DNA of 33,753 nucleotides from Alphaproteobacteria bacterium (GTDB taxonomy: Bacteria; Pseudomonadota; Alphaproteobacteria; Rhodobacterales; Rhodobacteraceae): the NCBI GenBank assembly GCA_030431485.1, contig JAUIIR010000047.1, positions 1 to 33,753 of the forward strand. The letters run 5' to 3'. Shown here piece after piece: positions 1-33,753 of this stretch; the first letter of the stretch is position 1, and each line of letters opens with the position of its first letter. Under the pieces are notes generated by a model, which was not told the origin of the DNA, did no database searches, and worked only from the letters and a program-made list of their open reading frames with translations. The translations under genes were made by a program, and so were the position numbers.

Positions 1-2
1 TG

Positions 3-209
3 ACACTCAATGACGAAGGGATGCTGGGCGTCCGGACAATTGACGCCGACAGTCTGGCCCGGTTCATGCCGGTCACCGTGCTGCGGGATGCGCCGGAAGG
101 CGTCTACATCACCGGTCTGCCGGAACAGGTCGACGTGATCACTGTCGGTCAGGAATTTGTGACAGATGGCGTCGAAGTCGCCCCGAACTTTGAAGAGGTC
201 ATACAATGA
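3..209 (+). CDS. RND efflux periplasmic adaptor subunit, C-terminal end (partial)
   Basis: This is the last 68 codons of a gene that begins left of the window. The frame reads in from base 3 (TLNDEG then MLGVRTID) and stops at 207-209. The wording TLNDEG-x-LGVR, followed by a short membrane-proximal domain ending in EFVTDGVEV, matches the C-terminal beta-barrel and membrane-proximal region of HlyD/AcrA-type periplasmic adaptors of RND pumps. Such proteins bridge an inner-membrane RND permease to an outer-membrane channel. The stop overlaps the start of the downstream RND permease (ATGA), so the two are translationally coupled, which strongly supports the assignment. The first visible methionine (base 21) is internal and should not be read as the start. 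Family known from context and motif; substrate unknown. Confidence 0.85.
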   Translation, partial: TLNDEGMLGVRTIDADSLARFMPVTVLRDAPEGVYITGLPEQVDVITVGQEFVTDGVEVAPNFEEVIQ

Positions 210-3200
210 CCGGTATCGTCGATTGGGCCGCCGAACGTGCCCGAATGGTTCTGGCGTTTATTGCGCTGTCACTGGCGATCGGGACTTATGCCTATGTCGG
301 TTTGCCCAAAGAAGGCGAGCCGGACATCGAAATCCCGGCGCTTTTTGTGTCGACCGTATTTCCCGGCATATCCGCGGCTGACAGTGAGACGCTGTTGGTC
401 AAACCAATGGAGACGGAACTTGCGGATCTCGACGGGTTGAAATCGATGTCGGGCACTGCGGCTGAAGGCTATGCTGGCGTCGCTTTGGAATTCGAATTCG
501 GCTGGGACAAAACGCAGGTTCTGGCCGATGTGCGCGATGCTATGAACAAGGCACAATCGAAGTTTCCGTCAGGCGCAGAACAGTACTCGATCAACGAAAT
601 CAACTTTTCCGAATTTCCCATTGTTATCGTCAACCTGACGGGACCCGTACCCGAACGCACGATGGCGCGGGTTGCAAAAGACTTGCAGGACCGGCTTGAA
701 ACACTGGATTCTGTGTTGGAAGCTGGCATCGCAGGCAATCGCGACGAGATGCTTGAGGTCATCATCGACCCTCTCAAGCTGGAAAGCTATAACGTTACCG
801 CGAGCGAGTTGATCAGCGTTGTGCAAAACAACAACCAACTCATTGCTGCCGGTGAACTGCGCAGTGACCAAGGCAGTTTTGCGGTCAAGATCCCCTCAAG
901 CTTTGACGACCAGCGCGACGTCTATGATCTGCCGGTCAAGGTGAACGGTGACCGCGTTGTGACCTTGGGCGATCTGGCGACTATCAATCTGACATTTGAA
1001 GATCGCGAAGGCACAGCGCGGTTCAATGGGGAAAAGACGCTTGCGCTGCAGGTGGTCAAACGGAAAGGTTTCAATCTGATCGACACGGCGGATGCCGTGA
1101 AGGCTGCGGTTGCCGAAGCAGAGGCGAAATGGCCTGCAGAGCTTCAAGCCGCCGTGACGGTCGGTACGTCGAATGACCAATCGCGGATCGTCGACAGCAT
1201 GGTAAAACAGCTGGAAGGTTCGGTACTGACAGCGATTGCGCTGGTGATGATTGTGGTTCTGGCCGCACTTGGTTTGCGCGCAGCACTGCTCGTGGGGTTT
1301 GCGATCCCGACGTCGTTCCTGCTTTGCTTTGTGTTCCTGACGATCATGGGCGTCAGCATATCCAACATCGTCATGTTCGGATTGATCCTCGCGGTGGGGA
1401 TGCTTGTCGACGGCGCCATCGTGGTCGTCGAATACGCGGACAAGCGCATCAGCGAAGGCTCTGGGCCGATGCACGCCTATGTCGAAGCTGCCAAGCGGAT
1501 GTTCTGGCCTGTGGTCAGTTCCACAGCGACAACCTTGTGTGCCTTCCTTCCAATGCTCTTTTGGCCAGGTGTTCCCGGTGAGTTCATGGGCATGTTGCCA
1601 GTCACACTGATTTTTGTGCTTTCGGCCTCACTGGTCGTGGCGTTGATTTATCTGCCTGTCATGGGCGGCGTCACCGGCCGTTTTTCCCGCATGCTGGATC
1701 GCGCCGCGCAGGGCTTGCGTGCCAATACGCCTTGGCTTTTGCGTGCTGCGTTGGTGCCAGTCGTTCTGGGCGTTCTGTTTCTCGGCGCGTTGATGCTGCT
1801 GGACCCCGCATTCCTGTTTCCTCCTGTGGCGGACGGCGTCGCGGCGCACGTCCCGGGCATCGTCCTGTTCCTCGTCGGCTCTGTTCTGGCATCGATCGTG
1901 CTTGATGCCGCGTCGATCCATTGGAAGCGCAAGCGGATCGAAGGCAGACGCCGCCGGACGGTTTTTGGGTATTTCATCAAGTTCATCGCGGGCAATCCGA
2001 TCATGCCCATCGTGGCTGGCGCTGCCGTTCTGGCTTTTGTGTTCAGCGTGTTCACCTATTTCGGCGAGAACAACAACGGTGTGGAGTTCTTTGTCGAATC
2101 CGAACCAGAACAAGCCATCGTGTACGTTCGGGCCCGAGGCAACCTGAGCCTTGAAGAGAAAGACGCGCTTGTGATGCGGGCGGAAGACATCGTTCTCGCG
2201 CATCCAGGTGTGAAGAACGCTTTTTCCTTCGCGGGTGAAGGAGGTCTCAACACTGATGCAAGCGGCGCTGCCGTGCCCAAGGATACCATCGGTCAGGTGC
2301 AGCTTGAGACCATCCCGTGGGAAGATCGCGCGGACCGACCCGATCTGGATGGAGACTTGGTCCTCGAAGAATTGACCAATCAGTTGCAGACGATCCCGGG
2401 CGTCGAGATTGAAATCCTGTCACAGAATCGCGGTCCCGCCAGCGGCAAACCGGTGCATCTGCGCCTCAAGGGCGATGACTGGGACACTCTGCTGACATCG
2501 ACGGCGATCGCGCGCGAAACATTCGAGGCAACCGCTGGCTTGACTCTGATTGAAGACACGCTGCCGCTACCCGGCATTGACTGGCAGATTGATGTCGATG
2601 TCGAAAAAGCCGGACGCTATGGCGCAAACGTTGCTGTCGTTGGTGCGATGGTGCAACTCGTCACGCGTGGTATCTTACTTGATACGATGCGCGTGGACAG
2701 CTCGGACGAAGAGATCGAGATTCGGGTGCGCCTGCCTGAAGAAGATCGCTACCTGTCTACACTGGATACGCTGCGCGTTCGCACGCCAGACGGTCTGGTG
2801 CCACTTTCAAACTTCATCACGCGAAAGCCGGTGGCAAAACTGGCCGAGATCAATCGTGTGGACCAAAAGCGTCATTTTGACGTCAAGGCAGACGTGGTGC
2901 CGGGCCTTTTCAAACTGGTCGCGTCTGGGTCGGAAGATGACGTGCTTACCATGTTGCGAGAACGCGAAGACGGACCAATTGAAGCTGAAAATGGTACACG
3001 CTACGCCATCTACGGCAACGCCGATGCGACGATTGCTTCCGTCACTGCTGCACTTGACGACGGTGCCCGTATTGTGCCGGTGAACCCAAATGAGCGGATC
3101 GCCGAATTGACTAAGTGGCTGGAGACGGAGCCTCTGCCCGGCATTGAATGGGAATGGACCGGCGACCAAGAGGAACAGGCGGAGAGTCAGGCATTCCTTG

Positions 3201-3970
3201 GTAAAGCGTTTGGAGCGGCGCTTGGGCTGATGTTCATCATTCTTCTGGCTCAGTTCAACAGCTTCTACAATGCTGTTCTCGTGCTCTTGGCCGTTGTCCT
3301 TTCGACGGCTGGTGTCCTGATAGGCATGCTTGTCATGGACCAGACTTTCAGCATCATTATGACCGGCACCGGGATCGTCGCATTGGCCGGGATCGTGGTG
3401 AACAACAACATTGTTCTGATCGACACGTATCAGGAATACTCGCGCTACATGCCGCGCATAGATGCCATTGTGCGCACCGCCGAGGACCGGATCAGACCTG
3501 TCCTGTTGACGACGATCACCACAATGGCCGGTCTTGCACCAATGATGTTCGGGCTGAGCCTTGATTTCTTTGGTGGCGGCTATTCCATCGACAGCCCAAC
3601 AGCGCTTTGGTGGAAACAATTGGCAACGGCGGTTGTGTTCGGTCTTGGCATTGCAACCGTATTGACGCTTGTTTTCACGCCCTCCATGCTAGCTGCTCGT
3701 GTCTGGTTTACAACCTATGCGCTTTGGCTTTTCCGGCTGATAGCCCGTCTTGGCGGCGGGCGCGCAAGTCAAGCAGGGCGCGATTGGGCTCTGCAACGCG
3801 CCGCGCGAAAGCTGAAATCACCCACTATTCTATGGGATGATGGCGAATCACCTACGGACCCAAGCTACGAAGATGGCACTTCCGGGCCCCCCGGACTGGA
3901 GGATCTCAAGCGGGTTCTACAGCGATCCCAGGCGAATGAAGGTACTCGACCTGTGCGTGCTGCCGAATAA
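206..3970 (+). CDS. RND efflux transporter permease subunit, long variant (1254 aa)
   Basis: Inner-membrane proton-driven exporter of the RND superfamily (AcrB/MexB/CusA fold), working with the adaptor encoded just upstream. The N-terminal helix (about 13-32) is followed by a porter domain, then the TM2-TM6 block (about 338-490), a second porter domain and a C-terminal TM block ending near residue 1180. The TM4 relay segment reads GMLVDGAIVVVE, with a single Asp (402) followed by Gly, where AcrB has Asp-Asp. In TM10 the AcrB lysine position is Asn in the stretch VVNNNIVL. The protein is about 200 residues longer than a standard RND permease. The excess is a hydrophobic insertion at roughly 495-585, which looks like two additional helices plus a basic segment, and a charged tail after 1190. 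The start overlaps the adaptor stop, with a GAAGAGG ribosome site before it. Substrate unknown. No outer-membrane channel gene lies in the window. Confidence 0.93.
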   Translation: MTGIVDWAAERARMVLAFIALSLAIGTYAYVGLPKEGEPDIEIPALFVSTVFPGISAADSETLLVKPMETELADLDGLKSMSGTAAEGYAGVALEFEFGWDKTQVLADVRDAMNKAQSKFPSGAEQYSINEINFSEFPIVIVNLTGPVPERTMARVAKDLQDRLETLDSVLEAGIAGNRDEMLEVIIDPLKLESYNVTASELISVVQNNNQLIAAGELRSDQGSFAVKIPSSFDDQRDVYDLPVKVNGDRVVTLGDLATINLTFEDREGTARFNGEKTLALQVVKRKGFNLIDTADAVKAAVAEAEAKWPAELQAAVTVGTSNDQSRIVDSMVKQLEGSVLTAIALVMIVVLAALGLRAALLVGFAIPTSFLLCFVFLTIMGVSISNIVMFGLILAVGMLVDGAIVVVEYADKRISEGSGPMHAYVEAAKRMFWPVVSSTATTLCAFLPMLFWPGVPGEFMGMLPVTLIFVLSASLVVALIYLPVMGGVTGRFSRMLDRAAQGLRANTPWLLRAALVPVVLGVLFLGALMLLDPAFLFPPVADGVAAHVPGIVLFLVGSVLASIVLDAASIHWKRKRIEGRRRRTVFGYFIKFIAGNPIMPIVAGAAVLAFVFSVFTYFGENNNGVEFFVESEPEQAIVYVRARGNLSLEEKDALVMRAEDIVLAHPGVKNAFSFAGEGGLNTDASGAAVPKDTIGQVQLETIPWEDRADRPDLDGDLVLEELTNQLQTIPGVEIEILSQNRGPASGKPVHLRLKGDDWDTLLTSTAIARETFEATAGLTLIEDTLPLPGIDWQIDVDVEKAGRYGANVAVVGAMVQLVTRGILLDTMRVDSSDEEIEIRVRLPEEDRYLSTLDTLRVRTPDGLVPLSNFITRKPVAKLAEINRVDQKRHFDVKADVVPGLFKLVASGSEDDVLTMLREREDGPIEAENGTRYAIYGNADATIASVTAALDDGARIVPVNPNERIAELTKWLETEPLPGIEWEWTGDQEEQAESQAFLGKAFGAALGLMFIILLAQFNSFYNAVLVLLAVVLSTAGVLIGMLVMDQTFSIIMTGTGIVALAGIVVNNNIVLIDTYQEYSRYMPRIDAIVRTAEDRIRPVLLTTITTMAGLAPMMFGLSLDFFGGGYSIDSPTALWWKQLATAVVFGLGIATVLTLVFTPSMLAARVWFTTYALWLFRLIARLGGGRASQAGRDWALQRAARKLKSPTILWDDGESPTDPSYEDGTSGPPGLEDLKRVLQRSQANEGTRPVRAAE

Positions 3971-4110
3971 TGTGGCAGTACCGTTGAGCATCCTTCGCCC
4001 ATTTTAGCAGAAGTGAGCGATTGTTGCGCATTTGTGAACGCAAAACCCCGAAAGCTTGGAGATCGTGGCTTTTTTGTGTAGTTGGATAAGGCTGCTACGT
4101 AGGAGGTTTT

Positions 4111-4269
4111 ATGACGTGGGATAGCTGGCGTATCTTTTTCGGTGGTGGGACAACGACGTCTGCGTCGTCCGTTCCAGAAATTGATGCGAGCAGTGGCGCA
4201 CTTGCGCTCGCTGTGGTCGCTGCAGCAATGTTGTTGGCCTGGGAAATCCGTCGTCGCAAGCAAGCGTGA
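4111..4269 (+). CDS. VPEID-CTERM sorting-domain protein (52 aa)
   Basis: A tiny membrane protein that is the probable substrate of the neighbouring exosortase E/protease. After a 20-residue Gly/Thr/Ser-rich N-terminus come the signature VPEID (21-25), a hydrophobic helix (about 29-44) and a basic end RRRKQA. This three-part layout is the sorting signal of the VPEID-CTERM family, a relative of PEP-CTERM, in which the exosortase is thought to cut at the motif. The start is well defined: a perfect AGGAGG at 4101-4106 precedes the ATG, and an in-frame stop at 4087-4089 excludes a longer protein. There is no N-terminal signal peptide, which is odd for an exosortase substrate. The gene is convergent with xrtE and closed by a strong terminator. 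Seen: motif, helix, basic tail, RBS. Known: pairing of VPEID-CTERM with exosortase E. Inferred: processing here. It is short enough to be missed by gene callers. Confidence 0.88.
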   Translation: MTWDSWRIFFGGGTTTSASSVPEIDASSGALALAVVAAAMLLAWEIRRRKQA

Positions 4270-4288
4270 TGGACCCCCTGTACAGATG

Positions 4289-4318
4289 AACATCCGGCGT
4301 TCGCGCCGGATGTTTTTT
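4289..4318 (+). terminator. Intrinsic terminator of the VPEID-CTERM gene
   Basis: A perfect 11-bp stem (4289-4299 with 4304-4314) closes on a UUCG loop and runs into a tract of six T on the plus strand (4313-4318). It lies 20 bases after the VPEID-CTERM stop. On the minus strand no T tract follows, so it should end the small gene's transcript and protect xrtE from antisense read-through rather than terminate xrtE itself. Confidence 0.92.
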
Positions 4319-4334
4319 GATGCCCGATGCTTTC

Positions 4335-5912
4335 TCAGATCAGGGACCACTGACGTGTTGCCAATGCCGCAGCCGCAATCAGCGCATTAGCAACGGCATG
4401 CGCCACAATTGCATCAAAGACCCTGACCCGCCGGAGCAACACGGCTGCAAAGATCAGCCCGGCCACTGCAGCCGCTATTGGGCGTGAATGAAGTGCGGCA
4501 AAGCCAGCTGTGGTCACAAGTATGGCGAGACCCCGCCGTATCAGGCTGCCATCGTCAATCAGGCTGAACAGGTAACCCCGGAAGAACAATTCCTCGACCA
4601 GAGGCACCAGAACAGCGGTGCCAATCACCCTCAGAACAACCCAAATCGTCAATCCGAAGGCACCAAATCCGGCGAGCGAGGCGTAGGGTTCGGCCGGTTC
4701 TGCGGTGATGATCCATCCCAGGCCGACAACAGTCCCTGTCCCGATGGCAATCAAATCGAAATCCCGTGTCAACGCGAGGATCGGCCTGCGGAATATCCAA
4801 ACCGCAACTCCCATCGCCGCAACTTGGACTCCGTACCAGACTTCGGGGGTTTGCGAAAATGTGTGCACAAACAGCCCAGACAACATGAAAGCTAAGAACG
4901 GCACGATAAATGCGGCGGCACGATCATGCGTCAGTGGAAGATGGTCCTTCGCACGGGTGGACTTTGGTGTGCTGCTGAGACCCGGCAGCACATTCACAAT
5001 TGTCAGAATCAACAACGCCAAGAGTGTGAAGGAGAGCCAGCCTGCAAAGCTGTGAAATCCATTCACTGCCAAGTCGGGCGAGATGTAGGTTCCAATCAGG
5101 ATCAGAACGCTGATACGGATGACGTTGAGAATGAAGCTGAGCAAAAGTGCTGCTGGCCAGACAATCAACCAAAAGCGTCCCATGCGGAGATCATCTTTCA
5201 TCATCAAAGCGTAGATCGCCATGAAAGCCGTGGTCAGCGCCAAGCCTTCGATCCCTGAGCAAGACTCGGCCACCTCGACAAAGAAGTCCTGAATACCAAT
5301 GGTCTGGACGTCTAGGTTGAGAAAGACATCGTTGCCTAGGATCGCCAAGACTATGGCAACGCTGAAGAACGTCGCAAGCTGAAGGCTTTCGAACCAATTC
5401 CATGCCAACCCAATGAGCCAAGCCATAGACGGGATAAGCAGTGCGATTGCGATGGTTGGCACCAAAAGGCGTGCATGGTCTTTGAAAAGCGCGCGCCAAT
5501 CCGAGCTTGGCATCAGCCATAGCGCAGCCCCCACGAGCGCTATTGAGCCACCGAGTGCAAGGGCGAACAAAAAGAACGCTGCAAACTCGACCAGCTGATC
5601 TTGCGACAGAAGCAACGTTGGTGCTGCAATCATTCCGAGTCCGGTAATATGCAGAACGCCCCAACCCCGAGCCAACGGGCCGGGTGTTTCGGATCTTTCA
5701 ACGAAACTTTGCCGCAGCATAGGTTTGAAGAACAGTAAGAGCGCGAGGCCTGCGGCGAGACAAAGCCCAAGGACCATGCCCAGACGAATGCCGCGACAGA
5801 CGAAAAAGAGATCGGTTTGACGGCATTCAAATGCACTGAACACCTGATACAGCGCCACGATCGCAATCGCTTCGACCAAAAGAAGCACCTGAGACAGGAT
5901 CAATCTCGACAT
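4335..5912 (-). CDS. xrtE: Exosortase E/protease, VPEID-CTERM system (XrtE)
   Basis: A polytopic inner-membrane fusion enzyme of 525 residues. Residues about 150-310 form the exosortase domain, with the cysteine-transpeptidase-like triad visible as Cys218 (in SCSGIEG), Arg266 (in LNVIRIS) and His287 (in NGFHSFAGW). Residues about 335-525 form a CPBP (CAAX-type/Abi) intramembrane metalloprotease with Glu440-Glu441 and Arg445 (EELFFR), His475 (FAALH) and His505/Asn509 (HAVAN). The first about 140 residues are additional helices. This architecture is the one named exosortase E/protease in the VPEID-CTERM system. The exosortase half is expected to cleave VPEID-CTERM proteins, and such a protein is encoded in convergent orientation next door. 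The start ATG has only a weak ribosome site. The role of the protease half is unknown; it may remove the leftover C-terminal helix, but that is inference. Confidence 0.95.
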   Translation of the reverse strand: MSRLILSQVLLLVEAIAIVALYQVFSAFECRQTDLFFVCRGIRLGMVLGLCLAAGLALLLFFKPMLRQSFVERSETPGPLARGWGVLHITGLGMIAAPTLLLSQDQLVEFAAFFLFALALGGSIALVGAALWLMPSSDWRALFKDHARLLVPTIAIALLIPSMAWLIGLAWNWFESLQLATFFSVAIVLAILGNDVFLNLDVQTIGIQDFFVEVAESCSGIEGLALTTAFMAIYALMMKDDLRMGRFWLIVWPAALLLSFILNVIRISVLILIGTYISPDLAVNGFHSFAGWLSFTLLALLILTIVNVLPGLSSTPKSTRAKDHLPLTHDRAAAFIVPFLAFMLSGLFVHTFSQTPEVWYGVQVAAMGVAVWIFRRPILALTRDFDLIAIGTGTVVGLGWIITAEPAEPYASLAGFGAFGLTIWVVLRVIGTAVLVPLVEELFFRGYLFSLIDDGSLIRRGLAILVTTAGFAALHSRPIAAAVAGLIFAAVLLRRVRVFDAIVAHAVANALIAAAALATRQWSLI

Positions 5913-6009
5913 CGCTACACTGTGCTCATCAACGTTAGAACGCGCAAATACTGATCAATTCAACTGGCAGTAATATGACCCGGATGTGATTATTCGAGGC
6001 AGACCTGTG

Positions 6010-7824
6010 TCACGCGGCGGCATCTTCTTGCATCTGGCGGTTCCAAAGTGTGGCGTAACGACCATGTTTTGAAAGCAGGCTGTCGTGCGTGCCCTCTTCG
6101 ACAACCTGGCCGTTTTCGAGAACTACAATTCGGTGCGCATCAGCGATGGTGGACAAACGGTGCGCGATGGTGATTACGGTACGGCCTTCTCCCGCTCGTT
6201 TGAGCGCCCCTTGGATTGACGCCTCAGTCTCGGAGTCAAGCGCCGACGTGGCCTCGTCAAGGATCAGGATAGGTGGGTTCTTGAGCAATGTTCGCGCAAT
6301 GCCGACACGCTGCTTTTCTCCACCGGAAAGTTTGAGACCGCGCTCGCCGACCATCGTGTCATAGCCTTCGGGCAGCGACAGGATGAAGTCATGAATTTGG
6401 GCGGCCCTGGCTGCCGCGATGATATCTTCTTCCGAGGCGTCGGCGCGGCCATAGGCAATGTTGTAACGGATCGAGTCGTTGAACAACACGGTATCCTGGG
6501 GCACGACACCGATCGCCTCATGCAGGCTGTCTTGGGTGACGTCCCGTACATCTTGGCCGTCGATCTGTACGGACCCATCCAGCACATCGTAAAAACGGAA
6601 CAGCAAGCGACCGATGGTCGATTTGCCTGAACCGGACGGACCCACGAGCGCAACATTCTCTCCGGATTTCACATCCAGCGAAACACCTTTGAGGATCGGG
6701 CGCGCGGGATCATAGCCAAACTTAACGTTTTCAAAACGCACCTCGCCCTGCGAAACCTGTACGTCAGGCGCGCCGGGTTTGTCGGAGACCTCTTGCGGCT
6801 GCTCCAACAAGTCGAACATTTCGCCCATATCAACCAGCGCCTGCCGGATTTCGCGATACACAGTGCCCAGGAAGTTCAGCGGCATGGTGATTTGGATCAT
6901 GTACGCGTTGACCATGACGAAGTCACCGACGGTGATCGTCCCGTTTTGCACGCCAAGAGCGGCCATCACCATCACCACGACTAGTCCGGTTGTGATGATC
7001 AGGCTTTGGCCGAAATTCAGGAAGGCAAGCGACGTGGCCGTTTTGATCGCAGCGCCTTCATAGGCCTGCATGGAAGTGTCGTAGCGCTCTGCCTCACGGG
7101 CCTCGGCCCCGAAGTACTTGACGGTTTCGAAGTTGAGCAGGCTGTCGATGGCCTTTTGGTTGGCATCCGTGTCCTGTTCGTTCATCTCACGGCGCAGCCG
7201 CACCCGCCATTCGGTGACCTTAAAGGTAAACCAGACGTAAATAGCGATCGTGACTAGAACGACTGCCATGTAGCGGATATCGAGAAGCCAGAGCAGCACC
7301 AGCGAAACCAACAGCAATTCGAGGATGAGTGGGCCAACACTGAACAGCATGAAACGAAGCAGAAAGTCGACACCCTTGACCCCGCGCTCGATGATGCGGC
7401 TAAGGCCACCGGTCTTGCGTGTGATGTGGTAGCGCATCGACAGGCGGTGGATGTGCGTGAAGGTCTCCAGCGCCAGTGAACGAAGTGCGCGCTGACCCAC
7501 GCGCGCGAAGACGCCATCTCGCAATTGCTGGAATCCGACATTACCCAGCCGGGCGAACCCATAGGCGAGGGTCAGCCCGACCCCGCCAAGCATTAGGTCC
7601 GATGCCTGTCCCGACAACGCATCAACCGCTTTACCAAAAAGCAGCGGTGCCAGCATGTTAACAATCTTCGCCAGCACCAGACACACCAGCGCGATCACAA
7701 CACGATGCTTGACCCATGGCTTGTCATCCGGCCAAAGGTAGGGCCCGACCTTGCGAATGGTCCGCAAACCGGAACGGCGTTCATTGGCTACCAAGTCGGC
7801 ATCTGAAGTGGTATCAGCGGGCAT
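6010..7824 (-). CDS. ABC transporter, ATP-binding/permease, Atm1 (HMT1) type
   Basis: Homodimeric ABC exporter half-transporter of 604 residues. The transmembrane domain (about 35-330) carries the hallmark coupling stretch NFETVKYFGAEAREAERYD (about 231-249), typical of the Atm1/ABCB7/HMT1 subgroup. The nucleotide-binding domain (about 360-590) has Walker A GPSGSGKST (395-403), signature LSGGEKQR (499-506), Walker B ILILDE (519-524) and the switch histidine 555. Bacterial Atm1 proteins such as that of Novosphingobium export glutathione conjugates and metal-glutathione complexes; the NFGQ at 270-273 falls where Atm1 helices contact glutathione, though this was judged by eye. It is transcribed in the same direction as the HerA-like gene (63-base gap) and xrtE (97-base gap), but no functional link is evident. 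Family certain, substrate inferred. Confidence 0.93.
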   Translation of the reverse strand: MPADTTSDADLVANERRSGLRTIRKVGPYLWPDDKPWVKHRVVIALVCLVLAKIVNMLAPLLFGKAVDALSGQASDLMLGGVGLTLAYGFARLGNVGFQQLRDGVFARVGQRALRSLALETFTHIHRLSMRYHITRKTGGLSRIIERGVKGVDFLLRFMLFSVGPLILELLLVSLVLLWLLDIRYMAVVLVTIAIYVWFTFKVTEWRVRLRREMNEQDTDANQKAIDSLLNFETVKYFGAEAREAERYDTSMQAYEGAAIKTATSLAFLNFGQSLIITTGLVVVMVMAALGVQNGTITVGDFVMVNAYMIQITMPLNFLGTVYREIRQALVDMGEMFDLLEQPQEVSDKPGAPDVQVSQGEVRFENVKFGYDPARPILKGVSLDVKSGENVALVGPSGSGKSTIGRLLFRFYDVLDGSVQIDGQDVRDVTQDSLHEAIGVVPQDTVLFNDSIRYNIAYGRADASEEDIIAAARAAQIHDFILSLPEGYDTMVGERGLKLSGGEKQRVGIARTLLKNPPILILDEATSALDSETEASIQGALKRAGEGRTVITIAHRLSTIADAHRIVVLENGQVVEEGTHDSLLSKHGRYATLWNRQMQEDAAA

Positions 7825-7887
7825 GTGGATGTCTTTCGTCTGGTTCGACGCTTTGACTTACCCTGCCCAGCCCCGAAGGGCCAGTGC

Positions 7888-9447
7888 TCAGCGCGCCTTG
7901 AAAAGCCCGCCAAGTATGCCGCGCACAATGCGCCGCCCGGTTGTGCCTTTCAGTTCCTTGACGACAACACTGGCAATAGCCTCTCCTAAGCTTTCGTCTT
8001 TGCGGCTAGAACGGCTCTTGCGTGTCGGTTGAGACGTCGATCGACCGACGCGTGTACCGCTGTAACGCCGACCTGCATTGTATTCGCGCATCGCGGCATC
8101 AAGATCGGCTTCCTTTTGTTCTGCCGCTTCAGCAGCGGCAGCCGCATCTTCTGCCCGCTTGGCAAGTATTTCATACGCAGATTGCCGGTCCAACCGTGCC
8201 GTGTATTTGTCGTTTAGGTCGCTGGCGCCCATGACACCACCGCGTTCTGCCGGTGTGATTGGGCCCAACTGGGACGACGGCGGGCGGATCAGTGTGCGCT
8301 CGACCATCCCGGGAATACCCTTGCGTTCGAGCATTGAGGTCACGGCTTCGCCCACGCCGACCTCTCGAATGGCTTGTTCCGTGTCGAACGCCGGGTTCTC
8401 GCGGTATGTCTCAGCCGCCATCCGCAATGCTTTCCGATCCCGCGCGGTGAAAGCGCGTAGCGCATGCTGCACCCGGTTGCCGAGCTGTCCGAGAATATCC
8501 TCAGGAATGTCATCCGGATTCTGAGTGATGAAATAGACGCCAACACCCTTGGACCGGATAAGTCGGGCAACCTGCTCGACCTTGTCCACCAAAGCTTTCG
8601 GTGCGTCGTCGAAAAGCAAATGTGCCTCGTCAAAAAAGAACACCAGCTTGGGCTTTTCCGGATCGCCGACCTCGGGCAATTCTTCGAAGAGTTCCGAGAG
8701 CAACCATAGCAGAAAAGTAGCGTAAAGACGCGGAGACCCCATCAGCTTGTCAGCCGCCAGAATGTTGACTTGTCCCTGCCCGTTCGCGTCGGTGCGCATG
8801 ATGTCGCGCAGCTCCAAGGCCGGCTCGCCAAAGAAATTGGCAGCGCCCTGATTTTCAAGAACCAACAAGCGCCGCTGGATTGCGCCTACGGACTGGACGG
8901 AAATGTTGCCATATCGCAAAGCGACGGTATCACGGTTCTCGCCCAGCCAGACCAGCATGGCCTGCAGGTCCTTCAGATCCAGAAGTGGTAGGCCTTCTTC
9001 GTCAGCCACGCGAAACGCGATGTTCAACACACCTTCCTGCGCCTCGGACAGCTCTAACAGACGCGAAATCAGCAACGGCCCCATCTCGGCTACGGTGGTT
9101 CGTATCGGGTGGCCCTGATCACCGAACAGATCCCAGAATGTCACTGGAAACGCCCGGTAAGCGTAGTCATCAAAGCCGATGGTTTGTGCACGTTCTGAAA
9201 AAGGCTGATGCAGCTTGAAATCCGAGCTTCCAGCTTTTGACAATCCGGAAAGATCACCTTTCACGTCGGCCATGAAGACCGGAACACCTTGAGCGGAGAA
9301 GCCCTCTGCCAGAATTTGCAAAGTGACGGTTTTTCCTGTGCCGGTGGCGCCCGCTACGAGCCCATGCCTGTTGGCGTAGTCCAACCGCAGCCATTGCTTG
9401 ACCCCGTAGTTTTCACCACCACCCCCGACAAAGACACCGTTATCCAT
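7888..9447 (-). CDS. HerA-like helicase-domain ATPase, DUF853 (YjgR) family
   Basis: Cytosolic P-loop ATPase of 519 residues in the HerA/FtsK clade. Walker A is GATGTGKT (33-40), Walker B is [12 protein letters not shown] (269-280), and an [14 protein letters not shown] stretch follows at 306-319, all characteristic of the DUF853 (E. coli YjgR) family. The C-terminal part (about 425-500) is an Ala/Glu-rich likely helix and then an Arg/Ser-rich basic segment, plausible for nucleic-acid contact. The biochemical role of the family is not settled; the HerA relationship suggests DNA translocation or helicase activity, but these proteins are not the archaeal HerA partners of NurA, and no nuclease gene is adjacent. 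The GGGGACGTGT before the ATG provides a ribosome site. The upstream gap holds its promoter and, on the opposite strand, candidate small RNAs. Confidence 0.9.
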
Positions 9448-9540
9448 ACACGTCCCCCAACTCCATCTTCAGAAACCGAACATACAATCTTAACCTTTTG
9501 CCGCCAGTATGTTTTTCGCCCGAAGGTTTGGATGTTTCGC

Positions 9541-9599
9541 ACCAAGTCGGGCAATCCTCCCTGTTGGACTGGCCACGCTCCAGAGCGTGGCCCTTTTTT
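9541..9599 (+). ncRNA. Candidate small RNA with a UCCUCC anti-Shine-Dalgarno loop
   Basis: The segment can fold as two consecutive hairpins: AGTC/GACT and CAA/TTG pairings (9545-9548 with 9567-9570, 9552-9554 with 9564-9566) expose a loop TCCTCCCTG (9555-9563), immediately followed by a strong terminator hairpin. An exposed UCCUCC next to a terminator is the design of alphaproteobacterial small RNAs of the CcsR/alpha-r14 kind, which pair with ribosome-binding sites. The 5' end is not defined; I see no clear promoter, and an alternative fold pairs GGG 9549-9551 with CCC 9559-9561 and would hide the motif. Sequence and terminator are seen; function is inferred from family design. Confidence 0.45.
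9571..9599 (+). terminator. Strong intrinsic terminator with no upstream protein gene
   Basis: A perfect 9-bp stem GGCCACGCT/AGCGTGGCC (9571-9579 and 9584-9592) with a four-base loop is followed by six T (9594-9599) on the plus strand. The nearest upstream gene is on the other strand, so the transcript that ends here must start inside the gap. Confidence 0.85.
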
Positions 9600-9625
9600 G
9601 TGAAATCATGTATTTAATTTGCCTG

Positions 9626-9654
9626 TTGACGCCTTGGATTTCATTTCGTAGCGT
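9626..9654 (+). promoter_or_regulatory. Candidate sigma-70-type promoter for a small RNA
   Basis: TTGACG at 9626-9631 is a near-ideal -35 box. Seventeen bases on, TAGCGT at 9649-9654 is a weak -10 box, acceptable for alphaproteobacteria, where the -10 is poorly conserved. A start near 9661 would give a transcript of about 70 bases ending at the second orphan terminator. Confidence 0.4.
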
Positions 9655-9660
9655 CCAGTC

Positions 9661-9730
9661 AATAATAGTCGGCCGGTCCGACAGGGAGCAAAAAAGGGAA
9701 GGTGCGGCGTCGCGTCTTCCCTTTTACTTT
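9661..9730 (+). ncRNA. Candidate second small RNA (about 70 nt)
   Basis: Between the candidate promoter and the terminator at 9692-9725 lies a short hairpin GTCGG-loop-CCGAC (9668-9672 and 9678-9682), then a purine-rich single strand ACAGGGAGCAAAA. The eight bases ACAGGGAG (9681-9688) are perfectly complementary to CTCCCTGT (9557-9564) in the loop of the upstream candidate RNA, so the two could pair with each other or fold together if co-transcribed. The strand is uncertain because the terminator has a longer T tract on the minus strand. No protein is encoded with any credibility. Confidence 0.35.
9692..9725. terminator. Long terminator hairpin, probably bidirectional
   Basis: A perfect 10-bp stem AAAAGGGAAG/CTTCCCTTTT (9692-9701 and 9716-9725) continues inward through about five further pairs to a GCGT loop. 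The plus strand gives CCCTTTTACTTT; the minus strand gives CCCTTTTTT. No annotated gene feeds it from either side at close range. Confidence 0.75.
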
Positions 9731-9908
9731 CAAGGACCTGCGCCTCAAAGCTCATGCATCGCGCGAAGCAGTCGCTGAGATGCCATCATTATTCATAAGC
9801 GCAAGAATCCGCCGCCACGCAGGTCACATTTTCGCGTTTTGGCCTGACACTTTGCACAACCCATGATAACGCAACCACAAACATGACCGATGCTTCGGAG
9901 AGGACTTT

Positions 9909-10532
9909 ATGACCAAACCCCTTTTGCTTCTCACCACGATTGCCAGCCTCGCCCTTGGCGGCGCTGTGATGGCGCAGGACACAGATGCGCCCGAGAGCAC
10001 TGAAGCGCCAGCACCGAATGCCGACTTGTCGGTTCTGGATACGGGCGAACCTGTGGTCGAGCAAACCGCAGACGACAATACATATGTAAAAAACACACAC
10101 GGCGACTGGGCGATTCAATGTCTCCGGGTTCAGGAAGGGCCCGAGCCGTGCCAGATGTATCAACTTTTGCGTGATCAGAATGGCGGCAGCGTGGCCGAAG
10201 TCAGCATTTTTCGTCTGAACAACGGCGGCCAGGTTGCTGCGGGCGGGACATTTGTCGTGCCGCTTGAGACACTGCTGACCGAAAAGCTGAATGTGCGTGT
10301 CGATTCCGGGCAGGCCAAGCGCTACGATTTTTCGTTCTGTACGCAGGTTGGATGCTATGCCCGTGTCGGGTTCACAGCAGAAGACGTGGCGGCGTTTCGT
10401 CGGGGCAATGTCGCCAATGTGACCATTGTCCCCGCGCTCGCCCCTGACCAGCGCGTGGTTGTCAGCATGTCATTGACTGGCTTCACCGCAGCCTATGACG
10501 AAATCACTGAACTGGAACAGCAACGACAGTAA
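9909..10532 (+). CDS. Invasion-associated locus B (IalB) family periplasmic protein
   Basis: A secreted protein of 207 residues with a clear Sec signal peptide (LLLLTTIASLALGGAVMA, cut before Gln-Asp) and an acidic, Ala/Pro-rich linker to about residue 55. The mature domain has the IalB-family pattern GDWAIQC (residue 65 region), a second Cys in EPCQMYQ, the SIFRL strand and the CTQVGCYAR pair, giving four cysteines likely to form disulfides. The family is named after a Bartonella factor linked to red-cell invasion, but it is widespread in free-living alphaproteobacteria, where its role is unknown; no virulence role should be inferred. A GAGAGGA ribosome site lies seven bases before the ATG. 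It stands alone, convergent with lpxB, sharing a bidirectional terminator. Confidence 0.88.
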   Translation: MTKPLLLLTTIASLALGGAVMAQDTDAPESTEAPAPNADLSVLDTGEPVVEQTADDNTYVKNTHGDWAIQCLRVQEGPEPCQMYQLLRDQNGGSVAEVSIFRLNNGGQVAAGGTFVVPLETLLTEKLNVRVDSGQAKRYDFSFCTQVGCYARVGFTAEDVAAFRRGNVANVTIVPALAPDQRVVVSMSLTGFTAAYDEITELEQQRQ

Positions 10533-10554
10533 TCTGTTCGACAGGTAAACCAAA

Positions 10555-10583
10555 AAGGGGCCGTACCGTGTGATCCGGCCCTT
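10555..10583. terminator. Bidirectional terminator between ialB-family gene and lpxB
   Basis: An imperfect stem of about eight pairs centred on GGGCCG/CGGCCC (10556-10563 and 10576-10583) has T-rich flanks on both strands: TTGTTTCATTTT on plus and five T on minus. It sits between convergent genes and can close both the IalB-family transcript and the long lipid A/envelope operon. Confidence 0.7.
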
Positions 10584-10586
10584 GTT

Positions 10587-11729
10587 TCATTTTAGACCAT
10601 CAAGAACTGCGAGTGCTGCGCGTTCGCCTGGGGGCATGCCGCCTTTCCCCAACCGTTCCATCGTCAGGTCCATCGCCGCCCGTTGTTGATCTGGCGCGTT
10701 TAAGACCTGGGACACGGCCTGTGCGATCGGTCCCGGTCTGCAGTTTGTACCGATGAATTCAGGAATAGCGCGGGTCTCGGACACCAGATTGACCAAGGTC
10801 ACCGTATCCACGCGAAGCATGCGCCCAATGATCTGACGGGATAGCCAGTTCATGTCATAAGCGATCACCATGGGCGTGCGCGCCGCTGCCAATTCAAGCG
10901 ACACGGTGCCCGACGCAGCCAGCGCAACATCTGCTGCCGCAAAAGCAGCCCGCTTGACGGCAAGTCCGTCTTTTGCCGGGTTCACAAGGATGGGTTTGAT
11001 TGGCCAAGTGTTGGCCGCCTCTGCAACAGCCGTTGCGACATTTGGCGCAGCAGGCAGAACGAATTGCATTCGGGGGTGCTCTGAGCGCAGGCGGGACACG
11101 ACCTCTGAGAAGATCGGCAGCAAACGTTTGATCTCGCTTCGCCGTGATCCGGGCAGGATCAATGCCAAAGGCGCCTCGCCAATGTCGTATTGGCGGCGGA
11201 AGCCCGCCAGCTCATTGCGCGCCGCAACCGGATCTGTGACCACCGGATGCCCAACAAAATCACAGCGCATACCCGCAGCTTCCATGTAGGGCGGCTCAAA
11301 TGGCAAAAGGGCGAGCACCTGGTCAATATGTGCGGACATCTTTTTCGCGCGTCCGGGACGCCATGCCCAAACCGTTGGCGCGACGTAGTGCACCGTTCTG
11401 ATTTCGCTCTGCGCCTTGACCAACTTGGCGACCCGGAGGCTGAATTCAGGCAAGTCTATTGTGATCAGCACATCGGGTCTTGCAGCAATCACCGCGTCGG
11501 CCGTTTGCCGGATACGCGCTTTCAATGCCCGGTAATGCGACAGGATTTCGGTGATCCCCATGATCGAGATCTCATCCATCGGAAAGAGGCTTGGCAAACC
11601 TTCTGCAATCATTCTGTCGCCGCCGATGCCCTCAAACTGAACGTCGGCCACATGTTTTCGCAGGCCCGCCATCAGTGCCGCACCCAGCTTGTCACCCGAG
11701 GCTTCACCAGCGATGACAAAAACCCGCAT
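10587..11729 (-). CDS. lpxB: Lipid-A-disaccharide synthase LpxB
   Basis: Membrane-associated glycosyltransferase (GT19) that joins UDP-2,3-diacylglucosamine to lipid X to give the lipid A disaccharide. The N-terminus MRVFVIAGEASGDKLGA is the conserved LpxB beginning, and APTVWAWRPGR (about 112-122) and ILPGSRRSEI (about 190) are family motifs; 380 residues is the normal length. The frame is open further upstream, but the start at 11729 is chosen because it aligns with the family and because its ATG overlaps the lpxI stop by one base (TGATG), indicating coupling. It is the last gene of the envelope operon and ends at a terminator shared with the convergent neighbour. Confidence 0.96.
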   Translation of the reverse strand: MRVFVIAGEASGDKLGAALMAGLRKHVADVQFEGIGGDRMIAEGLPSLFPMDEISIMGITEILSHYRALKARIRQTADAVIAARPDVLITIDLPEFSLRVAKLVKAQSEIRTVHYVAPTVWAWRPGRAKKMSAHIDQVLALLPFEPPYMEAAGMRCDFVGHPVVTDPVAARNELAGFRRQYDIGEAPLALILPGSRRSEIKRLLPIFSEVVSRLRSEHPRMQFVLPAAPNVATAVAEAANTWPIKPILVNPAKDGLAVKRAAFAAADVALAASGTVSLELAAARTPMVIAYDMNWLSRQIIGRMLRVDTVTLVNLVSETRAIPEFIGTNCRPGPIAQAVSQVLNAPDQQRAAMDLTMERLGKGGMPPGERAALAVLDGLK

Positions 11730-12631
11730 CAGGCGCTCTTTTCCCGAACCCAGAGGAAAAGACCCAGCGCGTCGCATCGCGCAAGGGTTTTTGCCCGATC
11801 AACGATCATCACGCCCCCCGCCTCAATTACGATGCCTGCCAATCCCGCAGCGGCTACCGCATCTGGCGTGTTGGCTCCGATCACAGGGAGGTCAGCACGA
11901 CGGTCTTGTCCCGGCTTCGGTGCTTTGAACAGGATACCTCCATCCGCTGCCGAAGAGCCTCCGGTCAGCCAATCAGTGGCGTCTCCCAACAGCCCGCCGA
12001 ACATATCGCTGGCTGCATTGATGGGGTTGGACAGGAAATCTCCGCCACCCGCAGCACGATCACGTGCCAGGCGGGTCAGCATCGCGTCGGTGCCGGCTGC
12101 ATCTTCGCGCGCCAGCACGCTATCGCCGCGCACCACGCAGGCCTGACCTGCATCCCGCGCGCCCATCGCTGCAACGGTGCGTTCGCCCAAACGCGCTTCA
12201 ACCGTATTCTGTGGCGCATAGGTTGTTAGGGTCAACACACCTTCTGCCGGAACAAGGTCAGGAACAAGATCATGGACCGCCACGATCTGCAGACCCTCTT
12301 CTTCAAAGAGTTGCATGACAATCCGAAGCGCACCGTCGTCGCCGGAGGTTAGAGCGGTCTGCAAACGCGGCACAAGCGGCGCGGTTTTTGGATCAAGGCG
12401 GGAAGCATCAATCGGTGGGCGCCGGATGGCACCACAGAGGCACACCTGCGCAACGCCCCGAGATTTGAGCGTGTCGAACAGAGTGCCCAGCGTTTCGAGG
12501 TGGAAAGTCAGATCAGCCTTCAAACCGTCCGGTTCAAACCCATTTAACACGCAGACCAAGGGCCGCTGACTTTGAGCCTCCGCCACAATACGTGGCAAGC
12601 GCCCCTGCCCGCAGATCAGCGCCAGTGTCAT
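11729..12631 (-). CDS. lpxI: UDP-2,3-diacylglucosamine diphosphatase LpxI (DUF1009)
   Basis: Cytosolic enzyme that hydrolyses UDP-2,3-diacylglucosamine to lipid X, the step before LpxB. The start MTLALICGQGRLPRIVAEA matches the N-terminal domain of the LpxI family first characterised in Caulobacter. The C-terminal domain contains RDAGQACVVRGDSVLAREDAAGT split over about 155-180, DLPVIGANT (about 246) and AGIVIEAGGVMIVD. LpxI replaces LpxH in most alphaproteobacteria and cleaves the pyrophosphate differently. It sits three bases after lpxA and overlaps lpxB, exactly where the pathway order predicts it. Length of 300 is slightly above the usual about 270-280. No anomalies seen. Confidence 0.94.
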   Translation of the reverse strand: MTLALICGQGRLPRIVAEAQSQRPLVCVLNGFEPDGLKADLTFHLETLGTLFDTLKSRGVAQVCLCGAIRRPPIDASRLDPKTAPLVPRLQTALTSGDDGALRIVMQLFEEEGLQIVAVHDLVPDLVPAEGVLTLTTYAPQNTVEARLGERTVAAMGARDAGQACVVRGDSVLAREDAAGTDAMLTRLARDRAAGGGDFLSNPINAASDMFGGLLGDATDWLTGGSSAADGGILFKAPKPGQDRRADLPVIGANTPDAVAAAGLAGIVIEAGGVMIVDRAKTLARCDALGLFLWVREKSA

Positions 12632-12634
12632 CGC

Positions 12635-13420
12635 TCAGCCCGGTGTCAGGAAGGACCTGTCAGTCTCTCCCAGTATAAAGTCTACAATGTGCTGCACGTA
12701 CGGGCTGTCACTTTCTTCACCAAGACGCTTGGCCCGCTCCTGGAAAGCCCCTTCACCCTGTGCAAGCATCTGGAACGCCGCCCGCAGCGCAGTGATGTCC
12801 GCACGGCTGACGCCCTTTCGCTTGAGGCCAACTAGGTTCAGCCCGTCCAGACGGCCGCGTTCAGCCTGAACCAAACCGTAAGGGATCACGTCATTTGTCA
12901 CCATCGTAACCGCCCCGATGATCGCGCCGCGCCCGATACGAACGAATTGGTGCACACCCGAAAGGCCACCCACGATCACGTCGTCTTCGAGGATGCAGTG
13001 TCCGGCCAAAGCAGCGCTGTTGACCACGATCACGCGGTTGCCGATCTGCACGTCATGGGCGACATGGCACCCCGCCATGAAGAGATTATCGTCGCCCACG
13101 CGGGTCACACCGCCACCGCCCTTGGTGCCGGTATTCATCGTGACATGTTCACGGATGCGGTTGCGCGCACCGATGATCAGACAGGTCTTCTCGCCGTCGA
13201 ACTTGAGGTCTTGCGGAATCTCACCGATCACGGCGAACGAGAAGATTTCGCTTCCTTCTCCAATCGAGGTCTGGCCGGTCACAACCACATGGCTTTTCAA
13301 TGTCACGTTGTCGGCGAGAACGACCTCGGGGCCAACGTGGCAAAAAGGGCCGATCTCGCAGCCATCACCGATCTGCGCGCCCTCTTCGATCACGGCACTG
13401 GGGTGGATACGGGCTGTCAC
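12635..13420 (-). CDS. lpxA: Acyl-ACP--UDP-N-acetylglucosamine O-acyltransferase LpxA
   Basis: Catalyses the first step of lipid A synthesis, transfer of a 3-hydroxyacyl chain from ACP to UDP-GlcNAc. The N-terminal two thirds is a left-handed beta-helix of hexapeptide repeats ([24 protein letters not shown] and so on), and the catalytic histidine is His122 in [11 protein letters not shown]. The helical C-terminal domain follows from about residue 185. I choose the GTG start at 13420, which overlaps the fabZ stop (GTGA) and gives the canonical TARIHPSAV beginning and 261 residues. An ATG 11 codons upstream (13453) lies inside fabZ and would add a non-family leader. Coupled to fabZ upstream and lpxI downstream. 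Confidence 0.93.
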
Positions 13421-13878
13421 GCAGGCAAATCCATCATGGCGGAGAATTCGCATTCCGCCGCCATTTCACCGTCCACAGTCGCCACGCCACCGAACTTCCA
13501 GACTTTGCCGCCCGGCTTGCCCCGCAATGTGGTCAGGCGCATTTCAAGCTGATCGCCTGGAATGACCTTGCGGCGGAATTTGCATTTGTCGATAGCCATG
13601 AAATAGATCAGCATTTCCTTGTCCGCGAGGTCTAGCGCTGTGCCCACCATAACGGCAGCGGTCTGTGCCATCGCTTCAATGATCGTCACTCCCGGCATGA
13701 TCGGTGTGCCGGGGAAATGGCCTTGAAAATGCGGCTCGTTCATCGTGACGTTCTTGATGCCAAGCGCGGATTGCGTGCCGTCGATTTCTTCCACGCGGTC
13801 CACAAGAAGAAAGGGATAGCGGTGCGGCAGGATGCGCTGGATCAGCTGGATGTCTGCACGAAGAAGCGTGTCGCTCAT
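13417..13878 (-). CDS. fabZ: 3-hydroxyacyl-ACP dehydratase FabZ
   Basis: Soluble hot-dog-fold enzyme of type II fatty acid synthesis that dehydrates 3-hydroxyacyl-ACP, the same substrate pool used by LpxA. The catalytic pair is visible as His54 ([11 protein letters not shown]) and Glu68 (VTIIEAMAQ). The N-terminal [18 protein letters not shown] is typical, and 153 residues is normal. An AGGA ribosome site precedes the ATG. Its stop overlaps the lpxA GTG start. The 63-base gap between ompH and fabZ has no gene: lpxD, found here in enterobacteria, is absent. Confidence 0.97.
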
Positions 13879-13941
13879 GGGGCGTCCTTATTTGATCTTG
13901 TTGGACTTTGAGTACCAATCCCGATGCCGGGGGGCAAGGTT

Positions 13942-14526
13942 TCAGGGCCGCAGCGGTAGAATGGCTTCGCCGTCTCCAAATTCCGTGTTTACCCTCAGGA
14001 TCGCCTGTTCGGTGATATCCACGGAGTCCACACTTAGCAGTACAACGCGCCGGTCCAGAACTGCGACCGCCCCGCTCTCGATCATCAATTGAAGCAGGAT
14101 CGGCTGCGCGGCGGTGAGCAGGGCACGGCGAGCCACTTCGTTGCGGGTGCCAACGGCGCGGGCCTTTTCGTCCTGTTCGCGCCGCAAGCGCTGTACCTTT
14201 TCATCAAAGGCCTCAGCCCTCGCACGAAACTCGGCTGGGTCAAGACTGTCCCGCAACTCGGTCAACTCGCGCTCTTCAGCCGTCAATTCCGCCTCAATAC
14301 GCCGGTTATCCGCGGCAATTTCCAAGCTTTCAGCTTCTATCTCGCGCGCGATGCGCTTGCCGAAGTCGCTTTGAGTATACAGCGCTTCCGGTGCTACGGT
14401 CAGAATCAGGCTTTGCACGACCCCCACATTCGACAAACCGCCATCTTGCTGAGCATGCGCATGTGTCGATATGCAAATAAGCGCCCCGAAGAGCGCTCCC
14501 CAGCATGTGCGTCTTAGAAGAACCAT
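13942..14526 (-). CDS. ompH: OmpH/Skp family periplasmic chaperone
   Basis: Periplasmic holdase of the Skp/OmpH family that protects unfolded outer-membrane proteins on their way to BamA. It has a signal peptide (LLRRTCWGALFGALICIS, cut after AHA-QQ about residue 26), a short hydrophobic strand region (VGVVQSLILTVAPEALY) and a long charged coiled coil from about 60 to 135 (EIEAESLEIAADNRRIEAEL and following), then a C-terminal strand. At 194 residues it is somewhat longer than E. coli Skp. The ATG follows the bamA stop with no intervening base, and I see no good ribosome site, so translation probably depends on coupling to bamA. Confidence 0.88.
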   Translation of the reverse strand: MVLLRRTCWGALFGALICISTHAHAQQDGGLSNVGVVQSLILTVAPEALYTQSDFGKRIAREIEAESLEIAADNRRIEAELTAEERELTELRDSLDPAEFRARAEAFDEKVQRLRREQDEKARAVGTRNEVARRALLTAAQPILLQLMIESGAVAVLDRRVVLLSVDSVDITEQAILRVNTEFGDGEAILPLRP

Positions 14527-16869
14527 TTAGAACTGCGTCGAGATCGTCAGGTCAAAGGTTTGCTCTTCGTCGAACTGTTCCTTGCTCAGCGCTTCTGAGA
14601 AATTGAACCGCAACGGTCCAAGGGGAGTTGTCCAGAAGAGCGACACGCCGATCACGTGACGCGCTGTAAAGTCTTCGTAGAGTACGTTTTCGTTGGTCTC
14701 TTCAAGCCCCCAAAGGCTGCCCACGTCGTAAAACACACCGCCTGACACACCGTATTCCTCGGGTAGCGGCAGTGGGAATTCTGCCTCAAACCGTGCCACG
14801 GCGAAGTAGTCGCCGCCAAGCGGGTCGTTAATGTCGCCCGGCCCCACTTCACGCGGACCAATGCCGCCGCCTTCAAAGCCGCGCATCAGGTTTGAGCCCA
14901 GAGTAAAGCGGTCGGTCACGCGGGAAGAACCTTCAGAGTAACTCAGCGCACCGGCCTGAAGAGTTGCCCGCAGGGTCACATCATCATTCAGGATTTTGGT
15001 CTGCGCGACAGCCCGGAGCGTGGATTCGACATACGTATTGTCACCGCCCAGCCCGGCGAAATCCTGACCGAATTCGAGCAGCACACCTGCGTTCGGATTG
15101 AGACCCGTGCGGCGGGTATCGTAGCTGTAGCGATATCCGATGAAGCTGTCCCAGACCTCACCGCGTTCGGCTTCTGCGGTGATGATGGACCCTACGGTTT
15201 CATTGAGGTTCGTGATGTCGGAATACCGCGCGCCGTAGCGCAGGTTCAAACGCCCGTTTTCGGACACCGGGAAGGTAAAGCCGGTCGAGAAGTTACCAAT
15301 TGCGGTGTCGTACTCGGCGTTGGAATTGTCCGTCTCAAGATAGTTGAGCGTGAAGTTGTATGCGACATCGCGGCCCAAAAACGCCGGTTCCGTAAAGCTG
15401 AAGCTGTAGTTGGACGAGTCGACGCCGGTGGTCACGCCAAGCGCCAGTTGCTGACCCCGGCCAAGGAAGTTGCGCTCGCGGAATGTGATTGCAGCGCCAA
15501 AGCCGCTGCTAGTCGAATAGGAACCACCGAAGCTCAACGAGCCCGTCGGCCGCTCTTCGACGTCCACATCAATCACAACCTGCTGTGGCGTCGAGCCTTC
15601 CCGCGCTTCCACTTGTGCATCACCAAAGAAACCGAGCGCCCGAACACGCTCGGCACTTTCACGGATCTCGCGCGGGTTGAACGGGTCGCCTTCCACAACG
15701 CGGAATTGACGACGCACAACCCGGTCCAGCGTGGTCGTGTTGCCTTCGATGTCGATGCGTTCGACGAAAACGCGCTCACCCCGCGTGAGAAGGAATTCGA
15801 CATCAAGCGTCAAATCCCGATCGTTGCGTGTCACGCGTGGTTCAACCCGCACAAAGTTCAAACCTTCGCGGATTGCGAGGCGTTCCAGCCGGGTGATTTC
15901 GGTTTCGATGGCCGTCGGCGAATAGGTACGTCCGGAGCGCAGGCGGATCGCTTTCTGGAACACGTCCGTGTCAACCTCGGCGAGGTCCGACGTGGCGACG
16001 ATTTCGCCAAACGAAAACTGCTGACCCTCTTCCACATTGAAGGTGATAAAGTACGCATCGCGTTCGTCGCTCAACTCCGCATTCACGCCGGTGGTGCGGA
16101 AGTCGACATAGCCACGCGATTGATAGAAGTCGCGGAGAACCTGTTTATCAAATTCAATCCGGTCTTCGATGAACGTGTCCGACCGGATCAACGCACGAAA
16201 GAGGCCGGCTTGTTTAGTTTCAAGAACGCGACGGAGACGGCGGTCACTAAACACCTGGTTGCCCGCAAAACCTATCCGTTCGATCTCGGACACGCCGCCC
16301 TCGAAGACTTCGAAAACAAGATCGACACGATTGTCTGACCGGCGGATGATCTTGGGCTGCACCCGAGCAGCAATGCGGCCCTGCTGCGCATAAGCTTCTG
16401 TAATGCGGGCAGCATCAGCTTCAGCTGTGGACGGGCTGAACACGCGGCGCGACTGAGATTGCACAATTGTTGCCAGCGTCTCGTCATCAATCCGCGCATT
16501 GCCCTCGAACGTGATGCGGTTCACGGTCGGCAATTCAACCACGCGCACAACAAGCGTATTTCCGCGCGGTTCAATCTCGACGCTTTCGAAAAGACCAGAG
16601 GTCAGCACGCGCTGATAGCCGTCGTTCAATTCGGCTGCGGAGACCGTATCACCACGCGCAACGCCCAAGTAACTGGCAATTGTACCCGCCTCGATCCGCT
16701 GATTTCCCTCAACCGATATTGCGTTGAACCTGAAATCCTGCGCGAGCGCCATATCAGGCGTGGAAAACGCACCCACACCCAGTGCGACGGACGCAGCAAT
16801 CAGAAATGGACGGACCGATGTTTTACGCGTTGTCTGCCGCGCTACCTGCTCGCCTGTATTTTGTGTCAT
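14527..16869 (-). CDS. bamA: Outer-membrane protein assembly factor BamA
   Basis: Essential outer-membrane insertase (Omp85 family). The product is a signal peptide (RPFLIAASVALGVGAF, cut near ALAQ-D), five POTRA domains over about residues 45-440 (repeats beginning NAISVEGNQRI, NRITFEGNARI, SEIERIGFAGNQVF, FVERIDIEGNTTT), and a C-terminal 16-strand barrel. The protein ends in Phe after TISTQ, the usual barrel signature. The ATG at 16869 is chosen because an AGG ribosome site lies nine bases ahead; an in-frame TTG three codons earlier directly abuts that AGG and is unlikely. That gives 780 residues, a normal length. The leader carries a hairpin overlapping the ribosome-binding region. Confidence 0.96.
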   Translation of the reverse strand: MTQNTGEQVARQTTRKTSVRPFLIAASVALGVGAFSTPDMALAQDFRFNAISVEGNQRIEAGTIASYLGVARGDTVSAAELNDGYQRVLTSGLFESVEIEPRGNTLVVRVVELPTVNRITFEGNARIDDETLATIVQSQSRRVFSPSTAEADAARITEAYAQQGRIAARVQPKIIRRSDNRVDLVFEVFEGGVSEIERIGFAGNQVFSDRRLRRVLETKQAGLFRALIRSDTFIEDRIEFDKQVLRDFYQSRGYVDFRTTGVNAELSDERDAYFITFNVEEGQQFSFGEIVATSDLAEVDTDVFQKAIRLRSGRTYSPTAIETEITRLERLAIREGLNFVRVEPRVTRNDRDLTLDVEFLLTRGERVFVERIDIEGNTTTLDRVVRRQFRVVEGDPFNPREIRESAERVRALGFFGDAQVEAREGSTPQQVVIDVDVEERPTGSLSFGGSYSTSSGFGAAITFRERNFLGRGQQLALGVTTGVDSSNYSFSFTEPAFLGRDVAYNFTLNYLETDNSNAEYDTAIGNFSTGFTFPVSENGRLNLRYGARYSDITNLNETVGSIITAEAERGEVWDSFIGYRYSYDTRRTGLNPNAGVLLEFGQDFAGLGGDNTYVESTLRAVAQTKILNDDVTLRATLQAGALSYSEGSSRVTDRFTLGSNLMRGFEGGGIGPREVGPGDINDPLGGDYFAVARFEAEFPLPLPEEYGVSGGVFYDVGSLWGLEETNENVLYEDFTARHVIGVSLFWTTPLGPLRFNFSEALSKEQFDEEQTFDLTISTQF

Positions 16870-16880
16870 TTTTGGCAACC

Positions 16881-16910
16881 TACTCAGACATCCCCTTTAG
16901 GATGTGAGTA
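16881..16910 (-). promoter_or_regulatory. Stem-loop over the bamA ribosome-binding region
   Basis: In the mRNA sense, UACUC-ACAUCC pairs with GGAUGU-CU-GAGUA (plus-strand positions 16906-16910 with 16881-16885 and 16900-16905 with 16888-16893), an 11-bp stem with a two-base bulge and a six-base loop. The 3' arm GAGUA joins directly to the GG of the likely ribosome site, and the purine-rich UAAAGGGGA lies in the loop and upper stem. The fold would limit ribosome access until opened. Seen directly; regulation is inferred. Confidence 0.5.
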
Positions 16911-16953
16911 CCGAGATTGCCCTAGCTTGTCAAAAGCGCAAAAGCCGCTTTGA

Positions 16954-17112
16954 TCAATAGCCCACAGGGTGTGTCATCGCGCTGATCATCAGCGTTCCAA
17001 GATACGCACCGAGGAAGAGAGACGCGATGATTGCAAACACATACAGCATCCGATCCCAGTTGATGGAAATCAGCAGACTGACAGAGCGATAGCCGTCTTG
17101 AATCGTTTGCAT
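16954..17112 (-). CDS. Small membrane protein upstream of bamA (52 aa)
   Basis: I do not recognise a named family. The product begins MQTIQDGYRSVSLLISINWDR, has one strongly hydrophobic helix (about 22-44) containing GAYLGT, and ends in HPVGY. The start at 17112 is supported by a GAGGTG ribosome site about six bases ahead; the frame is open 26 codons further, but that extension has no ribosome site. It lies on the same strand between rseP and bamA, 84 bases before the bamA ATG, so it is probably co-transcribed with bamA. A charged/polar N-terminus of about 20 residues could be cytoplasmic or a cleaved signal. Whether it is conserved in relatives would decide that it is real; codon use and placement favour a gene. 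Confidence 0.6.
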   Translation of the reverse strand: MQTIQDGYRSVSLLISINWDRMLYVFAIIASLFLGAYLGTLMISAMTHPVGY

Positions 17113-17160
17113 GACACACCTCAGGAATGTTGTTCCACCAGTGGGTGTGCCGGGAAAATA

Positions 17161-17209
17161 TGTCAACAATCTGACGGAAATCGGGACCATTTTATGGAAT
17201 CGTCCCGAT
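17161..17209 (-). promoter_or_regulatory. Inverted repeat and -35-like box between rseP and the small gene
   Basis: Downstream of rseP on the minus strand, an 8-bp perfect inverted repeat ATCGGGAC/GTCCCGAT (17180-17187 and 17202-17209) is followed by TTGACA (minus strand, 17166-17161), a consensus -35 box. No good -10 lies 17 bases further (CACTGG). The hairpin lacks a T tract, so it is a poor terminator; it may be an operator or RNA processing site. Suggests, but does not prove, a separate promoter for the small gene, bamA and the lpx genes. Confidence 0.35.
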
Positions 17210-17233
17210 CACAGCATTTGGAGCACGCGCCTC

Positions 17234-18577
17234 TTATGGGCAGAACAAGTCGTTCGATAGCGCAAACAACATGAGTGACAGAAGCAGTGTCAGACCAAGT
17301 GCCATCAGAATCCGCAGCGCCTTGTCGCTTGGGGGACGACCTGTAACCGCCTCATAGGCATGGAAGACAAGGTGTCCTCCATCCAGAACCGGAATTGGGA
17401 ACAGGTTCAGAAGCCCGACAGCCGTGCTGAGTACTGCAATGAACCAGATAAAACTTGTCGTGCCTTGCGACGCCATCGACCCCGAGGTTTCGGCGATGCC
17501 AATCGGACCTGACAGATTACAGGTGCTGATTGCCCCAGTGATCATATGCCAGAGACCCGAGATAGAACCCTCGATGATGCGCCCGGTCTGCTGGACTCCG
17601 GAGGTGAAGGCATTGAGCGGACCAGTGATTTCCGTTGCCGGTTCAAAGAACATGCCACCAACAATACCAATACGATAGGCGGTCTTGAACGATCCGTCCG
17701 GCTGCGGTTCATCGGTACTGCGCGGTGTCATCGTCAGCTCGCGGACATCGCCGTCCCGCCAAACTTCGAACGCCAATTCCGATCCGCCGGATCCCTCGAC
17801 CGCATCACGCAACTGATCGAATGCATAGATGGGCGACCCATCAACGGACAAGATAATGTCGCCCGCGCGAAAGCCAGCGTCATCGGCAGCCGATCGCGGT
17901 ACAATTTGCGTGGCGACGGGGGGGTAAACATATGGCCCCTCGACCACCATAGTATCGTCACCTCGTTGCACCGTATAGCTCAGGTGCTCTTGCTCGGGCA
18001 GATCATCAAGAAACGACTGAAAGCTTGCGGATTCGCCGTAGGACGGAAGATCGACGCCTTCAATGGCCAGAAGGACATCGCCGACCTGCAATTCGTTCTG
18101 AGACGGGACGGCCCGCAGTTCGCCGACCTTGACCGGGTCAGTCACCTCGCCACGCAGCATCAAGACGCCGGTGAATATGAGGATCGACAACGCGAAGTTG
18201 AATGCAGGACCAGCGGCAACGGTCGCAGCGCGGGCCCATAATGGGGCGCCGTTCATGGTCCGGCGTCGTTCCGCGTCAGACAGACTTGCCATCGCATCTT
18301 CATCCTTGCCGCCCGACGCGTTGCTGTCGCCCTTGAATTTGACGTACCCACCCAAAGGCAAAAGCGCGAACTGCCATTTCGTTCCGCGCTTATCCACCCG
18401 CGAAAAGAGAACCGGACCAAAGCCAAGTGAAAACACATCGGCGTCAATTCCGGACCAGCGACCGACGATGTAGTGACCGTATTCATGGATTGCGACGATG
18501 ATCGACAGAGCGATCACAAACGCGAGGAGAGTCCAAATCACACTACCGAACTGCGGCAGCAAAGCTGCAATATCCAA
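17234..18577 (-). CDS. rseP: RIP metalloprotease RseP (site-2 protease)
   Basis: Inner-membrane zinc protease that cuts transmembrane anti-sigma factors and remnant signal peptides. HEYGH (31-35) supplies the zinc histidines and catalytic Glu, and LDGGH (398-402) supplies the third ligand. Two PDZ domains lie between, at about 145-210 (degenerate) and 222-285 (AGFRAGDIILSVDG). Length 447 is normal. The start is TTG at 18577: the dxr stop lies in the same frame three bases upstream, no other start aligns with the family, and AGAGGG seven bases ahead is a good ribosome site. That AGAGGG lies inside the end of dxr, so the two are coupled. Confidence 0.95.
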   Translation of the reverse strand: MDIAALLPQFGSVIWTLLAFVIALSIIVAIHEYGHYIVGRWSGIDADVFSLGFGPVLFSRVDKRGTKWQFALLPLGGYVKFKGDSNASGGKDEDAMASLSDAERRRTMNGAPLWARAATVAAGPAFNFALSILIFTGVLMLRGEVTDPVKVGELRAVPSQNELQVGDVLLAIEGVDLPSYGESASFQSFLDDLPEQEHLSYTVQRGDDTMVVEGPYVYPPVATQIVPRSAADDAGFRAGDIILSVDGSPIYAFDQLRDAVEGSGGSELAFEVWRDGDVRELTMTPRSTDEPQPDGSFKTAYRIGIVGGMFFEPATEITGPLNAFTSGVQQTGRIIEGSISGLWHMITGAISTCNLSGPIGIAETSGSMASQGTTSFIWFIAVLSTAVGLLNLFPIPVLDGGHLVFHAYEAVTGRPPSDKALRILMALGLTLLLSLMLFALSNDLFCP

Positions 18578-18580
18578 GGC

Positions 18581-19753
18581 TCAACCCTCTATTTCAGTCA
18601 TTATTTCGTCTGCCCGTGTACGAGCGAGATGGTCAATGTTGATCACGTTATCAAGGGTGATGGCGGCATCAATATGACCCCGATTGGCCGAAACTCTGGA
18701 GAGAACTTCCTCGACGACTCGCGCAATTTGCTGAAATCCGATGCGCTTTTCAATGAAGCCATCCAGCGCCCGCTCCTTTGCGGCGTTGAAGACGGCCCCC
18801 GATAGCCCACCAGCTGCCATGACTTCGCGTGCGAGGCGCAACGCCGGCCACCGAGTCTCATCCGCCGGACGGAATGTCATCTGGCCCAGCTTGACTAGAT
18901 CAAGCCTCTCAACCGGCAATGTCTTTCGTTCCGGATAGTGGAGCGCAAAGCCGATTGCATGACGCATGTCTGGCGGTCCGACATGGGCCATAAGAGCACC
19001 ATCCCGGAAACCGACAAGCGCATGAATCATGGATTCCGGATGCACCACGGCTTCGATTTGCGCCGGCTCAATCTCAAAAAACTCACGAGTTTCAATAAGC
19101 TCCAGAGCCTTGTTAAACATGGATGCGCTATCAATCGTGATCCGCTGGCCCATGTCCCAATTGGGATGCGTTGCCGCCTGTTCCGGTGTCGCATTGGCAA
19201 GATTTTCGATTGGCCAATCGCGAAAAGCACCGCCTGAGGCCGTGATGATCACCCGTTCAACCGCGCTCATGTCTTCGCCGATCAACGCTTGGAACACGGC
19301 TGAATGTTCACTGTCGACAGGCAAGATGGATGCGCCATGCGCTTTGGCTGTCGAAAGCATCAATGGTCCGGCACAAACCATGCTTTCCTTGTTGGCCAGG
19401 GCGAGGCTTGTGCCCTGCTCCAGCGCTTTCAGACCTGGCGCAAGCCCGGCTGAACCGACGATGGACGACATGAGCCAATCGGCTGGCCGACTGGCGGCCT
19501 CGATCAAAGCCTCCGGGCCAGCGGCGGCTTGCACCGCAGTCCCCGACAAAGCCTGTCGCAAGTCCTCAAGCCTGCCGGGATCTGCCGTGACCGCGAGCTC
19601 GGCATCAAATGTAATCGCATCGCGGGCGAGCTTTTCGATGTTCTGCTCCCCGGTCAGAGCAACCACCTTGTAGGCTTCGCGGTCGCGACCAATCAGATCG
19701 AGCGTGTTTTGGCCAATCGATCCAGTGGCCCCGAATATCGTGATACGTTTCAT
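18581..19753 (-). CDS. dxr: 1-deoxy-D-xylulose-5-phosphate reductoisomerase
   Basis: NADPH-dependent enzyme that makes 2-C-methyl-D-erythritol 4-phosphate, the committed step of the MEP isoprenoid pathway, feeding the prenyl diphosphates used by UppS and MiaA encoded nearby. The nucleotide loop is GATGSIG (8-14). Metal and substrate residues are visible as Asp147 and Glu149 (PVDSEHSA), the ASGGAFRD loop (172-179) and Glu218 (FNKALELIE). Length 390 is normal. The ATG overlaps the cdsA stop (ATGA), and rseP begins three bases after its own stop. Confidence 0.97.
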   Translation of the reverse strand: MKRITIFGATGSIGQNTLDLIGRDREAYKVVALTGEQNIEKLARDAITFDAELAVTADPGRLEDLRQALSGTAVQAAAGPEALIEAASRPADWLMSSIVGSAGLAPGLKALEQGTSLALANKESMVCAGPLMLSTAKAHGASILPVDSEHSAVFQALIGEDMSAVERVIITASGGAFRDWPIENLANATPEQAATHPNWDMGQRITIDSASMFNKALELIETREFFEIEPAQIEAVVHPESMIHALVGFRDGALMAHVGPPDMRHAIGFALHYPERKTLPVERLDLVKLGQMTFRPADETRWPALRLAREVMAAGGLSGAVFNAAKERALDGFIEKRIGFQQIARVVEEVLSRVSANRGHIDAAITLDNVINIDHLARTRADEIMTEIEG

Positions 19754-20538
19754 TGGGAGCCTGGCGGAAATCCTATAAGTTGACCGGCAATGACGATGAA
19801 GAGAGCCGCGCCGAGCATCCCGTCAAACCGATCCAAAAGCCCACCGTGACCAGGGATCAGCTGTGAGCTGTCCTTCACTCCGGCGCGCCGCTTGATTGCA
19901 CTCTCGGCGATATCACCGATCTGACTGGCCATGCTGACGGCGATGCTGACACCAATAAGACCGAAACCAGCCCGAGTTGTGCTTGCAAAAAGCAAGGCGA
20001 CGACAGCCGATCCAGCCCACCCCGCCAACGTACCTGACCAAGTCTTTTTGGGACTGACCCGGGGCCAAAGCTTTGGCCCGCCAATCAAACGCCCGGCAAA
20101 GTACCCTGCGATGTCTGTGACCACCACAACCAGGAGCAGCCAAACCATCCACGTCAGGCCAAAATCATCGCGCAGTGCCATGAGGCCGTATCCGGCCAGA
20201 AGAATAAACGCCGTGAAGACCGCATAAGTCACTCCGCCCCGCTCCATCCGGCCGAGGCCCAGCATCGAAGGCATCAACAACAGAGGCAATGCAAAAGAGG
20301 CCGGAAGTTCGATGGCAATCATCGAGACAAGAGCAGACACCACCGCAAGGATCATCGGCGATTTGCTGCGCGCGGTGTCGAGCATGGTCACCAGTTCCCA
20401 CACCATCAATCCGACAACAATTGCGATCAGTGCATGAAACCAAAGGCCACCAAGCCACACCCCAAGTGCGCCAACGGCCACCATAGCCACGGCCGAGAAC
20501 AGCCGTGTTGCAAGATCATCCCACTTGCCTGTGCTCAT
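19750..20538 (-). CDS. cdsA: Phosphatidate cytidylyltransferase CdsA
   Basis: Polytopic inner-membrane enzyme that makes CDP-diacylglycerol from phosphatidate and CTP, the branch point of phospholipid synthesis. The protein is largely hydrophobic helices, and the family signature near the C-terminus is complete: SAIKRRAGVKDSSQLIPGHG continuing GLLDRFD, with the Lys-Asp and Asp-Arg-x-Asp metal and substrate residues. Length 262 is normal for alphaproteobacteria. Its start overlaps the uppS stop and its stop overlaps the dxr start, each by four bases. Confidence 0.96.
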   Translation of the reverse strand: MSTGKWDDLATRLFSAVAMVAVGALGVWLGGLWFHALIAIVVGLMVWELVTMLDTARSKSPMILAVVSALVSMIAIELPASFALPLLLMPSMLGLGRMERGGVTYAVFTAFILLAGYGLMALRDDFGLTWMVWLLLVVVVTDIAGYFAGRLIGGPKLWPRVSPKKTWSGTLAGWAGSAVVALLFASTTRAGFGLIGVSIAVSMASQIGDIAESAIKRRAGVKDSSQLIPGHGGLLDRFDGMLGAALFIVIAGQLIGFPPGSQ

Positions 20539-21263
20539 GCCACCACTGCGCCGAAACGGCGTTCGCGGGTCCCGAACCCGCCGACGACTGCGCGGAATTC
20601 GTCTGCTGTAAAATCAGGCCAGAGCGTGTCGATGAATTCGTATTCGGAATAGGCCGATTGCCACAGCAGGAAATTCGAGATCCGGGCCTCTCCACTGGTT
20701 CGAATAACAAGATCAGGATCGGGCAAAACACAAGTATCCAAATACTTTGGCAGCGTTTCTTCATCCACTGCCTCAGGATCAAGCCGACCGGCAGCAACGT
20801 CCTGGGCTAATCGTTTGGTGGCGCGGGCAACCTCATCGCGACCACCGTAATTTATAGCAATCGTCAGGTTCACTGTCTGGCAATTCGCCGTTAGGGCCTC
20901 AAGCTCGTCCATCATCGCAACAAGCTTCTTGTCGAGCCGGACACGGTCGCCGATAAAGCGCACACAGACGTCGTTTGCCTTGAGCGCCTTTGCCTCGCGA
21001 GTGATGTAGCGCCGGAACAGGTTCATCAGCCCCGCAACTTCGGACTGCGTGCGCTTCCAGTTTTCTGTCGAGAACGCAAAAACGGTCAGATAATCGACAC
21101 CCAGCTCGGGACAGGCCTCGACAATATCGCGCACACGGCGCGCCCCTGCCTGATGGCCAAAGAGACGCGGTCGGCCACGCTGGCTGGCCCAACGCCCGTT
21201 GCCATCCATGATGATCGCCACATGGCGTGGGCCGTCATCTTTGTCTTTGGGCGGGTGCGCCAT
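20535..21263 (-). CDS. uppS: Isoprenyl transferase (undecaprenyl diphosphate synthase) UppS
   Basis: Cytosolic cis-prenyltransferase that elongates farnesyl diphosphate to undecaprenyl diphosphate, the lipid carrier for peptidoglycan and polysaccharide units. The catalytic Asp is Asp20 in IIMDGNGRWA; FAFSTENWKR and the C-terminal LVIRTSGEARISNFLLWQSA motif, with Arg residues that bind the isopentenyl diphosphate, are present. Length 242 is typical. It lies 26 bases after frr and overlaps cdsA, the standard order in proteobacteria. Confidence 0.97.
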   Translation of the reverse strand: MAHPPKDKDDGPRHVAIIMDGNGRWASQRGRPRLFGHQAGARRVRDIVEACPELGVDYLTVFAFSTENWKRTQSEVAGLMNLFRRYITREAKALKANDVCVRFIGDRVRLDKKLVAMMDELEALTANCQTVNLTIAINYGGRDEVARATKRLAQDVAAGRLDPEAVDEETLPKYLDTCVLPDPDLVIRTSGEARISNFLLWQSAYSEYEFIDTLWPDFTADEFRAVVGGFGTRERRFGAVVA

Positions 21264-21289
21264 GTTGTACGGTCCTTTCTCGGAACCCG

Positions 21290-21853
21290 TCAGACCTGCA
21301 TGATCTCTTCTTGCTTCGTCTCCAAAGCAGAATCGACCTTCTTGATGTAATCGTCCGTAAGCTCCTGAACCTCGGACTCCCAGAATTTCTGGTCATCTTC
21401 CGACAAACCATCTGCCTTTGCCTTCTTGATCTGGTCCATACCGTCTCGACGAATATTACGGATCGAGACCCGCGCGTGTTCCGCGTACTGGCCTGCGACT
21501 TTCCCCAATTCGCGACGACGTTCCTCGTTGAGTTCCGGGATCGGCAGCATGATGATTGTCCCGTTCAGCTGCGGATTGATCCCCAGTCCGCTTTCACGAA
21601 TTGCTTTCTCAACCTTGCCGACAAGCCCTTTATCCCAAACGTTGATGGTGACCATGCGCGGTTCCGGGACGTTGACAGTTCCGACCTGGTTGATCGGCGT
21701 CATGCTGCCGTAAGCGTCTACCATCACCGGCTCGAGCATGGACGCGCTGGCCCGGCCTGTCCGCAGAGAGGCGAATTCTGTCCGCAGGTTCGCCATCGCG
21801 CCATCCATGCGGCGCGTCAGATCGTCGGTATCAAGAATGAAGTCATCTGCCAT
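21290..21853 (-). CDS. frr: Ribosome recycling factor
   Basis: Translation factor that, with EF-G, splits post-termination ribosomes. The sequence is full length (187 residues) with the expected layout: an N-terminal helix containing [10 protein letters not shown], the beta-rich domain II (about 31-105) with [10 protein letters not shown] and the [21 protein letters not shown] segment split across its end, and the long C-terminal helices. A GAGGG ribosome site precedes the ATG. It follows pyrH by 115 bases on the same strand; that gap contains a TATACT hexamer (minus strand, near 21916) that may be a -10 box. Confidence 0.97.
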
Positions 21854-21968
21854 TTTGCCCTCAAGAGCGGTTTTTGTGCTTTGTTCAAGCTTCTATGCGA
21901 CACATGCCCGAAAGTATAGCGTCTTGCGACGATCGGAATAAGAAGGGTGTCGCAGTGTTACGGATTGA

Positions 21969-22733
21969 TCAGGCTGCGTCGCCGCTTCCGGATTTCGAGC
22001 CGCCGTGTACCTTTGTGTAGGTGCCATCCCCGGCAAGAATACCTCTGAAGCCACCCGGTTCGTCCAAAGAAAACACGATAATCGGCAGGCTGTTGTCTCG
22101 CGCCAATGCGATTGCGGAAGCGTCCATTACTTTGAGGTTCTTTTGAAGGACCTCGTCGTAGGTCACAGTGTCATACCGCTTGGCATCTGAATGCGAGCGC
22201 GGGTCTTTATCATAAATCCCATCGACACCGTTCTTGCCCATCAGGATTGCTTCGCAGTTCATTTCATTGGCACGAAGGGCGGCCGCGGTATCGGTTGTGA
22301 AATACGGGTTGCCCGTGCCGCCTGCGAAAACACAGACGCGCTTTTTTTCAAGATGGCGGACGGCGCGGCGACGGATATAAGGCTCGGCCACTTCGTCCAT
22401 GCGGATCGCGGAAATAACGCGAGTGAACACGCCCTGCTCTTCCAGCGCGGATTGCATTGCCAGCGCATTCATCACGGTCGCCAGCATGCCCATATAATCG
22501 GCCGTCGTCCGCTCCATGCCTTGCGCACTGCCCTGCAGACCCCGGAACACGTTTCCGCCTCCGATCACCATACAGATCTCGACACCGAGATCGTGAACGG
22601 ATTTGACCTCCTGCGCGATGCGTTGAACCGTTGGCGGGTGCAATCCGAACCCCTGATCCCCCATCAGCGCCTCGCCCGAGATCTTGAGCATCACACGTTT
22701 GTATTTGGGTTGAGGGGTTTGGTTGTCCGCCAT
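21969..22733 (-). CDS. pyrH: UMP kinase
   Basis: Cytosolic hexameric kinase of the amino-acid-kinase fold that converts UMP to UDP. Characteristic segments are [11 protein letters not shown] (14-24), [10 protein letters not shown] (about 58-67), the long [13 protein letters not shown] helix, [18 protein letters not shown] and the [15 protein letters not shown]-binding stretch. The last about 15 residues ([11 protein letters not shown]) are a flexible tail. A GGAG ribosome site precedes the ATG. It is the first gene of the minus-strand cluster, divergent from miaA; rpsB-tsf, often its upstream neighbours, are not here. Confidence 0.97.
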
Positions 22734-22862
22734 GTTGCGCTCCGTTTGAACGAGAGTCTAAAGTTGCGTGCAAACTGTCGGAAAACCGCCCTAGGGGCAA
22801 GGCGAAGTCGTCATGTCCAAGGCCAAGCTGCAAAGCAGCACATGATTTGAGAGGCCAGAGGT

Positions 22863-23759
22863 TTGGCAGAACGTATTTCAGGTCTCATTTCGACCATTCC
22901 ACCAGAGGCACCGGTCTTGATCGCAGGTCCAACTGCCAGCGGGAAATCAGAGTTGGCTTTGCGGATTGCAGAGTCCCAGGGCGGCACAGTGATCAATGCC
23001 GATGCCATCCAAGTCTATTCCAACTGGCGTGTGCTGACAGCCCGCCCATCAGAAACCGATGAAGCCCGCGCACCACACGCGCTATATGGCCATGTTCCCG
23101 GGGACGCACCCTATTCCGTAGGCGATTGGCTGCGCGATTTGGAGCCCTATCTGTCAGGTGAGCAAAGGCCGATTATCGTTGGTGGCACGGGTTTGTATTT
23201 CACCGCACTGACCGAAGGATTGGCGGACATTCCCACGACGCCTGATCCCATCAGGCGGACTGCGATGACGCGTATCGAACGCGAAGGCCATGAGGCTTTG
23301 GTCGCTGAATTGGATGTCGAAACAAGACACCGGATCGACACAGCCAACCCGATGCGGGTGCAACGCGCTTGGGAGGTATTGCAAAACACTGGCAAGGGTC
23401 TGGTGCATTGGCAATCAACACCGGCCGCGCCCCACCTGCCATTGGCCAAGGCTTTTCCCGTTGTGGTGAATGCACCGAAGGATTGGTTGACACCGCGGAT
23501 CGAGGCGAGATTCGACAGGATGCTGGAAACCGGTGCACTTGAGGAAGCGCAGGCAAATCGGCCCACATGGTCACCCGACCTTCCCTCTTCGAAGGCGATT
23601 GGTGCAACTGAGCTGATGGCGGTCCTGGATGGGACCATGACGCTTGAAGAGGCGCGTGACCGATCGACGATATTGACCCGTCAATTTGCCAAGCGACAGC
23701 GCACGTGGTTTCGCGCCAGAATGAAGGCGTGGCAACAACTTGACGCAACGGAACTTTGA
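22863..23759 (+). CDS. miaA: tRNA dimethylallyltransferase MiaA
   Basis: Transfers a dimethylallyl group to A37 of tRNAs that read codons starting with U, improving decoding. Walker A is GPTASGKS (22-29), followed by INADAIQVYSNW (where NADSMQVY is common), GGTGLYFTAL and the C-terminal RQFAKRQRTWFR motif. Length 298 is normal. The start is TTG at 22863: an in-frame stop at 22848-22850 excludes anything longer, no ATG lies before Walker A, and GAGAGG at 22849-22854 is spaced eight bases ahead. Divergent from pyrH with a 129-base gap. Confidence 0.94.
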   Translation: MAERISGLISTIPPEAPVLIAGPTASGKSELALRIAESQGGTVINADAIQVYSNWRVLTARPSETDEARAPHALYGHVPGDAPYSVGDWLRDLEPYLSGEQRPIIVGGTGLYFTALTEGLADIPTTPDPIRRTAMTRIEREGHEALVAELDVETRHRIDTANPMRVQRAWEVLQNTGKGLVHWQSTPAAPHLPLAKAFPVVVNAPKDWLTPRIEARFDRMLETGALEEAQANRPTWSPDLPSSKAIGATELMAVLDGTMTLEEARDRSTILTRQFAKRQRTWFRARMKAWQQLDATEL

Positions 23760-23853
23760 CTTGTGCCGCTCGAAAGGCATTGGTTGACATCAACATGTCG
23801 CTCAAAGACAAAGATGATGTCGCATTTAGACGTCAAAAGGTCCACTCTGGCAA

Positions 23854-23883
23854 TTGACGATAGAGAAACGATCAGGCGCTATG
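23854..23883 (+). promoter_or_regulatory. Candidate promoter of the ABC importer operon
   Basis: TTGACG (23854-23859) with CGCTAT (23877-23882) 17 bases on, or GCTATG with an 18-base spacer, is the best pair in the 206-base gap before the binding protein. A TTGACA further up (23784-23789) has no matching -10. Weak evidence only. Confidence 0.3.
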
Positions 23884-23965
23884 CGGATCACACAAAGCGC
23901 ATATGCTTACTCGGCCACCGAAGGCACATGGCGCCCATAATAAAACGTGTCACAGGGAGAAACAG

Positions 23966-25636
23966 ATGACGCACACCACTCAGACCACTCGGCTGCATCC
24001 GTCGGCCGTGATGTACGCACAAGAATTCAAGGAAGGTCACATGGACCGCCGAGAATTCCTGACGCGGACCACAGCACTGGGCCTGACAGCTTCCGCCGCC
24101 TATGCGCTGGGTGGCCTCTCGCAGCCTGCTCAGGCTGCAGCACATGCCCAGCAGGGTGGAACGATCCGCTACCAGATGGAAGTTCGCGCCCTCAAAGACC
24201 CACGGACCTATGACTGGACCCAAATCGCGACATTCACCGCCGGCTGGCTTGAATACCTTGTTGAATACAATAATGACGGCTCCTTCGCCCCAATGCTGCT
24301 GGAAAGCTGGGAAGCTAATGACGACGCGACCGAATACACACTCAATGTCCGTAAGGGCGTGAAGTGGAACAACGGCGATGATTTCACCGCCGAAGACGTG
24401 GCCCGCAACATCACGGGATGGTGCGACACCGAACTTGAAGGCAACTCGATGGCTGCGCGTATGGCATCGCTGGTTGACCCGGATACCGGCAAGGCTGCTG
24501 AGGGAGCCATCACAGTTGTCGATAGCCATACCGTTCTCCTGAAAACAAATGCGCCTGACATCACGATCATTCCCGGCATGGCGGATTATCCGGCGGCCAT
24601 CGTGCATTCCAGCTTTGATGCGAACACCATGCTGGAGAACCCAATCGGCACCGGCTTCATGCTTCCGGAAAGCCACGAGGTCGGCGTCAAAGGCGTGCTG
24701 GTCCGCAACGAAGGCTTTGACTGGTGGGGCTATGAAGCCGGCAAAGGTGGCTATATCGACCGGATCGAGTTCATTGACTACGGCACCGACCCAGCTGCGT
24801 TCCTCGCGGCCTATGAGGCCGAAGAGATCGACATGAACTGGGAATCGGTTGGTGAGTTTGTCGACGTGTTCGACGCCATCGGCCTGACACGTTCGGAAAT
24901 TCCATCCGGCTTTACCATTGTCATCCGTCCAAACCAGTTGGCCGAAGATGACAACGGCAACAAAATCTACGGTGACAAGCGCGTGCGTCAAGCTCTCGCA
25001 ATGGCTGTGGACAACAACGTTTGCCTTGAGCTTGGTATGGCCGGATATGGCATCCATGCCGATAACTGCCATGTGGGTCCGATGCACCCGGAACACGACG
25101 CTTCCGTAACCCGCATCCCTTACGATCCGGCGAAGGCAAAGGCGCTGATGGACGAAGCGGGTATGGGTGACTTCGAACACGAAGTTCAGTCTATCGACGA
25201 CGACTGGCGCCGGAACACCACTGCCGCGGTTGTTGCCCAGCTCAACGACGCGGGCATCAAGGCGCGGCACACCGTTCTGCCGGGCTCAACCTTCTGGAAC
25301 GACTGGACGAAGTATCCGTTCTCGTCGACCAACTGGAACCACCGCCCGTTGGGCACACAGGTTCTGGGTCTGGCCTACAAGTCCGGCGTGGCGTGGAACG
25401 AAGCTGGTTTCGCAAACGAGGAATTTGACGCGTTGCTGGCCGAAGCGAACTCGTTGGCGGATGTGGACGCACGTCGCAAAGTCATGGCCAAGCTTCAGGC
25501 TATCATGATTGACGAAGGTGTGACCATCCAGCCCTACTGGCGCACGGCGATGCGCCACCACCGCGACAACCTGGTGGGCGTTGAAAAGCACATTGCGGAC
25601 CTGCCGCAGCTTTACAAGTTCGGCATCAAGGCCTGA
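23966..25636 (+). CDS. ABC transporter substrate-binding protein, family 5, Tat-exported
   Basis: Periplasmic receptor of a peptide/opine/nickel-type importer (SBP_bac_5 fold), about 556 residues. A twin-arginine signal (DRREFLTR then a mild hydrophobic run to about QAAAHA) shows Tat export in folded form. The mature part has the family features [35 protein letters not shown] and a C-terminal [14 protein letters not shown]. Two starts are possible: 23966 (GGGAGA ahead; chosen, since relatives share a polar leader before the RR motif) and 24041 (AAGGAAGG ahead), which would place RR at positions 3-4. It heads an operon with two permeases and a double ATPase and is separated from them by a strong terminator, the common way to make excess binding protein. 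Ligand unknown; the Cys at about 378 and 392 are noted. Confidence 0.92.
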
Positions 25637-25646
25637 TAAAACCGCC

Positions 25647-25676
25647 AACCGCGCCCTTCGGGGCGCGGTTTTTTTT
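25647..25676 (+). terminator. Strong terminator/attenuator after the binding-protein gene
   Basis: A perfect 10-bp GC-rich stem (25647-25656 with 25661-25670) with a UUCG loop runs into eight T (25669-25676). It lies 10 bases after the binding-protein stop and before the first permease. Partial read-through would give more receptor than channel. Confidence 0.92.
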
Positions 25677-25692
25677 GCCCATCAGAGGCAAG

Positions 25693-25720
25693 AAACAAAA
25701 ACAAAAACAAAAACAAAAAC
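25693..25720 (+). repeat. Perfect hexamer tandem repeat (CAAAAA)n
   Basis: C residues at 25696, 25702, 25708, 25714 and 25720 are spaced exactly six apart with only A between them: four full CAAAAA units plus partial units on both sides. It lies in the leader of the first permease gene, 42-69 bases before its ATG. Such repeats can change copy number by slippage; being a multiple of three it would not shift a frame. Confidence 0.9.
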
Positions 25721-25761
25721 CGAGTGTGGACGCCAGAGTGTGTCTGCCAACAGGGTGCATC

Positions 25762-26808
25762 ATGGGACTTTTCATTCTAAGGCGTGTCGGCGTTATGATC
25801 CTCACGGGTCTATGCCTGACATTCCTCGTCTTTACCTTAACCAATCTCTATCCAAACCTGGAAAAACTCGCGAAAACGCAGGGCAACTTCCGGATGAGCG
25901 ACGCCGAAGTTACGAGCTACCTCGAACGAAACGGCTATCTTCAACCGATGATCGTGAAATACGGGGAATGGTTGGGGGTTGTGCCGTCCTATCGGCACGA
26001 GAACTCGGATGGGACGATCCAGGGCCGATGCATCCAACCGGGCCAATCGCCCGAAGAGGCACCGCAGTTCTGCGGCGTTTTGCAAGGGTATTGGGGCTTT
26101 TCGACAGTCTTCAAGGATGAGGTCGGCAGCATCATCGCAACGCGACTTAGCCTGACGGGCAAGCTGATGCTTTGGGTCATGCTGCTCATGGTGCCATCTG
26201 CTTTGATACTGGGGGTTCTGTCGGGGATGCGTGAAGGGTCGAAAATGGACCGCACCCTGTCTACGATTTCCATCACCACAACAGCGACCCCGGAGTATGT
26301 CTCGGGCGTGATCCTGATCGCCGTTTTCGCCTCCTCTACCGTTGGTCTCAAATGGTTCAAAGGCACCGCCACAAGCGCGATGGAAAGCGCGAATTTCGAA
26401 AACTTCTTTCTGCCGGTCCTCACCATCTCGCTTTATGGCATGGGCTATATTGCGCGTATGACGCGGGCATCAATGGCCGAAGTGATGACCGCGCAGTACA
26501 TCCGGACCGCACGCCTGAAAGGCGTCAGCTTCGGCAATATCGTGGTCAAGCACGCCCTTCGGAACGCTCTTATCGCACCCTTCACCGTGATCATGCTGCA
26601 GTTCCCGTGGCTGCTGAACGGCGTGGTCATCGTCGAGACACTTTTCAACTACAAAGGCTTCGGCTGGACCCTCGTCCAGGCGGCCAGCAACAATGACATC
26701 GAGTTGCTGCTCGGCGTGTCCGTCGTTTCGGTTTTTGTCGTGCTGGTAACTCAGCTGATTTCGGATATCGGCTACGTCTATCTTAACCCACGCATCAGCG
26801 TGTCCTGA
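25762..26808 (+). CDS. ABC transporter permease (DppB-like)
   Basis: First inner-membrane channel subunit of the importer, 348 residues. The start MGLFILRRVGVMILTGLCLTF is the classic DppB/OppB N-terminus and first helix, which decides the ATG at 25762 (AGGGTG ahead). The frame is open further left, but that would translate the hexamer repeat into Lys-Gln repeats. A long periplasmic loop (about 32-120) contains two Cys (90 and 104) that could form a disulfide. The cytoplasmic coupling (EAA) loop is YIRTARLKGVSFGNIVVKHA (246-265), continuing LRNALIAP. The next gene begins 17 bases after its stop. Confidence 0.93.
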   Translation: MGLFILRRVGVMILTGLCLTFLVFTLTNLYPNLEKLAKTQGNFRMSDAEVTSYLERNGYLQPMIVKYGEWLGVVPSYRHENSDGTIQGRCIQPGQSPEEAPQFCGVLQGYWGFSTVFKDEVGSIIATRLSLTGKLMLWVMLLMVPSALILGVLSGMREGSKMDRTLSTISITTTATPEYVSGVILIAVFASSTVGLKWFKGTATSAMESANFENFFLPVLTISLYGMGYIARMTRASMAEVMTAQYIRTARLKGVSFGNIVVKHALRNALIAPFTVIMLQFPWLLNGVVIVETLFNYKGFGWTLVQAASNNDIELLLGVSVVSVFVVLVTQLISDIGYVYLNPRISVS

Positions 26809-26825
26809 GCGGAAGGAGAGATCTT

Positions 26826-28019
26826 ATGGAACCGCTCAGCTGGTTTGAAATCATCACTCGGGTTCTCCTGCAGTTCATGCCTGTCTGGATTTCCCTGATT
26901 GCCCTGTTCACCTTGTCCATCGTCTACAAAAGGCGGCTAGGCCTCTATGGCAAACTCTTTGACTCCACCATCGGAATGATCGGCTTTGCGCTTGTCATGT
27001 TCTGGGTGTTCACCGGGATATTCGGCGCACTTGATATGATCATCACGCATGATCCGCTGTCCCAGGTATCCGGCATGAAGAACAAGCTGCCGGGCACGCC
27101 GCTCACGCGCCCCGATGAAGGGCAATACCCGTACTATCTGTTTGGCGGCGACAACCTTGCCCGTGATGTCTTCAGCCGAATGGTCAAGGGCGCATGGATC
27201 GTGGTGCAGATCGCCCCATTGGCCACATTGTTTGCCTTTATGGTCGGCATAACGCTCGGTCTGCCCGCCGGCTATTACGGTGGACGCCTGGACACGCTGC
27301 TCAGCTTCCTTGCGAACCTGATCCTCGCCTTTCCGGTGATCCTGCTTTTCTATCTTCTGGTGACGCCAGAGATCGTTGAGACCGGCATTCCAAGCTATAT
27401 GGCAACGGTACTCTTTGTGTTCCCGCTGGTCTTTGTGGGCGTTCTTCTGAACTCGCGCTATAAGACACAGCCCAAGGTGCGCACGCCGCTTCTGATTGCC
27501 GTTTTGGGCATCCTTGGCTGGCTTTATCTGTCGCTCATTTCCGAAGCCGGATCGAAAGTCTCGGTGCTGCCGGGCTTCCTCGATCTGTTTGATATCCCAG
27601 CAGGCATCCTGGTTGTGTTCGTTTCGGTGGTGTTCGTGAACTCGCCGACCGTGTTCCGCATCGTCCGAGGCCTCGCCATGGACATCAAGACCCGGGACTA
27701 TGTCGCGGCGGCTCAGACCCGGGGTGAAGGCCCTTGGTACATAATGTTGTGGGAAATCCTGCCCAATGCACGCGGACCGCTGATCGTCGATTTCTGTTTG
27801 CGTATTGGCTACACAACCATCCTTCTTGGCACTCTGGGTTTCTTTGGCCTTGGCCTGTCTCCGGAAAGCCCGGACTGGGGCACCACCATCAATGATGGAC
27901 GTCGTCTGCTGCAGATTTATCTGCACCCCGCCATCGTACCCGCTGTGGCTTTGCTGAGCATGGTGCTGGGGCTCAACTTGCTGGCCGACGGTCTGCGGGA
28001 AGAAAGCTTGCGCGATTGA
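26826..28019 (+). CDS. ABC transporter permease (DppC-like), enlarged
   Basis: Second channel subunit, 397 residues against about 280-310 for standard DppC. An N-terminal helix (about 16-34) precedes the usual first helix (about 48-70). GGDNLARDVFSRMVKGAW (107-124) is the family's signature before the core helices. Between core helices, about 180-260 holds two additional hydrophobic stretches (192-208 and 221-238) joined by a basic loop. The coupling loop is DYVAAAQTRGEGPWYIMLWE (291-310) continuing ILPNARGP, and the end LNLLADGLREESLRD is typical. AAGGAGA lies ahead of the ATG. The enlarged middle is shared by some alphaproteobacterial family-5 importers as far as I recall, so it may be a subfamily trait. 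Confidence 0.92.
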   Translation: MEPLSWFEIITRVLLQFMPVWISLIALFTLSIVYKRRLGLYGKLFDSTIGMIGFALVMFWVFTGIFGALDMIITHDPLSQVSGMKNKLPGTPLTRPDEGQYPYYLFGGDNLARDVFSRMVKGAWIVVQIAPLATLFAFMVGITLGLPAGYYGGRLDTLLSFLANLILAFPVILLFYLLVTPEIVETGIPSYMATVLFVFPLVFVGVLLNSRYKTQPKVRTPLLIAVLGILGWLYLSLISEAGSKVSVLPGFLDLFDIPAGILVVFVSVVFVNSPTVFRIVRGLAMDIKTRDYVAAAQTRGEGPWYIMLWEILPNARGPLIVDFCLRIGYTTILLGTLGFFGLGLSPESPDWGTTINDGRRLLQIYLHPAIVPAVALLSMVLGLNLLADGLREESLRD

Positions 28020-28030
28020 TGAAATGAGGC

Positions 28031-28049
28031 TTGGGGGCTCTGCCCCCAA
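28031..28049. repeat. GGGGGC palindrome (Rhodobacteraceae-type intergenic element)
   Basis: TTGGGGGC (28031-28038) pairs with GCCCCCAA (28042-28049) around a three-base loop, followed by ACCCCCGAAGTAATT. The same general pattern is scattered between genes in many Rhodobacteraceae genomes. It lies between the second permease and the ATPase gene and has no T tract, so it is more likely an mRNA-stabilising or repetitive palindrome than a terminator. Confidence 0.6.
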
Positions 28050-28117
28050 ACCCCCGAAGTAATTGTGAACCAGAGAAGTAGGGGACCTGCCCTGCCACCC
28101 CCAGCGGGAGAGATACG

Positions 28118-30202
28118 ATGACAAACAGCTACGACGGTCCCATTCTCGAGATCGACCAGCTTTCAATTTCTTTTTTCACACGCCTGCGCGAAATCCCTGC
28201 AGTGATGGATTTCTCGGTCAAGGTCATGCCCGGGGAAGCGGTCGGCCTAGTCGGAGAATCTGGCTGCGGCAAATCCACTGTGGCCCTTGGTGTCATGCAG
28301 GATCTTGGGAAAAACGGCCGGATTGTTGGCGGCTCCATCAAGTTTAAGGGCCGTGATCTGAATGAGATGAGCCAGGAGGAGCTGCGCCAGATCCGCGGAT
28401 CCGAGATCGCGATGATCTATCAGGAACCGATGGCTTCGCTGAATCCGGCGATGAGGATCGGAAAACAGTTGATGGAAGTGCCAATGATCCATCGGGGATC
28501 CTCCGAAAAGGAAGCCTATGATCGTGCACTCCAGGTTGTCACCGACGTAAAACTGCCAGACCCGAAGCGCATCCTGGACAGCTATCCGCATCAGCTTTCG
28601 GGCGGCCAACAACAGCGCATCGTTATTGCAATGGCGTTGATGGCTGAGCCATCGCTGCTAATCCTTGATGAACCGACAACCGCGCTGGACGTGACCGTCG
28701 AAGCGGCTGTGGTCGAGTTGGTCAAGGAATTGGGCAAGAAATACGGCACGTCGATGCTGTTCATTTCGCACAACCTCGGACTGGTGCTTGAAACCTGTGA
28801 CCGCCTTTGTGTGATGTATTCCGGTGAAGCGGTCGAGCGCGGATCGATCAAAGATGTGTTCGACGAAATGCAGCATCCCTATACAAAGGCGCTGTTCCGC
28901 TCGATCCCGTTGCCTGGTGCCGACAAGAACGCAGCCCCTTTGAGGGCCATTCCCGGTAACTTCCCCCTGCCCCACGAACGTCCGCCAGGCTGCAACTTTG
29001 GCCCACGCTGCGACTATTTCGAGGCGGGCCGTTGCGATGCGCAGGACATCCCAATGCAAGCGGTGCCCGGCAATGACCGGCATGCCACGCGTTGCCTCAA
29101 ATTCCAGGAAATCGACTGGAATGCACCGCTGGCCAAATCGGATATCACGGAAAAGCCTGAGGCTGGCCGGGTCGTCCTTAAAATGGACGATCTCAAGAAA
29201 TATTACGAAGTTGCTGCCAATGCGCTGTTCGGAAAACGCGGCGACACCAAGGTGGTAAAAGCCAACGAAACTTTGAGTTTTGAAGCCCGCGAATCCGAGA
29301 CACTTGCCATCGTGGGCGAATCCGGCTGCGGGAAATCCACCTTCGCCAAGGTGCTGATGGGGCTGGAAACAGCAACCGAGGGGCAAATCCTGCTCGACAA
29401 TCGCAATATCGAGTCGACGGCTATCGAAGACCGCGACACACAAACCATCGCCGATGTTCAAATGGTTTTCCAGAACCCGTTCGACACGCTGAACCCGTCC
29501 ATGACGGTTGGCCGGCAGATTATCCGTGCCCTCGAGGTCTTTGGTATCGGCAACTCGGACGGGGAACGCCGTGAGCGCATGTTGCAATTGCTTGACTTGG
29601 TTAAACTGCCGCGCGCCTTTGCAGAGCGCATGCCGCGTCAGCTGTCGGGCGGCCAAAAACAACGCGTCGGCATCGCCCGTGCGTTCGCGGGGAATGCGCG
29701 GATCGTGGTGGCGGACGAACCTGTCTCGGCGCTTGATGTGTCGGTTCAGGCTGCAGTGACAGACCTGTTGATGGAGATTCAGCGCGAACAGAAAACAACG
29801 CTGCTTTTCATCAGTCACGACCTCAGCATCGTGCGCTATCTCGCGGATCGGGTGATGGTCATGTATCTCGGCCATGTTGTCGAGCTTGGCTCGACAGATC
29901 AGGTCTTTGCACCGCCCTATCACCCCTACACCGAAGCATTGCTGTCTGCGGTCCCCATTGCCGACACACGTGTCCAGAAGAAACACATCGTGCTGGAGGG
30001 CGATATCCCATCCGCCATGAACCCGCCTTCGGGTTGCCCGTTCCAGACGCGCTGCCGTTGGAAATCGCTGGTGCCCGGCGGTCTTTGTGAAAAGGAAGTG
30101 CCCCCCGTGCGCCAGTTGGGAGATGGACATCAGGTCAAATGCCATCTGTCTGATGCCGAGCTGGCCAGCATGGAACCGGTTATTCAAATTGCTGCCGAAT
30201 GA
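28118..30202 (+). CDS. ABC transporter double ATP-binding protein (DppD-DppF fusion)
   Basis: Cytosolic motor of the importer, 694 residues with two complete nucleotide-binding domains in one chain. First half: Walker A GESGCGKST (46-54), LSGGQQQR (160-167), Walker B LLILDE (180-185). Second half: GESGCGKST (400-408), LSGGQKQR (509-516), Walker B IVVADE (529-534). Each half ends in the oligopeptide-transporter C-terminal domain, and each contains four cysteines: 292, 298, 306, 326 and 640, 646, 657, 675. The spacing resembles the cysteine motif that holds a [4Fe-4S] cluster in the DppD of Mycobacterium. A CGGGAGAG ribosome site precedes the ATG. Fused double ATPases are common in this transporter family in alphaproteobacteria; substrate not deducible. 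Confidence 0.94.
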   Translation: MTNSYDGPILEIDQLSISFFTRLREIPAVMDFSVKVMPGEAVGLVGESGCGKSTVALGVMQDLGKNGRIVGGSIKFKGRDLNEMSQEELRQIRGSEIAMIYQEPMASLNPAMRIGKQLMEVPMIHRGSSEKEAYDRALQVVTDVKLPDPKRILDSYPHQLSGGQQQRIVIAMALMAEPSLLILDEPTTALDVTVEAAVVELVKELGKKYGTSMLFISHNLGLVLETCDRLCVMYSGEAVERGSIKDVFDEMQHPYTKALFRSIPLPGADKNAAPLRAIPGNFPLPHERPPGCNFGPRCDYFEAGRCDAQDIPMQAVPGNDRHATRCLKFQEIDWNAPLAKSDITEKPEAGRVVLKMDDLKKYYEVAANALFGKRGDTKVVKANETLSFEARESETLAIVGESGCGKSTFAKVLMGLETATEGQILLDNRNIESTAIEDRDTQTIADVQMVFQNPFDTLNPSMTVGRQIIRALEVFGIGNSDGERRERMLQLLDLVKLPRAFAERMPRQLSGGQKQRVGIARAFAGNARIVVADEPVSALDVSVQAAVTDLLMEIQREQKTTLLFISHDLSIVRYLADRVMVMYLGHVVELGSTDQVFAPPYHPYTEALLSAVPIADTRVQKKHIVLEGDIPSAMNPPSGCPFQTRCRWKSLVPGGLCEKEVPPVRQLGDGHQVKCHLSDAELASMEPVIQIAAE

Positions 30203-30236
30203 CCCTGCACTCTTTTTTGCGTTGCTAAACAAATCA

Positions 30237-30267
30237 GCGCGCGGCTTGGACGTGCCAAACCGCGCGC
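30237..30267 (-). terminator. GC-rich hairpin, probable terminator of the pilin gene
   Basis: GCGCGCGG (30237-30244) pairs with CCGCGCGC (30260-30267), and TTGG with CCAA inside, closing on ACGTG. On the minus strand it is followed by TGATTTGTTT, a moderate T-rich run. It lies 43 bases beyond the pilin stop. On the plus strand, for the ATPase gene, there is no T tract after it. Confidence 0.55.
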
Positions 30268-30309
30268 ATCGAAGAAAGTGTATAGGAGCAGTGCTATTCG
30301 CACCTACAC

Positions 30310-30498
30310 TCAGTTGGTCAGAAAATCTTCCACAGTCAGAATGGTCGCGGCTGTGGACGATGTCACCTGCTCATTGCTGTCAGCAAGCCCGACATAAGTG
30401 ATGAGCGCAAGCCCGACCACGGCTGCGGTGAGAATCACCCAGTCGACGGTGACAGCACCAGAGTCCTCTTTCCGAAAACATGCGAGGATATCTACCAT
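30310..30498 (-). CDS. Small Flp/type IVb-pilin-like protein (62 aa)
   Basis: A short protein with a polar N-terminus (MVDILACFRKEDS), then GAVTVDWVILTAAVVGL, a hydrophobic helix, then a Ser/Thr-rich tail. The pattern of a short leader, Gly-Ala, an acidic residue (Asp here, Glu in classical Flp pilins) and a hydrophobic helix resembles Flp-type pilins, and very similar small proteins are common in Rhodobacteraceae. The ATG at 30498 is chosen because GGAGAG lies four to six bases ahead; other in-frame ATGs (30510, 30522) lack one. No tad or prepilin peptidase gene is nearby, so it is an orphan here. A hairpin GAGGCA/TGCCTC (30516-30535) lies just upstream. Assignment to a working pilus is not supported by context. 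Confidence 0.65.
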   Translation of the reverse strand: MVDILACFRKEDSGAVTVDWVILTAAVVGLALITYVGLADSNEQVTSSTAATILTVEDFLTN

Positions 30499-30701
30499 TT
30501 CACTCTCCATATACCGAGGCATAAAGGACTGCCTCACCCCGTTTCGTTTCCAAGTCGTGTTGTCCACTGTTGTGCGGAACGATTGGGGCAGCAGTTTGGC
30601 CGGAATAGAGCGCTTTTCGATACAACTTTAGGAATACACAAGAAAAATTCAAAGGTGTGCGTGGAAGCGAAATCAGCTTTCAGGCCGCCTGAAGCGACGG
30701 T

Positions 30702-31319
30702 CTAGCGCCCCCAAATTTTCTTCACGTAGTCCCGGGTTTCGCGAAACGGGGGAATGCCACGATGCTTTTCGACCGCGCCCGGACCAGCGTTATACGCTGC
30801 CAGAGCCAAGGGCCATTGGCCGAACTTGCGATACTGCTCCTTAAGGTAGCGCGCACCGCCATCCAGGTTTTCAGCAGGATCATTTGGATTGACCCGCAGG
30901 TATTGCGCCGTTCCCGGCATCAATTGAGCAAGGCCTATTGCACCTTTGTGTGAGCGTGCATTTGGGTTGAAATTACTTTCCTGCTGAACAAGCCGAAGGA
31001 ACAAATCCTCGGGGATCCCGTGACGCCGGGCGGCATCGCGGGCCATGCCAGCATAGACCCCGGCATAGCGGCCCCGGTATTTCGGAACCGGACCGTCTGC
31101 TCCTGTGTCGCCCCATTTTGTCGGGGTGACAACCTTGGGAGGCTGCAAACGCACAGAGCTTTTATACTGCTGCGCCGCACGTGAATCCAAAACTTTGGTT
31201 TTGCTGGAAAAAAGCGCCACACGACTCTTGGTGGACAACACCTCTGCGCTGACAGCGCCTGCACTCATCATTGCGGCAACACTCAAAACCGCAACAAATC
31301 TCTGTCTTGTTGTTCGCAT
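30702..31319 (-). CDS. Lytic transglycosylase, SLT domain
   Basis: Periplasmic peptidoglycan-cleaving enzyme of 205 residues. A signal peptide ([18 protein letters not shown], about 8-25) is followed by a basic linker to about 85 and a C-terminal Slt70-like catalytic domain (family 1). The catalytic Glu is Glu114 in [11 protein letters not shown], followed by [25 protein letters not shown] and [10 protein letters not shown], all diagnostic. It lacks the long superhelical domain of Slt70, so it is a compact MltC/VirB1-like form. Divergent from ssb across a 212-base gap; a TATACA hexamer on the minus strand near 31352-31357 may be its -10 box. No secretion system is adjacent. Confidence 0.93.
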
Positions 31320-31461
31320 AAATGCTCACGCCCCACATTGAGATTTTGCGAATGTATAGTCTGAAATCTCCTGCCACACCAGCCTTGGTTGATCACCCTT
31401 TATTAACCACCATCTGCTGAGATGCGCGACGTCGCTTTGGCCATAAGCTGATGGCAATTCG

Positions 31462-31484
31462 GCGACCCACTGGTGTAGGGTCGC
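31462..31484. promoter_or_regulatory. Inverted repeat upstream of ssb
   Basis: GCGACCC (31462-31468) and GGGTCGC (31478-31484) form a perfect 7-bp inverted repeat around a nine-base spacer, 47-70 bases before the ssb ATG. It may be an operator or a hairpin in the ssb leader. It does not match the alphaproteobacterial LexA box (GTTC-N7-GTTC), which I do not find in this 212-base gap. Confidence 0.4.
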
Positions 31485-31531
31485 ATGAACGGCGCGTAGC
31501 GTCAGAGATTCGAATTTGAGATGGGGGAAAC

Positions 31532-32047
31532 ATGGCCGGTTCAGTCAACAAGGTCATCATTGTAGGCAACCTCGGACGCGATCCGGAAGTGCGGACATTC
31601 CAGAACGGTGGAAAAGTCTGTAACCTGCGGATTGCCACATCTGAGAACTGGAAAGACCGGAACACCGGCGAACGGCGCGAACGCACCGAATGGCACAGCG
31701 TCGCGATTTTCTCGGAACCGCTGGCCCGCATTGCAGAGCAGTATCTTCGCAAGGGCTCGAAGGTATATATCGAAGGCCAACTGGAAACCCGGAAATGGCA
31801 GGATCAGTCCGGTCAGGACCGATACACAACCGAAGTGGTCCTGCGCCCCTATCGCGGCGAGCTGACTCTCCTCGACAGCCGTGATGGCGGTGGAGGTGGC
31901 TACGGCGGCGGCAGCAGCGGTGGCGACTATGGCGGTGACTACGGCGGCGGTTATGGTGGTGGCAATGACTATGGCGGCTCCAGCGGCGGTGGCGGAGGCC
32001 CGGCACGGGCACCTGCACGCGATATCGACGACGAAATCCCGTTCTAA
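31532..32047 (+). CDS. ssb: Single-stranded DNA-binding protein
   Basis: Tetrameric protein that coats single-stranded DNA in replication, repair and recombination. Residues 1-110 form the OB fold ([56 protein letters not shown]). A very Gly/Tyr-rich linker (about 115-160) follows, and the acidic tip DIDDEIPF is the docking site for partner proteins. Length 171 is normal. A GGGGGA ribosome site precedes the ATG. uvrA, often divergent from ssb in alphaproteobacteria, is replaced here by a lytic transglycosylase gene. Ends at a bidirectional terminator shared with aroB. Confidence 0.97.
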
Positions 32048-32079
32048 AAGAAAGCGCCCCTCGGGGCGCTTTCTTCTTT
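32048..32079. terminator. Bidirectional terminator between ssb and aroB
   Basis: A perfect 13-bp arm AAGAAAGCGCCCC (32048-32060) pairs with GGGGCGCTTTCTT (32063-32075). T-rich runs flank both sides (TTTCTTCTTT on plus, TTTCTTTT on minus). It lies directly between the convergent stops of ssb and aroB. Confidence 0.9.
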
Positions 32080-32082
32080 GAC

Positions 32083-33195
32083 CTATCGCTCGGACAGCGC
32101 GTCCTGCAACAACGTCAAAACGGCATCAGACGGCACATCGGACGTAACAAACGCCTGACCAATCCCGCGCGCGAGAATAAACCGCAACTGACCATCGATC
32201 ACCTTCTTGTCCTGCCCCATCAGATCAAGCAGCGTCTGAGCATCCGGCAACTCACCCTCAATATCCGCCAAGGTTACCTTCATACCCATAGCCGAGAGCA
32301 TCTCGCGCACTCGGCTCGGCTCTTCTTGCGAACACAGCCCAAGACGCGACGACAGATCAAACGCCAGCGCACATCCAATAGCCACCCCTTCACCATGCAG
32401 CAGGCGGTCGGAATATCCTGTCGCGGCCTCAAATGCGTGGCAGAAGGTGTGACCAAGGTTCAACAGCGCACGATCCCCTTGTTCCGTCTCGTCACGGACC
32501 ACGATCTCGGCTTTCATCTCGACCGAGCGTTTGACCGCATAGGCCAGCGCTTCGGGGTCGCGCGCGGTGATGTGCCCCGCATTTTCATCTTGCCAGTCGA
32601 AAAACGCGGCATCCCCCAACAGGCCGTATTTCACCACCTCGCCATATCCGGCAAGAAAATCACGATCGGGCAGTGAATTCAGGACCGAGATATCTGCGAG
32701 GACCAGTGACGGTTGATGGAACGCTCCTATCAGATTTTTCCCCTGAGGCGCATTGATCCCCGTCTTGCCGCCGACCGAGCTGTCCACCTGCGCCAGAAGC
32801 GACGTTGGGATCTGTACGAAACGAACACCACGCCGCAACACGGCCGCAGCAAAGCCCACCAAGTCACCGATAACGCCGCCGCCCAGCGCAATCACGACGT
32901 CACGCCGCTCGATCCTCTGTTCCAGCAGCCATTCCACGGTGCGTTCGAACTGCGGCCAGCCTTTTGTGCTTTCTCCAGCGGGCAAAGTCAGGCTGACCGC
33001 GTCTATGCCTTCAGCGGCCAGCGCGGTTGTCAGCACGGCCAGATGCAGCTCGGCGACATGTGCGTCCGTGACAATAGCAACCCGAGGCCGCTTCAGAAGT
33101 GGCGCAATCTCTGTACCAGCGCGTACCAATAGGTCAGCGCCTATGCGGACATCATAGGCCCGACCTTCCAGCGGAACGTGAACAGTTTCAGTCAT
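32083..33195 (-). CDS. aroB: 3-dehydroquinate synthase
   Basis: NAD- and metal-dependent enzyme of the shikimate pathway that cyclises DAHP to 3-dehydroquinate. The nucleotide-binding core GGGVIGDLVGFAAAVLRRGV and the following IPTSLLAQVDSSVGGKTGIN (about 104-145) are complete, and the metal ligands fall in RALLNLGHTFCHAFEA (about 240-255) and RLLHGEGVAIG. Length 370 is normal. Its ATG overlaps the aroK stop by four bases (ATGA), and it is convergent with ssb. Confidence 0.97.
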   Translation of the reverse strand: MTETVHVPLEGRAYDVRIGADLLVRAGTEIAPLLKRPRVAIVTDAHVAELHLAVLTTALAAEGIDAVSLTLPAGESTKGWPQFERTVEWLLEQRIERRDVVIALGGGVIGDLVGFAAAVLRRGVRFVQIPTSLLAQVDSSVGGKTGINAPQGKNLIGAFHQPSLVLADISVLNSLPDRDFLAGYGEVVKYGLLGDAAFFDWQDENAGHITARDPEALAYAVKRSVEMKAEIVVRDETEQGDRALLNLGHTFCHAFEAATGYSDRLLHGEGVAIGCALAFDLSSRLGLCSQEEPSRVREMLSAMGMKVTLADIEGELPDAQTLLDLMGQDKKVIDGQLRFILARGIGQAFVTSDVPSDAVLTLLQDALSER

Positions 33196-33740
33196 CGCTG
33201 TACCTCCAGGACGTCCGGTCGCGTTTTGAGGACCTCGATCACCCGTTTTGCCATGTCGTCAATCGAGATACCCGGCTCGGACACCACGCTCAGATCGGCC
33301 TTGGCGTAAACGGGCACACGCTCTTCATACAGCCGTGTCAAAGCACCCAACGGGTCTGGTACCCGAAGCAGAGGTCGCGTGTCTTTGTGGCGAACCCGGC
33401 TCCAGAGCAGATCAAGATCGGCATTCAACCAAACCGCAACGCCCATTTTCGAGATGATATCGCGGTTTTCCTGCGCCATGTAGGCGCCTCCACCCGTCGA
33501 CAAGACGCCCTTCTCCCGCTCCAGCAACCGTGAGATCACCTGGCGTTCCTTCACACGGAAAAACGGCTCTCCATCGCGCTCGAAAATCTCGGGGATGGTC
33601 ATATTTGCGGCCTTCTCGATCTCGGCATCCGAATCAAGAAACGGCGCGTGCAGCATTGCGGCCAACGCTTTGCCCACAGCGGTTTTGCCGGCACCCATCA
33701 TGCCGACCAGTACCACCGTTTTCTTCAGTCTTGCCTGCAT
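33192..33740 (-). CDS. aroK: Shikimate kinase
   Basis: Cytosolic kinase that phosphorylates shikimate at the 3-OH. Walker A is GMMGAGKT (13-20), the DSD of FLDSDAEIE binds Mg/shikimate, STGGGAYM (about 81-88) is the substrate-binding GGG loop, and RPLLR lies in the lid region. Length 182 from this ATG is normal. The start at 33740 lies 13 bases from the window edge and the frame remains open to the edge, so a slightly longer protein cannot be excluded. It overlaps aroB, forming the usual aroK-aroB operon. Confidence 0.94.
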   Translation of the reverse strand: MQARLKKTVVLVGMMGAGKTAVGKALAAMLHAPFLDSDAEIEKAANMTIPEIFERDGEPFFRVKERQVISRLLEREKGVLSTGGGAYMAQENRDIISKMGVAVWLNADLDLLWSRVRHKDTRPLLRVPDPLGALTRLYEERVPVYAKADLSVVSEPGISIDDMAKRVIEVLKTRPDVLEVQR

Positions 33741-33753
33741 CGCGCCTGACAGC

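Follow-up and report, generated by a model that had tools for sequence, protein, structure and literature searches.

A fused exosortase E/protease and a 52-residue VPEID-CTERM substrate without a recognisable signal peptide in the Rhodobacterales

What does an exosortase fused to a second membrane protease do when the one target found for it is a protein of 52 residues without a recognisable signal peptide? The locus that raises this question lies in a stretch of 33,753 nucleotides from an alphaproteobacterium of the family Rhodobacteraceae (the whole of this stretch is called the window below), in which xrtE and a tiny VPEID-CTERM gene converge. The XrtE/VPEID-CTERM pair is already known as an NCBIfam system; the signal-less substrate is the variant here. 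The action of exosortases is hard to test amid dozens of large targets. A single 52-residue target is of a size suited to direct mass spectrometry, and some close relatives have the two-gene unit while others lack it, so that cut site, acceptor group and the part played by the fused second protease come within reach of direct tests.

An exosortase/protease and its tiny neighbour

The pair and its surroundings comprise the following features:

4335–5912, minus strand: xrtE, exosortase E/protease of 525 amino acids (open reading frame; TIGR04162 and Pfam matches; conserved residues; AlphaFold2 model)
4989–5759, minus strand: exosortase (EpsH) domain with Cys218, Arg266 and His287 (PF09721 match at these coordinates)
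4338–4940, minus strand: CPBP/Rce1-like glutamic intramembrane protease domain, residues 325–525 (E440, E441, R445, H475, H505, N509)
4111–4269, plus strand: VPEID-CTERM substrate gene, 52 amino acids, without recognisable signal peptide (TIGR04161; single possible start; own frame closed upstream)
4100–4106, plus strand: Shine-Dalgarno sequence TAGGAGG before the substrate gene, a full match to AGGAGG (sequence)
4288–4318, plus strand: stem-loop followed by a T-run, between the convergent genes (fold and shuffle tests)
3971–4110, plus strand: upstream region with blocks shared across the genus, GTTGTT...GTGAAC and CTTGG...TTTTGTGTA (alignment of genus loci)

XrtE scores 508.9 bits against NCBIfam TIGR04162 (cut-off 150), its residues 9–525 aligning to positions 4–516 of 516, and matches both the Exosortase_EpsH and the Rce1-like domains of Pfam. 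The CPBP domain reaches 51.4 bits with PF02517 (cut-off 22.4) and contains the EExxxR, H and HxxxN motifs; residues 333–525 also exceed the cut-off of TIGR03008, a CAAX-protease relative (94.7 vs 81.05 bits). The active-site Cys, Arg and His of the exosortase superfamily are all present, as C218, R266 and H287. A sequence-only reading of this DNA had described these residues, together with Glu440-Glu441-xxx-Arg445, His475 and His505-xxx-Asn509, as intact motifs, and all of them sit at the positions claimed. The pair that it had proposed is likewise real, the neighbouring protein scoring 63.5 bits with TIGR04161 (cut-off 33) over its C-terminal residues 21–50 of 52, with the substrate gene placed at 4111–4269.

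Conservation was assessed at 100 loci with XrtE above 150 bits to a profile of our own, of which 93 remained after removal of those at least 98% alike. The catalytic Cys218 is found at 92 of these 93 loci and Arg266 and His287 at all of them, and the protease residues are nearly as constant (Glu440, Glu441 and Arg445 at 91, His505 at 90, His475 and Asn509 at 89). The misses trace to the broken genes of L093 and L159, the fragmentary L160 and L154, a Henriciella outlier that has Tyr in place of the catalytic Cys218 and lacks VPEID. A pair of cysteines in the N-terminal region is also well kept (C30 in 88/93, C39 in 90/93).

The two broken genes, at L093 (G123, 6375–7973) and L159 (1137–2725), are interrupted in the CPBP half, by an in-frame stop and by overlapping frames, respectively. 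They were scored as misses because the longer piece alone was aligned; the CPBP motifs are readable in the second pieces. Such interruptions may reflect decay, assembly error or a natural split, and two breaks in 93 suggest that some systems of this kind may be decaying. The broken xrtE of L093 adjoins a signal-less substrate.

The AlphaFold2 model of XrtE has a mean pLDDT of 89.7 and a pTM of 0.74. Searches of the whole model against PDB structures returned no useful match (best Foldseek E value 0.93; VIA likewise), the CPBP domain alone gave only weak matches, and phmmer against PDB sequences found nothing at E ≤ 1. At the other end of the chain, Ile is the last residue of XrtE in 43 of 45 cases, with a consensus ending of WALI (window 4335–4340).

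The neighbouring gene, convergent to xrtE, encodes MTWDSWRIFFGGGTTTSASSVPEIDASSGALALAVVAAAMLLAWEIRRRKQA, a cysteine-free protein that consists of a head (MTWDSWRIFF), a linker (GGGTTTSASS), VPEID, a transmembrane helix and a basic tail (RRRK). The stem-loop behind it is the probable terminator of the substrate gene: the segment 4280–4325 folds at −23.8 kcal/mol (z −5.7) and none of 200 shuffles was equally stable, while the number of stem-loop/T-run sites found is 3 vs 2.3 expected in shuffles. The blocks upstream, aligned over ten distinct genus loci of which one is cut by a contig edge, are a possible candidate promoter or operator, perhaps regulated; a scan of 3900–6100 for the sigma-70 consensus found none. 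An Rfam scan gave nothing near the pair, and elsewhere in the window it matched the Cis52 sRNA (RF02647) at 26383–26564 on the minus strand (97.6 bits, gathering score 56).

Pairing across genomes and history of the locus

The window's genome (4.66 Mb in 164 contigs, 94.28% complete) contains one match to the exosortase family, which is XrtE, and one VPEID-CTERM protein above the cut-off, the next best scoring 13.9 bits (E 0.4). At the DNA level, the pattern encoding VPEID occurs once in the 4.66 Mb and in none of 100 shuffles of the window. The whole-genome search for further VPEID C-termini that had been suggested yielded no second match over the cut-off, and the enzyme has a single apparent target in this genome, with a second one possible in the missing DNA at 94.28% completeness. 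The sequence-only reading was right, then, to assign the enzyme a single substrate here; for the family as a whole this view has exceptions. At L139 two tiny genes stand in tandem. At L078 (G380, 8797–13379) the system has a many-target form, in which several full-size proteins with C-terminal tags of the VPEV type lie near a relative of XrtE. The substrate profile gives four matches of at least 24.7 bits around this xrtE; the likely starts put three of the proteins at about 187, 210 and 236 residues, and the fourth match falls in a longer frame.

Across the order, XrtE is found in 45 of 390 genomes (E ≤ 1e-20), VPEID-CTERM in 44 (E ≤ 0.001) and both in 42, a co-occurrence with a Fisher p of 2.7e-50 that ignores kinship. 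In the three genomes with XrtE only (G273, G304 and G380), a profile built from the 44 picks out substrate-like genes at the xrtE locus; two genomes (G178, G354) have the substrate without XrtE, and in two others (G263, G312) enzyme and substrate lie on different contigs. Outside the window's family the XrtE system looks rare: a class-wide draw found XrtE in 4 of 385 genomes, three of them of that family, and the tiny substrate of the fourth (G440), 55 residues long, carries a signal peptide.

The window's pair is flanked by an RND permease gene and an ABC transporter gene, with a HerA-like gene also nearby. Seven of 17 genus members have no XrtE, and in four of these (G053, G082, G254 and G300) the RND and ABC genes adjoin directly at a clean junction, with no remnant of the pair (no blastn match of at least 60 bases at E ≤ 1e-5) and no VPEID-CTERM match. 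A recent insertion of the pair in the genus was considered and ruled out, since RND and/or ABC relatives are found near the pair in other genera too: both at L084, L086, L088, L091, L097, L114, L115 and L146, the ABC relative alone at L095, and the RND relative alone at L093, L118, L122 and L123. These neighbours make loss likelier than gain, the position of the locus is probably old and the pair was probably lost as a unit.

It had also been said that no function is known for this system. We found no paper on VPEID-CTERM among the open-access papers searched, where the main text of PMC8355900 does not use the term VPEID, and prior publication on signal-less targets elsewhere is possible; the pair is nevertheless a named NCBIfam system and is annotated as such on plasmids. 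Two of the four plasmids that we opened carry polysaccharide genes close to xrtE, as is seen with other exosortases.

Substrates without a recognisable signal peptide

The window's substrate gene has one possible start, preceded by a perfect AGGAGG, and a stop closes its own frame upstream. The 20 residues before VPEID form an aromatic head and a Gly/Ser/Thr linker with no hydrophobic core, and by hydropathy and start codons the 52-residue protein carries no N-terminal signal peptide of the Sec type, a point absent from the sequence-only reading. Most relatives have a signal-like N-terminus followed by a short mature part. The substrate was present in the DNA examined at 83 of the 93 loci and absent at 10; leaving out L154, 82 were labelled, with hydropathy and start codons in place of a trained predictor. 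The signal peptide is missing in 13 and present in 69, including L130, where it is only a short stretch after a GTG. The maximal 9-residue hydropathy before VPEID does not exceed 1.29 in the 13 and is at least 1.49 in the 69, a narrow gap. A stop closes the gene's own frame within 150 nt upstream at 12 of the 13 signal-less loci, the thirteenth (L104) being at a contig edge, and eight of the 13 have a single start codon.

Upstream frames other than the gene's own are mostly bare. The stricter statement, that they are bare of signal-like stretches altogether, was ruled out: ahead of the gene, the window's +2 frame contains a run of hydrophobic residues (KD9 2.49) that enters the gene out of frame, and off-frame stretches with KD9 of 1.67–1.77 reach the start at L112 and L134. 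We take the stretch in the window as chance because the same frame gives only 1.68, 1.16 and 1.08 at L111–L113.

In a tree of XrtE made with a quick method (92 sequences, the fragment L160 left out), the 13 signal-less loci make up three clades, each with full support. One is the window's genus together with Marivita lacus (L113), the second is Roseovarius-like (L093, L118, L122 and L123) and the third Natronohydrobacter-like (L117, L120, L121 and L134). The fewest signal changes on this tree are three, a count that is blind to gain versus loss. A single clade for all 13, a group defined by the trait in advance of the tree, is rejected by the AU test (p 0.0003), and so is a grouping of the Marivita and Roseovarius clades (p 0.019), which was named after seeing the tree. 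Within the genus, XrtE occurs in 10 of 17 genomes and the substrate is signal-less in all ten, three of which have a tiny gene identical letter for letter to those of L111–L113. Loss of the signal peptide probably happened at the existing locus. According to the consulted part of PMC3237569, a signal peptide of one form or another is always present in PEP-CTERM proteins; if the window's target truly has none, that published statement is broken in at least three lineages.

The mature part stays when the signal goes. Where the signal is missing, the protein opens at once with an aromatic head resembling the stretch found behind the signal in relatives, for example SYSWWDSWFNWGSG after the signal at L115 and MWWDSWRIFFGGG at the signal-less L104, L111 and L113. 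VPEID is preceded by 20–27 residues at the 13 signal-less loci, by 7–59 (median 29.5) at 38 of the 41 signal-bearing convergent loci and by 3–26 (median 12) at 25 loci of the upstream type, where the tiny gene precedes xrtE on the same strand. These mature lengths are rough, as the crude rule for signal cleavage found no site in three of the 41 (L094, L105 and L124), cut too early in several (e.g. L088, L102, L115 and L131) and too late at L185, where three residues are left. L078, with its full-size proteins, and L154 are left out of these cargo statistics. Tryptophan makes up 10.8% of mature residues in signal-less forms and 9.5% in signal-bearing convergent ones, and is missing (0%) in the upstream type. 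The N-tails of the 13 signal-less forms contain 0–2 Lys/Arg residues vs 0–5 in the 38 signal-bearing convergent ones (p 0.026 uncorrected, a modest difference); so few charges would ease unaided transfer. The tiny gene is under constraint, with small numbers: over ten distinct genus sequences pN/pS is about 0.08 in VPEI plus helix and 0.31 in the first 13 codons, the latter falling to 0.10 in the seven sequences with the commonest head.

A proposed peptide-maturation module and its rivals

The reading that we favour, and hold to be rather probable, is a dedicated two-gene module for peptide maturation made up of XrtE and the 52-residue precursor. Presence, intactness, pairing, joint absence, constraint and the want of a recognisable signal in three lineages are observed; from these we infer every reaction step. 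The precursor would enter the inner membrane unaided by a Sec signal peptide, its N-tail of 20-odd residues facing outwards and the RRRK tail staying on the inner side. The exosortase domain (Cys218-Arg266-His287) would then cleave at VPEID from the outer side and either free a peptide of about 24 residues, aromatic head and flexible linker included, or pass it on to an acceptor. Least certain of all, the CPBP domain of the same chain may act on the same substrate and remove or degrade the left-over helix. What speaks for such a two-step cut, as the sequence-only reading had put it, is the conservation of both active sites, and it may be taken as a prediction from sequence.

For comparison we draw on parts of the papers cited here. 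A precedent for insertion is the Pf3 coat protein, which is small, spans the membrane once and has its N-tail translocated by YidC independently of Sec (PMC9360617); the likeness is one of route only, as Pf3 is not a sorting target. The myxosortase MrtX and the MrtJ/JDVT-CTERM system (PMC11980579) also employ a CPBP protease in C-terminal sorting and a two-gene unit of enzyme and target. There, however, the CPBP protein is itself the sorting enzyme, and MrtX cuts its target, whereas in the window it is fused to an exosortase; an invariant Cys also marks the tag in those systems (PMC11980579), and no Cys occurs in the target of the window. The archaeosortase ArtA, an exosortase relative and the best experimental precedent among the systems compared, differs in being archaeal and in acting on the S-layer glycoprotein and other large targets; cleavage of its targets is coupled to lipid synthesis genes and needs them (PMC7157517). 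With MrtX cutting its target and ArtA cleavage needing lipid synthesis genes, each half of XrtE has a precedent. ArtA is not known to carry a CPBP fusion.

Closer to the window, the exosortase/PEP-CTERM systems (PMC3237569; the CrtB paper, PMC12188702) share the C-terminal motif, helix, basic cluster and membrane enzyme. In species with such systems the targets often number twenty or more and bear signal peptides, and there are links to polysaccharide, whereas the window has one 52-residue precursor and no polysaccharide gene adjacent. The NCBIfam XrtE/VPEID-CTERM system (TIGR04162/TIGR04161), compared by the names and scores of its entries only, is alike in that both scores are far above the cut-offs, the genes are adjacent and the target is single here; what sets the window's substrate apart, as far as names and scores show, is the want of a recognisable signal peptide.

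One may tentatively, and with more doubt than confidence, extend the module to the family and see XrtE as mainly a peptide-maturation machine and not a protein sorter. It would make one very short surface peptide in most XrtE-bearing Rhodobacterales, from a precursor that has shed its signal at least three times because the target's own helix suffices for export, and in some lineages the peptide would seat a giant thioester-type adhesin.

The giant protein comes into view through gene order. At 83 loci, the tiny gene is convergent to xrtE in 54, upstream on the same strand in 26, downstream in 2 and divergent in 1, and a giant protein adjoins the upstream-type tiny gene at 23 loci (phmmer from one example). 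All seven giant proteins scanned exceed the SdrD_B cut-off and match Big_9 (six of them over its cut-off), two match the thioester domain TED (one over the cut-off), and their inspected N-termini show no obvious signal peptide. One Cys, one Gln and a C-terminal CxC are invariant among 23 aligned C-termini; the Cys and Gln are what a thioester would need, a thioester-like feature by sequence, and the protein may be a putative thioester-type adhesin. Examples are L110:3095–5980, L076:1045–5904 and L148:9627–12218, with a tiny neighbour of the VPEIS type.

It is on this protein that another explanation turns, which we regard as unlikely: the tiny product would anchor or cap a partner at the cell surface, namely the adjacent giant SdrD_B protein in the upstream type and a replaced or other partner in the window's lineage. 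The giant C-terminal domain occurs in 26 of 390 genomes, among them 18 of the 20 with an upstream or detached tiny gene, and the giant and tiny genes remain neighbours at L069, L072 and L080, where xrtE lies elsewhere; both findings agree with a partnership, as does the SdrD_B match in all seven scanned proteins. Yet the domain is absent from all 26 genomes of the convergent type in the draw, among them the window's (the named convergent locus L148 does carry the giant protein), and eight of the 26 giant-domain genomes lack XrtE and VPEID altogether, with no CTERM-like small gene visible by eye on the same strand within 1.5 kb after the giant protein. A giant SdrD_B partner in the window's own genome was ruled out, as the model that matches 26 of 390 genomes has no match there at E ≤ 10.

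Ordinary dedicated sorting, in which XrtE anchors a tiny surface protein in the PEP-CTERM manner and the signal peptide is unusual or mis-started, is in our view quite unlikely. It would be natural for a family in which 69 of 82 labelled relatives have a plain signal peptide (the short stretch at L130 apart), and it would agree with the relevant part of PMC3237569, where every PEP-CTERM protein has a signal of some form. Against it stand the one possible start and closed frame of the window, the single starts at eight of the 13 signal-less loci, and the hydropathy maxima of at most 1.29 in the 13 against at least 1.49 in the 69.

We consider it very unlikely that the product is a small secreted antimicrobial or signal peptide from which the CPBP half protects the producer. 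The tryptophan content of both convergent forms (10.8% and 9.5%) and the fast change of the mature part between lineages are suggestive of one, and the CPBP fold also serves in bacteriocin immunity. The mature parts nonetheless differ so widely, with Gly-Asn repeats, His-rich and short Pro/Cys types among them, that they are unlikely to have a killing or signalling activity in common, the RND, ABC and HerA-like neighbours of the window's pair include no obvious receptor or immunity gene, and the CPBP half retains its protease residues.

Least credible is regulated intramembrane proteolysis with the released helix or basic tail as the useful product inside the cell, which the low pN/pS of VPEI plus helix, the best conserved part, would fit, since a recognition signal would show the same conservation and the signal-less forms retain the aromatic outer head.
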